A stretch of 64,000 bases of DNA. Origin: a virus. The stretch covers positions 1 to 64,000 of the IMG/VR virus record IMGVR_UViG_3300009550_000010, one strand, 5' to 3'. Position 1 is the first letter of the stretch. Every line of letters starts with the position of its first letter. The translations under genes and the position numbers were made by a program. Below are positions 1-64,000 of the stretch, one piece after another. The notes below the pieces were generated by a model. It searched no databases. It saw nothing but the letters and a program-made list of their open reading frames with translations, and was not told where the DNA came from.

Positions 1-97
1 CAGACCATCCGATGAATACGAAACGATCTCTCTTCAACCAGTCATCAAGAACATCAAACCAACCCCTTGTGGGTGCTTGTAAGGTAGATGCTACCAT
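1..97 (-). CDS. psbD: Photosystem II D2 protein, N-terminal fragment (cut by window edge)
   Basis: Only the first 32 codons of D2 are inside the window; the rest lies before base 1. The ATG at 97-95 has an AGGAG ribosome site six bases upstream. The translation reaches [20 protein letters not shown], the conserved D2 N-terminus just before the first membrane helix. D2 pairs with D1 in the photosystem II core. Phage copies are known in cyanophages and are thought to keep host photosynthesis running during infection. It follows psbA on the same strand after a terminator and a 61-bp gap, so it probably depends on read-through or its own promoter. Confidence 0.93.
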
Positions 98-110
98 TAA
101 TTTCTCCTAT

Positions 111-135
111 GAAAAAGGGGTCACGAAGACCCCTT
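111..135 (-). terminator. Rho-independent terminator after psbA
   Basis: Read on the minus strand this is an 8-bp stem AAGGGGTC/GACCCCTT closed by a TTCGT loop and followed by a T run. The UUCG-type loop is typical of T4-like phage terminators. It lies between the psbA stop and the psbD start. Confidence 0.9.
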
Positions 136-158
136 GATTTGATATCAGTTATTCTATA

Positions 159-1247
159 CTAACCGATTGCAGGTGCTGTTAGTGCAACTGTTGTAGACTC
201 TGCTGCTGCAAGGTCTAATGGGAAGTTGTGTGCATTTCTTTCATGCATTACTTCCATTCCTAAGTTTGCTCTGTTTAGAACATCGCCCCATGTTGGTACA
301 ATCTTACCACCAGCGTCTACGACAGACTGGTTGAAGTTGAATCCGTTTAGGTTGAATGCCATTGTACAGATACCCATAGAGGTCAACCATACACATACAA
401 CTGGGAATACAGCAAGGAAGAAGTGTAAACTTCTTGAGTTGTTGAATGAAGCATACTGGAAGATAAGTCTACCAAAGTAACCGTGTGCTGCCACGATGTT
501 GTATGTTTCTTCTTCTTGTCCAAATTTATAACCGTAGTTTTGAGACTCAACTTCTGTAGTTTCTCTGATTAGAGATGATGTAACTAAAGAACCGTGCATT
601 GCACTAAAGAGTGATCCCCCAAACATACCTGCTACACCTGCCATGTGGAATGGGTGCATAAGGATGTTATGTTCTGCTTGGAACACAAACATGAAGTTAA
701 ATGTACCTGAGATACCTAAAGGCATACCGTCTGAGAAAGATCCCTGACCGAAAGGGTACACTAAGAATACAGCGAATGCTGCTGACACTGGAGCAGAATA
801 TGCTACACAGATCCATGGTCTCATTCCTAATCTGTATGATAGTTCCCACTGTCTGCCCATGTAAGCAGAGATTCCGATTAGGAAGTGGAAGATTACCAAC
901 TGGTAAGGACCGCCATTGTATAACCATTCATCTACTGTTGCTGCTTCCCAAATTGGGTAGAAGTGTAGACCAATAGCATTAGATGATGGAACAACTGCAC
1001 CAGAGATGATGTTGTTACCATACATGAATGAACCTGCTACAGGTTCTCTGATTCCGTCGATATCGACTGGAGGTGCTGCTATGAAAGCAACGATGAAGCA
1101 TGCTGCTGCTGCGAGCAAACATGGAATCATAAGAGTTCCAAACCAACCAACATAGATTCTGTTGTTTGTGCTTGTTACCCACTCACAGAACTCAGGCCAT
1201 CCCTTTAGGATACCATTTTGTCTGCGTGTAATATTTGAGGTTGTCAT
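159..1247 (-). CDS. psbA: Photosystem II D1 protein
   Basis: This is full-length D1 (362 aa), the photosystem II core subunit that binds pheophytin, QB and the manganese cluster in the thylakoid membrane. Manganese-ligand motifs are visible: the D in [10 protein letters not shown] and the C-terminal HERNAH stretch. The processed tail LDLAAAES is also present, so precursor cleavage after LDLA is possible. The position equivalent to residue 130 is Gln (GRQWELS), as in the low-light D1 form. The ATG at 1247 is chosen because MTTSNITRR matches D1 starts; a TTG 19 codons upstream is unlikely. No intron interrupts it, unlike some cyanophage copies. Phage D1 replaces fast-turning-over host D1 late in infection. 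Confidence 0.97.
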
Positions 1248-1288
1248 TGTAATAAGACGTTTAAATAGGGCTTCAAGGGTAGAAGCGA

Positions 1289-1295
1289 TATTTAT
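1289..1295 (-). promoter_or_regulatory. Late-type promoter ATAAATA upstream of psbA
   Basis: ATAAATA on the minus strand, about 42 bases upstream of the psbA ATG, matches the T4 late promoter core (TATAAATA) recognised by gp55, which is encoded at 57701-58171. A second ATAAATA lies at 1379-1385 and a sigma-70-like TATAAT at 1334-1339 without a clear -35 box. psbA may therefore be transcribed from several sites. Confidence 0.55.
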
Positions 1296-1449
1296 TTCCT
1301 GCAACCCCTCGCTACAGGATAAAGAGACGAAGTATTATACTGCCTATAAAGGTCTCGGTTGAGAGCAGTGTGTGTAGTTATTTATCTTAGTATATCGTAA
1401 CAATTATGTCAACACATGAGTACATATACCTAAATAACGATTATCATTT

Positions 1450-2253
1450 CTAATCATTATTATAAGAAAAACTTATATATTTATCAACCCATTCCATTAA
1501 TTTATCTTCCCTATCCCAGTAATGATAATAGAATTTTGGATATAATTTAGTAATTTTATATAATTCATGTAAGATATCATGTCTTTTCTTCCATTGATCC
1601 ATGTCACCCTCTTGTGGGTGTAATTTATTTCTATCTTTTTTATTAGTAAAGTCTACACCCACACTCATCCAATCCTCAACTACATTCCAATTAAGATCAG
1701 ACAATTGTTTTGCTAAATCAAAACCTATCATGTCACAACGTGTAGAAATCTGAGAGAACTCCCACCACATTTCATAAAAAGGTGAGTCAACTACGGTCTG
1801 CCATATACATGCACATACAGGACTAGAATAATGCTTGAATTTATATCCCATGTCCTTTGCTGTTTGAGTTATCTTTATAACATCCTTTGCACTATTGAAT
1901 GCACCTATATAACCCTCAATAATTTCCTCATAGTATGTAAATCTTTTCGGATGTCTCATAAAGGTGCGAGGAAACATCCCTTTAGATCTCTCCACCCATT
2001 CCTTTGTCATCACATAACAACCATCAATCCATACTACATCAGTTCCAATAGGAAAAAGTTTATCTATTCTTATTTTTGGGTACAGAGCACGACGTAGTGG
2101 GCACTTATGTTCTATTGGAATTTCTCTAAATTCCCATGCTCCCTTATGAGTAATAGTTCCATCAGTGTAGCAGATGTATTGAACATCAGGATCATAGTAA
2201 TGATTATCAGGTATATCATCATACCCATTTGTAATACAAGTTACAACAATCAT
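1450..2253 (-). CDS. DUF616-type (TOD1-like) glycosyltransferase-like protein, copy 1
   Basis: This is the last of four tandem paralogues. It starts with MIVVTCITNGYDDIP, carries VWIDGCYVMTKEWVE near residue 75, a MRHPKR segment, and a Trp-rich segment near WWEFSQ. These are hallmarks of the DUF616 family (plant TOD1/MUCI70-like proteins thought to be glycosyltransferases). The ATG at 2253 is chosen because it makes an ATGA overlap with copy 2 and aligns with the paralogues; a GTG four codons earlier is possible. It is very close to copy 2, which suggests recent duplication. The acceptor sugar is unknown, and enzyme activity is inferred from the family only. Confidence 0.75.
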   Translation of the reverse strand: MIVVTCITNGYDDIPDNHYYDPDVQYICYTDGTITHKGAWEFREIPIEHKCPLRRALYPKIRIDKLFPIGTDVVWIDGCYVMTKEWVERSKGMFPRTFMRHPKRFTYYEEIIEGYIGAFNSAKDVIKITQTAKDMGYKFKHYSSPVCACIWQTVVDSPFYEMWWEFSQISTRCDMIGFDLAKQLSDLNWNVVEDWMSVGVDFTNKKDRNKLHPQEGDMDQWKKRHDILHELYKITKLYPKFYYHYWDREDKLMEWVDKYISFSYNND

Positions 2254-3092
2254 GATGGTGGCCACTTAGGATCAATAACATTATTGTTTATGAATCCTTG
2301 ATGATTATATGTTGCATATAATTTAGGGTGCATACCAGTAATTCTTCTTATCTCACTTAACATTTTATCTCTCTCCTTATACTGACTCATATGCCCTGCT
2401 TGTGGATGTCTTTTTCTTCTATATTTTTTACCACCACTTCCAAATACAATACCCACACTACCTGCACTCTTACCATCTCTAGGATCTAACCAACCATCTT
2501 CAATATAATCTATATTTGCTTTAGTATATTGTCTTGCTCCTTCAAAAGATAATTGATCTCTATTAGGACCTATGAGTGACCACTCCCACCACAGATCGTG
2601 TAGTCTTACTATGTCTTCAGATAAAATTCTCCATATGGCACCGAGAACGGGACTTGAATACTTATAAAAATTGAAACCTTTTTCCTTTAGAAATTTAGTG
2701 ATGGTAACTTGATCCTCAAACGTATTCATGGATGCAAGAAATCCCTCAAGTATCTCATCCATGTAAGAGAATTTTTCACAGTGTCTCATGATAGTAAAAG
2801 AACTTTGAGATAATATCCTTTTCGATTCTTCTACAAATTTCTTAGTCATAATATAACACCCATCAATCCACACAGTTTTACTTCCCATAGGGAAAACTTT
2901 ATGTGGATTTATTTTTGGATATGCAGACAATCTTCTTGGACACTCATGCTCTATAGGTATATCTCTAAACTCCCATGGATCTTTGTGTTTTATACTACCA
3001 TCAGTGAAGCAAATATACTTAACATCAGGATCATAGTAATTTTCATCTGGTAGTTCATCATAACCATTCGTAATACATGTGTATATTATCAT
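2250..3092 (-). CDS. DUF616-type glycosyltransferase-like protein, copy 2
   Basis: 280 aa with the same layout as copy 1: MIIYTCITNGYDELP start, FTDGS, IPIEHECPRR, VWIDGCYIMTKKFVEESK, and a late segment with RDQLSF, the most family-typical motif of DUF616. It ends with an extra 30-residue tail after the HPQAGHMSQ segment. It is translationally coupled by ATGA to copies 1 and 3. Likely cytosolic, with no signal peptide or membrane helix. It probably adds a sugar during glycan assembly, an inference from family and neighbours. Confidence 0.77.
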   Translation of the reverse strand: MIIYTCITNGYDELPDENYYDPDVKYICFTDGSIKHKDPWEFRDIPIEHECPRRLSAYPKINPHKVFPMGSKTVWIDGCYIMTKKFVEESKRILSQSSFTIMRHCEKFSYMDEILEGFLASMNTFEDQVTITKFLKEKGFNFYKYSSPVLGAIWRILSEDIVRLHDLWWEWSLIGPNRDQLSFEGARQYTKANIDYIEDGWLDPRDGKSAGSVGIVFGSGGKKYRRKRHPQAGHMSQYKERDKMLSEIRRITGMHPKLYATYNHQGFINNNVIDPKWPPS

Positions 3093-3910
3093 AACCCACT
3101 TATTATATCTAAGACAGGATCATTTTTTGTAAAGTACTTTGATCTATCACCAAGTATAAGTTGACCTGTCCCCTTCAATCTGGCTGCACGATACCTCATA
3201 GTTTTATTCAGACCAGTGATTGCTGATAATTTATCAATCAAATCATTAGGGTCTCCTCCCATACAATATTTGTAATCACCAGTTCTATTCTTCCACCACA
3301 CTCCATCAGGTTCTGCATCTGTAAATTTATTCAAGAAAGATCTAGCATCATCAGTTTCGTATTTTACTTTTGATAATTGCAATGCCACAGAAAAAGATAA
3401 TTGATCTCGTATACCACCTTTCATATACCAATCCCACCATAAATCATTGAAGTGCCATTGATTTCTTCTTATCAATATAGTGCACATGGGAGAAAAGAAT
3501 TTATTGAATTTAAATTTAGACTCCTTTATCTCTTCAGTAAATTTTATCAATGTCTTTTCATCTACCCATCCTCTACTATAATATTCTGCACATTCCTCAA
3601 GGTAAGTATGTTTATGTGGGTGCTGCATTACAAAGAAATTTGTTTCTCTCAATATAGATTCACATAAATCTATAAAACTATCATTTATTAAGTGAAGTCT
3701 AGATGCATCAATATATACACTTTCATCAAATGGACAATATATCTTATGATACCTTGATAATCTTACTGGATCTTTTATATAAGTTGGATTAGGTAATGAC
3801 TTCCATGGTGCTGGTGGATTATCAACACCAAAAACATAATACTCAGCACCACTTGGCATGTGAGTGGGCAATGAAACATAGTCATTGGTAAGGCATGTGT
3901 ATATTATCAT
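3089..3910 (-). CDS. DUF616-type glycosyltransferase-like protein, copy 3 (diverged)
   Basis: 273 aa; begins MIIYTCLTNDYVSLP and keeps MQHPHKHTYLEEC and IRDQLSFSVALQLSK. The central WIDG motif is replaced by VYIDASRLHL, so it is the most diverged copy and could have a different donor, acceptor or reduced activity. ATGA overlaps link it to copies 2 and 4. The paralogue call rests on shared start, order of motifs and length; no function can be read beyond the family. Confidence 0.72.
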   Translation of the reverse strand: MIIYTCLTNDYVSLPTHMPSGAEYYVFGVDNPPAPWKSLPNPTYIKDPVRLSRYHKIYCPFDESVYIDASRLHLINDSFIDLCESILRETNFFVMQHPHKHTYLEECAEYYSRGWVDEKTLIKFTEEIKESKFKFNKFFSPMCTILIRRNQWHFNDLWWDWYMKGGIRDQLSFSVALQLSKVKYETDDARSFLNKFTDAEPDGVWWKNRTGDYKYCMGGDPNDLIDKLSAITGLNKTMRYRAARLKGTGQLILGDRSKYFTKNDPVLDIISGL

Positions 3911-4626
3911 ACTGCTGCCCTCAAAATCTTACGAGCATTTCTAGTAAATTCTTTTTCATTTTCATTCATAGTAAAGTCGTATGATAATTCATACGACTTT
4001 CTTCTTGTGCTTTTTGATAAATTCACTTGCAAAGGAACTCTTGGTAGACATTTATTGTAAACCAAATACTCAGCAATGGCACTTGTTATCTGACAACCAT
4101 GAAACAATTCATAATCAACATACCATCTCCAATATTCCTCATTCCATTTAGTTACTTGATCTGAACAGTTTCTCCATAGGCAACAGTTTATAGTATGATC
4201 AAAGAATGAAGGTTTGAATCCTGTTGCAGCAAGATCCTTACAAAATTTATACAATCTTTCCTCTGGTACAAAACCCCACCGATATAATTTCAATAGTTCT
4301 TTCAATAATGTTCTCTTATCTGGATGATGCATCAGAGTAATCTCATTCTCCTCAAGAAACATCTTAGAATTCTCAACAAATTGTTTAGTCATGGTATAAC
4401 AACCATCAATCCATACATGTGGTTCATCAAAGAATAGATGCGACAAACATCTAGTATGATATGCGTTCAGCACAGGATGATCATACTTACAATCTAATTT
4501 TATAAATTCCCAATTACCTTTCTGTTCTACTGGTTTATCATAAAACATCACATACTTTACATCCCCATCATAATAGTGATCGGGGATGTTATCATAAGCA
4601 TTAATATTAGTGGTAAAAATTATCAT
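3907..4626 (-). CDS. DUF616-type glycosyltransferase-like protein, copy 4
   Basis: First of the four tandem copies (239 aa from ATG 4626). It starts MIIFTTNINAYDNIPDHYY and has HVWIDGCYTMTKQFVE and LMHHPDKRTLL, but lacks a clear RDQLSF motif (HGCQITSAI stands there). The ATG at 4626 forms ATGA with the upstream oxygenase stop; a TTG ten codons upstream has no paralogue support. It belongs to the same coupled sugar operon. Confidence 0.73.
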   Translation of the reverse strand: MIIFTTNINAYDNIPDHYYDGDVKYVMFYDKPVEQKGNWEFIKLDCKYDHPVLNAYHTRCLSHLFFDEPHVWIDGCYTMTKQFVENSKMFLEENEITLMHHPDKRTLLKELLKLYRWGFVPEERLYKFCKDLAATGFKPSFFDHTINCCLWRNCSDQVTKWNEEYWRWYVDYELFHGCQITSAIAEYLVYNKCLPRVPLQVNLSKSTRRKSYELSYDFTMNENEKEFTRNARKILRAAV

Positions 4627-5393
4627 CCATTTGGGGGTGCTTCTCTGTTGAACCAACCTGTTGCAATATACTTATCAATATCACCTGTCAAGAATGCACC
4701 TCTATGCATGTGAGTATATGATGCTGGCCAAAATACTATAGTACCTGCTGTAGGTTGGAATGATAGTTTCTGATGTAAGAAATCAGTTGCACCACCATTC
4801 TCAATAGGAATATCATTCAAGTAAACCATCCATGTCAATACACGATCTCTATACAAAAATCCACTGTTTTCACAATGCCATACATGATATCCACCACCAG
4901 GTGGAGTCTTCTGTATTTTATATGTCCATGATGATAAAGGATCACCTTCTATCACACCTCTATATGTTTCGGTATAAATTCTAAAACAATCACCTAACCA
5001 TTTTGCAAGAGCAAGTGCCATACCCTGATCATGTGTTTCTAAAAATAGTTGTGTATCTTTCCTCCCAAGAGATCCTTTAGGAAATTGTTTGGCTCCATCC
5101 ATACCAGAGTTGATTGAACTTACAACGTCTCTTTTATTGTCATGACCTGATGCAAATTTTGTATGCACCATAGAATCATTTACAATAAATTTTTTAGAGT
5201 ACCAAAAATCAAATGATGATATGACTGCTTCACAAATATCTGGAGGTATAGCATTTTTAAAAACACCAATTGCATCATGATCCTCCATTTCTAAAGGGCG
5301 ATTTTCTGGTGGAACTGGTATATTATGTTCTGGTTCAGCAGCAGCACCTGCTTTAGGTGTCTTATCTTCCTCTGGAAGCACAACTTCAGGCAT
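4623..5393 (-). CDS. 2OG-Fe(II) oxygenase, prolyl-4-hydroxylase-like
   Basis: 256 aa. The C-terminal half has the double-stranded beta-helix signature: YHVWHCEN gives the iron-binding HxE pair, TWMVYLND and NGGATDFL are core strands, and GTIVFWPASYTHMHRG supplies the second His. The first 40 residues are Pro/Glu-rich and look unstructured. Family members use 2-oxoglutarate and oxygen to hydroxylate proteins or small molecules. Here the context suggests a sugar or glycoprotein target, but that is inference. The start ATG has GAGGAA upstream and overlaps the GT25 gene by 8 bases. Confidence 0.82.
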   Translation of the reverse strand: MPEVVLPEEDKTPKAGAAAEPEHNIPVPPENRPLEMEDHDAIGVFKNAIPPDICEAVISSFDFWYSKKFIVNDSMVHTKFASGHDNKRDVVSSINSGMDGAKQFPKGSLGRKDTQLFLETHDQGMALALAKWLGDCFRIYTETYRGVIEGDPLSSWTYKIQKTPPGGGYHVWHCENSGFLYRDRVLTWMVYLNDIPIENGGATDFLHQKLSFQPTAGTIVFWPASYTHMHRGAFLTGDIDKYIATGWFNREAPPNG

Positions 5394-6225
5394 TTTTTAG
5401 TTCCTCTTTTGCTTGATTAAAATATACTGATGGTGGTATTCTACCACAATACTCGTCTAATTGCATAACTTCATCAACTTTTACATCTGCACCATTCTCT
5501 CTCCAAAAATCTGCAAGAGCATTGTTACTTCCTTTATGGAAAATATCAATGTGTTCTTCATGTATAGCAGAACCCATATCTAATCTGTAATTAAATAATG
5601 GTGTGGAATATGATTTTCCACTGTCAAGAATCAAGTCTTCGGAGACTGCTCTTGGTCTGATGTTTTGGTCGATCTTCCACTGCGATCCTCTTTGGTGAAG
5701 TTTGAGAAGTTTAGTTGCATGATGACGAGTAATAAGGTAGCAAGCAGCAGAAAAGTCATTTATAAATCTATGATGTAGTTTTAAAGTTATACCATTAGGA
5801 TTTATGATTGTCAATTGTAAGCAGTCAAAGTTTATAGGCAGTCTTTTTCTTATATCTTTCCACGTAAAGTTCCAATGTCTAGCAGTATCTAAATCAACAT
5901 CGTCTTCCATGATGACTATCTCATCAAGATCAGTTTCTTCAACAAAATATTTGATGGCATTCAAGTGTGACATGACACAAGCACACTCTCCTGAGTTCAT
6001 ATTATCTGGGACTGTCCCCTTCAAATACTCCTCATATTCAATACCATCAACACCAGAGATACGATGATGATTTTGTATTTCCCAATAAGAAAATTGGTTT
6101 TCCATATAGGTTTTCCTTTCGGGAAACCTATCAAGGTTTATCCATAACACATTAGGAAAACCTGCAAGTTTGAATACAGATTTATTTTTATCCCGTAACA
6201 GGGATAGCTCTTCTTGTTTTTGCAT
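5386..6225 (-). CDS. Glycosyltransferase family 25 (LPS/LOS-type)
   Basis: 279 aa. It opens with VLWINLDRFPERK, then GECACVMSHLNAI and EIVIMEDDVDL. That is the GT25 pattern (INLDR..R, C..SH, EDD metal site) seen in lipo-oligosaccharide galactosyltransferases such as LgtB/LpsA. FSAACYLITRHHATKLL is the typical later strand. It probably transfers a hexose to a growing glycan in the cytosol. The upstream gene overlaps its start by 38 bases and no other ATG is near, so the N-terminus is fairly secure. Confidence 0.83.
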   Translation of the reverse strand: MQKQEELSLLRDKNKSVFKLAGFPNVLWINLDRFPERKTYMENQFSYWEIQNHHRISGVDGIEYEEYLKGTVPDNMNSGECACVMSHLNAIKYFVEETDLDEIVIMEDDVDLDTARHWNFTWKDIRKRLPINFDCLQLTIINPNGITLKLHHRFINDFSAACYLITRHHATKLLKLHQRGSQWKIDQNIRPRAVSEDLILDSGKSYSTPLFNYRLDMGSAIHEEHIDIFHKGSNNALADFWRENGADVKVDEVMQLDEYCGRIPPSVYFNQAKEELKNA

Positions 6226-7123
6226 AACCTACGTGATCATAATAAAGTTGGAGTTCTTCTTTTTTACAGGATTTTAATTTTTCCCATAGTTTTCTATTAC
6301 TTTCTATATGAGGATTATTAAACCATGAGTTTTTTGATCTGCAATGCTCAAGATGAAATATTCTTTCATCCATTCTAGCAACCTTTGATAGCATACTAAA
6401 TCTATAATGTCTTTCATCATCTTCGTAACCATAAGCAACAAATCCCTCGTTTTCACCACCTAATCTTTTATATTCTTCAGTATCAAAGAATTGTACAAAA
6501 CCATACTTTGCATCATATGCTCTCCAGTTTTTGAATTCTTCAAAATTGAATTCATTATTCATAAAATTAGATACTTCTTCATCACTCGCTGTAAGTTGAG
6601 CTTGGTAAGGTCCTATTCCATATGGGTAAACACATTTAGGATAAAAAACTTCAGAATCTTCTGTTTCTTTATATCCATTCTTTATTAAGTTTATGGCATA
6701 AGCATAAGAGGTTTTTGGTAATAATATATCGCAGTCATAGTTTGCTACGTATGGTGTTTCTACCATCCATAACATATCGTTGATGATTTTAGTTCTGTGG
6801 AAGGTGTACTCGTCTGACTGCTCAAATATGTGGGTGAGTCCTTCCAACTGAAAATCTTCTAAGGCTGCCTCCAATGCAGGTTGCACAGATTGTTTGAAGA
6901 TTGATTCTTTATCTACTTCTTTTACTATTACATTTGTCTTAAAATTTCTGAGAAGATATATTAGTGTTGTGATTATGTTTCTCATTCTATCTCTTGATTC
7001 TATACGAAGAGGAATGATGAAAGTACAATCACTTATGTCCCAGTGTTGATTTTTAAACTGTGGTTCAAGTACATTAACCCTATCAGTCGATGCTACCAAT
7101 TCAGCATCTATTTTATCCGTCAT
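6188..7123 (-). CDS. GT-A glycosyltransferase with galactosyltransferase (GT7-like) C-terminus
   Basis: 311 aa. CTFIIPLRIESRDR is the nucleotide-binding start, YVANYDCDILLP has the DxD metal motif, and EGFVAYGYEDDERHYRF closely follows the G-E-D-D-x-x-x-R motif of beta-4-galactosyltransferase and chondroitin synthase C-terminal domains. This suggests transfer of a UDP-sugar, but the donor cannot be read. It has a good GGGAGG ribosome site before ATG 7123 and a one-base TAATG overlap with the fucosyltransferase gene. Confidence 0.8.
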   Translation of the reverse strand: MTDKIDAELVASTDRVNVLEPQFKNQHWDISDCTFIIPLRIESRDRMRNIITTLIYLLRNFKTNVIVKEVDKESIFKQSVQPALEAALEDFQLEGLTHIFEQSDEYTFHRTKIINDMLWMVETPYVANYDCDILLPKTSYAYAINLIKNGYKETEDSEVFYPKCVYPYGIGPYQAQLTASDEEVSNFMNNEFNFEEFKNWRAYDAKYGFVQFFDTEEYKRLGGENEGFVAYGYEDDERHYRFSMLSKVARMDERIFHLEHCRSKNSWFNNPHIESNRKLWEKLKSCKKEELQLYYDHVGYAKTRRAIPVTG

Positions 7124-7908
7124 TAGATTACCTCCCAGTTAATACAATACAAATCGGATGTGTCATGAGCAGAAGTGTATCCTTTTCCGAACCACTTCTT
7201 TGGTGCGATTATTCTCTTGTCTGGATTTTCTGACAACCAAGAACCCCACCAAGAGAATGAGGAGTTGGCGATAATGAAATCACTGCACATGGACATCATG
7301 CACAAGTCTGTAAGATTGTCACCACCTTCTGAGACAAGGAACCTGTCATCAGGGAACTCAGTACTACACCATTTAGGATCATCAGAAAAAATAACAACTG
7401 TACGAGTGTTATCAAACTTTGACAATGCAGTGTCATAATATTCTTTGGGGCAAGGTGGGTGATTATCAGAGTTCTCTATATAATCCCCTCTCCTCACATG
7501 TAGTGCGATAGGGTTGTCAAGAGTGTCCATCATATCCTTGCAAGGTATATAGATGGAATTTTTGAACTGAAAATCTTCTCTAATTTCCTCTTCAATATGG
7601 TCAAAGTATTTTGTGCTTTGTAGGTATGCATAGACGTTATGTCCGTCGGGCATATTATTGAAAAGGTTCTCATCAAAATGAAAGTGTGCCTCCTGAACGT
7701 AAGTACCAGGACACACACCTATGTTTGTAAGACTTTTTAGTTTGAACGCTTCAAATAATTGATGATCGTTCCATTCATCTTTGAAGTCACTTGATGGTAT
7801 TTGAAAATCAAAACCACGATGAGCAGCGATACCTCGTAAACCTGCATACTGGAACATTTGATTGCCCAGTCTTCCGTGTCTTCCTAAGTGGTTGAATCCT
7901 ATAGTCAT
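7123..7908 (-). CDS. Alpha-1,2-fucosyltransferase (GT11)
   Basis: 261 aa with all GT11 motifs: GRLGNQMFQYAGLRGIA at the N-terminus, HVRRGDYIENS (the HxRxGD GDP-fucose site), and FIIANSSFSWWGSWL near the C-terminus. The family moves L-fucose, or a related GDP-sugar such as L-galactose, from GDP to a 2-hydroxyl of galactose. GDP-sugar enzymes lie downstream of the operon promoter (12206-13327 and 16605-16967), which could supply the donor. Length is normal for the family. Confidence 0.9.
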   Translation of the reverse strand: MTIGFNHLGRHGRLGNQMFQYAGLRGIAAHRGFDFQIPSSDFKDEWNDHQLFEAFKLKSLTNIGVCPGTYVQEAHFHFDENLFNNMPDGHNVYAYLQSTKYFDHIEEEIREDFQFKNSIYIPCKDMMDTLDNPIALHVRRGDYIENSDNHPPCPKEYYDTALSKFDNTRTVVIFSDDPKWCSTEFPDDRFLVSEGGDNLTDLCMMSMCSDFIIANSSFSWWGSWLSENPDKRIIAPKKWFGKGYTSAHDTSDLYCINWEVI

Positions 7909-8594
7909 GATAAATGTTTTACTTTCAAGTATTCAATTTCCTCTGGTAAGAGGTGATCATACGTTCTTTGTGTTTGAGACTGATGTTCCCTGTTAGATAT
8001 ATGTATATCCTTTAGTATAACTGGGTCTCCGTGATATTTATACAGTCTGTAATACATATCACAGTCCATTAACATAGTCAATTTCTCATCAAAATATTCT
8101 TCTATACCACTCCTCAAAGCAAGTATAGATGGTGAACTTAGAGTGTTCACACCTTCTAATAATCTATCATTATAGAATGGTACCTTTGGATTGTAATGTT
8201 CTAATCCATCTGTGAATGTATGAGCATATCCTGTCACTGCCCATGCTACATTATCATTAAATGTTTTATCTAATTGTTCTACTAAAGTTTTAGTAAGAAT
8301 AAAATCATCAGAAAACAAAACCTTTAGGATGTCCCCGTCAGCACACCGTAGTGCATTATTAGTATTAGAAGAAATGTTGCCCAACCCAGTTGGATTCTTA
8401 ACAAAATTGATCTCGAAAACATCGGCATACTCCTGACATGCTTTTAATATTTTATCAGACTTACTATGATCTGATATCCATACGTTGAAATCCTTACAGG
8501 TTTGATTTTCAAGAGCATAAAAAATGTCAAACAAATACTGTTGACACTTAGCATTACCATCATGAGTGGGTATACAAAAACTTACTCTAGGCAT
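7905..8594 (-). CDS. Family 2 glycosyltransferase
   Basis: 229 aa. VSFCIPTHDGNAKCQQYLFD starts the GT-A fold, NVWISDHSKSD and GLGNISSNTNNAL follow, and ILKVLFSDDF carries the DD metal motif. ALRSGIEEYFDEKLTMLMD is the region before the catalytic base in GT2 enzymes. Donor and acceptor are unknown. It overlaps its neighbours by 4 and 8 bases. No membrane anchor is seen. Confidence 0.8.
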   Translation of the reverse strand: MPRVSFCIPTHDGNAKCQQYLFDIFYALENQTCKDFNVWISDHSKSDKILKACQEYADVFEINFVKNPTGLGNISSNTNNALRCADGDILKVLFSDDFILTKTLVEQLDKTFNDNVAWAVTGYAHTFTDGLEHYNPKVPFYNDRLLEGVNTLSSPSILALRSGIEEYFDEKLTMLMDCDMYYRLYKYHGDPVILKDIHISNREHQSQTQRTYDHLLPEEIEYLKVKHLS

Positions 8595-9381
8595 TTACGT
8601 ATTCAATGATGTTTCTCGTAAGTCTAGGAACTACATCATTATCTGAGTGATACTTTTTAGCAATCTCATAATTTTTTTCTATCGCATTCTTCCTCCAATC
8701 ATATGCATCAGCATCTAGTTTTCTTATTATAAGTTTTAACTCATCTAAGTCAGTGAAAGTTATAACACCATCCATGTGGAACCAATCACTAAGATTAGGG
8801 CAACCATAGTATATGGGTACAGTTTTACTTGCAAAACAATCTATGATTTTCTCTGTAAAATAATTCTTCTGTCTTGAATTCTCTGCACATATATGAAACT
8901 TGGATGACTCAAAGAAATCGTTCCTTCTCTCATGGAATGGAGGTGATTTGTGTGAGTAATATTGCATACCATTGGATACATCAACAGTCTTTAGCATGTC
9001 ATATATTTCAAGTCTAAGTTTATGTCCTACTGACTGACTCTTATTACTTGTGACAAAAGAAACATTATTAGATTTGTTTATCTTCAAGTCTTTGAAATCT
9101 AACCATGTAGATCCCCACTCAAACAGTTCTGCTTGAGGATACTTGTCTAATATTGATTGGCAAAATGTGTATATCTTATCAAACATATATGCATTTCTCA
9201 TAGCACCCTCACTAACTGTGGGTAGGATCGCTAGAGGTTCTGCAAGGAATAATATTTTTTTATCTGCATCCTTATCGTAAGATAGATTGTCTATAGAGAT
9301 ACTTACTTTCTGATCAAAAACTATTGATGCATCTCCCCAAGGGTTCCACCATAGTGGGTAAAGACTCGCTGCTTGTTTCAT
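8587..9381 (-). CDS. Alpha-1,3/1,4-fucosyltransferase-like (GT10)
   Basis: 264 aa. The segment FHICAENSRQKNYFTEKIID followed by FASKTVPIYYGCPNLSDWF is the GT10 donor-binding signature (ENS, YxTEK, TVPxYYG). The N-terminal half (about residues 1-120) is less conserved, as usual for acceptor domains. With the GT11 gene it gives the locus two fucosyltransferase types, so a fucose- or galactose-branched glycan is plausible. ATGA overlap with the DUF5672 gene. Confidence 0.83.
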   Translation of the reverse strand: MKQAASLYPLWWNPWGDASIVFDQKVSISIDNLSYDKDADKKILFLAEPLAILPTVSEGAMRNAYMFDKIYTFCQSILDKYPQAELFEWGSTWLDFKDLKINKSNNVSFVTSNKSQSVGHKLRLEIYDMLKTVDVSNGMQYYSHKSPPFHERRNDFFESSKFHICAENSRQKNYFTEKIIDCFASKTVPIYYGCPNLSDWFHMDGVITFTDLDELKLIIRKLDADAYDWRKNAIEKNYEIAKKYHSDNDVVPRLTRNIIEYVNA

Positions 9382-10046
9382 CGTATATCTTGGAAATGAT
9401 AATGAAAACCAAAGGTCTCAATACCTTTGTGTTCTGGGCATTCTACTTCTTTACTGAAGCGAGCCGCCACCTCGACGGGAGCATACACACATCCCTGTCC
9501 CTCGAAGATGTGCCTATTGTGGCAGCATATGTTCCCGTCCTCATTATATAGACCTGCATTCTGATGCTTATAAAATGTACCTTCGTTTACTTCCCAAGGG
9601 ACGGTGACTTTACTGGGGACTTCGAGAAGACGCTTGGAGCGTAAGGAAAATCCTCCATTACCGACACGTTGGTTTTTTCCCCACGGGTCGAGGTAGGCAT
9701 CTGGGTCATCTCTCCACGGGGCACCGATATAATCGTAATCAAGAAACTTATTATCCCATAACTGAGGACGAATAACGTAGCCGTCTGGATGTATGAGAAG
9801 GCAGTGCGAGGTCCTGACGTGATTAGTAAGATTGTAAATACAATAAAAATTAAAGTCATTAATGCTTTGTATAGGATAAGTCTCTTCATATTCTACCTGA
9901 TCACATAGACCTTCTGGTCTCTTGCTACCTAAAAATTTGGCAGCACCCCATTCAATTTCTTCACATGATTTATTTATTGCATAGACCGCATCTTCGAGAT
10001 CTAAATCTGCCAGCATTAGCAGTGTGACATCAGGTATTTTTAGCAC
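9378..10046 (-). CDS. DUF5672 protein, probable glycosyltransferase
   Basis: 222 aa. CLLIHPDGYVIRPQLW, FLDYDYIGAPWRDDP and VGNGGFSLRSKRLL form the DUF5672 pattern found in many sugar clusters. The GTG at 10046 is chosen because the strand VTLLMLADLDLEDAV is needed for the fold; the first ATG (10016) would cut through it. It overlaps the next gene upstream by 17 bases. Glycosyltransferase activity is inferred from context and resemblance to GT-A folds, not shown. Confidence 0.75.
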   Translation of the reverse strand: MLKIPDVTLLMLADLDLEDAVYAINKSCEEIEWGAAKFLGSKRPEGLCDQVEYEETYPIQSINDFNFYCIYNLTNHVRTSHCLLIHPDGYVIRPQLWDNKFLDYDYIGAPWRDDPDAYLDPWGKNQRVGNGGFSLRSKRLLEVPSKVTVPWEVNEGTFYKHQNAGLYNEDGNICCHNRHIFEGQGCVYAPVEVAARFSKEVECPEHKGIETFGFHYHFQDIR

Positions 10047-10944
10047 GGATAACCGACCTATTGAATATACTGTATAAGTCTAGCAGATTTAGATCTAAAT
10101 TTCTAGCCTCTATAAACAGATGATCATTCTCTGCTAACAAAGTTTTATTAATATCAGCATAGTCATCTACCCATAGCACAGGATAATCTTTATAACACTC
10201 TTGAAGATATCGATTCTTCTTCATGACAGGAACTCTCTTCAAACATAACACCTCCCAGTTTCTATGACAGTCCACAGCATTTCCTTCTGGACATATCATA
10301 AATTTATTGTCTCTTATCCTACTACAATACTCAGCATAGTTCACACGGGGACTAACATAGGCATAGGATTTATCTGCAAACATCTCTCTTATATTACCAC
10401 GTTCACTTATATTAGTATGTTCAGCATGGTTTATGTAAAGTAAACTTGTCGGCTTAGGATTATCCTCCATGAAAAATTTGATACATCTGGTTCTATTGTC
10501 ATCGTGTTGTAGTCTACGTTGTAAACCATATGGTAGTGGGTGTAATTTCTCACCATAACCTATGGCATTCGCTGCAAATATTCCTAAAACATTATCAGGT
10601 ATATCAATGTCATCATGTATAGGTGTGTCCTCATTACTACAAAAAACTATGAACTTTGTATCAGGTAAACTCCCACACAACTTCATGAGATCTTCTGCTG
10701 CCATCAGCTCATCAACGTGCCTCTGATCTGCATCATTATTACAAGTTATCTTACGTTGATATAATCTTATATTATCAATAAACAAAGTCATATAATCTCT
10801 ACTCTCAGCGATGTTGAGAAACTCAGCATTAGTATCGTTCGCTCTCTTCATGAAAGCACCAGGCACATTACCTATACACCCTGCTTGATCTCCAAAGTCA
10901 TAGTCGCATAGATTAGCGACTGAAGGTCCGTCAAGTACGTTCAT
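10030..10944 (-). CDS. Exostosin/RXYLT1-like glycosyltransferase
   Basis: 304 aa. The C-terminal third has FMICPEGNAVDCHRNWEVLC and RVPVMKKN, then YKDYPVLWVDDYADIN. This is the GT-B donor-side pattern of exostosin-like and RXYLT1-like enzymes (P-x-G-x-x-D-x-H-R-x-W-E). The N-terminal half has no motif I recognise. It likely transfers a nucleotide-activated sugar, but family placement is by eye and GT10-like alternatives remain open. Confidence 0.65.
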   Translation of the reverse strand: MNVLDGPSVANLCDYDFGDQAGCIGNVPGAFMKRANDTNAEFLNIAESRDYMTLFIDNIRLYQRKITCNNDADQRHVDELMAAEDLMKLCGSLPDTKFIVFCSNEDTPIHDDIDIPDNVLGIFAANAIGYGEKLHPLPYGLQRRLQHDDNRTRCIKFFMEDNPKPTSLLYINHAEHTNISERGNIREMFADKSYAYVSPRVNYAEYCSRIRDNKFMICPEGNAVDCHRNWEVLCLKRVPVMKKNRYLQECYKDYPVLWVDDYADINKTLLAENDHLFIEARNLDLNLLDLYSIFNRSVIRAKNT

Positions 10945-11473
10945 AATTAATGTTCAAACTCATTCTAATATTCTTAGATGGTGGGGAACTTGAATGGAAT
11001 GTAAGTCCATCAAAGATAACCATCTTACCCCTCTCAGGAGTTTCTCTATGTATGATCTTACCATCATTATCAAAAAAGAAAGTGTCTCCATCAGCATCAT
11101 TGATATAATATAAGATTACGACATGTGGTTTTTCATTATCAATATGTGCGTTATGATGCTCACCAAATTTTTCAGGTTTAGGAAAGTGAAATGTTATATG
11201 TGATCTAATCATTGCCTTCTTATTTTGATGGGCAAAATCACTTATAAAATCAAGAGGAAAAAATTTATGATGCTCACTTATTTTATCACCTTGAGATAAT
11301 GAATGAGAGAAGTATGGATTCCTATCCAATCCATCTCTCTGTATAATATCTTCTGGCAAAGCACAGTCATGAAAAAAATACCAAGGCACTTTATAAGACT
11401 CTACCTCTATAATGTCAGCAACTCTCTTGGGTAATTTACGTCTTGTAATCCAAGATGAATTGTCTTTGTTCAT
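10931..11473 (-). CDS. 2OG-Fe(II) oxygenase, small phage type
   Basis: 180 aa from ATG 11473, which has a GGAGGAA ribosome site; a GTG six codons earlier is less likely. EHHNAHIDNEKPHVVILYYI gives the HxD iron pair, GKMVIFDGLTFHSSSPP the distal His, and IRMSLNINYE the Arg that holds 2-oxoglutarate. Small enzymes of this kind are common in T4-like cyanophages, with unknown substrates. It overlaps the next gene by 38 bases. Confidence 0.8.
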   Translation of the reverse strand: MNKDNSSWITRRKLPKRVADIIEVESYKVPWYFFHDCALPEDIIQRDGLDRNPYFSHSLSQGDKISEHHKFFPLDFISDFAHQNKKAMIRSHITFHFPKPEKFGEHHNAHIDNEKPHVVILYYINDADGDTFFFDNDGKIIHRETPERGKMVIFDGLTFHSSSPPSKNIRMSLNINYERT

Positions 11474-12209
11474 CAGTGTTCCTCCACTCACCTGGTAAAA
11501 AATAATTTAGTAAATGCATTTGATGTACTTTTACATCGGTGTTCAATAACATCTTCCAATTAAGATGCTCTGAGATTGCTAAGTCAGTGCAATAAAAATT
11601 TTCTATCTTTTGACTACAGAGTGCTGCTGCTATAGCAAATGTTCCAACACCAGAGTTGGCAACATTTTTTGCTCCAAGTAATGTGCCGAAATCTTCCTCA
11701 ATTGAACCACGCTGTACTGTTACTTTGGGATGTAATGATATCTCCTCTACAATAGGATTATAATCATCAGGTTCTGTCACGACTATTGCATGTTTAAATG
11801 ATTTTATAAGAGTCTTATAATAAGATAACGGGTTGGGAGCATACATCTCAGGATTCCTCACTGTCTTATCAAAGACATCACCACTCCTTATATGAATGAC
11901 TATAGTATCATCTGGGACATCTATTACAGGTATGTCAAGTTGAGGAAAGATATATTTCTTACATATCTCTCTCATATTTTTATAGATATGTTTTGGTTCA
12001 AGGTTTACCTCACGGTAAGGACCTTCCCAATAAAAAAATTTAGAGGTGATATCATAATTAACATTACCGAAGGAAGTTTCGTGTGGTTTGATCCACCCGT
12101 GTGTGGTATTCTGAAAAGAGGTTTGGAGATCCTGTGCCATCATTGTGGCAACAGCACACTGTTGTATGTTGTTACCTAGTCTCCCATACCAATGAGAGAT
12201 TCTAATCAT
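11436..12209 (-). CDS. GT11-related fucosyltransferase-like protein
   Basis: 257 aa. RISHWYGRLGNNIQQCAVA and VIHIRSGDVFDK are variants of the GT11 N-terminal and HxRxGD motifs. VANSGVGTFAIAAALCSQ stands in the place of the later Ser-rich motif. It is clearly in the GDP-fucose-binding GT-B group but diverged from the gene at 7123-7908, so a different acceptor or linkage is likely. ATGA overlap with the epimerase gene. Confidence 0.75.
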   Translation of the reverse strand: MIRISHWYGRLGNNIQQCAVATMMAQDLQTSFQNTTHGWIKPHETSFGNVNYDITSKFFYWEGPYREVNLEPKHIYKNMREICKKYIFPQLDIPVIDVPDDTIVIHIRSGDVFDKTVRNPEMYAPNPLSYYKTLIKSFKHAIVVTEPDDYNPIVEEISLHPKVTVQRGSIEEDFGTLLGAKNVANSGVGTFAIAAALCSQKIENFYCTDLAISEHLNWKMLLNTDVKVHQMHLLNYFLPGEWRNTDEQRQFILDYKT

Positions 12210-13327
12210 TTGTTGCAGTTTCCATATGCAAGGTATTTTTTATCAGACATGTCAGCATCGTTAGCAATTTCTTTTGCTATTTGAGACATGATCCAATTAT
12301 AGGTCTTTCTTATTCCCTCTTCAAGTGTTTGTGAATAATCCCAACCAAGTTTTTCTCTAATCAAATCATTGTTAGAGTTACGTCCACGTACACCTAGAGG
12401 TCCTTCAATATGATCCTTATCAATTTTTTTGTTTGCAACTTTAGCAGCAGTATCTACCAATTGATTGATAGTAACCATCTCTTCTGAACCAATATTGACA
12501 GGTCCTACAAAACTGGAATCCATAAGCCTACGGGTTGCTTCGATGCATTCGTCGATGAAGAGGAAGGATCTTGTTTGCTCTCCGTCTCCCCAGACTTCAA
12601 TTGTGTCTTCGATCCCTGCATAGGCAACTTTTCTACAGATTGCTGCAGGTGCTTTTTCTCTTCCACCATACCATGTTCCTTCTGGACCAAAGATATTATG
12701 GTAACGAGCAACACGAACAGGTATACCATGGTTACGACTATAAGCGAAATATAATCTTTCCGAGAAGAGTTTTTCCCATCCATATTCGGAGTCAGGGTTA
12801 GCAGGGTAAGCGGATTCTTCACGACAGTCTGGGTTGTTAGGGTCTAGTTGATTGTGTTCTGGATACATGCATGCAGAACTTGAATAGAATATTTTTGTTA
12901 CTCTTTTATTTTCTACTGGTCTTTGATTCCAATCAGCACCATAAGATTCGTTCAACTTATGCTGACACTCAAGTACATTTAAGTTGATAGAGGCAGAGTT
13001 ATGCATGATGTCTGCATCATTTTCTCCTGTGAAGATAAAACCTGCACCACCCATGTCAGCAGCAAACTGATAGATCTCATCAAAAGTTTCTATCAAATAG
13101 TTTGGTACTGATTCGTAGAAGTTTCCTTGCTCTCCTTTGTATTCAATAACACGTCTTACAAAATCCATGTCACGTAAATCACCAGTGACAAATTCATCTG
13201 CTTTTGTTTCAGAAAACTCAGGGTATTTCAAGTCAACTGCTCGTACCCAATAACCATCTTTCTTGAGTCTGGTGACCATCGCATGTCCGATGAATCCACC
13301 GCCACCTAATACGAGTGCTGTTTTCAT
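12206..13327 (-). CDS. GDP-mannose 3,5-epimerase-like SDR
   Basis: 373 aa, the length of plant GDP-mannose 3,5-epimerase. A GGGGFIG Rossmann loop is at residues 8-14. FYSSSACMYPEHNQLDP, YGWEKLFSE (Tyr-Lys pair), RYHNIFGPEGTWYGGREKAP, GDGEQTRSFLFIDECIEA, VNIGSEEMV and PLGVRGRNSNN follow that family almost motif for motif. The enzyme would make GDP-L-galactose or GDP-L-gulose from GDP-mannose, a donor fitting the fucosyltransferase-type genes nearby. The cupin gene at 16605-16967 could help feed it. A host origin is possible but not shown. Confidence 0.86.
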   Translation of the reverse strand: MKTALVLGGGGFIGHAMVTRLKKDGYWVRAVDLKYPEFSETKADEFVTGDLRDMDFVRRVIEYKGEQGNFYESVPNYLIETFDEIYQFAADMGGAGFIFTGENDADIMHNSASINLNVLECQHKLNESYGADWNQRPVENKRVTKIFYSSSACMYPEHNQLDPNNPDCREESAYPANPDSEYGWEKLFSERLYFAYSRNHGIPVRVARYHNIFGPEGTWYGGREKAPAAICRKVAYAGIEDTIEVWGDGEQTRSFLFIDECIEATRRLMDSSFVGPVNIGSEEMVTINQLVDTAAKVANKKIDKDHIEGPLGVRGRNSNNDLIREKLGWDYSQTLEEGIRKTYNWIMSQIAKEIANDADMSDKKYLAYGNCNK

Positions 13328-14628
13328 TTGTGTTCCTTGATGTACTTCAATACTACTTCATCTATGTAGTCTAACATAGGCATTGTAATAATAGGAGATG
13401 TTCCGAGAAAAAATACATTATCTAAAACTTCTGAAGCTCTGGGATAGTTTGATGCAGGTTCAATATGCCTATAAGCAGGATGCATAAGAATATTACCAGC
13501 AAAATAGTTTCTCGTTTGAATTCCATGATCCTCTAGATACTTTACGAGGTGGTGTTTACCGTCTTTATATATTATAGGTACACCAAACCAAGAGGTCTCT
13601 GCATGTTCTTTCTCTTCAACAACCCTGCAACCAGGAATTTGACTGAAGATCTGAGTCATAGCAGTTTTATTCATACGACGGACACAATGTATCTCTGTCT
13701 GCTTAGTCAATTGTATAAGACCGATAGACCCTTGCAGATCGGCAGGCTTGAGGTTGTATCCTTGAACGCCAAAGACATACTTATGATCGACATCCTTGTC
13801 ATACCCTTCCAACCAACGGTCAAAGCGTTGCCCACAGACACCGTTGGGCAATTTATTTTGGGATCCTACACAGTAGCATCCACGACCCCACCAAGCAAAC
13901 GATCTGGCGATCTGGACTACCTCCTCGATATTAGAGGAGACCATGCCACCTTCGATAGTACAAATATGATGTGCTGGATAGAAAGAACAAGACGCTGCGA
14001 CGGCATTTTCAGTAAGAAACTTACCTCTCCACTTGCTACCGAGGGCATCACAGTTGTCAGCGATGTACTTCAATCCATTCGTATTGATAATCTCCATGAA
14101 CTTATCAAAGTCATAGGGATTTCCAAGCACAGGAGAAGAAAAAGCGGCCACAGTCCTGTCTGATATCTTTGCTTCTACTTGTGATAGATCCCAATTAAGA
14201 TCATCCATATTAATATCAACAAAGACAGGTTTCAATCCGTTCTGAATAATAGGATTGATAGTGGTGGGGAAACCACATGCACATACCAATATCTCGTCTC
14301 CATCTTTCCAATCAAAATATTTTTTTAGTGCTGCTATCATCACAAGATTAGCAGATGAACCACTGTTTACCATAACAGAGTAATCAAACTCAAACTTCTT
14401 AGAGAATGCACGTTCAAACTTATTAACATTCTCACCTGCAGGTAACCACTTACCTGTTAGTAATGCAGTGATGGCAGCAGTAGGTTCTTGATCATCCCAG
14501 TAAGGACCTGAGTATAATATTTGATCACCAGGTTTCCAATCTCTATTAGGTAAGAAGGGAAATAATTTATACCCTTCCTTTTCAAGATGTAATATAAAAT
14601 TACCTACCTGATCTTCTACTGAATACAT
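13324..14628 (-). CDS. rfbH: E1-type 4-keto-6-deoxyglucose 3-dehydrase (PLP and [2Fe-2S])
   Basis: 434 aa, the length of CDP-4-keto-6-deoxyglucose 3-dehydrase (RfbH/DdhC). It has the DegT/DnrJ aminotransferase fold, but the Schiff-base Lys is replaced by His in SFYPAHHICTIEGG (His220/221), as in 3-dehydrases. WWGRGCYCVGSQNK and NGVCGQRF keep the E1 cysteines that bind a [2Fe-2S] cluster, so it resembles E1 rather than cluster-free ColD. It would remove the C3 hydroxyl to make a 3,6-dideoxyhexose. The usual E3 reductase partner is not in the window. ATGA-coupled to the epimerase gene. Confidence 0.87.
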   Translation of the reverse strand: MYSVEDQVGNFILHLEKEGYKLFPFLPNRDWKPGDQILYSGPYWDDQEPTAAITALLTGKWLPAGENVNKFERAFSKKFEFDYSVMVNSGSSANLVMIAALKKYFDWKDGDEILVCACGFPTTINPIIQNGLKPVFVDINMDDLNWDLSQVEAKISDRTVAAFSSPVLGNPYDFDKFMEIINTNGLKYIADNCDALGSKWRGKFLTENAVAASCSFYPAHHICTIEGGMVSSNIEEVVQIARSFAWWGRGCYCVGSQNKLPNGVCGQRFDRWLEGYDKDVDHKYVFGVQGYNLKPADLQGSIGLIQLTKQTEIHCVRRMNKTAMTQIFSQIPGCRVVEEKEHAETSWFGVPIIYKDGKHHLVKYLEDHGIQTRNYFAGNILMHPAYRHIEPASNYPRASEVLDNVFFLGTSPIITMPMLDYIDEVVLKYIKEHK

Positions 14629-15434
14629 AACTCTTTTACAATTGATTCGTTAGTGACTTGTGGTTCAAAACCTAAAGACTTCAACTTGGTAGTATCCATC
14701 CAGAAGTGTTGTGTCTGTACATTATTATGAAACTCTGGTGGGTCAATGTTTATTAATTGACCACGAGACTTACTATAGTCTTTTGCAAAATTCATAATTT
14801 CTGCTACTGTTGTGGGATTACCTGACCCTATGTTATAGATCTGATTGGTCTCACCCTTTTCCATAACAAGTTTGATCGCTCTACACACATCAGATACATG
14901 CATTATATCACGTCTATGAGAACCATGATCATATATCTTCACATCATTGTGTGCATTCAATTCATTTATCATCCATTGCATAGCATTCTTTTTCTTTGAT
15001 GCTTTCCCATCACCTGCACCCATTACATTACACAGTCTTAGTATCCTATACTTCATGCCTGTAGTCTGAGCGAAAGAAATGATAAGATCTTCTGCACATT
15101 TTTTCGTAATAGAATAAAAACCTGTGGGGTTGCATGGCGACGACTCCGTTGCAGGTAGAACATCTCCTTTTCCATATACAAACCAAGATGATACAAAGTT
15201 GAATGTGATATCATTCGATCTGCAGTGCTCAAGGGTTTCACACAAGACTCGTAAATTAGTATCGACATCTCTAGTGATGTTATCATGCACATGGTAATTG
15301 TGAATTGTAGATATAAAGTACAAGATATCTTTGTGAGCAGGGACTCTTTCATCCCTTCCTTGTACGTCAACATCTGAATCATACATGTATTTGAAGTGGG
15401 TGCCAATAAAACCACACCCATATAATGAAATCAT
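14616..15434 (-). CDS. NAD-dependent sugar epimerase/dehydratase (SDR)
   Basis: 272 aa with a short Rossmann start LYGCGFIGTHF, VSSWFVYGKGD, the catalytic YSITKK pair, LRLCNVMGAGDG and RRDIMHVSDVCRAI. This is an extended SDR acting on a nucleotide sugar. The exact substrate cannot be read; a 4-reductase or epimerase finishing the dideoxy sugar made by the neighbouring dehydrase is a reasonable guess. It overlaps the dehydrase start by 13 bases and the dehydratase stop by 4. Confidence 0.78.
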   Translation of the reverse strand: MISLYGCGFIGTHFKYMYDSDVDVQGRDERVPAHKDILYFISTIHNYHVHDNITRDVDTNLRVLCETLEHCRSNDITFNFVSSWFVYGKGDVLPATESSPCNPTGFYSITKKCAEDLIISFAQTTGMKYRILRLCNVMGAGDGKASKKKNAMQWMINELNAHNDVKIYDHGSHRRDIMHVSDVCRAIKLVMEKGETNQIYNIGSGNPTTVAEIMNFAKDYSKSRGQLINIDPPEFHNNVQTQHFWMDTTKLKSLGFEPQVTNESIVKELCIQ

Positions 15435-16375
15435 GATAATAAATCTAAGTAATGTGTAACAGTGGCACGAAGACCAATGTCAAAATCAGTAAAGGGTTTC
15501 CACCCTGTACGGTTTGTTATCTTACTATGATCCATACCATATCGTTTGTCAATACCTGGTCTTCCTTCGTTGATACCTATCAGTGAGAATGGTTTTTTCA
15601 TCATACTAAGAATCATTTTTGTGACATCTATATTTCTCATCTCACATGACCCACCAATATTAAAGGTGTCATTTATAACTGCCTGTATTTCTAATTCCCA
15701 TATAGCAGCACAATGATCGTAGACATATAACCAATCTCTAATTTGATTACCACCACCATGCATATAAGTTATCTTATTATCTAATGCATTACTTACCACA
15801 AGTGGTATAAGTTTCTCTACATGTTGATGAGGACCATAGTTGTTACTGCAGTTAGTAATAAGGTAAGGTAAACCATAAGTGTTATGCCACGTCTTGACAA
15901 AATAGTCAGACGCAGCTTTGCTTGCTGAGTAGGGATTTCTTGGGTCATATGGGGTGGTCTCCTTGAACAATTCTGTGTCATCATATTCCAAAGATCCATA
16001 CACCTCATCTGTAGAGACATGGTGAAACTTTTCTATGTCATACTTGACACTAGCATTTAGTAGATTGATAGTGCCAACAATATTTGATTCTAAGAAAGGT
16101 CTATAGTTTTTTATAGACCTATCAACATGACTCTCGGCAGCAAAATGAAATACTTTTCTAGGTTTATACTTTTCAAAAATATAATTTACATTTTTCTCAT
16201 TAGATATATCACACCACTCAAAAATAAATTGCTCTGTATCAGGGATAAATTTTTGATCGGCAGCATATGATAAGTTGTCTATAATAACAACAGGTTCTAT
16301 TAGATCAGTGTCTTTAGAAATGTAGTGTAGGAATTGACTACCAATAAAACCTGCACCACCAGTTACTAGGAACAT
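15431..16375 (-). CDS. rfbB: dTDP-glucose 4,6-dehydratase
   Basis: 314 aa. FLVTGGAGFIGSQFL, FAAESHVDRSIKN, VSTDEVYGSLE, YSASKAASDYFV (Tyr-Lys pair), NCSNNYGPHQHVEKLIPL and RPGIDKRYGMD are textbook RfbB/RmlB motifs. It makes the dTDP-4-keto-6-deoxyglucose intermediate in the cytosol. The 3-dehydrase in the same operon belongs to a CDP-linked family, so either that enzyme accepts dTDP sugar or the two serve different sugars. Host glucose-1-phosphate thymidylyltransferase would be needed, since none is encoded here. Confidence 0.92.
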   Translation of the reverse strand: MFLVTGGAGFIGSQFLHYISKDTDLIEPVVIIDNLSYAADQKFIPDTEQFIFEWCDISNEKNVNYIFEKYKPRKVFHFAAESHVDRSIKNYRPFLESNIVGTINLLNASVKYDIEKFHHVSTDEVYGSLEYDDTELFKETTPYDPRNPYSASKAASDYFVKTWHNTYGLPYLITNCSNNYGPHQHVEKLIPLVVSNALDNKITYMHGGGNQIRDWLYVYDHCAAIWELEIQAVINDTFNIGGSCEMRNIDVTKMILSMMKKPFSLIGINEGRPGIDKRYGMDHSKITNRTGWKPFTDFDIGLRATVTHYLDLLS

Positions 16376-16620
16376 AATTCAATGTATTTGTCGATGTATG
16401 CTTTTACTTTCTTGAGGTCTTGAACTTTATCATCCTTGTGACCTGCACGACAAATATACTTTACTATATTACCAGCAAAAAAATCTAATTTTTGATCTGC
16501 TATAAAATCCCAGACCTGTATCTTACCACGTTGGTAATGTGCAGGGTCTTCTGGTGTAAAATGTGAAGTTAGTGGTGCACCACTACGAAGATCTTCTACG
16601 TTCATTAGTAATGCCCCCAT
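16366..16620 (-). CDS. DUF3310 protein
   Basis: 84 aa. PAHYQRGKIQVWDFIADQ, FFAGNIVKYICRAGHKDD and DLKKVKAYIDKYI form the DUF3310 pattern common in phages (a small helical, MazG-like or nucleotide-kinase-associated family of unknown role). ATG 16620 is used because GAGGAA lies upstream; ATG 16605 would give TAATG coupling but has no ribosome site. It sits inside the sugar operon without an obvious link to sugars. Confidence 0.78.
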   Translation of the reverse strand: MGALLMNVEDLRSGAPLTSHFTPEDPAHYQRGKIQVWDFIADQKLDFFAGNIVKYICRAGHKDDKVQDLKKVKAYIDKYIELCS

Positions 16621-16967
16621 GCATGTTCCTCTACTCTATTATAATCATCTTCTAGTCTTACGATATCATCCTCTATACACTTACCTCTTTGTACTTCAAT
16701 AATAGTAATACCTTTTTTACCACCTCTGATACGATGTCGTTGCTCAATTGGTATAAAGAATGTATCACCAACCTTACATGGTGTTTCAAGATTACCTTGT
16801 GTAATCTCACCATCACCATTAACAACTACCCAGTCTTCAGTTCTATACCGATGAAACTGTAGTGAGATTCTCATGTCCTTTTCTACAAAGAGTTCTTTGA
16901 CACAATAATTGTCACCTCTTTGTAGGACTTTAAACCATCCCCATGGTCTGTACTCTTTTTCAATCAT
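16605..16967 (-). CDS. Mannose-6-phosphate isomerase, type II cupin domain
   Basis: 120 aa. EKEYRPWGWFKVLQRGDNYC, LQFHRYRTEDWVVVNGDGEI, VGDTFFIPIEQRHRI and EVQRG are the C-terminal cupin motifs of bifunctional mannose-6-phosphate isomerase/GDP-mannose pyrophosphorylase, here as a free domain. His and Glu residues in the cupin bind metal. It would turn fructose-6-phosphate into mannose-6-phosphate, the first step to GDP-mannose, and so could feed the 12206-13327 epimerase. Mannose-1-phosphate guanylyltransferase is absent and would be a host enzyme. Confidence 0.85.
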   Translation of the reverse strand: MIEKEYRPWGWFKVLQRGDNYCVKELFVEKDMRISLQFHRYRTEDWVVVNGDGEITQGNLETPCKVGDTFFIPIEQRHRIRGGKKGITIIEVQRGKCIEDDIVRLEDDYNRVEEHAWGHY

Positions 16968-17617
16968 AACATTTTTATAGTTGCCTCGTAATCCTGTTGG
17001 AACAGGTCGAGACCTTTATCAGTTAGAACATGATTATACATCTTATCAAACACACTTGGAGGTAATGTAACAACATTGGCACCATATTCATATGCTCTGC
17101 CAACAGATCTCACATCTCTCAGTGATGCTGCAAGAATTTCAGTTCTTTTCCAGTTCTGCTTAGTGTATATATTAGAGATATCTTTGATCAAACATAGACC
17201 ACCAAAAGAGTTATCATCAACTCTCCCCACAAATGGTGAGACATATGCAGCACCTGCCTTGGCAGCAAGAATTGCTTGAGATGGTGAGAAGATAAGAGTT
17301 ACATTGACTCTAATAAGTTGTCTGGATAATTCCTTACATACAGCAAGACCATCAGGTGTGCATGGAACTTTGATTGTTGCCTGTGAAGCAAACTTCTTTG
17401 ACAATCTAAGACCCTCTTCATACATTTCTTTTCTATTTCCAACAACCTCCATACTGATATCCATCAATCCCATTTCTATAAGATCTTCATATACTTTCTC
17501 AGGATCTCTTCCACTTTTTCTAATAAGCGAAGGGTTTGTTGTTATACCATCTATGAGTCCAGTGTTGTATCCTTTTTGGATTAATTCTGTATCAGCAGTA
17601 TCTAAAAAAAGTTTCAT
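16964..17617 (-). CDS. talC: Transaldolase
   Basis: 217 aa, the size of the short TalC/fructose-6-phosphate aldolase group. MKLFLDTADTELI, GITTNPSLI and IKVPCTPDGL with the Schiff-base Lys83, then AGAAYVSPFVGRVDD, are clear. The ATG at 17617 is chosen over the longer open frame because homologues begin MKLFLDTA and the longer N-terminus covers the promoter. TalC is a hallmark cyanophage gene that pushes host carbon through the pentose phosphate path to NADPH and ribose. It is first in the leftward operon, right after a consensus promoter. Confidence 0.95.
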   Translation of the reverse strand: MKLFLDTADTELIQKGYNTGLIDGITTNPSLIRKSGRDPEKVYEDLIEMGLMDISMEVVGNRKEMYEEGLRLSKKFASQATIKVPCTPDGLAVCKELSRQLIRVNVTLIFSPSQAILAAKAGAAYVSPFVGRVDDNSFGGLCLIKDISNIYTKQNWKRTEILAASLRDVRSVGRAYEYGANVVTLPPSVFDKMYNHVLTDKGLDLFQQDYEATIKML

Positions 17618-17650
17618 GAATTTGTAAAAACCTACGCTATATCTAGGATC

Positions 17651-17679
17651 ATTATAGTAAGAATACCTAGCATTGTCAA
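17651..17679 (-). promoter_or_regulatory. Consensus sigma-70 early promoter for talC and sugar operon
   Basis: On the minus strand TTGACA (17679-17674) and TATAAT (17656-17651) are separated by exactly 17 bases, a perfect host sigma-70 promoter. The expected start falls about 25 bases before the talC ATG. No comparable promoter was seen in the next 16 kb, so it may drive the whole sugar locus. Confidence 0.9.
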
Positions 17680-17684
17680 CCATA

Positions 17685-17692
17685 CTAAATAA
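17685..17692 (+). promoter_or_regulatory. Late-type promoter CTAAATAA, rightward
   Basis: CTAAATAA on the plus strand, 25 bases before the ATG at 17717, resembles T4-type late promoters. It lies back to back with the early leftward promoter, only five bases from its -35 box, so the two could exclude each other. Confidence 0.5.
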
Positions 17693-17716
17693 AGCTAAAC
17701 GAATTAGGTAAATCTA

Positions 17717-18205
17717 ATGAAGAGAATACTCTTTGCATTTACTTTATTATCGATGAGTCTACCTGCAAGAGCAGATATCACTCACAAATTGTCAAGCAGT
17801 ATTCAATTACAAGTGAACGCTGCAGCGACACAGGTTGAGAGGATCGGATCCTCATTTTCCGTAACAGGAAACGGTGTTGATACCACTGATGGTACAACAG
17901 CAGGTACAGTATCAGTTGGAACTATAACTTCAGGAGTTTATAGTCCTGGTACTATAGCAGCAACACAGGATGTACCTGGTGCAGCGTTCAGCTTCACTCA
18001 GTCATACACACAAGCCGACGCTGTTGCAACATCAGCACCAACTGTTGGAACTGTAGGAAACTTCAGTACACAAGTTTCGACTGCTGCTGGTACTAAAGAC
18101 ACACTCGCTGGAACTATAACCAGTGCAGGTGTTATGGCACTAACAGCTGGTGGAGCTGGTACTGTGGCGACTGGTCAGCATGTGACCGAACTCAGTATCC
18201 AATAG
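17717..18205 (+). CDS. Secreted, Thr/Ala/Gly-rich protein of unknown function
   Basis: 162 aa. The first 19 residues, MKRILFAFTLLSMSLPARA, form a clear Sec signal peptide with an AxA cleavage site. The mature part is low in Lys and Cys, rich in Thr, Ser, Gly and Val, and has short beta-type repeats (TAGTVSVGTITSG, GTIAATQD), like an outer-surface or fibre-like beta protein. It is the first of three plus-strand genes, the only ones in the window. I do not recognise a family; related cyanophage unknowns are likely. Confidence 0.8.
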   Translation: MKRILFAFTLLSMSLPARADITHKLSSSIQLQVNAAATQVERIGSSFSVTGNGVDTTDGTTAGTVSVGTITSGVYSPGTIAATQDVPGAAFSFTQSYTQADAVATSAPTVGTVGNFSTQVSTAAGTKDTLAGTITSAGVMALTAGGAGTVATGQHVTELSIQ

Positions 18206-18211
18206 AGAGTT

Positions 18212-18646
18212 ATGGTAAGAAGATTTCCATTCTTACTATTACTTTGTCTAGCATCACCTGCTAGTGCCGTTCCCGTGGTCCCTAATTTTACTCAAGGTAC
18301 GATGACCCAGACGACGGAAACGACTTCCACCGTGACAGAGACCATTAATTCGATGGACTACTCGACTGGTTGGACATATTCAGTAAGTGGTACAAATGTA
18401 CAACACGATGGCACGAGCATGACACCTGATACAGGTAGTGCTCAAACAAATACATTGAACGGAGTGACTTCATCATGGACAGGTCTAGATGTGACCAACA
18501 AACCCAATTGGACACAGACAAATGTGGGCGACCCCTTCCAATTTACGGAGCACTATGTAGCCCCAGGTCTTCAGACTCATACGATCATACAAAGAAACCA
18601 AACAATACAATCCGTCACCACATCAACAAGTATCTTCTCCCAATAG
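18212..18646 (+). CDS. Secreted Thr-rich protein of unknown function
   Basis: 144 aa. A signal peptide (MVRRFPFLLLLCLASPASA) is followed by a Thr/Ser-rich mature chain with TETTSTVTETI and repeated TQT patches, probably beta-rich. It starts six bases after the previous stop. Its last 172 bases overlap the next open frame in another frame. Export to the periplasm or outer surface of the host is inferred from the signal peptide only. Confidence 0.78.
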   Translation: MVRRFPFLLLLCLASPASAVPVVPNFTQGTMTQTTETTSTVTETINSMDYSTGWTYSVSGTNVQHDGTSMTPDTGSAQTNTLNGVTSSWTGLDVTNKPNWTQTNVGDPFQFTEHYVAPGLQTHTIIQRNQTIQSVTTSTSIFSQ

Positions 18647-19332
18647 TAGCAGCATTCACATGCTCTCCTGTTATGGCGACTGACGTTGGTGGTGTATCGG
18701 CAACAGCAAACCCTGTTGCCAACTCGTCTGGCTCCGTAACCAACCAGGCAATACAAGTTTTACAAGGTCCTTATATTACGAACACCTACGGAGGTGGTGT
18801 TCAATGTCAAGGTCCTACCGCTAATTTTACCCCCTATGTCACAAGAACTGGAACTTGGCAAGATCCTACAGAGTTATGGTATAATGATCCCGTATATAAT
18901 AACGCTGACAATAATGATGATAATATCCCTGACTCTCCTGGTGAGATCCTTTATTATATCCCGACTCGCACAGGGCAGAAGAGTAACCAAAACATAAATC
19001 TAGGATTCTCTGCAACACTATCGTTTCCTCTAGACAGACAATTACAAAGACAGTGCAAAGAAGCAGCACAGGCAGTTATAAACAACGTAACACAACAGAC
19101 AGCAAATAAAAGATTAGACTTTGAGATAGCCCGTTTAAAAAATTGTGGAGAATTAATGAAGGCTGGAATTATGTTCCATCCAAAGTCACCTTATCATAAG
19201 GTATGTGCTGACGTAGTATTAGTAAACCCACCTGGTGTGGTGGGTCAGCACAAGCATGTAATACCAACAGGTGATGCTACTTCTTTGAATTCGATTTCGA
19301 TTGGATCTTCAAAGGTGGCAGACCCTTCTTAG
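18475..19332 (+). CDS. Conserved cyanophage secreted protein, start uncertain
   Basis: The open frame gives 285 aa, but the recognisable protein starts near residue 50, where KYLLPIVAAFTCSPVMA looks like a signal peptide before TDVGGVSATANPVANSSGSV. The ATG at 18475 has a GGAG ten bases upstream but would put 49 odd residues before the signal; no ATG stands directly before it. Later parts contain CKEAAQAVINNV, FEIARLKNCGELMKAG and Cys pairs. Its 3' end overlaps the opposing gene by 56 bases. Function unknown; it is likely exported or virion-linked. Non-ATG initiation or a frame change from the upstream gene is possible. Confidence 0.72.
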   Translation: MDRSRCDQQTQLDTDKCGRPLPIYGALCSPRSSDSYDHTKKPNNTIRHHINKYLLPIVAAFTCSPVMATDVGGVSATANPVANSSGSVTNQAIQVLQGPYITNTYGGGVQCQGPTANFTPYVTRTGTWQDPTELWYNDPVYNNADNNDDNIPDSPGEILYYIPTRTGQKSNQNINLGFSATLSFPLDRQLQRQCKEAAQAVINNVTQQTANKRLDFEIARLKNCGELMKAGIMFHPKSPYHKVCADVVLVNPPGVVGQHKHVIPTGDATSLNSISIGSSKVADPS

Positions 19333-20047
19333 CACGATAAGAATTAGCACGTATCTCACTCTTAGACAATCCACGATGAGTACCCAATTTCTTTTGGACG
19401 GTAGCGATAGCTTTCTTTACAGCAGGTTTAATTAATCGTATCAAGAGTGGTGTCGCTGCAGCACCTGCTGTTGCTATAATAGCTATCGCTGCTGTAGTGC
19501 TGGTTTGATTTAGTGATGGTAAAAATTTTTCAATTGTTGTAGTATCCTCGTATAATGTCACACAGGTTTTACCTCTCAGTTCGTGACCTATAACTCTCTC
19601 ATCACCTGACTGTGTAAGGTCACCAACTCTAAGTTGACCTGCACCTGGACACTCAGTTTCTGTGGGTATGTCACCCGTATCAGGTAGTGCTGGTGGATCT
19701 ATTTCAGGTGGTGGTTCAACAACAGGTGGTGGTATCTCTCTTTCTATTATAAGTTGGTCTGGTACGTAGTCCATCGCATTATAACCAGCCATGCCAGGTT
19801 CATCACAGTAAGTTACTACATCATCATCCTCTGCTAAACTTTTATTCTTAGTGCCACCTGCACCTGTATTATTATTTGGATTCGCCTCGACACAACCTGG
19901 TATCTCAACGATAGGTTTACCTATGTAAGTAGTTACAGGCACATAAGGAACTTCTGGATGCATGATAGTAACATCAGCACCCCATATATTTGGTATGCTT
20001 ACCTCTTTGACTCCCGACTTAGGAATTACTATCTGTGGAATCGACAT
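19277..20047 (-). CDS. Membrane-anchored structural-like protein of unknown function
   Basis: 256 aa. The N-terminal part is beta-like (MSIPQIVIPKSGVKEVSIP). The centre is rich in Pro and acid residues (PPPVVEPPPEIDPPALP). Then comes one membrane helix (TAAIAIIATAGAAATPLLI) and a very basic C-terminal tail (KKLGTHRG, IQSKSNSKK). This order suggests an outer domain, a Pro hinge, an anchor and a basic inside tail. It overlaps the plus-strand gene end to end by 56 bases. No family recognised. Confidence 0.75.
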   Translation of the reverse strand: MSIPQIVIPKSGVKEVSIPNIWGADVTIMHPEVPYVPVTTYIGKPIVEIPGCVEANPNNNTGAGGTKNKSLAEDDDVVTYCDEPGMAGYNAMDYVPDQLIIEREIPPPVVEPPPEIDPPALPDTGDIPTETECPGAGQLRVGDLTQSGDERVIGHELRGKTCVTLYEDTTTIEKFLPSLNQTSTTAAIAIIATAGAAATPLLIRLIKPAVKKAIATVQKKLGTHRGLSKSEIRANSYRAKKGLPPLKIQSKSNSKK

Positions 20048-20264
20048 CTTTCACCTTAAATACTAAAAGTTCCTCACCATTTTTTACATCTTTCATCTCT
20101 GGATGTACGTTTCTATACGCTTTCATAGCATCACCATATGATTTCACGGGTCTCCTATCCATATCAGATAAAACTGATCCCATAAGTTTCCACATGAATG
20201 CAAAGGTTGCACCACATATAGACACAAAAAATACTAGGTAAACAAATACTGTTACGTCGTTCAT
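20019..20264 (-). CDS. Small single-pass membrane protein
   Basis: 81 aa. FVYLVFFVSICGATFAFMW is an N-terminal membrane helix, followed by a charged soluble tail. It overlaps both neighbours (29 and 4 bases), so it is translated with them. Unknown role; position beside the holin-like and membrane genes would fit the host envelope. Confidence 0.7.
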   Translation of the reverse strand: MNDVTVFVYLVFFVSICGATFAFMWKLMGSVLSDMDRRPVKSYGDAMKAYRNVHPEMKDVKNGEELLVFKVKDVDSTDSNS

Positions 20265-20704
20265 ATTCCTCTTATATCTCTAAGTTCTTGGAAGTCTTTT
20301 TTCTTAGTACCACCATCATACTCCCATGCATATCCCTCAGTAATCATCTTTTCGTTGAGAGATATGTCAGAAGAACCAACATATAACCAACCAAGAAGCC
20401 TCCCGTATTTACCCACACCACCTTTGAGTTCGGTTCTGATAGTAAGTTCATCATCGCCTTTGATTGCTCCTTCTAAATGTTCTTTCATCCATGCTGTAGC
20501 ATCAAGTCCTAATGCCTTCTCTTCTAAATCTCTTGTCCTTTTCTCAGGAGTATCTACACCAGCGATCCGAACTCTTTCTTTTTTCATAAGATCAAAACCA
20601 AGGTCTATGGTAACATCAATTGTGTCACCGTCCACCACCCTATTGATCTTTACAACTCTAAAATTATAACAACTCTTTCGACTCGGTGGGTGCATCTTCG
20701 CCAT
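20261..20704 (-). CDS. Thermonuclease (SNase-like)
   Basis: 147 aa. VVDGDTIDVTIDLGFD, ERVRIAGVDTPEKR (the Arg, Asp and Glu of the staphylococcal nuclease site) and GKYGRLLGWLY (second Arg) make a complete active site with the OB-type fold. It cuts DNA or RNA with calcium. It has no signal peptide, so it acts inside the cell. SNase-like genes are known in cyanophages and may help degrade host DNA. ATGA overlap with the small membrane gene downstream. Confidence 0.87.
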   Translation of the reverse strand: MAKMHPPSRKSCYNFRVVKINRVVDGDTIDVTIDLGFDLMKKERVRIAGVDTPEKRTRDLEEKALGLDATAWMKEHLEGAIKGDDELTIRTELKGGVGKYGRLLGWLYVGSSDISLNEKMITEGYAWEYDGGTKKKDFQELRDIRGI

Positions 20705-20804
20705 CTCTCATCTCCATGAATGACATACGAAGTATATAGTAGATGTACCACGATACTGCTAGTAGTAATATAACAAGCATCCAGATGACACCCCAGACAA
20801 CCAT
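20664..20804 (-). CDS. 46-aa single-pass membrane protein
   Basis: Begins MVVWGVIWMLVILLLAVSWY, a single membrane helix, then a short charged tail ending ESKELL. Its ATG shares a base with the stop of the 52-aa gene (TAATG). Its 3' end overlaps the thermonuclease start by 41 bases. No function can be read. Confidence 0.65.
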   Translation of the reverse strand: MVVWGVIWMLVILLLAVSWYIYYILRMSFMEMRDGEDAPTESKELL

Positions 20805-20962
20805 TAGTCTTCTTTAATACAATACTCTGCTTTGTGTGGAGCGTTGAACCCCCTTAAATCTTCTTCTGCTTGTTTGATGGCATTGTATGCATCTTCTGCA
20901 TACTCACAGATCTCATGTAGTCCATTGTAGTTATCGTGATAACCTACAGTGTAGTGGGACAT
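20804..20962 (-). CDS. 52-aa conserved-type phage protein
   Basis: MSHYTVGYHDNYNGLHEICE then AEDAYNAIKQAEEDLRG: a soluble, acidic, mostly helical peptide. The ATG at 20962 is followed directly by the 46-aa membrane gene (TAATG). Codon order and tight coupling support it as real. Function unknown. Confidence 0.65.
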   Translation of the reverse strand: MSHYTVGYHDNYNGLHEICEYAEDAYNAIKQAEEDLRGFNAPHKAEYCIKED

Positions 20963-21032
20963 AATCGTAAATTCTAGTATATTTTATATAGTACCAGAAT
21001 TAGTGATAAATGCCTAACAGAGTGTTGATGTA

Positions 21033-21638
21033 CTAACAGTTCTTATTCAGATCCTCTGCCATACCACCACCTATATCAGAGCCCTTATCACCACCGAACA
21101 TTGCCACCCAACCAGCAGCAACCCAACCAATAAAGGGAATGCCACTAAGAGTAGGAGCAGCACTAGCACCAATCGATGTACCCACCAAACGTCCTGTTCC
21201 TTTTGCACTTCCGATTGCTTCGATACACGCTTCACTTTTTCGTGCAGCAGTTATTTCCTCCGCTTGTTGTTGAGTCAAACCAGGCTGTTGATCAATCCAA
21301 GACCTATGATTAGAAACGGGACCACCCTGATTAATCTGACCATCCATAAAGTATTCTTCTACTACCTTAGTAGTATTATTTGCTAGTCCTAAGAAACCAC
21401 CCTTCTCTTTGATATCCTTAGTGATGTATGCTGTCTTAGGATCGTTTGCACTATATGAAATAACATAACTATCGTCTGTTACACTTGCCTTATATGATGT
21501 GTAAGGACCTACAGGTATGTTCAAACTAGGTAACTTAGGTTCATCTTTTTTACTTGCAATATAACCTATCATACCAAGATGTGAGACAGCAAAAAGACTA
21601 CCCACCACACCAATTGATATCCACTTTATATTATTCAT
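21033..21638 (-). CDS. Membrane-anchored protein with Gly-rich C-terminal segment
   Basis: 201 aa. An N-terminal helix (WISIGVVGSLFAVSHLGMIG) anchors it; the middle is soluble with KTAYITKDIKEKGGFLGLAN. A second apolar stretch (GIPFIGWVAAGWVAMFGGDKG) near the end is Gly-rich and resembles the Gly-zipper membrane segments of some lysis or pore proteins. No family recognised. ATGA overlap with the holin-like gene suggests a joint envelope role. Confidence 0.7.
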   Translation of the reverse strand: MNNIKWISIGVVGSLFAVSHLGMIGYIASKKDEPKLPSLNIPVGPYTSYKASVTDDSYVISYSANDPKTAYITKDIKEKGGFLGLANNTTKVVEEYFMDGQINQGGPVSNHRSWIDQQPGLTQQQAEEITAARKSEACIEAIGSAKGTGRLVGTSIGASAAPTLSGIPFIGWVAAGWVAMFGGDKGSDIGGGMAEDLNKNC

Positions 21639-22033
21639 TTCGAGTCAGGGGTAATTTTTATGGGTGCTTGTTCGATTCTTATTGTCTGTGCTGGTGCTGT
21701 CTGTGATGCCTTCTCTATAAGAATCTCCATATCTTTCTTACTTATGTTACCACTCGCTGCATTACCATTCTTCTTGTTAGAACCTGCTTGGACACCGAAC
21801 GTAGCTAGTACCCCAGTAAAGACCGAAGCTATGAAGGTCGGATCTATTTTCTGTTCCTGTTTGTAACCAGGTATTTCAACATAATTAAGAGTCAATATAC
21901 TGCCCGCCCAGATCATTACACCAAGACGAACAAATGTACTTAGTATAACTAACTGTTCCTCCTTATCCTCTGCTGCTTCCTTTATCTTACCAACAATACC
22001 TTTCTTAGGTTCTTTCTTTGCTGAGTCTGTCAT
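21635..22033 (-). CDS. Holin-like two-helix membrane protein
   Basis: 132 aa. A basic start (KKEPKKGIVGKIK) precedes two membrane segments: LVILSTFVRLGVMIWAGSIL and FIASVFTGVLATFGVQAG, with charged ends. This is the build of a class II holin and its size is right, but no sequence motif proves it. A CTAAATA late-type box lies upstream at 22055-22061, which suits a lysis gene. The downstream gene is also membrane-bound. Confidence 0.55.
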   Translation of the reverse strand: MTDSAKKEPKKGIVGKIKEAAEDKEEQLVILSTFVRLGVMIWAGSILTLNYVEIPGYKQEQKIDPTFIASVFTGVLATFGVQAGSNKKNGNAASGNISKKDMEILIEKASQTAPAQTIRIEQAPIKITPDSK

Positions 22034-22054
22034 AATATAATAACAATGCTGTCT

Positions 22055-22061
22055 TATTTAG
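22055..22061 (-). promoter_or_regulatory. Late-type promoter CTAAATA
   Basis: CTAAATA on the minus strand ends 21 bases before the holin-like ATG and overlaps the stop codon of the gene upstream, as expected for a late promoter in a packed genome. Confidence 0.45.
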
Positions 22062-22399
22062 TATAATATTTCTTTCAATACCCACTCATTAGATAGAACA
22101 GGTTCACCAAACAAATCTACTTGTATGTTATGTGCATCTACTTCAAGATCATCCTTATCCTTACGACAATGTAACCAGTAGTATGTACCATCCTTTCTTA
22201 TGTAAAAGTAACTGGTGTTGTGTGAGTCAAGACAAAAGACAGCATATAAGTAAGGGTATTCTCTCTTGCGATTTGGATCTGGTTTACATGATTTACCCAT
22301 GTTCGCATACATAGGTGTCTTACCACTACCATGAGGGGTGGGTATGTCTCTCAGGACATGCCAATCATACCCTCCTTTAATCTCGTTGTCTCCAGTCAT
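22058..22399 (-). CDS. Conserved-type phage protein of unknown function
   Basis: 113 aa, soluble and rich in aromatic residues (YAVFCLDSHNTSYFYIRKDG, YYWLHCRKDKDD). The alternation suggests a small beta domain. It overlaps the next gene by 23 bases. No family recognised. Confidence 0.65.
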   Translation of the reverse strand: MTGDNEIKGGYDWHVLRDIPTPHGSGKTPMYANMGKSCKPDPNRKREYPYLYAVFCLDSHNTSYFYIRKDGTYYWLHCRKDKDDLEVDAHNIQVDLFGEPVLSNEWVLKEILY

Positions 22400-22676
22400 C
22401 AGATCTTTCTTGATGAAACCATTCTACTACATCTTCTGGTTTATAGAAACCCCTACGGTGATTACTTGAATCGGGGTCTCCTATATTCAAGTTATTCAGA
22501 AAAGACTCGTCAGGATTGGTTGCCATCCTACGAGCCTTGTTTAGTATACCTCTAGCAGAGGTGTTTGCTTTGGCAAGTTTGCTTGCCCACATCATATCTT
22601 CTAAACTTACCTCAGTTCCAGAGGCAATGTCTTTACAGATTGACTCCAACCTCAGACGATAATTAGATGATAGCAT
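22377..22676 (-). CDS. Helical phage protein of unknown function
   Basis: 99 aa. LRLESICKDIASGTEVSLED and MWASKLAKANTSARGILNKA are helical, and YKPEDVVEWFHQERSDDW ends the protein. Soluble, mixed charge. A winged-helix-like adaptor is conceivable but not supported. Coupled to the next gene. Confidence 0.65.
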   Translation of the reverse strand: MLSSNYRLRLESICKDIASGTEVSLEDMMWASKLAKANTSARGILNKARRMATNPDESFLNNLNIGDPDSSNHRRGFYKPEDVVEWFHQERSDDWRQRD

Positions 22677-22679
22677 TTA

Positions 22680-22907
22680 TTAGAAACCTAGTGGTAATTC
22701 TGGTAGAGTAGGTACTGCATCTCCTGTCATCTCTGGAATTGCATCTGTAATACCGCCACCTATGGATGGTAAAACTGCTTCCATTACTTGTCCCTTTACC
22801 TTCTCTATCAAGGCATCTTTATTTAGATAAAGGTATCCACCTGTACCTACGATTGCAAGTGTAACTACACCTGATCCGATTGCAATTGCGTTGATAATTT
22901 TTTGCAT
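22680..22907 (-). CDS. Small membrane protein
   Basis: 75 aa from ATG 22907. INAIAIGSGVVTLAIVGTGG is one membrane helix, followed by YLYLNKDALIEKVKGQ and a Pro-rich end (PTLPELPLGF). The non-conserved upstream open frame is ignored because the shorter form starts with a normal positive-inside membrane signal. Unknown role. Confidence 0.65.
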   Translation of the reverse strand: MQKIINAIAIGSGVVTLAIVGTGGYLYLNKDALIEKVKGQVMEAVLPSIGGGITDAIPEMTGDAVPTLPELPLGF

Positions 22908-23047
22908 AATGATTCTACTAATTGATCTGCACACTCATATATAGCACGATTATTTGCCTCCTTACCACGATATTTTTTGAAGTGTCCCATGACTATTGGC
23001 AACACTATCTGTCTAATTTCCTGTTCCATTGATAAAGTGTTTGGCAT
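22865..23047 (-). CDS. Small helical protein of unknown function
   Basis: 60 aa (54 aa if it starts at ATG 23029). EQEIRQIVLPIVMGHFKKY and YECADQLVESLCKKLS are helical. It overlaps the nuclease end upstream and the membrane gene downstream, a packing typical for real genes here. Neither start has a strong ribosome site. Confidence 0.55.
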   Translation of the reverse strand: MPNTLSMEQEIRQIVLPIVMGHFKKYRGKEANNRAIYECADQLVESLCKKLSTQLQSDQV

Positions 23048-23345
23048 CTACAACTGCCAAGGGTTTCTTACCGTTTTTCTTAATGAATACGATAGGTTCG
23101 TGGTCACCTGAGTTTGCACATGCTTGTTCATATGCATCCCAGACATTCAACTTCTCTTGGTTCTTACATTCTATACTATATGGAAACTTTTGTCTAGCAT
23201 CTCGTGCCATTATTAGGTCTTCACCACCTGCCCCCATACTCCTAGACTCAATGTCTTCGGGATGAATGTTTCTATGTTCAATAAGTTGGTCTCTGACCCA
23301 TTGTTGTAACTTTCTGCCTTTTGCTTTGGCAGATTGTGGTTTCAT
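23013..23345 (-). CDS. PD-(D/E)XK nuclease-like protein (resolvase-type)
   Basis: 110 aa. GRKLQQWVRDQLIEH, then MGAGGEDLIMARDARQKF and YSIECKNQEKLN give the spaced E, D and E-x-K of small PD-(D/E)XK nucleases, followed by AYEQACANSGDHEPIVF, where related phage and archaeal resolvase-like proteins place a conserved helix and strand. It may cut branched or foreign DNA during recombination. ATGA overlap with nrdB places it in the nucleotide-metabolism operon. Confidence 0.75.
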   Translation of the reverse strand: MKPQSAKAKGRKLQQWVRDQLIEHRNIHPEDIESRSMGAGGEDLIMARDARQKFPYSIECKNQEKLNVWDAYEQACANSGDHEPIVFIKKNGKKPLAVVDAKHFINGTGN

Positions 23346-24484
23346 AATTTGAATCCGCTAAATGAATCTTTTTTCATATCTTGTTTGATACCACCTACAA
23401 CATAAGATTCAACTTCAGTTTCTTGTGGAGCAACCTGTAGTCCTTTAGATGAGATCCAGTGCTCTGTCCAAGGTAGTGGGTTGTTCTTTATAGGTGCATC
23501 GTATATAGGGTCTAATCCAATCGCTCTCATTCTCTTATTACATATCCACTCAACATATTTGACGAGTAGTTTGTCATTAAGACCTATCATAGTACCATCT
23601 TTGAATAGGTAGTGTGCCCACTCTTTCTCTTCTTCTACTGCATTTCTAAACATATTGATCACAGTATCTTTTTCCTCTTCAATAATCTCTAACATCACAG
23701 GGTCATCACCTTTTTGCCATGCCTTGATCATTTGTTGGGTGAGAACTGTATGTTGGTTCTCGTCTCTTGATATAAGGGATATGATTTTAGCACTCCCCTC
23801 CATAAGTTTGAGTTCACCAAAGGCAAAAGAACAAGCGAAACTAACATAAAAACGAATACCTTCAAGGATGTTGACATTAGATACAGCAAGATAGAGTTTA
23901 CGTTTTAATTCTTTCTCTTCCACACAAGCATTAGGACTCTCCCAATCTGGTTTCCACCAGTTACTCTGACCATACTGCTGTGCTGCATTGATAAAGTCAT
24001 CGTATGCTGCAGTCACCGACTTAGCACGAGATATAATTTTCTCATCATCAAGTATGGTATCAAGAACCTCAGTTGGATTTGAATAAACATTCTTGATAAT
24101 ATAAGTGTAAGATCTACTATGAATCATCTCCATAAACTGCCACACATTCATTGCAGCTTCTAGTTCTGGTAGAGCACAGTAAGGAGCGAATGCCATACCA
24201 GGTCCTCGTCCTTGTACAGAGTCTAAAAGAATCTGATACTTCAGATTACTCGTGAAGATATGCTTCTGCTCTGGTCTGAGTGTCTGGTAATCTGCACGAT
24301 CTTTCTGTAGTGACACCTCTTCTGGTCTCCAAAAATACCCAAGCATTTGATTAGTTAACTTATCAAATACAGGATACTTATAAGTATCGTACCTTTGAAC
24401 TCCTAAAGGTGCACCAAAAAACATAGGTTGTTTTTTAGTATCGACGTGCTCTTGATTGAACACGGTCATTCCTTTGACATTCAT
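23342..24484 (-). CDS. nrdB: Ribonucleotide reductase class Ia, small subunit
   Basis: 380 aa from ATG 24484. Diiron ligands are visible: LLDSVQGRGP (Asp), MEMIHSRSYTYI (Glu, His and the radical Tyr), LEGIRFYVSF (Glu) and SRDENQH (Glu, His). With NrdA it makes deoxynucleotides for phage DNA. The start is unsure: ATG 24469 (MTVFNQEH) fits homologue starts better, and GTG 24526 would overlap nrdA. The gene follows nrdA closely. Confidence 0.95.
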   Translation of the reverse strand: MNVKGMTVFNQEHVDTKKQPMFFGAPLGVQRYDTYKYPVFDKLTNQMLGYFWRPEEVSLQKDRADYQTLRPEQKHIFTSNLKYQILLDSVQGRGPGMAFAPYCALPELEAAMNVWQFMEMIHSRSYTYIIKNVYSNPTEVLDTILDDEKIISRAKSVTAAYDDFINAAQQYGQSNWWKPDWESPNACVEEKELKRKLYLAVSNVNILEGIRFYVSFACSFAFGELKLMEGSAKIISLISRDENQHTVLTQQMIKAWQKGDDPVMLEIIEEEKDTVINMFRNAVEEEKEWAHYLFKDGTMIGLNDKLLVKYVEWICNKRMRAIGLDPIYDAPIKNNPLPWTEHWISSKGLQVAPQETEVESYVVGGIKQDMKKDSFSGFKL

Positions 24485-24506
24485 AGGTTTGTTGGGTTTG
24501 TTTGCT

Positions 24507-26801
24507 CTAAATTGCACAGGATTCACAGGTTTCTTCTTCTTCGTTTGTTATTTGGGACAGTATATCGGATAATGGAGGTGCTTCATCAACGTCATCTGAC
24601 TTCATGTCATGAGTATTTTGATAATAAGATGTCTTCCAACCATACTTGTATGTTGTTAGGAAGTCTTGTGCCATTACAGACACAGGCACCTCATTATCAG
24701 GAAAATGTTCTGGATTATAAGACCAGTTACCAGATATACCTTGATCAAAGAACTTCTGCATCACAGATACAATATTAATGTATCCACGATTACTCTTCAT
24801 ATCCCACAGTAAAGTATATTTATTTTTTAAAGAATTGTAACTAGGAACAATTTGCTTGAGAGGACCTTTCTTAGACTTTTTGATGGATAAAAACCCTCTT
24901 GGTGGTTCAATTCCATTAGTTGCATTACATACAACTGAAGAAGATTCTGATGGCATCTGAGAAGAAAGAGTGCTGTGTCTTAGTCCAAACTCCTTGATAT
25001 CATTGCGAAGTGTTTGCCAATCATGAATTAAAGGTTCTGATGTTATCTCATTTACATCTGTCTTGAAGGTATCAATTGGTAGAATTCCCTGAGAATACTT
25101 TGTTCTGTGGAAGTAATCACACTTACCTTTCTCCTTTGCTATCTGATTAGATGATTTGAGGAGATAGTATTGGAAAGATTCTGTAAGTCCATGTACAGCA
25201 TCCCATGCCTCCTGTGAGTCGTAATTATATCCTAACTTGGCAAGGTAATGGGCGAGACCAATGTACCCTATTCCAAGCGATCTACGTGCCTTTGTAGAGA
25301 TCTCTGCAGCAGAGACTGGATACTCTTGATAATCAATAAGTTCTTCCAATCCACGGACTGCTAGATCACATAAGTCTTCTAGTTCCTTGTCCGACTGAAT
25401 CTTACCAACATTGATAGCAGATAGTATACACAATGCTATCTCACCACCCTTATCATCTATGTGATTTAATGGCACTGTAGGTAAGGTAATTTCCTGACAG
25501 AGGTTACTCATGTTCACCTTGTCTAGGAATGAACTGTGACTGTTGCAGTGGTCTATATTCATGATATAGATACGACCTGTCTCTGCTCTCTCCTTGAGTA
25601 GGTTTAGTATGAGTTCTTGAGCAGCAATTGTTTTTCTAGGAATTGTTGTGTCTGCCTCGTACGCTGTATAGAGTCTATCGAACTCTTCGGTTCCAAAGAC
25701 ATCATAAAGATTAGGAACATCGTGAGGAGAGAACAGACTGATATCACTACTGGTAATGAATCTTTCATAAAATAATTTACTAATTTGAATACTATAGTCA
25801 AGTTTACGAACACGATTATCTTCTGTGCCTTTATTGTTCTTTAGAACAAGTATATCTTCTATTTCTTGGTGCCAGATTGGAAAGTGGACAGTTGCTGATC
25901 CACCTCTGATGCCATTTTGTGTGCAGCATCTGACAGTAGCTTCAAACTTTTTAAGGAAAGGGACGACACCTGTGTGTTGAACTTCACCGCCCCTGATTTT
26001 ACTGTTGATGCCACGGATTCTACCTGCATTGATGCCAATACCTGCCCTTTGTGCAACATAACGACCAATGGCCATATCAGAACTAAAAATACTATCCAAG
26101 GTGTCGTCAGCATCAACCAGAACGCAAGACGCAAACTGCCGAATAGGTGTTCTGACACCTCCCATGATTGGGGTTGGTATGTTGAGTTTGTGTTTGGAAA
26201 TGGCATCATAGTATCTCTTTACATAATTTAGTCTAGTTTCTTTATCGTACTCAGCAAATATTGTCATACTTATCAACATGTACATTTGCTGTGGTGTTTC
26301 ATATACTTGACCAGTGCTTCTGTCTTGTACAAGATACTTGTCTGCAACTTGCCTTAGACCTGCATATGTAAATATATAATCTCTGCTGTGATCAATGACT
26401 CCCTGTAGTCTATTGATTTCTTCTTCAGTATACTTATCAAATATACTAGAATCATAAACCCCATCATCAACACATTTGTGTATGTGGTCAGAAAGGTGAG
26501 GAATGTCTTCTATAACACCATATAAACTCTTCCTAATAGAGAACAAAAGGAGTCTAGCAGCGACAAACTGGTAGTTTGGGGCATCCAAATCTATAAGATC
26601 ATTTGCAGACTTAATAAGTATCTCCTGTATCTCTGCAGTAGAAATACCATCATAGAATTGTATACCTGATTGTATCTCTACCTGACTTGCAGAGACCCCT
26701 GCAAGACCATCACATGCTTTATCCATCATCACATGCATCTTTTCAAGATCTAAAGGTTCAATAGTTCCCTTTCTCTTTTTTACGGTGATGCCATTACTCA
26801 T
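24507..26801 (-). CDS. nrdA: Ribonucleotide reductase class Ia, large subunit
   Basis: 764 aa. It begins with an ATP-cone-like segment (ITVKKRKGTIEPLDLEK), has the barrel motifs NGIRGGSATVHFPIWH and MSNLCQEITLPT, and MPSESSSVVCNATNGIEPPR with the central Cys, and ends ETCESCAI with the redox CxxC tail. It reduces ribonucleoside diphosphates. The ATG at 26801 makes an ATGA overlap with the primase; the TTG four codons upstream is rejected. The gene lacks introns or inteins. Confidence 0.97.
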   Translation of the reverse strand: MSNGITVKKRKGTIEPLDLEKMHVMMDKACDGLAGVSASQVEIQSGIQFYDGISTAEIQEILIKSANDLIDLDAPNYQFVAARLLLFSIRKSLYGVIEDIPHLSDHIHKCVDDGVYDSSIFDKYTEEEINRLQGVIDHSRDYIFTYAGLRQVADKYLVQDRSTGQVYETPQQMYMLISMTIFAEYDKETRLNYVKRYYDAISKHKLNIPTPIMGGVRTPIRQFASCVLVDADDTLDSIFSSDMAIGRYVAQRAGIGINAGRIRGINSKIRGGEVQHTGVVPFLKKFEATVRCCTQNGIRGGSATVHFPIWHQEIEDILVLKNNKGTEDNRVRKLDYSIQISKLFYERFITSSDISLFSPHDVPNLYDVFGTEEFDRLYTAYEADTTIPRKTIAAQELILNLLKERAETGRIYIMNIDHCNSHSSFLDKVNMSNLCQEITLPTVPLNHIDDKGGEIALCILSAINVGKIQSDKELEDLCDLAVRGLEELIDYQEYPVSAAEISTKARRSLGIGYIGLAHYLAKLGYNYDSQEAWDAVHGLTESFQYYLLKSSNQIAKEKGKCDYFHRTKYSQGILPIDTFKTDVNEITSEPLIHDWQTLRNDIKEFGLRHSTLSSQMPSESSSVVCNATNGIEPPRGFLSIKKSKKGPLKQIVPSYNSLKNKYTLLWDMKSNRGYINIVSVMQKFFDQGISGNWSYNPEHFPDNEVPVSVMAQDFLTTYKYGWKTSYYQNTHDMKSDDVDEAPPLSDILSQITNEEEETCESCAI

Positions 26802-27772
26802 ATTTTTTTCCAAGATTGTAGTTTTAGTTTTGCTTCTAAACCAGAATACGTATTTGATTCTAGCAGGGTTTTTATATTCTGTCCACCAAGAAACATATCG
26901 TTGATATCTTTCTCAACAATGTTTTGTGGCCATAGAACTACCTTGTCTCCGTTGTCAATGACTCTGGAGACTCGATTGATGTTCTCTCTGTTACGTGGTT
27001 CGTTATCAAAAACCCAAATATAATTGCTCCAACCAAGCGACCTAATATCAACATCGGAGCCACACATAGCAACCGAGTTTTCCACGAGTGTGGAATCGAA
27101 CGGTCCTTCAACGATGTAGATTGGTTCTTCTTCATTAATTGTATCAAGACCATACAGTTTAGGCGATTCTTCTGATAGCATTATAGTGAGATATTTAGGT
27201 TTCTGAGAAGGGTCTAAAGACCTCCCCTGCAACCCAATCAAAGTTTTATTTTTGTCATACATTGGTATGACTATACGAGGGTGATCTACCTTTGTATTTT
27301 CAAATGTTGGTTTGAGAGTATTGCAAAAGTGTTTGAATTTGTCTGCATAATAAAACTTTTCTGGATCTAGTCCTCTCTCCCTCAAGTATACCTTTGACTC
27401 TGAATCTTCAGTTGCTAGTGGTAGATTTATTTTCTTCTTGAATACAGGTTTCTTGAATGTAAAAGTAGGTTCTTCAGTGAATCTACCCTTACCTGTCAGT
27501 CCACTCTTATATCTCTCCATGGTGTACTGACCATGTAGAGTTGGGTCTATCTCCTTTAGGAAAGTAGAGAAACCCTTTGATGCACCACAGTTATGGCACT
27601 TAAAAATAAAATCCCCTTTCTTCTGAAAGAGGTATCCTCGTGCTTTATTCTTATGTTTCTTAGAATCTCCACAGAAAGGACATCTAAAGTTGTATAGATT
27701 ATCCTTAGTTCTTTTGAACTTACCTAAACGAGCAGACACCAACCCAATGTATTTGGAATCGATGTGTAGCAT
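26798..27772 (-). CDS. 61: DNA primase (gp61)
   Basis: 324 aa. An N-terminal zinc ribbon (RCPFCGDSKK ... FKCHNCGASKG) is followed by a TOPRIM domain with YIVEGPFDSTLVE and WVFDNEP. T4 gp61 works with helicase gp41 (35504-36883) to make RNA primers. Near the C-terminus DINDMFLGGQNI matches other primases. Adjacent stop and start with the upstream gene (TGAATG). Confidence 0.92.
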   Translation of the reverse strand: MLHIDSKYIGLVSARLGKFKRTKDNLYNFRCPFCGDSKKHKNKARGYLFQKKGDFIFKCHNCGASKGFSTFLKEIDPTLHGQYTMERYKSGLTGKGRFTEEPTFTFKKPVFKKKINLPLATEDSESKVYLRERGLDPEKFYYADKFKHFCNTLKPTFENTKVDHPRIVIPMYDKNKTLIGLQGRSLDPSQKPKYLTIMLSEESPKLYGLDTINEEEPIYIVEGPFDSTLVENSVAMCGSDVDIRSLGWSNYIWVFDNEPRNRENINRVSRVIDNGDKVVLWPQNIVEKDINDMFLGGQNIKTLLESNTYSGLEAKLKLQSWKKI

Positions 27773-28174
27773 TCATACGTTTATATCTGTACTGACTATA
27801 GCAGACTGTGCTGTATTTGTAAACGCTCCTCTCATGAATCTTTGTCCGATTGGACTAACCATGAAAGATATAATAGCAAGACTACCAAAAATAGACCACA
27901 TTTTCTTTTCCATGAGTCTAAGACGGTCATCAACCAATTTAATATCCCTCTCACACCCCTTCTTAATTTCTGTGCTTTGTCTATTAACTTCTCTATGTAA
28001 TGACTCGATTTTTTCAAATAAAACTGCATCGATCCTGTCCTGTTTGTCTAATTTCTCATTATGAACTGACAAAAGGTTACCCATCTTTACAGAATTATCC
28101 TGTAAAGACTCAACTATTTTCTCTAGTCTCTCCAGCAGTGCTGTGTTGACATTATTATTATTATTGTCCACCAC
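27773..28174 (-). CDS. Coiled-coil tail-anchored membrane protein
   Basis: 133 aa. After an Asn-run start (GTG at 28174, no ATG available) comes a long coiled coil (about residues 10-95: LLERLEKIVESLQDNSVKMG and on) and then one membrane helix (MWSIFGSLAIISFMVSP). A short tail follows. Its layout resembles spanin-like or envelope-tethered phage proteins, but no motif proves that. A late box lies at 28196-28202. Confidence 0.65.
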   Translation of the reverse strand: MVDNNNNNVNTALLERLEKIVESLQDNSVKMGNLLSVHNEKLDKQDRIDAVLFEKIESLHREVNRQSTEIKKGCERDIKLVDDRLRLMEKKMWSIFGSLAIISFMVSPIGQRFMRGAFTNTAQSAIVSTDINV

Positions 28175-28194
28175 TAGGTCTTTATACTACCAAT

Positions 28195-28383
28195 CTATTT
28201 ATTAGGCATCCATGTTTTACGGGATCTAGGACCTAAGTATGCATATTTTTTCTTCTTTTTCTTCCTTACAATAGGGTCATCTCCTAACTCAGTAGCAGGT
28301 TTTATATTACCACTAGAAATATTATTCGTAGGCATGTCCTCACGAATTATATTCATTATTCTATTGAATTTGGACTCGTCCAT
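28195..28383 (-). CDS. Small basic phage protein
   Basis: 62 aa from ATG 28383 (TAATG with the upstream stop). MDESKFNRIMNIIREDMPTN then a run of six Lys (VRKKKKKKYAYLG) and RSRKTWMPNK. Small proteins of this shape are common beside virion genes in cyanophages; nucleic acid or capsid binding is only a guess. Confidence 0.6.
   Translation of the reverse strand: MDESKFNRIMNIIREDMPTNNISSGNIKPATELGDDPIVRKKKKKKYAYLGPRSRKTWMPNK
28196..28202 (-). promoter_or_regulatory. Late-type promoter ATAAATA
   Basis: ATAAATA on the minus strand, about 22 bases before the GTG start at 28174, overlapping the end of the gene upstream. It would give this coiled-coil membrane protein its own late expression. Confidence 0.45.
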
Positions 28384-28754
28384 TAGATTGCATTTAGAAT
28401 AGCATTGCAATTTTTATCAATATCAATAGAATCTAAACCTGATTTTGGATAATCTGGTATTCGATTTAGAAATATTAAAAATGTTTTGAGTATACACCAG
28501 TATTCTTTCTCTATCTTGTAGAAAAGAAGAGGTATAGTGCCTTCACCAAATATATTGAAACATATAATAAGGTGGTTTAGGATGAGATGATGCTTCAACT
28601 CCCCTGAAACCACATACTTCTTCAACAGTCTCTTGATATATTTGAATCTTTTTAGATCTTCCTCAAAGTCTTCCATTGTGGCAGCGTGAGGATTTTCATA
28701 ATACTTAATAGCAAAGAGGAGATGGTTCTCCTCGTTCAATTCATCAAATTTCAT
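28383..28754 (-). CDS. Conserved-type phage protein of unknown function
   Basis: 123 aa, all helical: ENHLLFAIKYYENPHAATME, KRFKYIKRLLKKYVVSGELK, HHLILNHLIICFNIFGEG and IEKEYWCILKTFLIFLNRIP. The RHLILNH-like middle and fixed spacing recall a conserved T4-like virion-block protein, but I cannot name it. ATG 28754 is followed by a coupled small gene. Confidence 0.65.
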   Translation of the reverse strand: MKFDELNEENHLLFAIKYYENPHAATMEDFEEDLKRFKYIKRLLKKYVVSGELKHHLILNHLIICFNIFGEGTIPLLFYKIEKEYWCILKTFLIFLNRIPDYPKSGLDSIDIDKNCNAILNAI

Positions 28755-28761
28755 TTACATA

Positions 28762-29331
28762 TTATGCTGTTACGGTAATTGTGCCAGCAGCAGTACCAAT
28801 AGAAGCAGCGTTTGTGATAGTAGACGCTGTGTTAGTGCCCTTATCCTTCACTGTTCCACCGTTCAATGCCATAGCGTTTGCTCCAATTGATAGTACGTCA
28901 TCAGCATCAGTTGCAGCGTTACCAGCAGCGATTGTGAGTGAGAATACCAATTCGTTTGAACCTGTTCCTGATGCATATGACAATGTATGATTGGCATTTG
29001 TATCGTTGACCACTGTAAGTTGTGGTGTACCTGTTACATCAACTGCTTCGTTGAATCTTGCTCTTACCTGAATAGTTCCACCATCTGACTTGTCAAATGC
29101 TGTGGTGATGAACTCAAGTTCAGTGATGTCAGCAGCACCAAGTGATACTGCTAGTCCACTGATAGCTACTAAGAGTTCAGGATCTGCGTCGGCATTATCG
29201 TTACCTGATAGTGCAGAACCTGCTTCTCTTACCCAACCACTACCGTTTGCAAAGACTTCTTTCTTCTCAGCAGTTGTTAAATTTTTAGGCTTTGATTCAT
29301 CAGCGTCTGATGCTCCCCATAGTGGTGCCAT
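28762..29331 (-). CDS. Virion decoration-like protein with Ig-like domain
   Basis: 189 aa. The N-terminus (MAPLWGASDADESKPKNL, then KEVFANGSGWVREAG) recurs in cyanophage structural proteins as far as I recall. From about residue 60 an Ig/cadherin-like beta domain follows (VRARFNEAVDVTGTPQLTV, ASGTGSNELVFSLTIAAG), like repeats in bacterial surface adhesins. It probably decorates the head or tail and may bind cell-surface sugars. A late ATAAATA lies upstream at 29360-29366. Confidence 0.72.
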   Translation of the reverse strand: MAPLWGASDADESKPKNLTTAEKKEVFANGSGWVREAGSALSGNDNADADPELLVAISGLAVSLGAADITELEFITTAFDKSDGGTIQVRARFNEAVDVTGTPQLTVVNDTNANHTLSYASGTGSNELVFSLTIAAGNAATDADDVLSIGANAMALNGGTVKDKGTNTASTITNAASIGTAAGTITVTA

Positions 29332-29359
29332 TTGTTTTTCTTCCCTTACGTGATAGTTT

Positions 29360-29366
29360 TATTTAT
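29360..29366 (-). promoter_or_regulatory. Late-type promoter ATAAATA
   Basis: ATAAATA on the minus strand, about 30 bases before the ATG at 29331 of the Ig-like protein and overlapping the upstream stop codon. Confidence 0.5.
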
Positions 29367-29548
29367 TCTAGTAGTGCTTTCTCCAAAGCTTCTACTAACT
29401 GGTCATCTACTTTGTTGCCTGATTTGGCAGCAGCTTTCTTTAAAAGTCCGATGAGAAACTCTTTCAGTTTTGTTTCTAGATCCTCTGGGATCTTATCTAC
29501 CGCTTTGTTGATGACATTAATAGCGATAGGTAGTAAAAATTTAGTCAT
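29363..29548 (-). CDS. Small amphipathic helical protein
   Basis: 61 aa. MTKFLLPIAINVINKAVDKI is a weakly amphipathic start, then EDLETKLKEFLIGLLKKAA and QLVEALEKALLE. Two or three helices with no Cys. It could touch membranes or other proteins. It lies in the virion block; function unknown. Confidence 0.55.
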   Translation of the reverse strand: MTKFLLPIAINVINKAVDKIPEDLETKLKEFLIGLLKKAAAKSGNKVDDQLVEALEKALLE

Positions 29549-29578
29549 AATAATACCGTGTGGTGTATTATATATGCG

Positions 29579-31693
29579 TTAGCACTTCCACTTTCTCAAC
29601 GCCAATGCTTTACGTGTAGGTTTACCGTTAGGTTTCTTCATAGGTCCTTTCATTCCACCCATGCGAGCACAAAAAGACTTCCTTCTTTTCGCTGCCTTAC
29701 CACCTGCTTTTACCTTGCCTGTGACAGGTGCCTTGAGGTCTGAGCCAGGATTCTGTGCCTCGTAAGACTTTCTTCCTTTCTCATTCAGTCCACCCTTAGA
29801 GTTCTTTCCAGATTTCTTCTGCCATGCAGCAGATCCTTCTAGCATCTGACCCTCTGGTTTGTAAGAGTTTTGCCAGTGTGATGGGTCACCACCAGAGTTT
29901 CTTATCTTCTGTAGGTGCTGATCCTTTGTTATGTTTGGTTTCATTACAGGACCTGTGAAGATTTTCTTGAGACCTGACTTCAGTTTACTTCCTACCTTTT
30001 TCAAGTCTAATTCAGATATCACCTCACCTTTGGATGCATACTGATCCTCTAGTTCTTTAGGCACGAATTCAGATACCTTTGCTTGATACTCTCTTCTTTT
30101 AAGCAGTCTTCTACCTCTGGCACCTGCATCCATTGCCTTCTTAGGCTTTTTTTCAGTTTCTACTGCCTCACCCATGTTCAACTTCTTCAGGTAATTCATT
30201 CTACCCTTTTCACCAGGTAACTTGAATTTTTTAGGGTTCACTTTCTTAGATCCATCTGCATTGAACTGACTATTAGAACCGCCAGGTACATGTAATGGTG
30301 ATAGTTTAGAACCGTCATTAGTTACAGAGACCTGCTCATTTTTTGGTCTGCAGTCAGGAACTAACTTACCACCCTTCATCTTCATACCAACTTTCTTATG
30401 AGTCTTCCAGCACTCGTCCATGAAGTCAGAGAAACTCTTGTTACTATAAGACTCCTTCTTACTATTACCGTAGTTAGCAGCACCCTTCTTACGACACTGA
30501 ACTAATCTACCAGAGGCATAGGCAGACGGCCAAACATCACTAGCTGCTTTTACTTTTTTGTAACAAGCATCTTTTTTACCACTACCTTTACCCTTCTTAT
30601 CTTTCCTCTTCTTACCTTTTCCCTCTACTACTACCTCTTCCTTTGATAACTTATCACTTGCCTTCATCACCCCATCTTGTCTCTTCTTAGTCTTTTTATA
30701 GTCACCTTTAATAGCACTTGTTGCCATCTGTGTGGATGCTTTCTTTATATAACTTCCATATGTGCTCTTCTTGAGTTCAGTTACTACCTCAGTTTCTTCC
30801 TTCTTAGTTTTGACTTTCAGATCCTCTTTACGCTTGAGATCAGCTTCTCTCTTTGCCATCTCTTTGTACTTGTTAGTAGAAAAACTTTCTTTCATTTTCT
30901 TTTTAGGTTTGTCAGTTGAAACATAAGTTGGTTTTGCAGCACCAGACTTCTGTTGTTGGTTAGGATCTGCGGCTTTCTTCCTTCTTGATGCAGACTCACG
31001 TTCTGCCTTAGACATGCTTGCACGTTTGGAAGATGATACACACTTAGGTGTACCCTCGCCTGGTTCATCACTTGCACAGGTTCCACCAGTCTTTACATTG
31101 ACCCAGCCACCTTTACCGTCTTTGGATTTTGATCCCTTGAACCATTGATGAAGATTACCTTCACCCATATTTAGTTTATATTGACTTATAGCGTTGCCTA
31201 CATTGGTGCTTACTGATGTTTTAGGTGGTGTATTCTTATTAAAAGTTTTCTTGACACCAGCTACAAGTCCATCACTTTTGATATTATCGAAAGTTTTCTT
31301 TGCTGTCTTTACATTATTGATAGTATTTCTTACAGATCTACCACCAATACTAGCATCAACTCCTTGACCTGACTTGTATGTCAGCATCACATTTTCTTTT
31401 TTCACTAGGTATCCATCCTTTTCCACTTTCATTCCTTTAGGTATGGGTTTGCATTTTTGGTCATCATTGCAATAGTATTCACCTTTACCACAAGTTTCTT
31501 CCTTAGTTATTTTTTTCTCAGGTAGACCCTTGTGTTTGGTAGATGCAAATTTCTTCACATCCTTTTTCTTCATGCTGGCAGCAGCTCTTTGAACCTGTGG
31601 CGACGCTTCGCCTTTGAGAGTACCTTTTTGAGACGCTCTAACAATCCCAAAGAACCTTTGCTGTTTTTTGCTGAGTGCTTTTTCATGTAACAT
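29579..31693 (-). CDS. Large Lys-rich modular protein (DUF3008/DUF5872/DUF6321-like modules)
   Basis: 704 aa, very basic. Modules by eye: residues 1-25 SKKQQRFFGIVRASQKG (DUF3008-like); about 70-105 a Cys module CGKGEYYCNDDQKCKPIP; about 180-215 GGWVNVKTGGTCASDEPGEG; about 380-410 DACYKKVKAASDVWPSAYAS plus LVQCRKKGAANYG (DUF5872-like); about 425 FMDECWKTHKKVGMKMKGG; C-terminal KSGKNSKGGLNEKGRKSYEA and FCARMGGMKGPMKKPNGKPT (DUF6321-like). Such modules are known in giant viruses and marine phages with unknown roles. Basic charge suggests packing with DNA inside the head, an inference. ATG 31693 has GAGGAA upstream. Confidence 0.75.
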   Translation of the reverse strand: MLHEKALSKKQQRFFGIVRASQKGTLKGEASPQVQRAAASMKKKDVKKFASTKHKGLPEKKITKEETCGKGEYYCNDDQKCKPIPKGMKVEKDGYLVKKENVMLTYKSGQGVDASIGGRSVRNTINNVKTAKKTFDNIKSDGLVAGVKKTFNKNTPPKTSVSTNVGNAISQYKLNMGEGNLHQWFKGSKSKDGKGGWVNVKTGGTCASDEPGEGTPKCVSSSKRASMSKAERESASRRKKAADPNQQQKSGAAKPTYVSTDKPKKKMKESFSTNKYKEMAKREADLKRKEDLKVKTKKEETEVVTELKKSTYGSYIKKASTQMATSAIKGDYKKTKKRQDGVMKASDKLSKEEVVVEGKGKKRKDKKGKGSGKKDACYKKVKAASDVWPSAYASGRLVQCRKKGAANYGNSKKESYSNKSFSDFMDECWKTHKKVGMKMKGGKLVPDCRPKNEQVSVTNDGSKLSPLHVPGGSNSQFNADGSKKVNPKKFKLPGEKGRMNYLKKLNMGEAVETEKKPKKAMDAGARGRRLLKRREYQAKVSEFVPKELEDQYASKGEVISELDLKKVGSKLKSGLKKIFTGPVMKPNITKDQHLQKIRNSGGDPSHWQNSYKPEGQMLEGSAAWQKKSGKNSKGGLNEKGRKSYEAQNPGSDLKAPVTGKVKAGGKAAKRRKSFCARMGGMKGPMKKPNGKPTRKALALRKWKC

Positions 31694-31695
31694 AT

Positions 31696-32214
31696 TTATG
31701 TTCCTCTAGTATCCATCATGGCATCATTCTTAGTTCTCTCACTTTCTCTTTTATTTGCCACTCTTGTTTTATAATCCAATCCCTTTCTATCACCAGGTTG
31801 AACTCTTCCCTTCTCACCTCTACTCTTCTTACGTTGACCCTCTGGTTTACCAGTCTCTTTACGGATCTTAGTTCTAACAAAGTTAAGTGCTTTATCTTTA
31901 CTACCACCTTTCTTTACAGGACTACCTTTTGGTTTATTCATTGAACCAGTTGCCTTACCAGTCTCTTTACCATAGCGATTCATCTCCATAGTCATCGCTA
32001 AACCTTTCTTATTATCTTGCCTCAAAATTTGCTTCAACTTTTGGAAGTCTCTATTATTACTAGGATCTAAATTTTTATGTTTATCTAAGAAACCTGGAGG
32101 AAAAATTCTTTTCTCATCAATCATCTCACCTTCAGGTTCATATGACTGTGCCATTGCACCATAGTTCACCTTAGTGGTCTTACCATCACTAATTTTTTTA
32201 TCACCAACCTTCAA
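31696..32214 (-). CDS. Lys/Arg-rich protein, possibly the 3' half of a frameshifted gene
   Basis: 172 aa from a TTG at 32214 with no ribosome site. KVNYGAMAQSYEPEGEMIDE opens the recognisable part, and the C-terminal half is extremely basic (GQRKKSRGEKGRVQPGDRKG). The frame stays open upstream without a start codon through 32283, where it meets the 11-A run that ends the gene at 32277-33056. It may therefore be made by a -1 frameshift as a C-terminal extension, or begin at the ATG in KVNYGAM. Modules resemble those in the 704-aa neighbour. Confidence 0.6.
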   Translation of the reverse strand: MKVGDKKISDGKTTKVNYGAMAQSYEPEGEMIDEKRIFPPGFLDKHKNLDPSNNRDFQKLKQILRQDNKKGLAMTMEMNRYGKETGKATGSMNKPKGSPVKKGGSKDKALNFVRTKIRKETGKPEGQRKKSRGEKGRVQPGDRKGLDYKTRVANKRESERTKNDAMMDTRGT

Positions 32215-32276
32215 GGTAGGTAATCCTGTAAGAGGATTACGACCTTTGTTGGGGTTTATGAATACGTCTCGCTCAG

Positions 32277-33056
32277 TTAATTTTTTTTTTTCTCTTCCTT
32301 TAGACCGTCATCTGGATTGATTTCTACCTTATTCTTGACTCCCTTCTCCTGTATATCTAACTTAGGTCTCTTTACTGCTTCCTCTACTTCATCTCCCCAT
32401 ACAAAATCTTCTCTCCAATTAGACTTGGTTGGTTCATATTCATTTGCAAGTTTGATTCTCATTCCACCAGCAGGTTTCAACTTATATTTCAATTGCCCAG
32501 CTGAATTTTTTGCACCAGACATAAAGTCTTTACCTGCCTTGGTACCATAATTGACATCATGTGCAGTAATAGATGCTGATTCAGGCACTGATGCTGGTGT
32601 TCCATCTTCATGCTCTATAACCTTACCGTTCTCGTCTTTAGTATGATGCTCTTTTGCCATCTTCTTCTTAGTCTTAGCAAAAACTCTATCTTTTGCCTCG
32701 CTTGATGCTTTGTTAGGACCATCATATGCCATAGCACCCTTTTGCATACGAGGTGCATCTTCCTTCTCTTCCTTCTTGAACTGAGGATGATTCGGTAACT
32801 TCATTCCTCTTTTCTTTTCTAATTTTTTCTTCTTCTCTGCTGATTCTTTACCTGTATTGTCAGAGTATGTGTTGTCATATGAACCTTCTTTCACAGACTT
32901 ACCCATCGCCTTCTTGATGGCTTTGTCCTTAGATCCCATATACTCATCAGTGCCAGATTCTATCTTACCATCACCATCATAGTCCTTCTTTGCTTTTTTC
33001 TCTTGCAAATAAGGTGCTCTGAGATCTCTATAAATGTCTGACCAAGGATTACTCAT
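32277..33056 (-). CDS. Lys/Glu-rich protein with EF-hand-like loop
   Basis: 259 aa, highly charged. Near residue 22 DYDGDGKIESGTDE is an EF-hand/dockerin-like calcium loop. Later come KGAMAYDGPNKASSEAKDRV, EHHTKDENGKVIEHEDG and YEPTKSNWREDFVWGDEVEE. The tail ends KEEKKKN at an A-run. The segment NEYEPTKSNWREDFVWG recurs in marine phage structural proteins as I recall, but the role is unknown. A late CTAAATA box lies at 33081-33087. Confidence 0.7.
   Translation of the reverse strand: MSNPWSDIYRDLRAPYLQEKKAKKDYDGDGKIESGTDEYMGSKDKAIKKAMGKSVKEGSYDNTYSDNTGKESAEKKKKLEKKRGMKLPNHPQFKKEEKEDAPRMQKGAMAYDGPNKASSEAKDRVFAKTKKKMAKEHHTKDENGKVIEHEDGTPASVPESASITAHDVNYGTKAGKDFMSGAKNSAGQLKYKLKPAGGMRIKLANEYEPTKSNWREDFVWGDEVEEAVKRPKLDIQEKGVKNKVEINPDDGLKEEKKKN
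32281..32291 (-). other. Eleven-A run, candidate -1 frameshift site
   Basis: On the minus strand eleven A residues overlap the last sense codons of the 32277-33056 gene. They contain the A-AAA-AAA slippery heptamer. A -1 slip bypasses the stop and enters the open frame leading to 31696. A homopolymer sequencing error would look the same. Confidence 0.45.
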
Positions 33057-33080
33057 GTCTCTAACTGTCTTTACGTATTC

Positions 33081-33087
33081 TATTTAG
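33081..33087 (-). promoter_or_regulatory. Late-type promoter CTAAATA
   Basis: CTAAATA on the minus strand, about 25 bases before ATG 33056. It would drive the Lys-rich virion-type genes leftward. Confidence 0.5.
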
Positions 33088-33091
33088 TAGA

Positions 33092-33982
33092 TTAGAACTC
33101 AATAGGTAGATCAAACTTACTTACTTCTGTTGCTTCTGATATCCATGCTCTAAAAATTTGTTTCTGTTCATCTATACAGATCAAATGATTAGCACCTCTT
33201 CTTATTATCTCTCCCGTATGTCCATGACACTCAACTACAGTTCCCTGCTTGAATATATCACCTGCCAAATATTGTTCCCTGACTGATCTCTCATCCACAG
33301 GTATTACATTTAACATACTGAACTTATAAAGACTTCCATTCTGTTCGTATGCTAGTTTAGATATCGCAGCTGCTCTAGATCTTCTTACAACAATGTTAAC
33401 TGCATCATATCCGTTTTCGTACAATGACTGCAAGACATCGTATATTGTTTCTGCATTTTTATCATCAATAATTGACTCACTTATATCAGGATATGTTGCC
33501 TTTAATCCTTCAATATCACTATCTCTACTAGGGAAGATGTAATAAAATCTTTCTTGTGCTATCTCTCCTACAGTTGTAAGTACATTTGATGTTACTTCTT
33601 CATCGTCAAATTTATCAAAAGCAATAGTCAATGGTGCTTTGGGTTGTGGTGCTTGTGTGGTTGTACCTGACCCTGATGGTGCTTCTGGTTGTCTTTCTCT
33701 TGTTTGAGTATTGAGTTGTGATCCTCTTCTAGTATTGAGGAATGCAGTAGGTGACTGAGCTGCTCTACTTATATCTCTATATGGTTCTGTCTTCTCTTTA
33801 TCCTCATCTTCTTTTCCACCACCACCAAAAAATTTTAGTTCACCTGAAACAGTTTTTGCTTTTAGATTTCCTTGCTGATCGTACCAGTCACCGTGCCCGT
33901 CTCCGACTAAGCCCAATCTTTTTGCTTGTTGGGATGCCTTGGTTGTACGTGCTTCGGTTATGAATGTCAGAAAATGCTTCAC
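33092..33982 (-). CDS. Phage protein with GDGHGxWYD N-terminal and KOW-like C-terminal segments
   Basis: 296 aa from GTG 33982. KHFLTFITEARTTKASQQAK and LGLVGDGHGDWYDQQGNLKA form an N-terminal domain seen in several marine phage proteins. The centre (about 130-220) reads like a nucleotidyltransferase or kinase-type alpha/beta domain (FYYIFPSRDSDIEGLKATYP). The end, GTVVECHGHTGEIIRRGANH, resembles a KOW/SH3-like barrel. The GTG is chosen because homologous N-termini begin just there; TTG 34009 is an alternative. It overlaps the upstream gene by about 95 bases. Confidence 0.65.
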   Translation of the reverse strand: MKHFLTFITEARTTKASQQAKRLGLVGDGHGDWYDQQGNLKAKTVSGELKFFGGGGKEDEDKEKTEPYRDISRAAQSPTAFLNTRRGSQLNTQTRERQPEAPSGSGTTTQAPQPKAPLTIAFDKFDDEEVTSNVLTTVGEIAQERFYYIFPSRDSDIEGLKATYPDISESIIDDKNAETIYDVLQSLYENGYDAVNIVVRRSRAAAISKLAYEQNGSLYKFSMLNVIPVDERSVREQYLAGDIFKQGTVVECHGHTGEIIRRGANHLICIDEQKQIFRAWISEATEVSKFDLPIEF

Positions 33983-34196
33983 GGATTTGTTTGTAAATCG
34001 AATCGTCAAAAGCCTTGATGTACATCATCAAGTCTGTTTGTATTTGATTATATTTAGGATGGTTCTCAGTAGAAGCAAAAATAAAACGTAGAAAATCCTG
34101 TATCTCTTTCTTTTTTAGGGTTTTTCTTTTAGGTTTTACCGTATATAATCTGATAAATTGAGTGACCAATTCATCCATGTCAGGATTTTTTTTCAT
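33888..34196 (-). CDS. Helical phage protein of unknown function
   Basis: 102 aa. MDELVTQFIRLYTVKPKRKT and KKKEIQDFLRFIFASTENHP, then a final basic tail (KKIGLSRRRAR). The last 95 bases also encode the N-terminus of the next gene in another frame, so the tail may be a by-product of that overlap. ATGA-coupled to the gene upstream. Confidence 0.6.
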   Translation of the reverse strand: MKKNPDMDELVTQFIRLYTVKPKRKTLKKKEIQDFLRFIFASTENHPKYNQIQTDLMMYIKAFDDSIYKQIREAFSDIHNRSTYNQGIPTSKKIGLSRRRAR

Positions 34197-35089
34197 AGTA
34201 GTGCTAGTAGTAGTTTAAGATCACTTGGTGCGTTTGCACACATCATAGCATCTTCTTGCAATTCTTCTGCAAAAAATGTGTCATTTAGATTGATTGGTGA
34301 TGAAGTTATCCCTGCATCTGTATCTATCTTCATAGATGCATTGTAGGTAAGACTATTTGCACCCGATTGTTTAAGTCTAACTCTAACCACCATACCTTTT
34401 ACTGCTGTAAGAAAATTTTTCACCCCAAATTCTTTTGCTAATCCAGCAGGGTCAGTTCCAAAATGATAAAGACCATGAGAAGCTATGTTAATATAAGGGC
34501 ATTGTTTTGAAAGATAGTACTTTGCACACAAATTTACAAAAGCATTACTCTTATATTCAAATGATCTAAATCTACTTTTATCTTCCTGTCTTTTCGCCTC
34601 CGAAACATTAGTTGAAAATACACCTGCTCTTATATTAGGCACTCCTTTTGGATTCCATCTATTTCTTATGACTTGTTCCACACCTGCTGCTTTCAATAAT
34701 GCCCTTTTCTCCATGGCTACACTACCCATACCCCCATGTAGCACCCAACTTCCATCATATCTCACACCACTCTGACCATAATCATCAGTGTCACTTAGTT
34801 TTAGTTCTACACCCACTTTCATCCCTTGTCCACCAGTAGTGCTATTCATAGGAATGATTGAATTATAATTTCTAATAAAAAATTCAAAGTCTTTTCCATG
34901 ACCACCTGCTGTTGGTGGTGCAAAACCTGCAGGTACTAATTTTAGTTCTTTATATTGTGTGTATATGAGTCTTTCATATACAAGACCTGCCATGATATCT
35001 CCAGATTTTGTAAAGTAATTTGGATTACCAAAGTAATCTGCTTCCTCATTTGTTAAATCTTGATCATCTATGTCTGTATAGATTGCCAT
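34193..35089 (-). CDS. Unknown protein, possible PD-(D/E)XK nuclease fold
   Basis: 298 aa. After MAIYTDIDDQDLTNEEADYF comes GGHGKDFEFFIRNY and, about 20 residues later, KVGVELKLSDTDDYGQSGVR. Acid plus E-x-K in a strand recalls PD-(D/E)XK nucleases. WVLHGGMGSVAMEKRALLKA and VRVRLKQSGANSLTYNA follow. The nuclease idea is inference; it could also be a structural protein. The start has a late box and a small hairpin before it. Confidence 0.55.
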   Translation of the reverse strand: MAIYTDIDDQDLTNEEADYFGNPNYFTKSGDIMAGLVYERLIYTQYKELKLVPAGFAPPTAGGHGKDFEFFIRNYNSIIPMNSTTGGQGMKVGVELKLSDTDDYGQSGVRYDGSWVLHGGMGSVAMEKRALLKAAGVEQVIRNRWNPKGVPNIRAGVFSTNVSEAKRQEDKSRFRSFEYKSNAFVNLCAKYYLSKQCPYINIASHGLYHFGTDPAGLAKEFGVKNFLTAVKGMVVRVRLKQSGANSLTYNASMKIDTDAGITSSPINLNDTFFAEELQEDAMMCANAPSDLKLLLALL

Positions 35090-35091
35090 AT

Positions 35092-35115
35092 TACCCTCTG
35101 TATGAGGGTATTTAT
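35092..35115 (-). promoter_or_regulatory. Late promoter plus ribosome-site hairpin
   Basis: ATAAATA (35115-35109, minus strand) is followed at once by ACCCTC-ATACA-GAGGGT, a 6-bp hairpin whose right arm is the ribosome site of the ATG at 35089. If transcription starts upstream of it, the hairpin could hide the site and limit translation. Confidence 0.5.
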
Positions 35116-35520
35116 TTACAGGTCGCCTTCTTGTCTATTCTCTGAGTAGTATTCCGAAAAGTGTCCGTCTGGAAATCTCTTTGATAACTTATCAATATTC
35201 ATATCTGTTATCTCATCGAGACTTATATCTAATGCCATACATGCTTGAGCAACATACCATAACACATCACCCAGTTCTATCTTGAGGTGTCTAATATTAT
35301 CTGCATTGTATGGTTTGCCTTGGAAGATCATCTTCTTGACAATTTCTAAGAACTCACCACCCTCTGCCGACATACCTACAGCAGCAGTAAGAAGACGATG
35401 TATATCTGAACTCTCCTCTAAGTCTCTGATACGATTTACAAATGCTACACCATTTTTAGATTCATCACTTGTTACTTGGTTTACAAACTTTACGTACTTA
35501 CTATCAAAATTTGAAGTCAT
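35116..35520 (-). CDS. mazG: MazG-like nucleotide pyrophosphohydrolase
   Basis: 134 aa from ATG 35520. GMSAEGGEFLEIVKKMIF and HLKIELGDVLWYVAQACMAL carry the ExxE and ExxD metal sites of the all-alpha MazG fold. Cyanophage MazG is a common auxiliary gene; it hydrolyses (d)NTPs, with reported preference for dGTP and dCTP, and an older view links it to ppGpp. The start overlaps the gp41 end by 17 bases; longer in-frame starts (35547) lack support. Confidence 0.9.
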   Translation of the reverse strand: MTSNFDSKYVKFVNQVTSDESKNGVAFVNRIRDLEESSDIHRLLTAAVGMSAEGGEFLEIVKKMIFQGKPYNADNIRHLKIELGDVLWYVAQACMALDISLDEITDMNIDKLSKRFPDGHFSEYYSENRQEGDL

Positions 35521-36883
35521 CGAATTTCGCTTTGGATTCCTTTTCATTATACTCTGCTGTATCATTTTCGTCAATCATTATGTCTGATTGTGCATCTTGT
35601 TCACAATCATATAGTCTCATCTTTGCTCTGTCAATACCAACCACAAACCTCCTGTTCATAGTAGGATCGTTGTACCTGTTCTTCAATTGCTTGACCATTA
35701 TTTGATTAAGACCTTCCAAATCCTCCGTGCTAATAAGAGCGAACATAAGATCAGCAGTAGCAGGGAGTCCGAAGGACTCAGAGGTATCAGTAAGATCAGG
35801 ATCACTACTAGCAAACCCAGACCTAGTAGTCTGCGTTGCGGAAAATAGTGGGATTGAAGCTTCTACTGCCAATCCTCTGAGTTCTTCTGCAATGCTTTTG
35901 ACATATGTGTATGAGTTGATGTTTACTGAACCTCTATAACGTGATGAGGCACAGATGTTTAGATAATCTATGAATATTATATCAGGTTCAAATGATTTCT
36001 TCAACTTGAGTTCTTGTAACAAAGCACGGAAGTGACCTGCATGTGCTGATGCAGTTGGATATTCTTTTACAATCAGTTTACCTTGTGTTTTTGCAGCAAG
36101 TTTGTCTATCTTCTTAGAGAATGTAGCATGTGGTAGATCCTGTATGTCTTTGATATTTGTATTGAGTAAGTTTGCATCTATTCTCTCTGCAATCTTTTCC
36201 TCTGCCATCTCAAGAGTAATGTATAGTACATTTTTACCCTGTGTAAGACAAGAACTGGCAACATGACACATGAATAGAGACTTACCAACACCAGTGCCAG
36301 CAAGAGCAATGTTGAGAGTTTTATCAGAGAGTCCACCTGATGTAATCTTGTTGAAATATTCAAGATCAAATGGTGTTTTGTTTTCAATTTTGTGGTAATA
36401 GGCAAAACGATCCTCGGCATCATCAATGTAATCGTGACCAACGTGTTGATCAAATCCTACTGCTAGTGCATCAGATAATATACTAGGAATAGCATCTGGT
36501 TTTTTATCTTCATCTTGTCCATCAGCAATCTTGATACTCTCCATCAAGGCATTGTATATTGCTCTTTCTTTACACCATGCTTCAGTGGTATCTAAGACCC
36601 ATTCTTTTCTATACTCTGCAACATCAAGAGCATCTATCAACTGTGCTATAGATGTAAATTGATCTTGACTTAAATCAGTTCTTTTCTCTGCTTCAATATG
36701 AAGTATCTCTTTTGTAGGAAGACTATCATATTCTTTTAGGAATGATGATATCTCTTCAAAGATAGTTTTATCTGATACATCATCGAAATAATCGGGTTCA
36801 ATGAACGGTAAAACTTTTCTTGTGTATTCTTCATCATGTAGAAGATTCTTTAGAATCGTAAGAGGAACTCTTTCACTCACCAT
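35504..36883 (-). CDS. 41: Replicative DNA helicase (gp41)
   Basis: 459 aa, DnaB-type. The N-terminal helical domain spans about 1-150, then the RecA-like motor with Walker A AGTGVGKS near residue 195, VLYITLEMAEE, Walker B IIFIDYLN and SATQTTRSG. It unwinds DNA as a hexamer with primase gp61. Its start overlaps the uvsX stop by 11 bases and the acidic tail ends KFDDFKF. Confidence 0.95.
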   Translation of the reverse strand: MVSERVPLTILKNLLHDEEYTRKVLPFIEPDYFDDVSDKTIFEEISSFLKEYDSLPTKEILHIEAEKRTDLSQDQFTSIAQLIDALDVAEYRKEWVLDTTEAWCKERAIYNALMESIKIADGQDEDKKPDAIPSILSDALAVGFDQHVGHDYIDDAEDRFAYYHKIENKTPFDLEYFNKITSGGLSDKTLNIALAGTGVGKSLFMCHVASSCLTQGKNVLYITLEMAEEKIAERIDANLLNTNIKDIQDLPHATFSKKIDKLAAKTQGKLIVKEYPTASAHAGHFRALLQELKLKKSFEPDIIFIDYLNICASSRYRGSVNINSYTYVKSIAEELRGLAVEASIPLFSATQTTRSGFASSDPDLTDTSESFGLPATADLMFALISTEDLEGLNQIMVKQLKNRYNDPTMNRRFVVGIDRAKMRLYDCEQDAQSDIMIDENDTAEYNEKESKAKFDDFKF

Positions 36884-37877
36884 AACTAAACTCTTTCTTA
36901 GATGCCTCGTCTAATGCTTGCATAATTTCATCATCAAAATATTTTTCTGGGTTAGAGTATACTTCTTTAGCATATACCTTCTTGCCTTTGATTTCATATC
37001 TGTTGCCAACCCTCTTGGCAATTTCATACTTCTCAGCAAGATCTAAAAGACCAAAGTACTTGTCAAGACCACGTTCATCATAGAACAATCTTATCTTGAC
37101 ATCTTTGTTCTCTTTACTCAACCTCGATTTGACAGTCTTTGCCTTGATAATATTTCCAACGACTTCCGTTCCATCTTTTTCTTTTCCCTTGCTGAGATAA
37201 ATGATTGTACTCGCTGCATATTTGAGTCCCGAACCCCCTCCCATTTCTTTAGTTGGTACATAAGCTCCGATGACATCGTACGTATGGTTTGTGACAATAA
37301 GTGGGACATTTGCTTGACCTAATTTGAGTGTTAACATTCTAAATGCACCTTTGACAAGTTGGGATTTTGTCATGTCTCTGACATTCTTGTCTTCTAGTGC
37401 ATCCTTGATTTCTTTCTCTGTTGAAAGCATACCTAGTGAGTCTAATACAAACAAACAAGGTGTGCGTTCTTCTGTTGGTTTATCTAGATATATGTCTAAC
37501 GCTTTGAGTGCCTTGTTACGGAACTCTTCTACAGTAACAACTTCGATATGTCCAACTCTTTTTGTGTCTATGTTCCTAGATTCAAGTAGTTCTCTATTGA
37601 CAGCACTTTCAGTATCGAAATACAGAACATAACCATTAGGATTATTGTCCAGAAAATTCTTGACAACTGCGAGGGAGAAGAAAGTTTTACCAGTTGACGT
37701 TTCACCAGCAATAGCAGTAATACGACTGCTAGAAACACCGCCAAAAATAGACCCACTAACGAGTCCATTAAAAACATAAGATCCAGTGTCGATATATGTC
37801 TCAGTACTTTCTTTATCGGATGCAATTTTTGCATAGTCCGAACCTATCTCCTTTACTATTTCGTTGAGTAAATCCAT
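36873..37877 (-). CDS. uvsX: RecA-like recombinase
   Basis: 334 aa. Walker A GETSTGKT at residues 58-65, the Walker B strand PCLFVLDSLGML, and VPLIVTNHTYD fit the RecA core. T4 UvsX forms filaments on ssDNA for strand exchange and recombination-started replication. Partners UvsY and UvsW are encoded at 60150-60608 and 58709-60157. Confidence 0.95.
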   Translation of the reverse strand: MDLLNEIVKEIGSDYAKIASDKESTETYIDTGSYVFNGLVSGSIFGGVSSSRITAIAGETSTGKTFFSLAVVKNFLDNNPNGYVLYFDTESAVNRELLESRNIDTKRVGHIEVVTVEEFRNKALKALDIYLDKPTEERTPCLFVLDSLGMLSTEKEIKDALEDKNVRDMTKSQLVKGAFRMLTLKLGQANVPLIVTNHTYDVIGAYVPTKEMGGGSGLKYAASTIIYLSKGKEKDGTEVVGNIIKAKTVKSRLSKENKDVKIRLFYDERGLDKYFGLLDLAEKYEIAKRVGNRYEIKGKKVYAKEVYSNPEKYFDDEIMQALDEASKKEFSYGE

Positions 37878-37878
37878 T

Positions 37879-38337
37879 TCAAATACCTAATAATTTACGT
37901 TGGCGTTCAAAGTAACCGTGTAGTATCCAAGAACTACTGTTCATTTTGTCGGTGCCACCGATACCCCATTCAAATACAATTCTATCATTTGATTGAAATT
38001 TGTCAAGTTCTGGTGTGTTTCCCTTGCCACGGTCACCACCATTACAAAATATCACCTTGTTTGATATCTCAAGACATTTGGTTATAGCACCACAGGCAGA
38101 GTCATCTGCATCATCCCATGATATTACAGCATCAACCATGTTGAGATGTCTAATAATATCAGCACGTTCAGTCCAAGACTGAAAGTATTGACCTTTCTTT
38201 CTTTTCAACCATGGGTCACCATTCAATCCTACTACAAGATAGTTTGATAGATCCTTTGCTCGTTCAAAATAACGAATGTGTCCACTGTGAATGGGATCGA
38301 ACCCACCTGTGACAAGACTCACTTTATCAAAAAACAT
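37879..38337 (-). CDS. Cytidylyltransferase-fold nucleotidyltransferase (RfaE-like)
   Basis: 152 aa. VTGGFDPIHSGHIRYFERAK has the HxGH motif at residues 17-20, followed by VVGLNGDPWLKRKKG and VIFCNGGDRGKGN in place of the ISSTxxR motif. It is nearest to the heptose-1-phosphate adenylyltransferase/glycerol-3-phosphate cytidylyltransferase group and so may activate a sugar or polyol phosphate. Its place in the replication block beside uvsX is common in cyanophages. TAATG overlap with the 56-aa gene. Confidence 0.82.
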   Translation of the reverse strand: MFFDKVSLVTGGFDPIHSGHIRYFERAKDLSNYLVVGLNGDPWLKRKKGQYFQSWTERADIIRHLNMVDAVISWDDADDSACGAITKCLEISNKVIFCNGGDRGKGNTPELDKFQSNDRIVFEWGIGGTDKMNSSSWILHGYFERQRKLLGI

Positions 38338-38507
38338 TAGATTACCATACCATACTGTTCTCTTAGAATTTTTTTATAAGGACCGTCAGGATATTGCTCT
38401 CTTATTTCTTTGACAAGTTTAAGTCTTTGAAACAGTGATGTATCTCCACCTAAGTGAAGTGATCTCACAATAGTTGCAAGGTCTTTGTCATTGATTGGTA
38501 AATCCAT
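38337..38507 (-). CDS. 56-aa phage protein of unknown function
   Basis: MDLPINDKDLATIVRSLHLG followed by FQRLKLVKEIREQYPDGPY and a short end. Soluble and mainly helical. It begins directly after the gp43 stop and ends in a TAATG overlap with the nucleotidyltransferase, so it fills the gap exactly. Function unknown. Confidence 0.7.
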   Translation of the reverse strand: MDLPINDKDLATIVRSLHLGGDTSLFQRLKLVKEIREQYPDGPYKKILREQYGMVI

Positions 38508-41003
38508 TTAGATAAAAAACGATTCGAGTGTTGGAATTTTCTCAACTTGCCACCCAATAGCATCAAGAATTGCCTTGAGTGGTTCGAGAAAAGATTTTTC
38601 AAACATGAGGTCATAGTCAATATACTTTCCTAGACCTAGTTCGATTGGAAAATCTGATATGAATGATATCACATTTTCTCTGATGGGATTTGGTTTCGTA
38701 AGATAAACAAATTTTATCTTCTCACCATTAGCGATAGCACTATACTTTGCCTCCAAGTTATTTTTCTTGACATAATAATTGTAGAGGAGAGATCCTCTTA
38801 CATGTATAGGTGTACCTTTAGAATATATCGACAGGTTACTCGTGTATTTTGCAAGATTATTGCATGATCTAGGAAATGCAACCATAGCAGGGTCGAGTTT
38901 TTTGAATTCGATCCTTTTACTTTCGATGTAATTGATAACATCGTCTTCAGTTTCACTCATTATAATGTTCAATGCTTCCTTGATCATCTTACGACAAGGT
39001 GCAGGTGTAGAAGATTTAACTGCTTCTATACCCATCATCTTTAGTTTTGGTTCAGCAAATCTTACTCCTTCTATATCCCACGCATTGAGTATGTATCTTT
39101 TTTTGGCAGTCCAAATTCCACGTTCAGCGATAGTCTCACGTTTCATGAACATTTTCTGTTCATATGCGTTTACATACGTCGCCAACGCTTCGTAAGAACT
39201 CGAAATATAACCTTCAAGTTCCACCTGACAGACCTTATCAATGAACGTGACGATGCTTTCAGCAGTCTTTTCTCGCCCTTTGTATACAACGTCAACCAGA
39301 GGACCCATATGAAGATAAATGGAATCAGTATCTGAAGCAATAACATAATCTTTCTCCTTTGTCTTTAGTACATTGTTCATGTACAAGTTTACTTTACGTT
39401 CGATCCATCGTATGCTGAACTGACCACCGAGAGTAATAGCCTCAGCGTTTTCCAACTTATAATAACGAAAGTAATTATTACCGATAGCACCATAGGCACT
39501 ATTAAGTTGGATCTTTTTAGCCATCTGGATGTTGTTACACCTTGCAATCTCTTTCTCAAGTGCTTTGGACGGTGATTTCTCATAGTCTTTCTTTGCCTTG
39601 AGCATCTTCTTCTTGAAGACAACCCTTTCTCCATAAATTTTCTCCATCAATTTGGGTAAGAAACCACGTTTCTTTGTGGTAAACATCGCACCGTTAGGAC
39701 ATACAGTTACATCCTTTAGATTAGATAGATCTACCTCCTCATTCAACAGTTTATCGACAGAAACTGAGGGATACCGTTCATCAAGAACAGTCTCAGGAGA
39801 TATATTATACTGCATTATAAGATGAGGATACAGAGAATTCAAGTCGAATGATACAACCCAGTCATACATGCCTGGTTTTGGTTCCTTTACGTATGCACCT
39901 GCATACTTCTCTGCTTTATCTTGATCCTTCTTGGGTGGTATGACTATGCCTTTTCTTTTTAGATCATTGTAGATTATCATGTCCCACATACGAACCTGAT
40001 AAAAAACATCCGTAAAGTTTACCTTGGCATCATATGCCATAGTAACTGCAAGTTCAATCAATTTCATCTTCTCCTCAAGGGAGTCAACAAGTCTAACGTC
40101 TTGGATGTTATAATCTACAAACTTATTCCACGCTTTCGTATAAAAATCTTTGAATGTATCAAATTCAGAGTGATCTAGTTTCTTTTGACCTAGTTCTACC
40201 TCTCCTATGTAGTCAAGTCGGTATGATTCCTGTGCTTTATAAGTGAATTTTTTATACAAATCCATATAATCTAGCACAGTTACACCACCAATATCATATA
40301 CAGTGTGTGCTCTACCCTGCATGTAAATCTCTTCATGGGTGACTAAACCCCAAGGAGATAGTTTCTTACATGCCTTGTCTCCAAGCACCCTAGTGATCCT
40401 TTTAGCGAGGTATGGTATATCATATAGTTGACAGTTCCAACCAGTCACAACTTCTGGTGGATCATGAGACCAGAAATTTACAAAATGCTGAAGCAAATCA
40501 TACTCATCATTACATTGTACATACTTGACCATAGGATCATTATGGTGATAAGGACCTACACCAAATGTCAGTATCCTTTTGGTGGCATAGTCTTGTAAGG
40601 TAATACAAAGCATCTCCTCATCACATGCCTCCACTGTAGGAAAACCTCTTTCAGATTGAACCTCAATATCAATCGTTACTAATTTTATTTTATTAATATC
40701 AAACTTGATTTCAGTCTCTGGATACTTGTCAGAAATATATTGGTAGATGTATCTGTTATTTCCATATACCTCAAATCCCTTTACTTCTCCATGACTCCTT
40801 ATAAAGTCCCTTGTCTCACGTACAGTACCAGGTTGTATGCTCTGCACATACTTACCATCTAATGTTTTGTACTTAGTCTTCTTCTTACTAGGTACAAACA
40901 TCGTAGGTTGAAACTTTTCCCTTGTAGTAAAATTTTTTCCATTCTCATACCCACGAACGAGAAAATCATTCCCGACCATTTGTACGTTTGTGTAATATCT
41001 CAT
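38508..41003 (-). CDS. 43: DNA polymerase, family B (gp43)
   Basis: 831 aa. Exonuclease motif VTIDIEVQSERGFPT near residue 110 and YNIQDVRLVDSLE near 300; polymerase motifs DLNSLYPHLIMQYN, KKIQLNSAYGAIGN and VIASDTDSIYLH. It is the phage replicase and uses clamp gp45 and loader gp44/62. It ends with a short C-terminal clamp-binding-type tail (LESFFI). ATGA overlap with the radical SAM gene upstream. Confidence 0.97.
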   Translation of the reverse strand: MRYYTNVQMVGNDFLVRGYENGKNFTTREKFQPTMFVPSKKKTKYKTLDGKYVQSIQPGTVRETRDFIRSHGEVKGFEVYGNNRYIYQYISDKYPETEIKFDINKIKLVTIDIEVQSERGFPTVEACDEEMLCITLQDYATKRILTFGVGPYHHNDPMVKYVQCNDEYDLLQHFVNFWSHDPPEVVTGWNCQLYDIPYLAKRITRVLGDKACKKLSPWGLVTHEEIYMQGRAHTVYDIGGVTVLDYMDLYKKFTYKAQESYRLDYIGEVELGQKKLDHSEFDTFKDFYTKAWNKFVDYNIQDVRLVDSLEEKMKLIELAVTMAYDAKVNFTDVFYQVRMWDMIIYNDLKRKGIVIPPKKDQDKAEKYAGAYVKEPKPGMYDWVVSFDLNSLYPHLIMQYNISPETVLDERYPSVSVDKLLNEEVDLSNLKDVTVCPNGAMFTTKKRGFLPKLMEKIYGERVVFKKKMLKAKKDYEKSPSKALEKEIARCNNIQMAKKIQLNSAYGAIGNNYFRYYKLENAEAITLGGQFSIRWIERKVNLYMNNVLKTKEKDYVIASDTDSIYLHMGPLVDVVYKGREKTAESIVTFIDKVCQVELEGYISSSYEALATYVNAYEQKMFMKRETIAERGIWTAKKRYILNAWDIEGVRFAEPKLKMMGIEAVKSSTPAPCRKMIKEALNIIMSETEDDVINYIESKRIEFKKLDPAMVAFPRSCNNLAKYTSNLSIYSKGTPIHVRGSLLYNYYVKKNNLEAKYSAIANGEKIKFVYLTKPNPIRENVISFISDFPIELGLGKYIDYDLMFEKSFLEPLKAILDAIGWQVEKIPTLESFFI

Positions 41004-42424
41004 GCCAACATCTTAGCACGTTCACGGTACAGTGTCACGAAGTTGTCAAACATGTACTGAATATCTTCTTTACTCATGTAGGGTGGTGGCATATTAAGAA
41101 AAGATCCTTGATCATCACTTCTCATTTCTACAATTAGATCTTTGTCTATAAAACCTGCATTAGCACACATATCTCTCATAGGGGTGCCGTGATAGGGTGT
41201 GTATATAAATGCATTCGTATCATCACAACCTAATTTTGCTGCTAGTTCAACAGATTTCATACAACTTTCCATAGTTTCATATGGATATCCGATTATAAAA
41301 TTACATGTGGTGGATAAACCTGCTTCTCTAGCAATTCTAAAAGCATCTATTGCCTTTTGATTGTCATATACTCTTCCTATAACATCTTTACGAAACTGTG
41401 GATCACCATGTTCAACACCCATGTTTAATTTTTGACATCCTATTTCTACTAATCTCTTAGCTTGATGGGGTGATAATAGTTCGGGTCTTGTCTGTGCAAA
41501 GAAAGGTATTTTATACTTAGAATACATGTCACAAAACTCATCAAATTTTTTCTTTGATGTTGTTAGTAATGTATCTGTTATTATCCACAAAAATTCCACA
41601 TCAATAGTTTTTATGAGATGCTGTATCTCCATCTCTATATGCTCTACAGTCCTCTGCCTAAAAAATAAACTGTCAGTTTCCTCTTTGTATATCCCTGCAT
41701 TGGATGGTGAGTTGCAGAATTTACATTTAAATGGACATCCACGTTGAGTTTCTACTGTAGCAATTTTTATTATCTTGCCTTGAAAGGGTCTGTATAACGA
41801 TCTCTTATCAAATATCTCATGATCTGTAGGTGGTAAGGAATTGACATTCAATGCAGGTCTCATCTCGTTTGGGTAGATATTTAATAGATGATGACCGTCT
41901 TTACCTTCACTAATCAAATCCATCAACTCTGGTATTGCATCATCACCCTCACCTCTGCAAATATAATCTGCTTTACCGACAAATTCTTTTGGATTATATG
42001 TTATAAAGACACCACCAACGACACTAATAAATTTTTGGTCAGTGATCTGACTCATAAATTTTTGCCAAATATAATATGTGTCTTCAACTATTGATGATAT
42101 TATCACATCTGGTTTGAAGTCTATAACTTTCTTTCTCCAAGCAGAGTACATATCTTCGTCCTCCAACATAAAAAAGTCAGGGTCTATATCATCCCTTTCC
42201 CACTTATATTCTGGGAACATCTGTCTTTTTTCTCTTTCTTTATCTCTATCTGGTCTTGAAAATTCTTCCTTATCCACTGGATACCATGTGGCATCAAATA
42301 ATTCTATGTTACTATAACCTGCTCTCTTCAAACATGCAGTTATAATTGCTACACCACCTGGTGGTGTAACTCTCATGTGTTGATTAGGATATAACCATAG
42401 TATTCTAAGGTTTTTCTGTGACAT
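41000..42424 (-). CDS. B12-binding radical SAM enzyme
   Basis: 474 aa. A B12-binding-like Rossmann domain (LRILWLYPNQHMRVTPPGGV to about 190, with FISVVGGVFITYNPKEF) precedes the radical SAM barrel with TVETQRGCPFKCKFCNSP, the CxxxCxxC cluster site, and FIIGYPYETMESCMKS. Such enzymes methylate or rearrange unactivated carbons in tRNA, lipids, sugars or natural products; the substrate cannot be read. The lack of the full B12 DxHxxG motif suggests weak or lost cobalamin binding. The gene is between gp43 and small unknowns, so it is an unusual insert in the replication block. Confidence 0.85.
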   Translation of the reverse strand: MSQKNLRILWLYPNQHMRVTPPGGVAIITACLKRAGYSNIELFDATWYPVDKEEFSRPDRDKEREKRQMFPEYKWERDDIDPDFFMLEDEDMYSAWRKKVIDFKPDVIISSIVEDTYYIWQKFMSQITDQKFISVVGGVFITYNPKEFVGKADYICRGEGDDAIPELMDLISEGKDGHHLLNIYPNEMRPALNVNSLPPTDHEIFDKRSLYRPFQGKIIKIATVETQRGCPFKCKFCNSPSNAGIYKEETDSLFFRQRTVEHIEMEIQHLIKTIDVEFLWIITDTLLTTSKKKFDEFCDMYSKYKIPFFAQTRPELLSPHQAKRLVEIGCQKLNMGVEHGDPQFRKDVIGRVYDNQKAIDAFRIAREAGLSTTCNFIIGYPYETMESCMKSVELAAKLGCDDTNAFIYTPYHGTPMRDMCANAGFIDKDLIVEMRSDDQGSFLNMPPPYMSKEDIQYMFDNFVTLYRERAKMLA

Positions 42425-42671
42425 TCTTAGCAGTCAACGCTTGATAATTATCTAAGTGACGTTTGTCTGGATCTAGTATAGTCAAAAAACTGTCTGATGA
42501 CATCATTAACTCACGTTGACTAGAGAATGATGGCCATGATTCTAGGTACTCACCCTTCAACTCAAAGGGTTCTATGAGTTTACAATCAGGTTCACCAGGT
42601 ACCACTGCTGCAACTTCCTCCACTCTAGCAATAAGAACTAGATCCTTTTTAAATATTATAAGTTTTATCAT
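42405..42671 (-). CDS. Small conserved-type phage protein
   Basis: 88 aa. MIKLIIFKKDLVLIARVEEV then DCKLIEPFELKG and SSQRELMMSSDSFLTIL look like a small beta barrel of Sm type, with MMSSDSFLTILDPD as second strand pair. This recalls small LSm-like unknowns of cyanophages, but it is not proven. ATGA-coupled upstream and overlapping the radical SAM start by 20 bases. Confidence 0.65.
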   Translation of the reverse strand: MIKLIIFKKDLVLIARVEEVAAVVPGEPDCKLIEPFELKGEYLESWPSFSSQRELMMSSDSFLTILDPDKRHLDNYQALTAKNVTEKP

Positions 42672-43399
42672 AAAGAAAGACTCTTGGACTTTAAGTTTAC
42701 CACAACTGTACGTATTTTGTCAATATATCCTTGATTTCGTAACTCTTTGAATACCATATTCTCAAACCCATACTCTCCATATTTCTGTAGTGATGTGCCT
42801 CTTGAATCTCTTAGTTTCTTTACTAGATCCTTCAAACCATCAGCATTAGATGCTTTGATAAGTGAGTTGATTTGATTTATAAAGTTGTTTACCTTCTTCT
42901 CTATCTCTTTTTCATCCACATCACCCTCAAAAGGTGTTGGTTCTTGTATCCAACGTTTCTTCATAAGACTCCAAACACCTTGACTCTTCTTTCTTGTGAT
43001 ACCTGGTCTTTCAATGTAAGGTTCTGCCTTTACACCATAGATTGTAACATTATGAGTCAATTCCCACAGTGTTTTTTTATCCATGTAGTATTGATCAAGT
43101 AAATCGGGGTTGCAATCAGGGATAAACTTAGGATCTACAACAATATGCACATCCAAGTCAGAGTATTGTGTGTAATTATACCCTGCATTACCACCAAGCA
43201 ACAACACATCTACTATCGCTCTCTCATCCATATCAACAAAAGCAATAAATGCCTCTGCAAACTGCATGAGTTTTTCATTAACCTCAGGCTTGAGAGAATC
43301 CCCAATCCAGAAGACTGGATTGAGGATGTCAGTAAACCTAAGAGATATAGTTTCTCTTAGATCTTTAGGTTTGATATGTCGTAAAACTCTTGAATACAT
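42668..43399 (-). CDS. Nucleotidyltransferase-fold protein (Pol beta type)
   Basis: 243 aa from ATG 43399. VDVLLLGGNAGYNYTQYSDL followed by DVHIVVD carries the G-x-G ... D-x-D signature of Pol beta-type nucleotidyltransferases; GVKAEPYIERPGIT may supply the third acid. It could add nucleotides to RNA or protein, or be a toxin-type enzyme; the target is unknown. A helical C-terminal half (residues 150-243) follows. Confidence 0.75.
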   Translation of the reverse strand: MYSRVLRHIKPKDLRETISLRFTDILNPVFWIGDSLKPEVNEKLMQFAEAFIAFVDMDERAIVDVLLLGGNAGYNYTQYSDLDVHIVVDPKFIPDCNPDLLDQYYMDKKTLWELTHNVTIYGVKAEPYIERPGITRKKSQGVWSLMKKRWIQEPTPFEGDVDEKEIEKKVNNFINQINSLIKASNADGLKDLVKKLRDSRGTSLQKYGEYGFENMVFKELRNQGYIDKIRTVVVNLKSKSLSL

Positions 43400-43407
43400 G
43401 TATGTAT

Positions 43408-43839
43408 TTAGAGCCAATCTTTTCGCTGCTGTGTCTCTGGTATTACCTTCTCAATGTCTATGAGAAGTAATCCGTCTTTGAAATCTACTTTCTTGACAAT
43501 AAGTTCTTCGGGTAGTGACCATGCACGAGTGAATGCTCGTTGTGCTAGTCCTCTATGCATGTACTCATGCTCTACTCCATCTTCCTTCTTGCCCTCTATC
43601 ACAAGTTGTCCTTCTTGTGTATAGACTTTCAGGTTTTCTTTCCTGAAACCTGCTGCTGCTACCTCAACTCTATACTCGTGGTTTGATACCTTTATAGTAT
43701 TATAAGGTGGGTAGTTTTGTATTGGTGTATCGAATTGCTGCTGCCATTCATCAAAACCAATCATATTACGTCTTATCTTTTGCAGATAATCGTGTGTATC
43801 TCCAACAGACAATGTAATACTGCCATCTGTTCCAAACAT
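43408..43839 (-). CDS. hsp20: Small heat-shock protein Hsp20
   Basis: 143 aa with an alpha-crystallin domain at about 50-140 (YRVEVAAAGFRKENLKVYTQ, LVIEGKKEDG, RAFTRAWSLPEELI, DGLLLIDIEKV). It holds misfolding proteins; in T4-like cyanophages it is a signature gene, perhaps for assembly or photosystem protection. A strong GGAGG site stands before ATG 43839, so translation is probably high. Confidence 0.92.
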   Translation of the reverse strand: MFGTDGSITLSVGDTHDYLQKIRRNMIGFDEWQQQFDTPIQNYPPYNTIKVSNHEYRVEVAAAGFRKENLKVYTQEGQLVIEGKKEDGVEHEYMHRGLAQRAFTRAWSLPEELIVKKVDFKDGLLLIDIEKVIPETQQRKDWL

Positions 43840-43901
43840 GGTGACCTCCTTGAGCGTCTAATTGTAATGTCCCCGTAGGCGACACTACTAATTATACAGA
43901 A

Positions 43902-44000
43902 TTACTTACGAGGTCTGATTCGGTTCTTACGATAAGTGAAGTAAAGATTACTGTACGCTGCTATAACAAGCAGTATTAGTAGAAAAGTATTAACTGGCAT
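43902..44000 (-). CDS. 32-aa membrane micro-protein
   Basis: MPVNTFLLILLVIAAYSNLY is one membrane helix, then a basic end RKNRIRPRK. It overlaps the regA stop by 11 bases. A TATAAT box without a clear -35 lies just after it at 43891-43896, in front of hsp20. Unknown function. Confidence 0.55.
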   Translation of the reverse strand: MPVNTFLLILLVIAAYSNLYFTYRKNRIRPRK

Positions 44001-44427
44001 CTGCTGGTGCTTTCTTCTTACCAATATTATACTTAGTCTCTAGTATCCAGTCACCCTTGTCTTTATATGATATAACTTTGATCTGATTAAGTGGAGCGAT
44101 ATCATTTATAGTGTCAGATTTTAGAACACCAACCAATCCCCAGTCAGATAGTAATGCAACTATCCTATTTCTTCTTTGGATATCATTGACACTAAGATTT
44201 GCTTTCTTACCATCAAGGGCAAACAATTCTTTGAAGTGTACAATATAATACTTACCCTGCTTATGCAGTATGTGGCAAGACTGATAGAGTTTCTTTTCTT
44301 TTCTTGACGCTACACCAATTCTTGTGAGAGTTTCTCTTACCTTGAGAAAATCATCTGGTTCTGATAGGAGCACCTCAACCATTTTATCGGGTGTCCAACT
44401 GTATTCTGCTTCCATAACCACGGTCAT
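43990..44427 (-). CDS. regA: RegA translational repressor
   Basis: 145 aa. DFLKVRETLTRIGVAS, KKLYQSCHILHKQGKYYIVH and WGLVGVLKSDTI match T4 RegA, which binds AU-rich start regions of early mRNAs and shuts down their translation. Its place directly after gene 62 is as in T4. The N-terminal 12 residues (MTVVMEAEYSWT) are extra; ATG 44415 would shorten it. ATGA coupling with gene 62. Confidence 0.93.
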   Translation of the reverse strand: MTVVMEAEYSWTPDKMVEVLLSEPDDFLKVRETLTRIGVASRKEKKLYQSCHILHKQGKYYIVHFKELFALDGKKANLSVNDIQRRNRIVALLSDWGLVGVLKSDTINDIAPLNQIKVISYKDKGDWILETKYNIGKKKAPADAS

Positions 44428-44804
44428 TTCAATCCTCCTCGCTCAAGTTTCTCTTGTATAAAAGTGAGTTGTTCTTTAGAAAGGAGTGGAAGAACTTGTT
44501 TCGCTTTCTCATCACTATACCCATAGTAACGCTTCACATAATCAAGATTTTTCAATTCTTCTTTCTTCACCCAAGGAGAGAACCTCTTCTTGGATCGTAA
44601 AATATTTAGTAAAAAGTCATATTGTAACTTAGAACTCAGGTTATGGTATAAATTCATCTCATTTGCATACATGATTGCATCGAGATGTCCAGACATGCAT
44701 CTGTTAATAATATATGATGGATATTTCTTTTCCACATCAGGATCTTCGTCCATGAGGTTCTTCTTACTATGGTTGATACTGTTCAACCAGTCTTTTAGTT
44801 CCAT
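44424..44804 (-). CDS. 62: Clamp-loader small subunit (gp62)
   Basis: 126 aa. LKDWLNSINHSKKNLM, YPSYIINRCMSGHLDAIMYA and KEELKNLDYVKRYYGYSD match cyanophage gp62. With gp44 it loads clamp gp45. It is shorter than T4 gp62 (187 aa), as usual in cyanophages. Gene 44 is 4.3 kb away, separated by a cassette of unrelated genes. Confidence 0.9.
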   Translation of the reverse strand: MELKDWLNSINHSKKNLMDEDPDVEKKYPSYIINRCMSGHLDAIMYANEMNLYHNLSSKLQYDFLLNILRSKKRFSPWVKKEELKNLDYVKRYYGYSDEKAKQVLPLLSKEQLTFIQEKLERGGLK

Positions 44805-46072
44805 GTAAATCCTCTTTGCCTAGATCTATTTTTACCAATCATTTTTGCAAACCTAGAACTACCATCTACCACCATTGTATCACTTTTCTCAGGGAAATAG
44901 TCAACCTTGTCACCTTCACGATACAAATCAAGTGTCACACAATGTAATCCTCCATCATGAAAATGTCTATGTCTAAAAGGAACAACGATTGGTTCCACAT
45001 TATGCTTCTTAAAAAACTCTTCTGCCTCTGGTATTAGATTTGAAACACATATGTGATGCCTGTCTAGCATCAAAGCATTAACATCAAAAATTGTTTCGAT
45101 TGTAAACCCTGTTAGTTCTGATAGATAAGTGTTTGTAAAATCTACAAACTCCTCATTTATATCACCGTCAACATACCACCTTCCACCTATCTTTTTCTTC
45201 CACTTGTGTATATCACTTGTAATTTTACTTGTTTTTGCATGACCAGGTAGGTGTAACACGTCCCATTTAGGAAATGTTTTAGAATAAAGTATGGGAGACC
45301 TGACAGTCATGATTGCACCTGGCACAACAGGAGCAAAGCACCCATCACTATGCCCACCTTCATTGACTACATTATATCTAAGATCAAATGGTAGACGATT
45401 TAAATCAAATAGAGCACTCTCTACAACCATGTCTTTACCAATCAGTGTCATACATGGTGCCTTTAGAAGATGAACCATAGACTCTCTAGAATATTTTTTG
45501 AAATACTCTATTTCCATTTGAGTCATGGTATCTAATTTTGATATATCTGCATTTTCTATGTCATCAGGCCATGAGTTTGTTCTCCTTACCTTATAATATG
45601 TTTGATGTAATTTTTCTTTCTCCTCCTCACTCAAACTCTCAAGATCAAAATCAAGAATAACCTGATCTATCTTATTATATTCGTCAAGACACTGAAAAAT
45701 TGCAGAGTGATCACCATGAGTAATGTATAATTTGTCATCCACTACTAAAGAGCAGTCTCTTACCTGTAGAGGAGGTCTTGGTACAGTCCTTATCCTATTA
45801 AAAGGGTTTATATAATTTACTTTCCCATTATCAATGTATCTATCTATTCTATCATCTGAATTTAATTTAGGTCTTATAACCTCACATCCAAAATCCTTGA
45901 GCACACACTCAAAATTATCCAAATCTTCGTTAGTTTCCTCTGCTATCCTACTAAGTCCACTCCTAATAGTATCATTTTTGATTGTTGAGAAAAAATCTAC
46001 GTCATAAAACGTCCCAAGCATAACAGTCTTGAGTTTATCCCATGGTGCATGATACTTATATCTACCTTTCAA
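44795..46072 (-). CDS. Amidinotransferase-like protein
   Basis: 425 aa. HAPWDKLKTVMLGTFYDVDF, RPPLQVRDCSLVVDDKLYI, FDVNALMLDRHHICVSNLIP and FRHRHFHDGGLHCVTLDLYR fit the glycine/inosamine amidinotransferase family. Cys378 in GGLHC is the likely active residue and the His/Asp residues of FRHRHFHDGG lie near. Such enzymes move an amidino group from arginine to an amine. No amine product path is visible. Start is TTG 46072 behind AAGGAAAGGA; no ATG is close. It belongs to the insert between genes 62 and 44. Confidence 0.8.
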   Translation of the reverse strand: MKGRYKYHAPWDKLKTVMLGTFYDVDFFSTIKNDTIRSGLSRIAEETNEDLDNFECVLKDFGCEVIRPKLNSDDRIDRYIDNGKVNYINPFNRIRTVPRPPLQVRDCSLVVDDKLYITHGDHSAIFQCLDEYNKIDQVILDFDLESLSEEEKEKLHQTYYKVRRTNSWPDDIENADISKLDTMTQMEIEYFKKYSRESMVHLLKAPCMTLIGKDMVVESALFDLNRLPFDLRYNVVNEGGHSDGCFAPVVPGAIMTVRSPILYSKTFPKWDVLHLPGHAKTSKITSDIHKWKKKIGGRWYVDGDINEEFVDFTNTYLSELTGFTIETIFDVNALMLDRHHICVSNLIPEAEEFFKKHNVEPIVVPFRHRHFHDGGLHCVTLDLYREGDKVDYFPEKSDTMVVDGSSRFAKMIGKNRSRQRGFTWN

Positions 46073-46514
46073 AAATCCTTTCCTTCATATCAGGGTTCCA
46101 GTTATTATAATACCCTGTTTTCTTCAATTCTGCTCTCTTTTCTAATAAATCTTTGCGATCTTGAACAATTATTGCACACATACCACTATTCATCTCTACA
46201 CCTGCAACTTCCTCTATTGTATCAGGGTGTTCATCATAAAATATTAGGTCAGGTCTCCTTCTTTTATACATCCCAACTATCCTTTCCAACATATCTGACG
46301 ATGGTAGTTGTGGATATGTAAAATAAAATATCATTACCTTCTCATTTACATCTTTTATTTCTTTTTCAAAGTCAGAATAATTTATAAACTTCTTTACTAT
46401 TACATTACCATCCAACCATGCTTTTTTTGCATAAGGACATGGTGGCATACCCTCAAAAGCAGGGTTAGGCACACTCAATAGATCATTTATCCAATCTTCA
46501 ACTTTACTTTGCAT
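46062..46514 (-). CDS. Unknown protein with CPYAKKAW motif
   Basis: 150 aa from ATG 46514. VPNPAFEGMPPCPYAKKAWL at residues 16-35 is a striking P-rich/Cys motif, followed by VMIFYFTYPQLPSSDMLERI and CAIIVQDRKDLLEKRAELKK. The alpha/beta pattern could be thioredoxin-like or ferredoxin-partner-like, but this is a guess. It overlaps the amidinotransferase start by 11 bases, so the two may work together. Confidence 0.65.
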   Translation of the reverse strand: MQSKVEDWINDLLSVPNPAFEGMPPCPYAKKAWLDGNVIVKKFINYSDFEKEIKDVNEKVMIFYFTYPQLPSSDMLERIVGMYKRRRPDLIFYDEHPDTIEEVAGVEMNSGMCAIIVQDRKDLLEKRAELKKTGYYNNWNPDMKERIFER

Positions 46515-46650
46515 CACGAGGTTTTATGATAATACAATTATTTTCATAATCAGGTATCATGTCAAGATGAACATCATGTCCCCAACATAATTCTTCATAT
46601 AGAGAGTTCAGTCTCTCCATATCATCATAAAGATCATTCACCTGATCCAT
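46504..46650 (-). CDS. 48-aa acidic phage protein
   Basis: MDQVNDLYDDMERLNSLYEE then WGHDVHLDMIPDYENNC. Soluble, acidic and helical. Its ends overlap both neighbours (17 and 11 bases), which supports it as a real coupled gene. No family known to me. Confidence 0.6.
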   Translation of the reverse strand: MDQVNDLYDDMERLNSLYEELCWGHDVHLDMIPDYENNCIIIKPRDAK

Positions 46651-46855
46651 CTTTCTTCTTGAAATACTTGTTTATCACATCAATTTGATCTTGGTACTTA
46701 GCAATGATGTTCAATTCAGTCTCTATTGCCTCTGTAATATCAGAATGTTCTCCAATACCTGCAGGGTTAGTGAGGTAAACTTCTACATTTGCTACATGTT
46801 TTTGGATATCTCCTTGTGCATGTGCTAGAAGTGCTCTGATTAGTTGTTCTCTCAT
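46634..46855 (-). CDS. Small conserved-type cyanophage protein
   Basis: 73 aa. REQLIRALLAHAQGDIQKHV, VEVYLTNPAGIGEHSDITEA and IIAKYQDQIDVINKYFKKKD: two long helices round a GIGEHSD loop. I recall this type as widespread in T4-like cyanophages, with no known role. TAATG overlap with the methylase. Confidence 0.75.
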   Translation of the reverse strand: MREQLIRALLAHAQGDIQKHVANVEVYLTNPAGIGEHSDITEAIETELNIIAKYQDQIDVINKYFKKKDGSGE

Positions 46856-47682
46856 TAGAAATTAGTTAAGACAAGTTCTTTTCGGTTCTTTTGTGCAGTT
46901 GTGTACTCTGCAGTAGATCTCATTGTATATGTATGATCGTATTCTACTGCTTTCCAACCATTAAATCTTCTTGTGTTTAGGTTTGAAGAATTATAACTGA
47001 CTACAAGGTGATGATCTGCTTCAGAGCATGCTTTTGAGAAGTTAGTATGATGAAAATACTTCTGCATACCTCCCTTCTTACCATAAAGATTAGATCCTAT
47101 GTCATATGGTGGGTCAAGATACACAAAAGATCCTGTTCCTCCAAGTAATAATTCATATGATACGTTAGTTATTCTCCAGTTTCTTATAATTTCTGCATAC
47201 TCTGGTAATTTTTCGATACCTCTCATAGAAAAATTAGAGTCACTTGCCTGTTTTGAAAAGGAAGATGCCTCAGACAGTCCAGAAAAACTACATTTGTTGA
47301 CAATATAAAAAGCAATCGCTTGATTAAGTTTATCTTTTTTATTATCTGCTAATGTTTGTTTCGCTTCTTCAAATAATTCTCTTGCTGTATCATGATCTGG
47401 ATGTGTTTTCTTATAATTTACAAGACTCACTGTCATCTCATCACTATTGGTTCTAAGCATAGACCAAAAGTTAGCAAGTGGTTCGTATAAATCGTTGACC
47501 CAAATTTCTAGGTGTGGATATTGCTTGGTGACCCAAAGAGCAACAGAACCTCCACCAAGGAAAGGTTCTCTAAACTCTTTGAAATCAGTCAAGTCAGGAA
47601 AAAATTGACTAATCTTTGTTATTGCTCTGCTTTTTCCGCCTGGATATCTTAGCGGAGTTTTTAGAGTTTTTTGATTCATCAT
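46855..47682 (-). CDS. dam: DNA adenine N6-methyltransferase (Dam, class D12)
   Basis: 275 aa. LRYPGGKSRAITKISQFFPD, REPFLGGGSVALWV (AdoMet-binding FxGxG) and SFVYLDPPYDIGSNLYG (DPPY) form a complete D12-class methylase. It moves a methyl group to N6 of adenine, most often in GATC. Phage copies may protect DNA from host enzymes or control packaging. AGGA precedes ATG 47682, with a second ATG at 47679. Confidence 0.92.
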   Translation of the reverse strand: MMNQKTLKTPLRYPGGKSRAITKISQFFPDLTDFKEFREPFLGGGSVALWVTKQYPHLEIWVNDLYEPLANFWSMLRTNSDEMTVSLVNYKKTHPDHDTARELFEEAKQTLADNKKDKLNQAIAFYIVNKCSFSGLSEASSFSKQASDSNFSMRGIEKLPEYAEIIRNWRITNVSYELLLGGTGSFVYLDPPYDIGSNLYGKKGGMQKYFHHTNFSKACSEADHHLVVSYNSSNLNTRRFNGWKAVEYDHTYTMRSTAEYTTAQKNRKELVLTNF

Positions 47683-47767
47683 AAAATCCTAGTTGTGATA
47701 ATAAAACGTTCAACCATACGACCAATATGATCAGTATGAGTAATTCAAAGATTGGAGTGGGGATCAA
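47609..47767 (-). CDS. 52-aa membrane protein with TTG start
   Basis: TTG at 47767 stands five bases after a strong GGAGG. The peptide starts with PTPIFELLILIILVVWLNVL, one membrane helix, then LGFYDESKNS and a Lys-rich tail. It overlaps the SDR end by 23 bases and the methylase start by 74 bases. The ribosome site and helix support it; the long overlap keeps confidence moderate. Confidence 0.45.
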   Translation of the reverse strand: MIPTPIFELLILIILVVWLNVLLSQLGFYDESKNSKNSAKISRRKKQSNNKD

Positions 47768-48641
47768 AGTATTCCTCCAAAGATGTTTGGGGTGTCCAAC
47801 TGAGCAACTTCTGTGCTCTAGAGTTATCAGCAAGAGTTTCCCTTGCTTCACCTGGTCTTTCAGGTATCTTTATTGTATCATCAGATATAAATGCTGCAAC
47901 TTCGTTGACAGAATAATTCTTACCTGATCCAATATTTACTGTGATGCCAGAGTAGTTTGTCATCATAGCACATATATTAGCATTTACTACATCAGAAACA
48001 TGAGTAAAATCTCTACGCTGTTCACCATCTCCCACTATGGTAAGAGGTTCCCCACGTTTTTTCTGCTCCTCGAAGAGTCCTATGACTGGTGCATAGATCC
48101 CTCTTAGAGGTTGACGAGGACCGTAAACATTGAAGTACCTCAAGGTTATAGTTCTCAGTCCATGCAATCTGTAATACATCTCGCATAAGGTTTCTGCTCC
48201 TACTTTACTTGCAGAGTATGGATTGAGACAATCAGTTTTCATGTCCTCCTGTAGTGGTGGTTTATTCAATAAACCATAGGAGGATGATGTGGATGAGTTT
48301 ACAAACCTACTCACACCTGCTTGTCTTGCACACTCTAGCATATTATATGTGCCAAAATAGTTTGTCTCTATACAATCTCTTGGTCTTTGCATAGCGAGTT
48401 GTATTCTGCTATGTGCTGCTAGATGGAATACGTAATCAACACCCTCAAACAAAGGGCGACAAGCATCAAAATCACGTATGTCAACAACATGATTCTCAGC
48501 ATCGTCTTCGTACCAATTGAACGCATCATTTGCTTCTGAAGACTCATTGTCTATCACAACAACATGATGATTATTTTCTAGTAGTTTACCTACTATGTGG
48601 GAACCTATAAAACCTGCTCCCCCTGTTACTAAGCATTTCAT
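47745..48641 (-). CDS. UDP-sugar 4-epimerase-like SDR
   Basis: 298 aa. CLVTGGAGFIGSHIVGKLLE, FHLAAHSRIQLAMQRP, NSSTSSSYG, YSASKVGAETLCEMYYRLHG, LRYFNVYGPRQP and GDGEQRRDFTHVSDVVNA fit GalE/WbpP-type epimerases. It interconverts UDP-glucose/galactose or the N-acetyl forms. It is a second sugar gene placed outside the main sugar locus. ATGA-coupled to the gene upstream. Confidence 0.87.
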   Translation of the reverse strand: MKCLVTGGAGFIGSHIVGKLLENNHHVVVIDNESSEANDAFNWYEDDAENHVVDIRDFDACRPLFEGVDYVFHLAAHSRIQLAMQRPRDCIETNYFGTYNMLECARQAGVSRFVNSSTSSSYGLLNKPPLQEDMKTDCLNPYSASKVGAETLCEMYYRLHGLRTITLRYFNVYGPRQPLRGIYAPVIGLFEEQKKRGEPLTIVGDGEQRRDFTHVSDVVNANICAMMTNYSGITVNIGSGKNYSVNEVAAFISDDTIKIPERPGEARETLADNSRAQKLLSWTPQTSLEEYFDPHSNL

Positions 48642-48931
48642 ATTTCCATATCCGAAATAAAGTGATGAGCACGTTGATCGTCTACCTCTGCCATTTCAAG
48701 ATTGATCCCATCTAATTCTGGAAAATCATAAGGACCAGCGTACTGTTTTTCTAGTTCTCTTTGATCTAATACTTCATTGATAAGTTCTTTCAACTCTACC
48801 TTGAGTGCATCAGATAGAAGGTTTATTTTGTTCCCCTCTAAAGGTGGTATGGCAGCACGTTGCTCTTCGATAGTTCTACCACTCTCACCATCCCCGTAGG
48901 ACATTCCTTGTGTATTAATCGTCATGATCAT
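48638..48931 (-). CDS. Acidic phage protein of unknown function
   Basis: 97 aa. GMSYGDGESGRTIEEQRAAI, INLLSDALKVELKELINEVL and LEMAEVDDQRAHHFISDMEI. Soluble and acidic; no motif recognised. ATG 48931 and ATG 48925 are both possible. Confidence 0.6.
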   Translation of the reverse strand: MIMTINTQGMSYGDGESGRTIEEQRAAIPPLEGNKINLLSDALKVELKELINEVLDQRELEKQYAGPYDFPELDGINLEMAEVDDQRAHHFISDMEI

Positions 48932-49145
48932 CCCATGGGTCTGTTAGATTCTTATTAGCAAAGAATCCTTTGTACACACCATATCCTGTAAGTAATACAG
49001 TTATAGCAAGAATAGATATACCAAATGTAATGTTTGGATCTAAAGTAAGATGTGGTACTAGAGTGTCAGTGCACCTAGCGATCTTGTCAGGATCATCCCA
49101 CGTACCAGGTAAAGTATATACTGGTGGACAGGCAATAAAAATCAT
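48915..49145 (-). CDS. Small membrane protein
   Basis: 76 aa from ATG 49145, in ATGA overlap with the gp44 stop. MIFIACPPVYTLPGTWDDPD starts it, and ITFGISILAITVLLTGYGVY is one membrane helix near the end. The acidic tail ends DPWDDHDD. No function can be read. Confidence 0.65.
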   Translation of the reverse strand: MIFIACPPVYTLPGTWDDPDKIARCTDTLVPHLTLDPNITFGISILAITVLLTGYGVYKGFFANKNLTDPWDDHDD

Positions 49146-50086
49146 TTGAATTCGCATGAGCACATAATTTCAGTTAGTGCTGCTAATAGATTTATCTCAT
49201 GGTCAGCAACAAAAGCAGATTGATATTGGTATTTGGCAATAATCAAGACTGCTTCTGGAATTGACTTGGGTTGAAGTGACTCGTACATAGAGTCGTATAC
49301 ATTCCTAAGTATAGCACTTGGATCGTTATCTAGGTTCTGAACTATCCATTTCCTAACATTTTGAAACTCTTTATGTTTTAAAAACTTGATAAGTTCTAGT
49401 ACTTTTACAGTAGAGAAGTCAGCAAGTATAGAAACATCTACAGAACCAGATGCAGAATATCGTTGGAGTTCATTGAGGACTCTTCTCCAGTCAGGGAAGT
49501 GTCTATTGATGAGTTCAGCGATAACTCTGTTGTCTGCTTTGACTCCTTCTTTTTCGAGGATGGTGTTAATCCTTTTGAAAAAAGATGCTGCGATCTGAGG
49601 TTTGGCATTATTTGTAATAGTAAAGTCTATAACTGAACATCTAGAATGAAGGGGTTCTATAATTTTGTTCTTGTAGTTGCATGTAAATATAAATCTGCAG
49701 TTGTTATAGAACGCTTCGATGTTTGCCCTAAGAAGTAACTGGACATCATGTGTGGTATTATCTGCTTCGTCAATGATGATAACCTTATGCTTCCCCCCTC
49801 CGACAAGGGAAACAGTGGAGGCAAAGTTTTTAGCTTGGTTTCTAACTGTGTCGAGAAATCTTCCTTCGTCTGATCCGTTGATAACATAGCAGTCTACTCC
49901 CAGTTGATTGCACAGTGCTTTTGCTACTGTAGTTTTACCAATACCTGGTGGACCTGCTAAAAGTAGGTTCGGTATTTCCCCCTTATTTAGAAACTCCGTA
50001 AAGGTTTTCTTGATACTATCAGGGAGAATACACTCATCAATTGTCTTGGGTCTATATTTTTCAACCCATATAAAATCACTTGGCAA
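49142..50086 (-). CDS. 44: Clamp-loader large subunit, AAA+ ATPase (gp44)
   Basis: 314 aa. FIWVEKYRPKTIDECILPDS, Walker A GPPGIGKT at residues 45-52, HKVIIIDEADN, and SRCSVIDFT with the SRC sensor. It loads clamp gp45 with gp62. The start is TTG 50086 inside the end of the oxygenase gene; no ATG is in frame nearby and homologues begin close to this point. Confidence 0.95.
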   Translation of the reverse strand: MPSDFIWVEKYRPKTIDECILPDSIKKTFTEFLNKGEIPNLLLAGPPGIGKTTVAKALCNQLGVDCYVINGSDEGRFLDTVRNQAKNFASTVSLVGGGKHKVIIIDEADNTTHDVQLLLRANIEAFYNNCRFIFTCNYKNKIIEPLHSRCSVIDFTITNNAKPQIAASFFKRINTILEKEGVKADNRVIAELINRHFPDWRRVLNELQRYSASGSVDVSILADFSTVKVLELIKFLKHKEFQNVRKWIVQNLDNDPSAILRNVYDSMYESLQPKSIPEAVLIIAKYQYQSAFVADHEINLLAALTEIMCSCEFK

Positions 50087-50609
50087 AATTTTGTACCATT
50101 AAGTTTGCAGACACTCCGATTCTTTTACCTTTTGTATGTGGGACAGAATGGTATAAAGAACCTGGCCATATTAGTAGCATACCAGACTTGGGTTTGATTC
50201 GCAACGACTTAAATTGTATTGGAGAAGAATCCTCATCTGCATATGCATAATATATCAGTGCCCAAGTAAATGGAAAATGTGAATGATCTATAGTAAAATC
50301 ACCCTCTTCATACATGAGTGCCCAAAAATCTTGAACTTCGTATGTGCATACTTGAAGTCTACTAAAAGTCTCAGGATCAAATATTCTTGCTTGTTCTACT
50401 CCACCCAAAATTTTATCAATATATTTGTCAAATAATTTAGTTTGTTTATGTGTTTTATAAGAACTTCTCCATGCTTTCACATTTGATACTTCACCCTCTG
50501 GAAAATTATTTCTATGGTATTGTATATCTTTTATGAGTTGATCATTATCAAGGTTGAGATCAACCTCGTAAATTGTTGTTGGTGCAAGTAAAGTTCTTTT
50601 ACGTATCAT
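50076..50609 (-). CDS. 2OG-Fe(II) oxygenase-like protein
   Basis: 177 aa. FTIDHSHFPFTWALIYYAYA, then KPKSGMLLIWPGSLYHSVPH and GKRIGVSANLMV follow the cyanophage-type oxygenase group (metal pair near HSH, distal His in YHSVPH, Arg in KRIGVS). The substrate is unknown. It is the third and a separate oxygenase type in this window. It precedes gene 44, overlapping by 11 bases. Confidence 0.75.
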   Translation of the reverse strand: MIRKRTLLAPTTIYEVDLNLDNDQLIKDIQYHRNNFPEGEVSNVKAWRSSYKTHKQTKLFDKYIDKILGGVEQARIFDPETFSRLQVCTYEVQDFWALMYEEGDFTIDHSHFPFTWALIYYAYADEDSSPIQFKSLRIKPKSGMLLIWPGSLYHSVPHTKGKRIGVSANLMVQNFAK

Positions 50610-50733
50610 CTAGTTTTTTAATTTGAAAAAGATTTGATTTTTGATACTTCTTGATTTTTTTATACTGCTTCGCTATCTTAGCAATCTCATTATGATTGAT
50701 ACGAATTCTTTTCTTTGGTTCTTCTTCACTCAT
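50599..50733 (-). CDS. 44-aa basic peptide
   Basis: MSEEEPKKRIRINHNEIAKI then AKQYKKIKKYQKSNLFQIKK. Very basic helix after an acidic start; nucleic-acid or protein binding is possible. ATGA overlap with the 28-aa gene and 11-base overlap with the oxygenase. Confidence 0.55.
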   Translation of the reverse strand: MSEEEPKKRIRINHNEIAKIAKQYKKIKKYQKSNLFQIKKLDDT

Positions 50734-50816
50734 GCCTTCTTACTCTCCTCGTAAAGATAAAGTATTGATAGTGAAAACACTACCCAGAATGTAACTTCAA
50801 GTCCGTAATGGTTCAT
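50730..50816 (-). CDS. 28-aa membrane micro-protein
   Basis: MNHYGLEVTFWVVFSLSILY then LYEESKKA: one short membrane helix. It sits three bases after the next upstream gene and is coupled downstream by ATGA. Small membrane peptides like this recur through the window. Confidence 0.5.
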   Translation of the reverse strand: MNHYGLEVTFWVVFSLSILYLYEESKKA

Positions 50817-50819
50817 AAC

Positions 50820-51320
50820 TTATACCCAATTTGGTTGTCTGGATGGGTCACGTAGATAATTAGATGCAACCCAAGGTTTGCTGCTAATGTAATTCTTGTA
50901 AGCAGTAAAAGTGTCAATGCTTGTGTCATGTTTAAACTCATCTGGCATTGCTCGTGTAAATTCTACAGGATCAGTGTCTTGTAGTGGAAATATTTGTGTA
51001 CAATGTGCAATAGTTGACTGGCAACTATGTCTCTTACCATATCTATGGGTGTATTCAGTACATAATGCAAGACCATGAAGTATCAACCATGTGTAATTAT
51101 CTTGTGCCCAGACTGTACAAGGGTGATTACGAAATGCACCCTTCTCTGTTTTGTATGGTGTGCCATCAAGTTTAGGTAATGAACCAAACCCATGACCCCA
51201 CTTATCTGATGCAACAATAGAAAGCATTTGACATGTTTCTAGAGGCATTTTTACTATGTGCTTATCAGGTAAGCATTGTGCTGACTTGACAGGATCGGGA
51301 TCGGTTACAAAGATGTTCAT
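50820..51320 (-). CDS. Conserved phage protein, DNA-repair-like (tentative)
   Basis: 166 aa. MNIFVTDPDPVKSAQCLPDK then HIVKMPLETCQMLSIV is a conserved start in many phages (first strand, then DKHxVKMxLE). NHPCTVWAQDNYTWLILHGL, YTHRYGKRHSC and SKPWVASNYLRDPSRQPNW follow. Similar proteins have been labelled pyrimidine-dimer glycosylase-like, which I cannot support from the sequence. ATGA-coupled to clamp gene 45. Confidence 0.65.
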   Translation of the reverse strand: MNIFVTDPDPVKSAQCLPDKHIVKMPLETCQMLSIVASDKWGHGFGSLPKLDGTPYKTEKGAFRNHPCTVWAQDNYTWLILHGLALCTEYTHRYGKRHSCQSTIAHCTQIFPLQDTDPVEFTRAMPDEFKHDTSIDTFTAYKNYISSKPWVASNYLRDPSRQPNWV

Positions 51321-52006
51321 GAATAAACAGAATCAGGTTCTAACGCAATGAAGTAGGTTAGTTTATAATTTGTATTATAGAACCTTGCAAGATTTTTGCA
51401 AGAGATAGCAACAGAATATGAACCAGGTATTAGTTTCATGTTCTCTATCTTGAAGTTGAATGAGAATTCCTTATCAGTATTACCAACAACAATAGCAAAC
51501 TCATTGGAGGTATCGTTCTTACGATCACTTACAACCATCTTGACAACTCCTTCACCACCTACAACAGATAAATCTGGAAGTGATAGTATAGATGCTGACT
51601 TCAATGCTTTAGCAAGTTGATCATCCTGTAGATTGAAAGATACATCTTCGCTAGGAAGGAGCATCTCTTTCTCAGGTGGTGCAACAATTACACTAGGGTC
51701 TGAGAAAAAGTATTTTGATCTTTGAGATGTACCTGATTTGATGTGAGCAAAATTTGGATTGCTAGACACATCAATATCTGGATCTCTATACAACGCAAGT
51801 GTATTGAGAAACTGTGGTAGATCATAGATTGCAAAATCTTTCGGGATATATTCATCTATCTCTGCTTCTGCCAAAACATTTTTCATGACAGATATTGTTC
51901 TTATTTTTCTACCTTCTTTGAATGCCAAAGACTGATTGATAGTCGTGAAGTTCTGAAGAATCTTCAACGTCTTTTCTGATAATTCCATAGGTGGACGAAG
52001 TTTCAT
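51317..52006 (-). CDS. 45: Sliding clamp (gp45)
   Basis: 229 aa. MELSEKTLKILQNFTTINQS, KNVLAEAEIDEYIPKDFAIY and DLPQFLNTLALYRDPDIDVS match T4 gp45, a trimeric ring that tethers gp43 and also works with gp55 in late transcription. AAGGTAA precedes ATG 52006. It is the last T4 core gene of the hli-headed operon. Confidence 0.95.
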   Translation of the reverse strand: MKLRPPMELSEKTLKILQNFTTINQSLAFKEGRKIRTISVMKNVLAEAEIDEYIPKDFAIYDLPQFLNTLALYRDPDIDVSSNPNFAHIKSGTSQRSKYFFSDPSVIVAPPEKEMLLPSEDVSFNLQDDQLAKALKSASILSLPDLSVVGGEGVVKMVVSDRKNDTSNEFAIVVGNTDKEFSFNFKIENMKLIPGSYSVAISCKNLARFYNTNYKLTYFIALEPDSVYS

Positions 52007-52037
52007 GATAAAGTTACCTTATCATCATGATAACATA

Positions 52038-52343
52038 CTATCCTACATCTTGCAATCTCTGTGCTACTGTCTGTTTTTGAATTGGTGCTACGTCATTTAA
52101 TCCGTTAGCATCAAACCATGGTGCTGTTTCCCAATCGAAACCTTCACCAAATGTATTGTCTGCGTTTGCAACATACCAATGACATGCTGCGTCTGGAATA
52201 TCTACTGCACATACTGCCCAGTCATCTGTCCACTGTGGAACTTGAACCCATATCACAGGTTCTTTCTCAAATGCATATGCTGTGGTGCTTATACCAAACA
52301 GTATTGCAAAAGCGAATGTCCAACATAATATTCTTTTTATCAT
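52038..52343 (-). CDS. Small exported protein
   Basis: 101 aa. MIKRILCWTFAFAILFGIST with TAYAF is a signal peptide (AYA site). The mature part is acidic and Trp-rich (VIWVQVPQWTDDWAVCAVDI, CHWYVANADN) with two Cys that could form a bridge. No family recognised. ATGA overlap with the 34-aa gene. It is probably periplasmic or lumenal. Confidence 0.7.
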   Translation of the reverse strand: MIKRILCWTFAFAILFGISTTAYAFEKEPVIWVQVPQWTDDWAVCAVDIPDAACHWYVANADNTFGEGFDWETAPWFDANGLNDVAPIQKQTVAQRLQDVG

Positions 52344-52444
52344 CCTAATAATCCTACCGACCCTGCTGAAATTCCCACAGTCAGGAAGAATACGAATTCA
52401 AAGATGGGCATATAGCCTGCGTTCTTTAGTAAAAATTGAGTCAT
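52340..52444 (-). CDS. 34-aa membrane micro-protein
   Basis: MTQFLLKNAGYMPIFEFVFF then LTVGISAGSVGLLG: one membrane helix. GAGGAG lies 12 bases upstream of ATG 52444. It is in a row of four such genes behind the hli cluster. A photosystem-like small subunit is possible but there is no motif for it. Confidence 0.6.
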   Translation of the reverse strand: MTQFLLKNAGYMPIFEFVFFLTVGISAGSVGLLG

Positions 52445-52470
52445 TTGTGCTTGTGCTCCTCAGCTTTTGT

Positions 52471-52545
52471 TTATGAAAATACGAACGGTAGTCCGTTTAC
52501 TGCAGTAAATGATACTGCACATGCGAATAAAATTCTAGAAATCAT
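52471..52545 (-). CDS. 24-aa membrane micro-protein
   Basis: MISRILFACAVSFTAVNGLP then FVFS. Almost all apolar. TAATG overlap with the 53-aa gene supports translation, but at 24 residues this is the weakest of the series. Confidence 0.4.
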   Translation of the reverse strand: MISRILFACAVSFTAVNGLPFVFS

Positions 52546-52706
52546 TATGCTCCTTGGTAAACTGGTGTCATTACTCCACCGCCTTCATCATCATCGTCAT
52601 CATCTGATGCTCTCAAAAACAACTCCAATCCTACAAGGAATGCTACTGGATAGAAACACCAGAGTATTGCCATAAAGGGTGAGACGTTTGTTGCTTCAGC
52701 GATCAT
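52545..52706 (-). CDS. 53-aa membrane protein with acidic tail
   Basis: MIAEATNVSPFMAILWCFYP, then VAFLVGLELFLRAS closes one membrane helix, followed by six Asp (DDDDDDEGGG) and MTPVYQGA. The Asp run could bind a metal or another protein. Coupled on both sides (ATGA and TAATG). Small proteins with this tail occur near hli genes in cyanophages, as far as I recall. Confidence 0.65.
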   Translation of the reverse strand: MIAEATNVSPFMAILWCFYPVAFLVGLELFLRASDDDDDDEGGGVMTPVYQGA

Positions 52707-52798
52707 ACAAATACGTTAGTAGATGTGCTTGCAATTACTGCAATCATAAAAATGTATGGTACAACTTTCAATGGTACTGGTTTTAAAATGGATTTCAT
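52703..52798 (-). CDS. 31-aa membrane micro-protein
   Basis: MKSILKPVPLKVVPYIFMIA then VIASTSTNVFV: a basic start and one membrane helix. TAATG and ATGA overlaps on both sides support it. Confidence 0.55.
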   Translation of the reverse strand: MKSILKPVPLKVVPYIFMIAVIASTSTNVFV

Positions 52799-52911
52799 TA
52801 TACAATACCTGGTATAAGTTGACCTGTTGCTAAGTAGATGCCACCGAATAGAACGAATGCAAACATTGCTGGTCTACCGATTGCTCTCTCGAAGATATCT
52901 TTGTTGTTCAT
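52798..52911 (-). CDS. hli: High-light-inducible-like protein, degenerate (37 aa)
   Basis: IFERAIGRPAMFAFVLFGG then IYLATGQLIPGIV. The helix has the Hli pattern, but the E-x-x-N-G-R motif is changed to ERAIGR, so Asn is lost; chlorophyll binding may be weakened. Hli proteins sit in thylakoids and bind chlorophyll and carotenoid to quench excess light. It is the fifth and last of the tandem copies. Confidence 0.78.
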   Translation of the reverse strand: MNNKDIFERAIGRPAMFAFVLFGGIYLATGQLIPGIV

Positions 52912-53054
52912 TAGACAAAACCTGGAATGATTTGTCCTGTTGTTAGGTAAGCACCTAAACCTGCGATTATGCCAAGCATTGCAAATCTACCATTAAGTTT
53001 CTCTGCAAAGAACTTTTCCTTTTCAATTGTTCTTGTTTCTGTTTTGTTTGACAT
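52911..53054 (-). CDS. hli: High-light-inducible protein
   Basis: 47 aa from ATG 53054. FFAEKLNGRFAMLGIIAGLG then AYLTTGQIIPGFV is the full Hli chlorophyll-binding helix (E-x-x-N-G-R-x-A-M). A charged head of 17 residues precedes it. TAATG overlaps join it to both neighbours. Confidence 0.92.
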   Translation of the reverse strand: MSNKTETRTIEKEKFFAEKLNGRFAMLGIIAGLGAYLTTGQIIPGFV

Positions 53055-53161
53055 TAGAATATACCTGGTATAATGTTTCCTGTTGTTGCGTATGAACCTA
53101 CTGCTGCTACGAATCCTAGCATTGCCATCCATCCGTTAAATCTTTCTGCTTCTGGTGTCAT
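53054..53161 (-). CDS. hli: High-light-inducible protein, short
   Basis: 35 aa. AERFNGWMAMLGFVAAVGSY then ATTGNIIPGIF. The Arg of N-G-R is replaced by Trp (FNGWMAM), a change also seen in short phage Hli. AAAGG stands nine bases before ATG 53161; an in-frame ATG at 53206 would add 15 residues but lacks a ribosome site. Confidence 0.87.
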   Translation of the reverse strand: MTPEAERFNGWMAMLGFVAAVGSYATTGNIIPGIF

Positions 53162-53207
53162 GAGTTTGTACCTTTTGTTGATTGTGAATTGTGAAATGAT
53201 CTTCATT

Positions 53208-53324
53208 TTAGAAGAAACCTGGTGCTATCCATCCGAATAGACCATAATTGATTGTGCCGATTACTAATCCCATCATCGCTAAACGACCATTGATTAGTTC
53301 TGCATTCTTCCAGTAGTTCTTCAT
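53208..53324 (-). CDS. hli: High-light-inducible protein
   Basis: 38 aa from ATG 53324. WKNAELINGRLAMMGLVIGT then INYGLFGWIAPGFF. The E-x-I-N-G-R-L-A-M motif is intact; the C-terminal part (FGWIAPGFF) differs from its sisters. TAATG overlap with the copy upstream. Confidence 0.9.
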   Translation of the reverse strand: MKNYWKNAELINGRLAMMGLVIGTINYGLFGWIAPGFF

Positions 53325-53521
53325 TAGAAAATACCTGGAATGATTTGTCCTGTTGTTGCGTAAGCACCTATCAGTGCTACAAATCCAATCATCGCCCAAC
53401 GACCATTGACTTTCTCAGCGTTCTGTGGGTATCCATCGTAAGATGCAGACTCATCGATATAAGGTCTTGTTTCATTTGGAAAAGCGTTTTGTCTTCCGCC
53501 TGATTCATTAGTTACGGTCAT
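53324..53521 (-). CDS. hli: High-light-inducible protein, long form
   Basis: 65 aa. A polar head of about 35 residues (GGRQNAFPNETRPYIDESAS) is followed by NAEKVNGRWAMIGFVALIGA and YATTGQIIPGIF. It is the first gene after the promoter at 53549-53577 and is typical in length for phage Hli. Confidence 0.93.
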   Translation of the reverse strand: MTVTNESGGRQNAFPNETRPYIDESASYDGYPQNAEKVNGRWAMIGFVALIGAYATTGQIIPGIF

Positions 53522-53548
53522 TTGAATAATATGAACTTTTGTTACATA

Positions 53549-53577
53549 ATTATATAGGAAATATAAAACTTTGTAAA
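53549..53577 (-). promoter_or_regulatory. Sigma-70 early promoter for the hli operon
   Basis: TTTACA (53577-53572) and TATAAT (53554-53549) on the minus strand are 17 bases apart. It lies 28 bases before the first hli ATG and probably drives the hli, micro-protein and gp45 genes. Confidence 0.85.
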
Positions 53578-53607
53578 GTATTATTACATTAGTTACGCTT
53601 ATGAATA

Positions 53608-53733
53608 TTATAAACTTTTCTTATCAATCCTTTCTATAACCTTGATATATAAGGAAATAACGATGCTTGCTGGAACTGTGGTCAAGAATATTATCATCAT
53701 CACCATAACCATCATGTGTTGTATTTCTGACAT
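53608..53733 (-). CDS. 41-aa membrane protein
   Basis: MSEIQHMMVMVMMIIFLTTV then PASIVISLYIKVIERIDKKS. Met-rich membrane helix with a basic end. A late-type ATAAATA at 53755-53761 is about 22 bases upstream. Between its stop and the hli promoter there is only A/T-rich DNA. Confidence 0.6.
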   Translation of the reverse strand: MSEIQHMMVMVMMIIFLTTVPASIVISLYIKVIERIDKKSL

Positions 53734-53753
53734 ACGTATGTAAAGAAGTGTTT

Positions 53754-53876
53754 CTATTTATTACAATACTGTGTGACCCACCCATGCACATCATTCTTCA
53801 TCACATGTGCAGTCATATGTACACCTTCTATCATTACGATACAACCTAATAACATTGGTACTATAAGTTTATGCAT
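53754..53876 (-). CDS. 40-aa small protein
   Basis: MHKLIVPMLLGCIVMIEGVH then MTAHVMKNDVHGWVTQYCNK. An apolar start of 18 residues could be a membrane helix or signal. It starts inside the T-run of the terminator at 53877-53902, so read-through or its own start is needed. Confidence 0.5.
   Translation of the reverse strand: MHKLIVPMLLGCIVMIEGVHMTAHVMKNDVHGWVTQYCNK
53755..53761 (-). promoter_or_regulatory. Late-type promoter ATAAATA
   Basis: ATAAATA on the minus strand, overlapping the stop of the 40-aa gene and about 22 bases before the 41-aa gene. Confidence 0.45.
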
Positions 53877-53902
53877 AAAAAAAGGGGGTCGTTAGACCCC
53901 CT
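53877..53902 (-). terminator. Rho-independent terminator after the barrel gene
   Basis: On the minus strand an 8-bp stem AGGGGGTC/GACCCCCT with a four-base TAAC loop is followed by seven T. It lies 17 bases after the 53920-54291 gene. Confidence 0.92.
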
Positions 53903-53919
53903 CAGTATAGCATACTATC

Positions 53920-54291
53920 TTAGAATGTATACTTTACACCTGCCTTTCCAGACCAGTCTACGTCATCAACGTTAGTAGCACCAGAGATCTCTCCGTATAC
54001 TCCAACCTTCTCGTTGATTGCCTTTCCACCACCAAGGTAACCGATTAGTTCAGTGTCACCGAACTTGTCAGCAGACTCAGTGTGAGTAGTTGTAGGACCA
54101 CCAGATACATACCAGTCAATTCCATTAGGAGTTGTACCTTCGTATCCAAGTTGGAATTCCCATGTACCTGATGAATATGAACCATCTGGATATGAACCAC
54201 TTGCTTCTACATTGACGTAAGGTCCAGCAAAAGCTGCTCCAGAGAATAGTAGAGGTGTTGCTGCTAGTGCAGCGATTGTTGATTTAATCAT
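53920..54291 (-). CDS. Predicted outer-membrane beta-barrel protein
   Basis: 123 aa from ATG 54291. A 22-residue signal peptide (MIKSTIAALAATPLLFSGAA, ending FA) precedes an amphipathic beta chain (YVNVEASGSYPDGSYSSGTW, EFQLGYEGTT, ELIGYLGGGKAINEKVGVYG). The chain ends WSGKAGVKYTF: the final Phe is the usual sign for barrel assembly in the outer membrane. Size fits a short barrel of about eight strands (Ail/OmpX-like). A role in changing the host surface is inference. It has its own promoter, leader and terminator. Confidence 0.72.
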   Translation of the reverse strand: MIKSTIAALAATPLLFSGAAFAGPYVNVEASGSYPDGSYSSGTWEFQLGYEGTTPNGIDWYVSGGPTTTHTESADKFGDTELIGYLGGGKAINEKVGVYGEISGATNVDDVDWSGKAGVKYTF

Positions 54292-54317
54292 TTTTGTATT
54301 ATTATCTCGCATGGGTA

Positions 54318-54380
54318 CTAAAAAAACCCTTGCGGATGAAAGACTCCCCGACATGGGAGTCTGTACATACACATAGGGTT
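54318..54380 (-). promoter_or_regulatory. Structured leader or attenuator before the barrel gene
   Basis: On the minus strand AACCCT (54380-54375) pairs with AGGGTT (54330-54325) around an inner 8-bp hairpin AGACTCCC/GGGAGTCT (54362-54341). Seven T follow. It can end transcription from gp46 or act as an attenuator for the late promoter at 54409-54415. Confidence 0.6.
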
Positions 54381-54408
54381 ACGATCTTTCGAGTCCTTTG
54401 TATGATGG

Positions 54409-54415
54409 TATTTAT
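54409..54415 (-). promoter_or_regulatory. Late-type promoter ATAAATA
   Basis: ATAAATA on the minus strand in the 147-base gap after gp46. Transcription from it would include the structured leader and then the barrel gene. Confidence 0.5.
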
Positions 54416-54438
54416 TATAGATTATCTAAAGGTTTGTG

Positions 54439-56151
54439 TCAAGACCTTAATCTACTGAAACCTTTTTCTTTGTAAAATTCTATACAATTGTGGAATTTAT
54501 CGTATAAACCGTTCTTATGACTGATAATAAAGACATTAGCATCCTTCAACACGAACCGTACAATCTTCAAGAAGTCATCCGTGCCGAACCCATCAAGTGA
54601 GGAATCGAACACTTCATCCATGATCAAAAGGTTAGTCACAATGCTGTTTTTCATTCTTGCAATGTCTCTCCAAGTGAATAAAAGTGCAAGGTCAATTCTC
54701 ATTTTCTCACCTTCAGAGAAAGATGCATAGGAGAATCTCTCATGTACAGGTGTTTGTATTCTTTCGTTGAACTCTTCGTCAAGTGTGAAGTTGATATAGA
54801 AGTCCATTCTCTGTAGGTAATCATTTACCTGTCGATTGATAAGGGGTAGATACTTTCTTATAATGCCACTCTTTACCCCGTCATCGTTGAGTAATAGTTT
54901 TGACTGCTGAAGGTACTCAAAATGTTCTTTCGTCTCTTCTAGGTCTTTTAGTATCTGTTTCAGACTACTCTTATATTCCGATAGTCTTGTAGTCTCTGCA
55001 GATTTGTTCTCAAGTCTGTCAGTTATATCCTGTATTTCTTTTTCTAAATCTTTTCTAAGTTTATTTGCATTTGATATACGAACATTTAACTTAGATGTCT
55101 CAGTGTGTATAGTTCGTATCTCTTTCTGTATCTCTAAGAACTTTTGCTCTCTGACTTCCTCGTCTTTGATGGCAGTTTCTATTTCTTCTAGGTTGTCTTT
55201 ATACTTTGATAAGACAGACTCTAATTCTTTTACCTTTGTTGCACGAAATATTTTGTCTATCTCCTGTGTACAAGTAGGACACTCTAGATGATCTTGAAAG
55301 AATACTAGATTCTCTTGTGATGTAGAACTCTTTGTATTCAGTTGTGTTCTAAATTTATTGAGTTGTTTTATCGTAGTAACCGATTTTGAATATCCATCAA
55401 TCTCTTTCTCCTTTTCAGATACCTTTGCCATAAGGTCATCAACCATCCCTTGATACTTTTCAGAATCTTCATCACAGGTGACGATCTTCTTCTGATTCTT
55501 GGTGATATCATTTTCACCTTCCTCCTCTATCTTACGAATGAATGACTGTTGCATCACTATCTTATCACCAAACGATTCTTTTTTCAACTCTAATATATTG
55601 ATTCTATCCTTTGAATACTTTATCTTCTCTTTCAGTAGATCAGACATACTAGAGAATACCTTGATGTCTAACAGGTCTTCTATAACTTCCCTGCGATGTG
55701 GAGCACTAAGTTGCATAAAAGGAACGAAAGAAGCACTGCCAAGAATGACAATTTGAGTGAAAGATTTGTAGTTGAGTTTGAGTATTTGTCCTTCCAAATA
55801 CTTCTGTTGATCAAGTGCAGATGCTTCTTCATTGAATTTTTTACCGTCTTTATAAATTATAAACACATTCGGTTTTATGCCACGAGTAATTTTATACTGA
55901 GTCGTGTTAATATTGAACTCTATCTCTACTACTGCTTCTCTTTCATTTGTTGTATTGACTAATTGACTCTTACTTATCTTACGAAATGGTTTATTGAATA
56001 AAGAAAAGGTCAGAGCATCGAGTATTGTAGACTTACCCGATCCATTCTGACCTACTATGATACTATCTTTATTCTCATTGAGAGAGAAGTTGATAAATTG
56101 ATTGCCTGATGATAAAAAGTTTTTATAACGAATAGATTTGAATTCAATCAT
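54439..56151 (-). CDS. 46: Recombination endonuclease subunit, SMC-like ATPase (gp46)
   Basis: 570 aa. Walker A GQNGSGKS at residues 34-41, a central coiled coil with the zinc hook LECPTCTQEI, signature ASFSEGEKMRIDLALLF and Walker B NLLIMDEVFDSSLD. With gp47 it forms the Rad50/Mre11-type complex that resects DNA ends for recombination and host DNA breakdown. It overlaps the DUF3110 gene by 8 bases. Confidence 0.95.
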   Translation of the reverse strand: MIEFKSIRYKNFLSSGNQFINFSLNENKDSIIVGQNGSGKSTILDALTFSLFNKPFRKISKSQLVNTTNEREAVVEIEFNINTTQYKITRGIKPNVFIIYKDGKKFNEEASALDQQKYLEGQILKLNYKSFTQIVILGSASFVPFMQLSAPHRREVIEDLLDIKVFSSMSDLLKEKIKYSKDRINILELKKESFGDKIVMQQSFIRKIEEEGENDITKNQKKIVTCDEDSEKYQGMVDDLMAKVSEKEKEIDGYSKSVTTIKQLNKFRTQLNTKSSTSQENLVFFQDHLECPTCTQEIDKIFRATKVKELESVLSKYKDNLEEIETAIKDEEVREQKFLEIQKEIRTIHTETSKLNVRISNANKLRKDLEKEIQDITDRLENKSAETTRLSEYKSSLKQILKDLEETKEHFEYLQQSKLLLNDDGVKSGIIRKYLPLINRQVNDYLQRMDFYINFTLDEEFNERIQTPVHERFSYASFSEGEKMRIDLALLFTWRDIARMKNSIVTNLLIMDEVFDSSLDGFGTDDFLKIVRFVLKDANVFIISHKNGLYDKFHNCIEFYKEKGFSRLRS

Positions 56152-56410
56152 CTTTTGGTATAGGAGGGATCACAATATCATCCTTGCTAATTACAGTATA
56201 CTTGGTTCCTGATTTTTCGCAAGCAGCAATTGCTACATGATCAGCAATAGGAATAACCTCCATCTCTGGATCTCCTTGCTCTTCTAATAGCATAGCATAT
56301 CGTGACGCATCATCTTTCTCTTTAAACATAAACACAACTTTCTCACCATAAGGATTGATGACAGCGTAAGCACCCTCATCTTTCATTCCTTTTACAGCGA
56401 TAACATGCAT
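56144..56410 (-). CDS. DUF3110 protein (cyanobacterial type)
   Basis: 88 aa. MHVIAVKGMKDEGAYAVINP, VVFMFKEKDDASRYAMLLEE and PEMEVIPIADHVAIAACEKS match the cyanobacterial/plastid DUF3110 family. Its function is unknown. It sits between genes 47 and 46, which are adjacent in the usual T4 set, so it is a host-type insert into a core operon; TAATG and an 8-base overlap link it to both. Confidence 0.78.
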   Translation of the reverse strand: MHVIAVKGMKDEGAYAVINPYGEKVVFMFKEKDDASRYAMLLEEQGDPEMEVIPIADHVAIAACEKSGTKYTVISKDDIVIPPIPKDD

Positions 56411-57450
56411 TATGCAACCTCACAGGCTTCTTGATATAGATCTCTTACAAGACCTTTTATTCTAGTTTTATTTAGATTTGTTTCAAGATCATCTATGTAC
56501 ATGTTTAGTAGGGTCATCGTATCTTCTGTCTGCTCTACTATCTCTCCATCAAAGATAAGGTGGTCGGTTCTTTCTACAACTTTTATATCGTTAGGGTTGG
56601 ACTTAGAAAGTGCCTCCATAAAGAGATTATATTCTTTCTCATCACTTTTCTGTCTTACTACCACCTTCACAATCTTATTACGATACTCTTCAAACTTAGT
56701 AAGTTGTCTTTTAGTGTCAGCGTAGTTGATAACTTTGTATAATTGAAATGGATTATTTACAGATTCTAATGTGAGTTTCTCTGTATCGTAGATATGAAAT
56801 CCTCTTTTGTCATTCACATCATTCCAGAACATCTCATATGGATTGCCAAGATAGTATATCTTACCGTTAGAAGACCTTGTATGGTAGTGTCCAGAGAACA
56901 CATGATGAAACTTATTATAACACTCAAAGTCTGCCCCTGCGTCCATCACATGCCCATGTGTGGCAACAAACCCATTGAGTTCTAGATGACCCATGGCAAC
57001 CTTTGCCTTACTCTCCCTTATCTTCTTATATGTTTCCTTTTCATTCTCTTGATTGATCCATGGTATGAATAGAATGTTTAGACCACCTATCTCTAGTTCC
57101 TTGCATTCAGAAAGTAAGGTAATATTATCGTACTCTCGTAGTACCAAATCGTTAGTATTAATGTCGTTAGTGTTTTTGTAGTAAGCAGTATGATTTCCGA
57201 CAATACTAACCAGATCAATGGACATAGAGCGAATAGGATCGAAATAATATTTCTTCGCCCAATCCAAAGAATATGAATCAACACCTTTACGGTTGTCAAA
57301 AGTGTCCCCAAGATCAAGAATGGTTGTAATACCCAGTTCTTTAATTTTTGGAAAGAAACATTCTTCATAGAACTTCTGAAAATAGTCTAGGTATAACTTT
57401 GATCCTTTCTTGAATCCAAAGTGTTGGTCTGTGATAATAGCAACCTTCAT
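56410..57450 (-). CDS. 47: Recombination endonuclease, metallophosphoesterase (gp47)
   Basis: 346 aa. AIITDQHFGF (DxH), LDLGDTFD (GD), SIVGNHTAYY (GNH), KVAMGHLELN and FSGHYHTRS (GHxH) complete the Mre11/SbcD active site with two metal ions. It partners gp46. ATGA overlap with the 85-aa gene upstream. Confidence 0.95.
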   Translation of the reverse strand: MKVAIITDQHFGFKKGSKLYLDYFQKFYEECFFPKIKELGITTILDLGDTFDNRKGVDSYSLDWAKKYYFDPIRSMSIDLVSIVGNHTAYYKNTNDINTNDLVLREYDNITLLSECKELEIGGLNILFIPWINQENEKETYKKIRESKAKVAMGHLELNGFVATHGHVMDAGADFECYNKFHHVFSGHYHTRSSNGKIYYLGNPYEMFWNDVNDKRGFHIYDTEKLTLESVNNPFQLYKVINYADTKRQLTKFEEYRNKIVKVVVRQKSDEKEYNLFMEALSKSNPNDIKVVERTDHLIFDGEIVEQTEDTMTLLNMYIDDLETNLNKTRIKGLVRDLYQEACEVA

Positions 57451-57704
57451 CCTATGTCTTCTGCTGCAGGGATGCCTTTGCTTTTTATGAAAGTTTTACT
57501 CTCGTAATCAAATCTTGGATGTGGTTGAGCACTTACAACAGGATTTTTAGTTTTATTTTTGAGAACGATAAATTTATCTTTTGCAAAAGTACCTGCAATC
57601 TGCACTTCTACATCGTCACCATCTTTCCAGTTTATCTCACCTTTCAAGTTGGTGTGAAGCATTGCTTCTTGTATCTGGTCAATAAGTTCTTGTGTTAGTT
57701 TCAT
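57447..57704 (-). CDS. Small conserved-type phage protein
   Basis: 85 aa. MKLTQELIDQIQEAMLHTNL, then EINWKDGDDVEVQIAGTFAK and KFIVLKNKTKNPVV, a small beta domain after a helix. ATGA overlaps on both sides tie it to gp55 and gp47. Function unknown. Confidence 0.7.
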   Translation of the reverse strand: MKLTQELIDQIQEAMLHTNLKGEINWKDGDDVEVQIAGTFAKDKFIVLKNKTKNPVVSAQPHPRFDYESKTFIKSKGIPAAEDIG

Positions 57705-58171
57705 CTGTTGTTGTTTCTATACTGTATAGCATCTTTGATAGAGTTGTATTCAGAAGACTTACCGTCTTGATCTGCAGTCATGACTTCATCAAATCCAGAT
57801 CTCTCAATAATTTTTTGCTTTATTTCTAATTGTTTCTTTTCTTTCTGTATCCTACGTAAGAAAGCATAGTGTATAATCTGAGTGAAATATGCAAAAGGGT
57901 TCTTAGATTTATCAGGATTGAAGTTGTTTATGTACTGTACACAGTTTTCTATACCATCACATACCATATCGTCTTTGAACATATAGTTAACAAAGTTTGG
58001 TTTGTATGATAAATGTGTAGCAATCTTCAGAAAACATTCACCAAGATAGTTTGTAATTCTTGGTTTTGGTTTACCTAACTTTTCTGCTTCTAAAATATCA
58101 AGTTTATATGCAACAATAGCAGTAAGAAATTCTTTATTGTTGACATAGTGTTCTGATCTTTTTCGTGCCAT
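57701..58171 (-). CDS. 55: Late-transcription sigma factor (gp55)
   Basis: 156 aa. RITNYLGECFLKIATHLSYK, PNFVNYMFKDDMVCDGIENC and NPFAYFTQIIHYAFLRRIQK match T4 gp55, a reduced sigma factor with region 2 only. It directs host RNA polymerase to late promoters of the ATAAATA type seen in this window, helped by clamp gp45. It lies right after an early promoter, as its timing needs. Confidence 0.95.
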   Translation of the reverse strand: MARKRSEHYVNNKEFLTAIVAYKLDILEAEKLGKPKPRITNYLGECFLKIATHLSYKPNFVNYMFKDDMVCDGIENCVQYINNFNPDKSKNPFAYFTQIIHYAFLRRIQKEKKQLEIKQKIIERSGFDEVMTADQDGKSSEYNSIKDAIQYRNNNR

Positions 58172-58191
58172 ATGTGTATGTCTTTGTAATT

Positions 58192-58220
58192 ATTATAGTA
58201 CATTATAAAGTGATTGTCAA
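58192..58220 (-). promoter_or_regulatory. Consensus sigma-70 early promoter for gene 55
   Basis: TTGACA (58220-58215) and TATAAT (58197-58192) on the minus strand are 17 bases apart, a perfect match. The start of gp55 is 21 bases after the -10 box. It probably also serves genes 47 and 46. Confidence 0.9.
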
Positions 58221-58290
58221 AGAAGGGGTTGACAACATGTTATAAAGGGTGTACACTAACCGTGTGGCGGTTCAAAGGGGTTTTAGGCTA

Positions 58291-58734
58291 CTAACTTTGA
58301 GTATCTTTAGAAGCATCTTCTCCTTTATATAATTTCTCTATCATATCTCTACAGTCTTTTACAGTACCTATAGATCCCATTTCTCTTGTTACATCAGGAT
58401 TATTTTCTCGTGAGAATCCTTTCTTAATTACTTCTTGATATGTTACAAGCACCTGTTGATCCTTGATCTCAGTCATAGTAATAATACTTGACATATGAAT
58501 GATAAAAACATCTTCCTCAGACATTTTCATCCAAGGTTCAAATTTATATCCCAAAGGGATATTCGCTCCATGGGAGCGAACCTCTTGACAGGTAAGTGGA
58601 TTATCTATGATTACAGTCTCTTCTTGAGCATCTTTATTAACTATAACTTTTGTGAGTATCTCTTCACCTGTAACAAGTTTGACGGATGCGACAAACTCAT
58701 CGTAAGGTTCAGATTGTGATTTGGATGATGTCAT
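58291..58734 (-). CDS. LSm-like phage protein
   Basis: 147 aa. EFVASVKLVTGEEILTKVIV, TVIIDNPLTCQEV and VFIIHMSSIITMTEIKDQQV form an Sm-like barrel pattern. The tail (residues 110-147) is acidic. Proteins of this kind are common in cyanophages; RNA binding is a guess from the fold. It overlaps the uvsW end by 26 bases. Confidence 0.68.
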   Translation of the reverse strand: MTSSKSQSEPYDEFVASVKLVTGEEILTKVIVNKDAQEETVIIDNPLTCQEVRSHGANIPLGYKFEPWMKMSEEDVFIIHMSSIITMTEIKDQQVLVTYQEVIKKGFSRENNPDVTREMGSIGTVKDCRDMIEKLYKGEDASKDTQS

Positions 58735-60157
58735 AACTAAAATTTTCTTCGTTGTAGTATTTGATCCTTTCGATAAGATGGTTCAAGGTATAGTTTTGCC
58801 TTGATCCTTTCTTACAATCATCAGCTACATCATAAAGAGTTGCTTTGAGTTTGTTTTGAGATTTACGTAAGACTCTACCTATGGACTGTAAGGTTCTAAT
58901 TCTAGACTTACTAGGTGAAGCAAAGATAATGTTGTGGAGATTTTTGATATTGATCCCAGTTGAGAAAGTTCCGAATGAAGCAACTATGATTGCATTGGAT
59001 TCCTCTTCTGTAATTCTCCTAACTTCTTCTCGCTCCTCTGTGTCCACACCTCCGTGAACAAAGAAAACTTTACGTTCGTTAGTATTTATGAGGTTATATA
59101 AGACCTCTCCGTGTGCTGCTACCCGACTAAACAAGATTAAAGTATTACCTTTCAAGTCCAGTGCTAGGTTTCTTATAAACTTATTTCTCTTTTCGTGTCC
59201 TATCAAGTATTGAATTTCATCCTCATACACATCAAATTTTTGTGGATCATGCTTGAGTAGAAGCACTTTGATACTGAGTTTTGCTAGGAAACCCTTCTCC
59301 TGTAATTGTTTAGTGTCCACGATTTTATAAGAGGGTCCGAATAGACCTTCAAGAACCCACTTATGAGTTTGAGTACCATCGAGTGTACCCGTAAATCCGT
59401 ACCTATACTTCGTGTCATACAGTTTTGTCATTATACTTACTAATGATTTAGACTTAAACTGATGTGCCTCGTCCCCAATTATTACAGAAAACCTCTCAAA
59501 CCACTTCTTAGGTAACTTGTAAATTGATTGCCAAGTTGATATAATAACATTCTTCTGACTCAACAGGTCTTTACCTGCATAGATTCTATGACAGTTCTCC
59601 TCGACATCCCATCCATAATCTATAAAGTCCTTATACATCTGTTCTACAAGAGACGTAGTAGGAACAACAATTAGTGTTGACCTATCATAAGATGCATGGT
59701 ATCGTGTAATTGCATAGATCATCAAGGACTTACCAGATCCTGTTGGTGATATGATCAGTCTTCTATTCTTTTGTAATGCATCAAATACACCCTCAATCTG
59801 ATAGTCTCTCGCCTTGTACTTCGAGATTGCCTTTAGATAGTCCTTTACCCCCTCATATGAAATTGATTCCGTCTCTTCGTATGGCAGTCCGTAGTACTTG
59901 GAGTTCTCAAATTCAAACTCGTAATTATATCTCTTGCAAAAAGAAGTAACCTTATCTAAGAGTCCAACATATATTTCTTGCTTCTGTAAATTATATAATC
60001 TTATCTTACCATCCCAATACTTACTTCTGTACTGTGGCATGAACTTTGCACCAGGCACGTCAAATGTAAATTCATCTGACAATTCATGCCTAATATGTGG
60101 TTCACAATCTATGTGAAGAAAAACTTCGTTCTTCTTCTTTATAACAAGATCAGCCAT
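58709..60157 (-). CDS. uvsW: Recombination DNA-RNA helicase
   Basis: 482 aa from ATG 60157. An N-terminal RNA/DNA-binding part (VFLHIDCEPHIRHELSDEFT, SKYWDGKIRLYN) precedes an SF2 core: SPTGSGKS near residue 140, IIGDEAHQFK, YGFTGTLDG and FGTFSTGINIKN with QSIGRVLRKS. UvsW unwinds R-loops and branched DNA and switches off origin replication. ATG 60190 is possible, but the shorter form matches T4. Confidence 0.94.
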   Translation of the reverse strand: MADLVIKKKNEVFLHIDCEPHIRHELSDEFTFDVPGAKFMPQYRSKYWDGKIRLYNLQKQEIYVGLLDKVTSFCKRYNYEFEFENSKYYGLPYEETESISYEGVKDYLKAISKYKARDYQIEGVFDALQKNRRLIISPTGSGKSLMIYAITRYHASYDRSTLIVVPTTSLVEQMYKDFIDYGWDVEENCHRIYAGKDLLSQKNVIISTWQSIYKLPKKWFERFSVIIGDEAHQFKSKSLVSIMTKLYDTKYRYGFTGTLDGTQTHKWVLEGLFGPSYKIVDTKQLQEKGFLAKLSIKVLLLKHDPQKFDVYEDEIQYLIGHEKRNKFIRNLALDLKGNTLILFSRVAAHGEVLYNLINTNERKVFFVHGGVDTEEREEVRRITEEESNAIIVASFGTFSTGINIKNLHNIIFASPSKSRIRTLQSIGRVLRKSQNKLKATLYDVADDCKKGSRQNYTLNHLIERIKYYNEENFSYDIIQITI

Positions 60158-60608
60158 AACCTGATGAGAATCTACGCCACTCAATTGCATTCTTTATTTG
60201 GTAGGTTCTATTTGTGATCTGTCTCAGTATCTCTTCCAAGAACTTTAACATGGTATCGTAGTATTCAATCTTCAGTTTAGTCTTACTCAGTTTCTTATCT
60301 GAGTCAAGATATAACTTGAGGTCATCTTTATCTCTGACCTTGTAAGGAAAGGGTTCTTCAGCATATACTTGTGCTGTTGCTTTCCCTGTGTAATACTGTC
60401 TACGATCTAATAGCATAGAACTATACACCTGCTCATCACGCTTTCGCATGAGAAGTATTGTATTATATAGCTCGTAATACTTAGCGTGTAATTGTGGTAT
60501 TCTTAGCGACTCACTATCCAATTCATCTTGATTCATTTTGGAATCTGCATTCCACATGTCTTGTATCCCTTCTATAGATAAAGGATTAGACTTTCTTTCC
60601 ATTGACAT
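60150..60608 (-). CDS. uvsY: Recombination mediator
   Basis: 152 aa. LDSESLRIPQLHAKYYELYN, RRQYYTGKATAQVYAEEPFP, YLDSDKKLSKTKLKIEYYDT and FLEEILRQITNRTYQIKNAI match UvsY, which loads UvsX on ssDNA covered by gp32. It overlaps uvsW by 8 bases. ATG 60608 or 60602. Confidence 0.92.
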   Translation of the reverse strand: MSMERKSNPLSIEGIQDMWNADSKMNQDELDSESLRIPQLHAKYYELYNTILLMRKRDEQVYSSMLLDRRQYYTGKATAQVYAEEPFPYKVRDKDDLKLYLDSDKKLSKTKLKIEYYDTMLKFLEEILRQITNRTYQIKNAIEWRRFSSGYG

Positions 60609-61161
60609 CGATCACATCATATATGGTATATTTGAAAGAAGCTTCAGCAGTATAGTATGTCTGCTCATCTGCAGTGGCATTAAAAGGAACACCAGATAAC
60701 TGATAGGGGAATAAATCCCTAAACTTTATACTTACTGTTGGGTTGAAGTTACTACTCAATACTTGTATTGTAGCATCAGATCTCTCATTTGAGGGATCAT
60801 TAGGGTTATCTACTTGTATTTTGTTATTTAATAACTCACTATATTGATTGATAGACTCAGGAAATCCCAGTGATGTCATCCACTGATATAACTGAAGATA
60901 GTTTTCCATATCTTCATCAACCATAAAAGTAATTCTTAGATCATCATACTGTAACTTATCACCTGGTACAGGAATATCTCTTAGGTAGTTCGCTTGATTC
61001 GCTACACCTAGTGTAATCTGAGGTAGGTTAGCAGAATTGCAAAGGAAATCTACCTTTGGACATCTATTGAGGATAAATTTGAATCCAATAATAGATAAAA
61101 AATTTCTATTTGAAACCTGTTGCAGTTTCATTGGGTGTCCAACACCCTGTCGTACAGGCAT
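60586..61161 (-). CDS. Tail-tube-like virion protein (gp19/gp54 type)
   Basis: 191 aa. KVDFLCNSANLPQITLGVAN, YLRDIPVPGDKLQYDDLRIT and FMVDEDMENYLQLYQWMTSL, then FNPTVSIKFRDLFPYQLSGV, resemble the beta fold of tail-tube and tube-initiator proteins in T4-like phages. ATG 61161 has no strong ribosome site; ATG 61131 fits homologue starts. A late ATAAATA at 61181-61187 lies 20 bases before. Structural role is fairly secure; exact T4 number is not. Confidence 0.75.
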   Translation of the reverse strand: MPVRQGVGHPMKLQQVSNRNFLSIIGFKFILNRCPKVDFLCNSANLPQITLGVANQANYLRDIPVPGDKLQYDDLRITFMVDEDMENYLQLYQWMTSLGFPESINQYSELLNNKIQVDNPNDPSNERSDATIQVLSSNFNPTVSIKFRDLFPYQLSGVPFNATADEQTYYTAEASFKYTIYDVIDVNGKKV

Positions 61162-61180
61162 TATTATAATTACTTTCTTC

Positions 61181-61187
61181 TATTTAT
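61181..61187 (-). promoter_or_regulatory. Late-type promoter ATAAATA
   Basis: ATAAATA on the minus strand, 20 bases before ATG 61161 and overlapping the stop of the 54-aa gene. It would drive the tube-like gene and uvsY late. Confidence 0.55.
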
Positions 61188-61348
61188 TGCCAATATTCGT
61201 CTAGTATATCAAAAGTTTTATTGAGGTATTCGTCTGCACCTCTGCATTCCCACTCTCCTTTCTCTCCAATCTCACACTTGTAGTGTAATTCTCTTTTGAG
61301 TTGCATGAGTTTACTGGTCATAGCAACCTTGTCTAGTCTGCCATTCAT
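61184..61348 (-). CDS. 54-aa conserved-type cyanophage protein
   Basis: MNGRLDKVAMTSKLMQLKRE, YKCEIGEKGEWECRGADEYL and NKTFDILDEYWQ. Soluble and mostly helical, with two Cys. I recall near-identical small genes in other T4-like cyanophages. It overlaps the 67-aa gene by four bases. Confidence 0.72.
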   Translation of the reverse strand: MNGRLDKVAMTSKLMQLKRELHYKCEIGEKGEWECRGADEYLNKTFDILDEYWQ

Positions 61349-61548
61349 CTTCTTTTAGTTTTGACGTATTCCAGAACATCTTCCCTAATTTGCATTAGTT
61401 CATAAAAGCAGTGTTGATTGTGTGCACAACTTCTAAGTGTATGATCTGGTTTGTGTACTGATTCTATGTATAAATCCAGTGCACGATTGAATTTTTCTGT
61501 TTTTGTTTCCTGATTTATAATACTGTTTTGATCTTTCATTGCTGACAT
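61345..61548 (-). CDS. 67-aa phage protein
   Basis: MSAMKDQNSIINQETKTEKF, RALDLYIESVHKPDHTLRSC and NQHCFYELMQIREDVLEYVK. Two helices joined by a Cys/His-bearing turn (C-A-H-N-Q-H-C), which might bind metal. ATG 61548 or 61539. It starts 23 bases after the capsid terminator. Confidence 0.65.
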   Translation of the reverse strand: MSAMKDQNSIINQETKTEKFNRALDLYIESVHKPDHTLRSCAHNQHCFYELMQIREDVLEYVKTKRR

Positions 61549-61570
61549 TGCTTTCAATATAATTTAGCAT

Positions 61571-61599
61571 AAAAAAAACCCACCTGCAAGAGGTGGGTT
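61571..61599 (-). terminator. Rho-independent terminator after the capsid gene
   Basis: On the minus strand a 9-bp stem AACCCACCT/AGGTGGGTT with a five-base CTTGC loop is followed by eight T. It lies 22 bases after the gp23 stop and matches a highly expressed gene. Confidence 0.95.
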
Positions 61600-61620
61600 C
61601 TGAGTATATAAGCGACTCGC

Positions 61621-63027
61621 TTACATTAGGTTGAGTACCTTTACTCTTCTGTAGTATCTATTGCTGTTAGCAGTGATTCTACCAAGACCTTGAGTTGTAC
61701 CTTCAGCAAATGGGTTGGCGACCATACCATATCTGGTCTTGAAGCCAATCTTGGGCTGGAAGGTGTCTTGTCCAACTGCTCTTACCATTTGTAGAGGAAC
61801 ATATGGGCAATAGAATAAACCAGCGTCATAAGGTGAAGTACCTTTGTAACCCATAACGTAGTACTGGTTAGCGTCTAAGTTAGCAGCGAAAGGATCGATG
61901 TAAACTTTGTATCTACCGTTTAATGTACCAGCGAATGTGTTACCTGTGTCATCAACAGTCAAGTTGCTGTTTAGTGCAGGTGTATAATCTAACTGACCTG
62001 CTGCTGTTAGTGCTGATGCTACGTCTGCAGAACATAGGATGATGTTACCCTTTCCACGACGAGTTCTTTGTGCGATTGCGTTAGCATCTCTTTCAAGTTG
62101 GAAGATCATTCCTTTGAACTTCTCAACCATCCATCTTCCGTTTGAGTCTGTGTCTAGGTCAAACGCACCAGTGTTTGCTGTGTTTGTTTGTGCACCAGCT
62201 TCAGCAGACTTGTAGATAGTTCTAATGATCTCTCTATTGATCTCAGCAAGGATCTCAGTAGATAAGATATTAGCAAGTTCTGCTTCTGCATCTAGACCAT
62301 GAATTGCCTTCAAGTCTTGTGCTAGTTCTAGACTGTACTCTGCCTTGAGAGCTCTTGACTTTGCAGTCACAGATATCTTCTCAATGCTGAATGCCATCTC
62401 ACGGAAGTCGTTAGATGCACCGTCTCCGAGTGTCTCTAAGTTCTGTGTCTTGAAACCTTGTCCTGTGCTGTATGCATTGTTAGCACCACCGTTCAAGATA
62501 GATGGGTTTGAACCGCCTTGTGCAGTTGTACCGAAACCAACGTCGCTATCTCCATCAGTTGCTCCTGTGTAGTCACCCTGTGTGAGTGATGCAGCAGAGT
62601 TCTGAGCAGAGAATGCTGAATCTGGTTCGTTGAATAATGCTTCTGTTCCGTTCTGATTATCGAAGCGACTTCTCATCGCAAAGATAAGACCAGTAGGTCC
62701 GTTCATTGGTTGTACACCAGCAAGGTCGTATGCCACCAAGTTAGGCATAGATCTTCTGATCAATGAAATTAGAACTGGGTCGAAACCAGCAACAGGTCCA
62801 CCTGTAGCAGCAGAACCAGAGAAACCTGGATTACCTGTGCCTGATGGGTCTGTGTTTACTGTAGGAGGTGCTTCTGATAAGAATGCTCTCTCCTCTCTTA
62901 AAAATCTTTCTTGGTTTTCTAGAAGTTGTGCAGTAACCGCTTTTCTATGAGTGTCCTGAATCTTATCGATTCCTTCTGCTTCTAAAAGTGGTGCCCACTT
63001 CTTCTGGAGTTGTCCAGAATTAAACAT
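61621..63027 (-). CDS. 23: Major capsid protein (gp23)
   Basis: 468 aa. MFNSGQLQKKWAPLLEAEGI starts the removable N-terminal part; LSE52-A53 (FLSEAPP) fits the head-protease site (L-x-E before A). Later come IRRSMPNLVAYDLAGVQPMN, GPTGLIFAMRSR, EMAFSIEKISVTAKSRALKA and YKVYIDPFAANLDANQYYVM, all gp23 signatures. It builds the head lattice around scaffold gp22. AAGGAA precedes the ATG. Confidence 0.97.
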   Translation of the reverse strand: MFNSGQLQKKWAPLLEAEGIDKIQDTHRKAVTAQLLENQERFLREERAFLSEAPPTVNTDPSGTGNPGFSGSAATGGPVAGFDPVLISLIRRSMPNLVAYDLAGVQPMNGPTGLIFAMRSRFDNQNGTEALFNEPDSAFSAQNSAASLTQGDYTGATDGDSDVGFGTTAQGGSNPSILNGGANNAYSTGQGFKTQNLETLGDGASNDFREMAFSIEKISVTAKSRALKAEYSLELAQDLKAIHGLDAEAELANILSTEILAEINREIIRTIYKSAEAGAQTNTANTGAFDLDTDSNGRWMVEKFKGMIFQLERDANAIAQRTRRGKGNIILCSADVASALTAAGQLDYTPALNSNLTVDDTGNTFAGTLNGRYKVYIDPFAANLDANQYYVMGYKGTSPYDAGLFYCPYVPLQMVRAVGQDTFQPKIGFKTRYGMVANPFAEGTTQGLGRITANSNRYYRRVKVLNLM

Positions 63028-63064
63028 GATTGTTATTCCTTAATTGGATGTGGTTTTAGTTAAT

Positions 63065-64000
63065 CTATTGGAACTTAGTCAGTGCCTGAATGTAAGCATC
63101 CATTGCTGGAGTTGTCTCTACTACAGGTGCTTCTTCAGAAATGACTTCTGGGTTCTCTGTCGCTGCAGGTTTGGTGAAATAACCTTCCTTCAACGTTGAG
63201 AGTTTGTCCCTGTACTGTTCTTCGCTTTCAAACTCAACACCTTTAGCAAGATCAGCAAGTTTCTCTTTCTGAGAAAGTGCTAGTCCATTACTTACTTCAT
63301 CAAGGATGTTGTCGGAGACAGATGCAGATAGACGCTGAGTTAGAGCGACGTTGCTGTCAATCTGTTCGTTGAGTTTATTCTCCATTTCATCAAGTTTAGT
63401 GACCATTGCCTCAAGTACATCATATTTCTCTTCAGGGATTGATACATAATGTTCTTCAAAAAGTCCTTTGAGACCTGTCATGAAGGATTCAGAGAGTTCC
63501 CCTCTGATTCCTGTTTCGACTTGTAACGCATTCTCGTTGATCCATTCGTTTGAAACGTACTCTAGATAGGAATCAACACGTTCAGTCAACTCTGTACGAA
63601 TATTGCTAACTTCTTCAGTTAGTTTATCTTCGTACTGAGTTTCTAGATTGCTTTTGACTGCTTCAATTTTTGATTTGATTGCTGCCTCAAAAATTGTTTT
63701 TGTCTTTTCTTTGAATTCTGCAGATAGTTCCTCACCTTCTAATAATGCTTTAACATCATCGTCAAGGTTGAGTTCTAATTCTTGAACTTCTGCAACGATA
63801 GGTTCTTCGGAAACTACTTCCTCACCTTCTGGCTGTGTCTCTTCGTTAGCACCACGACCATATCCTGTGCTCTTCAAAGCAGCAGGTCCAGGTAACTGAA
63901 CTGTACCAGCAGTTCCCTTAGTTACAGGATTACCTGCTTGACTAAACTCTTTTGATGGAGTTTTTAACTTATTGGAGTCATCTGTTGGTGAATTGTTGGT
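63065..64000 (-). CDS. 22: Prohead core scaffold protein (gp22), 5' end outside window
   Basis: The frame is open to base 64000, so at least 311 residues are present and the start lies beyond the window; the TTG at 63877 is not the start. Long acidic coiled-coil helices (ELNLDDDVKALLEGEELSAE, EKTKTIFEAAIKSKIEAVKS, LDEMENKLNEQIDSNVALTQ) and its place just before gene 23 identify the scaffold. Upstream residues (PTDDSNKLKTPSKEFSQAGN) are typical of cyanophage gp22. The protein fills the prohead and is cut out by the gp21 protease. Confidence 0.92.
   Translation of the reverse strand, partial: TNNSPTDDSNKLKTPSKEFSQAGNPVTKGTAGTVQLPGPAALKSTGYGRGANEETQPEGEEVVSEEPIVAEVQELELNLDDDVKALLEGEELSAEFKEKTKTIFEAAIKSKIEAVKSNLETQYEDKLTEEVSNIRTELTERVDSYLEYVSNEWINENALQVETGIRGELSESFMTGLKGLFEEHYVSIPEEKYDVLEAMVTKLDEMENKLNEQIDSNVALTQRLSASVSDNILDEVSNGLALSQKEKLADLAKGVEFESEEQYRDKLSTLKEGYFTKPAATENPEVISEEAPVVETTPAMDAYIQALTKFQ

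Follow-up and report, generated by a model that had tools for sequence, protein, structure and literature searches.

A cyanophage cassette of Hli genes and small membrane proteins shared with the hli islands of Prochlorococcus

Introduction

Few photosynthesis genes are as common in ocean phages as the hli genes. Psb34, a homologue of PRF1 (PMC11189392), binds CP47-containing intermediates, and its arm resembles that of HliA/B (PMC9458560). Psb35, a small protein, stabilises Hlips on CP47 (PMC11449106). Infection by the phage P-HM2 in the light induces the hli genes of the host (PMC5082946), and the hli genes of Prochlorococcus phages, as well as the T4-GC436 and T4-GC438 families, are already known (PMC3037559). 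In the literature consulted, which was mainly open-access, we found no description of the micro-proteins considered below as a host-shared companion module of hli, nor of the peptides m31 and m24 or of the site between genes 46 and 45.

The sequence under study, referred to below as the window, comprises positions 1-64,000 of the IMG/VR record IMGVR_UViG_3300009550_000010, a virus record of 122,499 bases. The virus is a T4-like cyanomyovirus, and its closest annotated relatives infect Prochlorococcus.

Results

The cassette lies at positions 52038-53521 on the minus strand and is transcribed in the order hli1-hli2-hli3-hli4-hli5-m31-m53-m24-m34-p101, that is, five Hli genes, four membrane peptides of 31, 53, 24 and 34 amino acids, and an exported protein of 101 amino acids (Table 1). 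An initial annotation, made from the sequence alone, had described such a run behind a strong promoter and ending at the clamp gene 45. Every reading frame was found at its place on the minus strand, the promoter proved to be a near-consensus sigma-70 site upstream of hli1, and the profile match of gene 45 confirms a sliding clamp. The same annotation had noted one Hli without the Asn of its motif and one without the Arg, which are Hli5 and Hli3, respectively. The overlaps that it reported exist at most junctions: one-nucleotide overlaps (TAATG) join hli1-hli2, hli3-hli4, hli4-hli5, hli5-m31 and m53-m24, and four-nucleotide overlaps (ATGA) join m31-m53 and m34-p101, while gaps of 46, 26 and 31 nt separate hli2 from hli3, m24 from m34, and p101 from gene 45.

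Table 1. Features of the cassette and its surroundings in the window.
Feature	Positions	Strand	Evidence and remarks
psbA	159-1304		
Pyrimidine dimer DNA glycosylase gene	50820-51320	-	PF03013 E 1e-17; directly downstream of gene 45
Gene 45, sliding clamp	51317-52006	-	phrog_223 E 1e-75; directly downstream of the cassette, outside it
p101, exported 101-aa protein	52038-52343	-	phrog_14182 E 7e-55; signal-like leader, two-Cys domain; host relatives
m34, 34-aa single-span protein (EFxFF...G...AG)	52340-52444	-	phrog_17067 E 2e-19; host matches
m24, 24-aa hydrophobic peptide	52471-52545	-	selection; weak host matches; resembles N-terminus of 64-aa host protein
m53, 53-aa single-span protein, tail DDDDDDEGGGVMTPVYQGA	52545-52706	-	phrog_7843 E 3e-25; selection; host matches
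m31, 31-aa membrane peptide (PVPLKVVPYIF...)	52703-52798	-	selection; host homologue after hli4-type gene
hli5, 37 aa	52798-52911	-	phrog_178 E 1e-7; Asn lost, Glu variable, Arg kept
hli4, 47 aa	52911-53054	-	phrog_20629 E 9e-21; full motif
hli3, 35 aa	53054-53161	-	phrog_178 E 1e-19; motif Arg replaced by Trp (NGW); dN/dS 0.07
hli2, 38 aa	53208-53324	-	phrog_178 E 2e-13; full motif in 62/62; end GWIAPGFF
hli1, 65 aa	53324-53521	-	phrog_178 E 3e-28; full motif (E, N, R kept); N-terminal arm ESGGRQNAF
Sigma-70-like promoter TTTACA-17-TATAAT	53549-53577	-	11/12 consensus; 27 bp before hli1
Two small hydrophobic ORFs, 41 and 40 aa	53608-53733, 53754-53876	-	between barrel-like gene and cassette
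Outer-membrane-barrel-like protein gene	53920-54372	-	PF24653; terminator 53903-53882
Gene 46	54439-56151	-	

The interval between genes 46 and 45 holds, on the minus strand, the barrel-like gene (PF24653), two small ORFs and then the cassette. The barrel-like gene has a perfect promoter of its own (TTGACA-17-TATAAT, 54442-54414) and stands ahead of the cassette in many related loci. Relatives of the 41- and 40-aa ORFs occur at the same place in some of the contigs with the cassette at the gene 45 site, and the 40-aa ORF matches phrog_2587. The cassette accounts for every hli gene of the record, five in number, as a search for a second set elsewhere in it found none; a search of the record for the PSI genes psaA/B likewise found none.

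Related loci were fetched from IMG/VR through p101 and m53, and all cassette proteins were then searched in 159 loci. These contain 139 distinct sequences, 120 of them with at least two hli genes, and the order is conserved in about 120 contigs. Among the 120 contigs, hli3 and hli4 were each present in 119, hli1 in 111, hli2 in 93, m34 in 85, m31 in 47, m24 in 33 and hli5 in 24; the counts for m53 (120) and p101 (70) are inflated because most contigs were picked by one of these two. Some contigs (L081, L085, L086 and similar ones) have a relative of p101 but no hli genes within the part covered. In all seven ORF families tested, dN/dS among close pairs was 0.07-0.22 in the true frame as against 0.7-3.2 in shifted frames, and the pooled values, with no restriction to close pairs, were 0.07-0.48. 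Given this frame-specific purifying selection, the conserved order and the homologues in the host described below, we conclude that the ORFs are real genes. Both m31 and m24 are also present in the isolate P-HM2, where they lie between annotated genes and are themselves unannotated.

Across 121 related loci, hli1 is preceded by a sigma-70 site of at least 11/12 consensus in 79%, compared with 1% of shuffles, and no such site was found in related loci upstream of hli2, hli3, hli4, m53, m34 or p101. The cassette appears to be one transcription unit behind a single conserved promoter, at hli1 only. A terminator scan from p101 to gene 45 found none, and the cassette and the clamp gene may be co-transcribed in the gene 46-45 lineage.

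The chlorophyll-binding Glu-Asn-Arg motif is near-invariant in Hli1 and Hli2, and its Arg is kept in 65 of 74 Hli4. With this motif in one predicted transmembrane helix, all three look like regular members of the Hlip family. Hli3 departs from the family at the Arg, a position taken by Trp in all 29 distinct relatives; judging from its match to phrog_178 (E 1e-19), it is a homologous Hlip-family relative with half of the motif. Hli5 departs from it at both Glu and Asn: in 15 distinct sequences, Arg is kept in all, Glu occurs in 5 and Asn in 2, the Asn position being occupied by I, Q or V in 13. Since the Trp of Hli3 and the Arg of Hli5 are invariant in these sets, the half motifs are fixed and do not reflect decay. 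The NGW type is found in host islands too. In chlorophyll a/b-binding proteins, Glu and Arg pair between two helices. By such pairing, the half motifs of Hli3 and Hli5 might be complementary; as Hli3 greatly outnumbers Hli5, it would then need other partners too.

The N-terminal arm of Hli1 reads ESGGRQNxF, or a close variant of it, in 85 of 86 distinct Hli1. When a profile of the arm was compared with 177,635 PDB sequences, the top two matches were Psb34 and PRF1, with weak E-values of 0.16 and 0.22. The likeness seems weak by these values, yet both top matches belong to one PSII family and repeat the published case of HliA/B.

The leader of p101 ends in AYA, which suggests that the protein resides in the lumen or periplasm. 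By hhalign, the leader aligns with m31 (probability 92.5%, E 5e-7; both are short and hydrophobic), suggestive of a relationship between them. In the host, p101 lacks the phage leader and begins with another hydrophobic stretch, a short one, so that the phage p101 appears to be the host domain with a leader of the m31 type fused to it. Structure predictions with 11 and 26 relatives reached a mean pLDDT of 52 and 66, and a fold search of the second model returned no match. The GenBank name carboxylesterase is without support for p101, as there is no Pfam or NCBIfam esterase match and no invariant Ser; among the papers searched, none described this 'carboxylesterase' alongside high-light-inducible genes of cyanophages. 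In several Synechococcus phages (L228-L230, L233) a p101 relative directly follows psbD. Synechococcus phage S-8S56 (L232) has no hli genes but a lone p101 relative immediately behind a gene resembling gene 46, which is the interval that the cassette occupies in the window.

Profiles of m53, m34, m31 and m24 gave no significant match to solved photosystem subunits. Among solved structures, m53 reached PsaJ only at E 0.53, ranked below a rhodopsin, m34 and m31 had no match, and m24 had no photosynthetic one. Several otherwise different small membrane proteins of Prochlorococcus (loci L190-L199) share an m53-like acidic tail, DDDDxDGG, which may be a common docking or sorting tail.

The same four proteins were searched in a sample of 81 genomes from the genus to which a Prochlorococcus genome belongs, and matches were found for m31 in 71, for m34 in 67, for m53 in 65 (some weak and confined to the tail) and for m24 in 16 (weak). 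In seven host loci, an hli4-type gene stands directly before an m53 paralogue, in a frame of about 87 amino acids, with m34 after it; most of the seven also have an hli3 (NGW) gene ahead of this group and an hli2 type behind it. In the host, m31 lies directly against an hli4-type gene, and another m34 is preceded by a 64-aa protein with an m24-like N-terminus. The host therefore also has hli3-hli4, hli4-m31 and m24-m34 as neighbours, and hli4-m53-m34 in succession. The phage cassette thus unites, as one unit and in a partly matching order, Hli types and small membrane proteins that are neighbours in Prochlorococcus. The 64-aa relative of m24 (L217, L219-L222, L227) has a Cys-containing C-terminal half that is absent from the phage form. 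Relatives of p101 were found at 26 loci, in Prochlorococcus and one Synechococcus, although one of the 26 (L160) is itself from a phage, on a contig that also has psbA and hli genes. Of 242 genomes of the class, 23 carry them, and each of these is small (1.5-2.9 Mb).

The gene downstream of the cassette is psbA in 41 contigs and gene 45 in 15, and it is unassignable in 64 because the contigs end too soon. The place beside gene 45 is occupied in P-TIM68, MED4-213 and S-SM2 by cobS and a hypothetical gene. With the cassette beside gene 45 and psbA 51 kb away in the window, the block has moved with respect to the T4-like backbone.

Discussion

It is probable, at roughly 60%, that this single-promoter cassette, shared with the hli islands of the host, protects PSII and helps to rebuild it during infection, with the micro-proteins acting as partners of the Hlips. 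This is suggested by the selection on the reading frames, their conserved order, the one promoter, the homologues and loci in the host and the psbA and psbD neighbours, together with the match of the Hli1 arm (weak in E-value), the published roles of Psb34, Psb35 and HliA/B and the induction of hli genes by P-HM2. Counting against it are the weak E-values of the arm match and the observations that the cassette stands apart from psbA in 15 contigs, that m31, m24 and hli5 are absent from many cassettes, and that no PSII gene was recognised by eye in the host p101 neighbourhoods examined.

The Hlips would pair and, with chlorophyll and carotenoid bound, dissipate energy at PSII that is being assembled or is damaged. 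The arm of Hli1 would dock on the stromal face of CP47, as has been proposed for HliA/B and seen for Psb34, and m53, m34, m31 and m24, as single-span partners, would keep the Hlips stable or in place, a task that Psb35 and Psb34 have in Synechocystis. As for p101, its export would lead to the lumen or periplasm, where it may serve the same PSII turnover. The outcome would be that electron flow continues while the host is dismantled.

It is scarcely credible that the short ORFs arose by chance or are filler without function. They are very short and two of them lack annotation in P-HM2, but purifying selection specific to the frame contradicts this reading, as do the conserved order and the homologues in the host; the initial annotation had named conservation of order and frames among the checks of its proposal, and both are conserved. 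That annotation had also suggested that the peptides may be new small subunits for photosystems or thylakoid remodelling. Because m53, m34, m31 and p101 have homologues in Prochlorococcus, and m24 a weak one, they are proteins shared with the host and no phage inventions. As in other auxiliary genes common to cyanophage and host, a close homologue in the host goes together with purifying selection in the phage, the homologue of m24 being weak. The linkage to photosynthesis holds, both through the 41 contigs with psbA downstream and through the host homologues of the peptides among hli genes, and the part of the proposal that finds no support is that of new photosystem subunits. It is improbable that the micro-proteins are stoichiometric subunits of PSII or PSI, built permanently into a phage-modified photosystem: their single-span size, the linkage to psbA and psbD and the faint match of m53 to PsaJ would agree with it, but no profile significantly matches a solved subunit, their presence varies among phages and among host genomes, and their neighbours in the host are stress-type hli genes, not psb or psa. 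A Hlip partner or assembly factor, in the manner of Psb34 and Psb35, would fit the evidence better.

The peptides might otherwise act on the membrane by remodelling thylakoid or envelope, as holin-like proteins or in host takeover, and merely share a transcript with hli. Small hydrophobic peptides of phages are often of such kinds, and m31, m24 and m34 have no known relatives outside the cassette or hli setting; we find this unlikely, given that homologues reside among hli genes on Prochlorococcus chromosomes of the uninfected type, which is an ill fit for a lysis or takeover protein. As to origin, phage cassettes may have seeded the host islands, the peptides being primarily viral and the host copies residual. 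Islands that bear hli genes are plausible landing sites of phages, and whole adjacencies are common to phage and host. We nevertheless consider this quite improbable, as full-length m53 was counted in most of the 81 genomes (in the 65 with matches, some weak and tail only) and the architecture of p101 and m24 in the host is unlike that of the phage forms, as expected if the genes have long been in the host. Peptides of this length do not allow a firm tree on the direction of transfer.

Under the preferred reading, the Hlip partnership, the cassette amounts to a concrete list of candidate Hlip partners, two of them unannotated even in P-HM2. If Hli1 docks on CP47 together with m53 and m34, a host module for the protection or repair of PSII would have been found through its viral copy. 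A more speculative possibility, which we put forward tentatively, is that m53, m34, m31 and m24 form, with Hli3 (Glu and Asn, no Arg) and Hli5 (Arg, no conserved Glu or Asn), an undescribed Hlip complex of picocyanobacteria that phages have copied whole, in which Hli3 and Hli5 could be hetero-partners through a single Glu-Arg bridge.

Several known systems can be compared with this locus. In P-HM1, P-HM2, MED4-213 and P-SSM4, the hli cluster upstream of psbA/psbD (T4-GC 267/436 hli, 437, 594, 438) has the same order hli1-hli3-hli4-m53-m34-p101, whereas in the window the cassette stands before gene 45, far from psbA, and includes the divergent hli5. The hli islands of Prochlorococcus have the same Hli types, a paralogue of m53, m34, m31 and an N-terminus like that of m24, and their succession agrees in part, but there the genes are spread over several spots, with p101 elsewhere, and in the phage they form one cassette. 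Photosystem small subunits such as PsaJ have size and single span in common with the micro-proteins, without significant sequence match. Psb34 (Ssl1498/Tsl0063) with PRF1, and HliA/B of Synechocystis, appear to resemble Hli1 in the N-terminal arm, though statistically the likeness is weak; in HliA/B the arm precedes a chlorophyll-binding helix (PMC9458560), and in Hli1 it precedes the helix with the motif, whereas Psb34 is without the chlorophyll motif that Hli1 has. Finally, Psb35 (Ssl2148) may serve as a functional model for m53 and m34, the likeness being one of role only.
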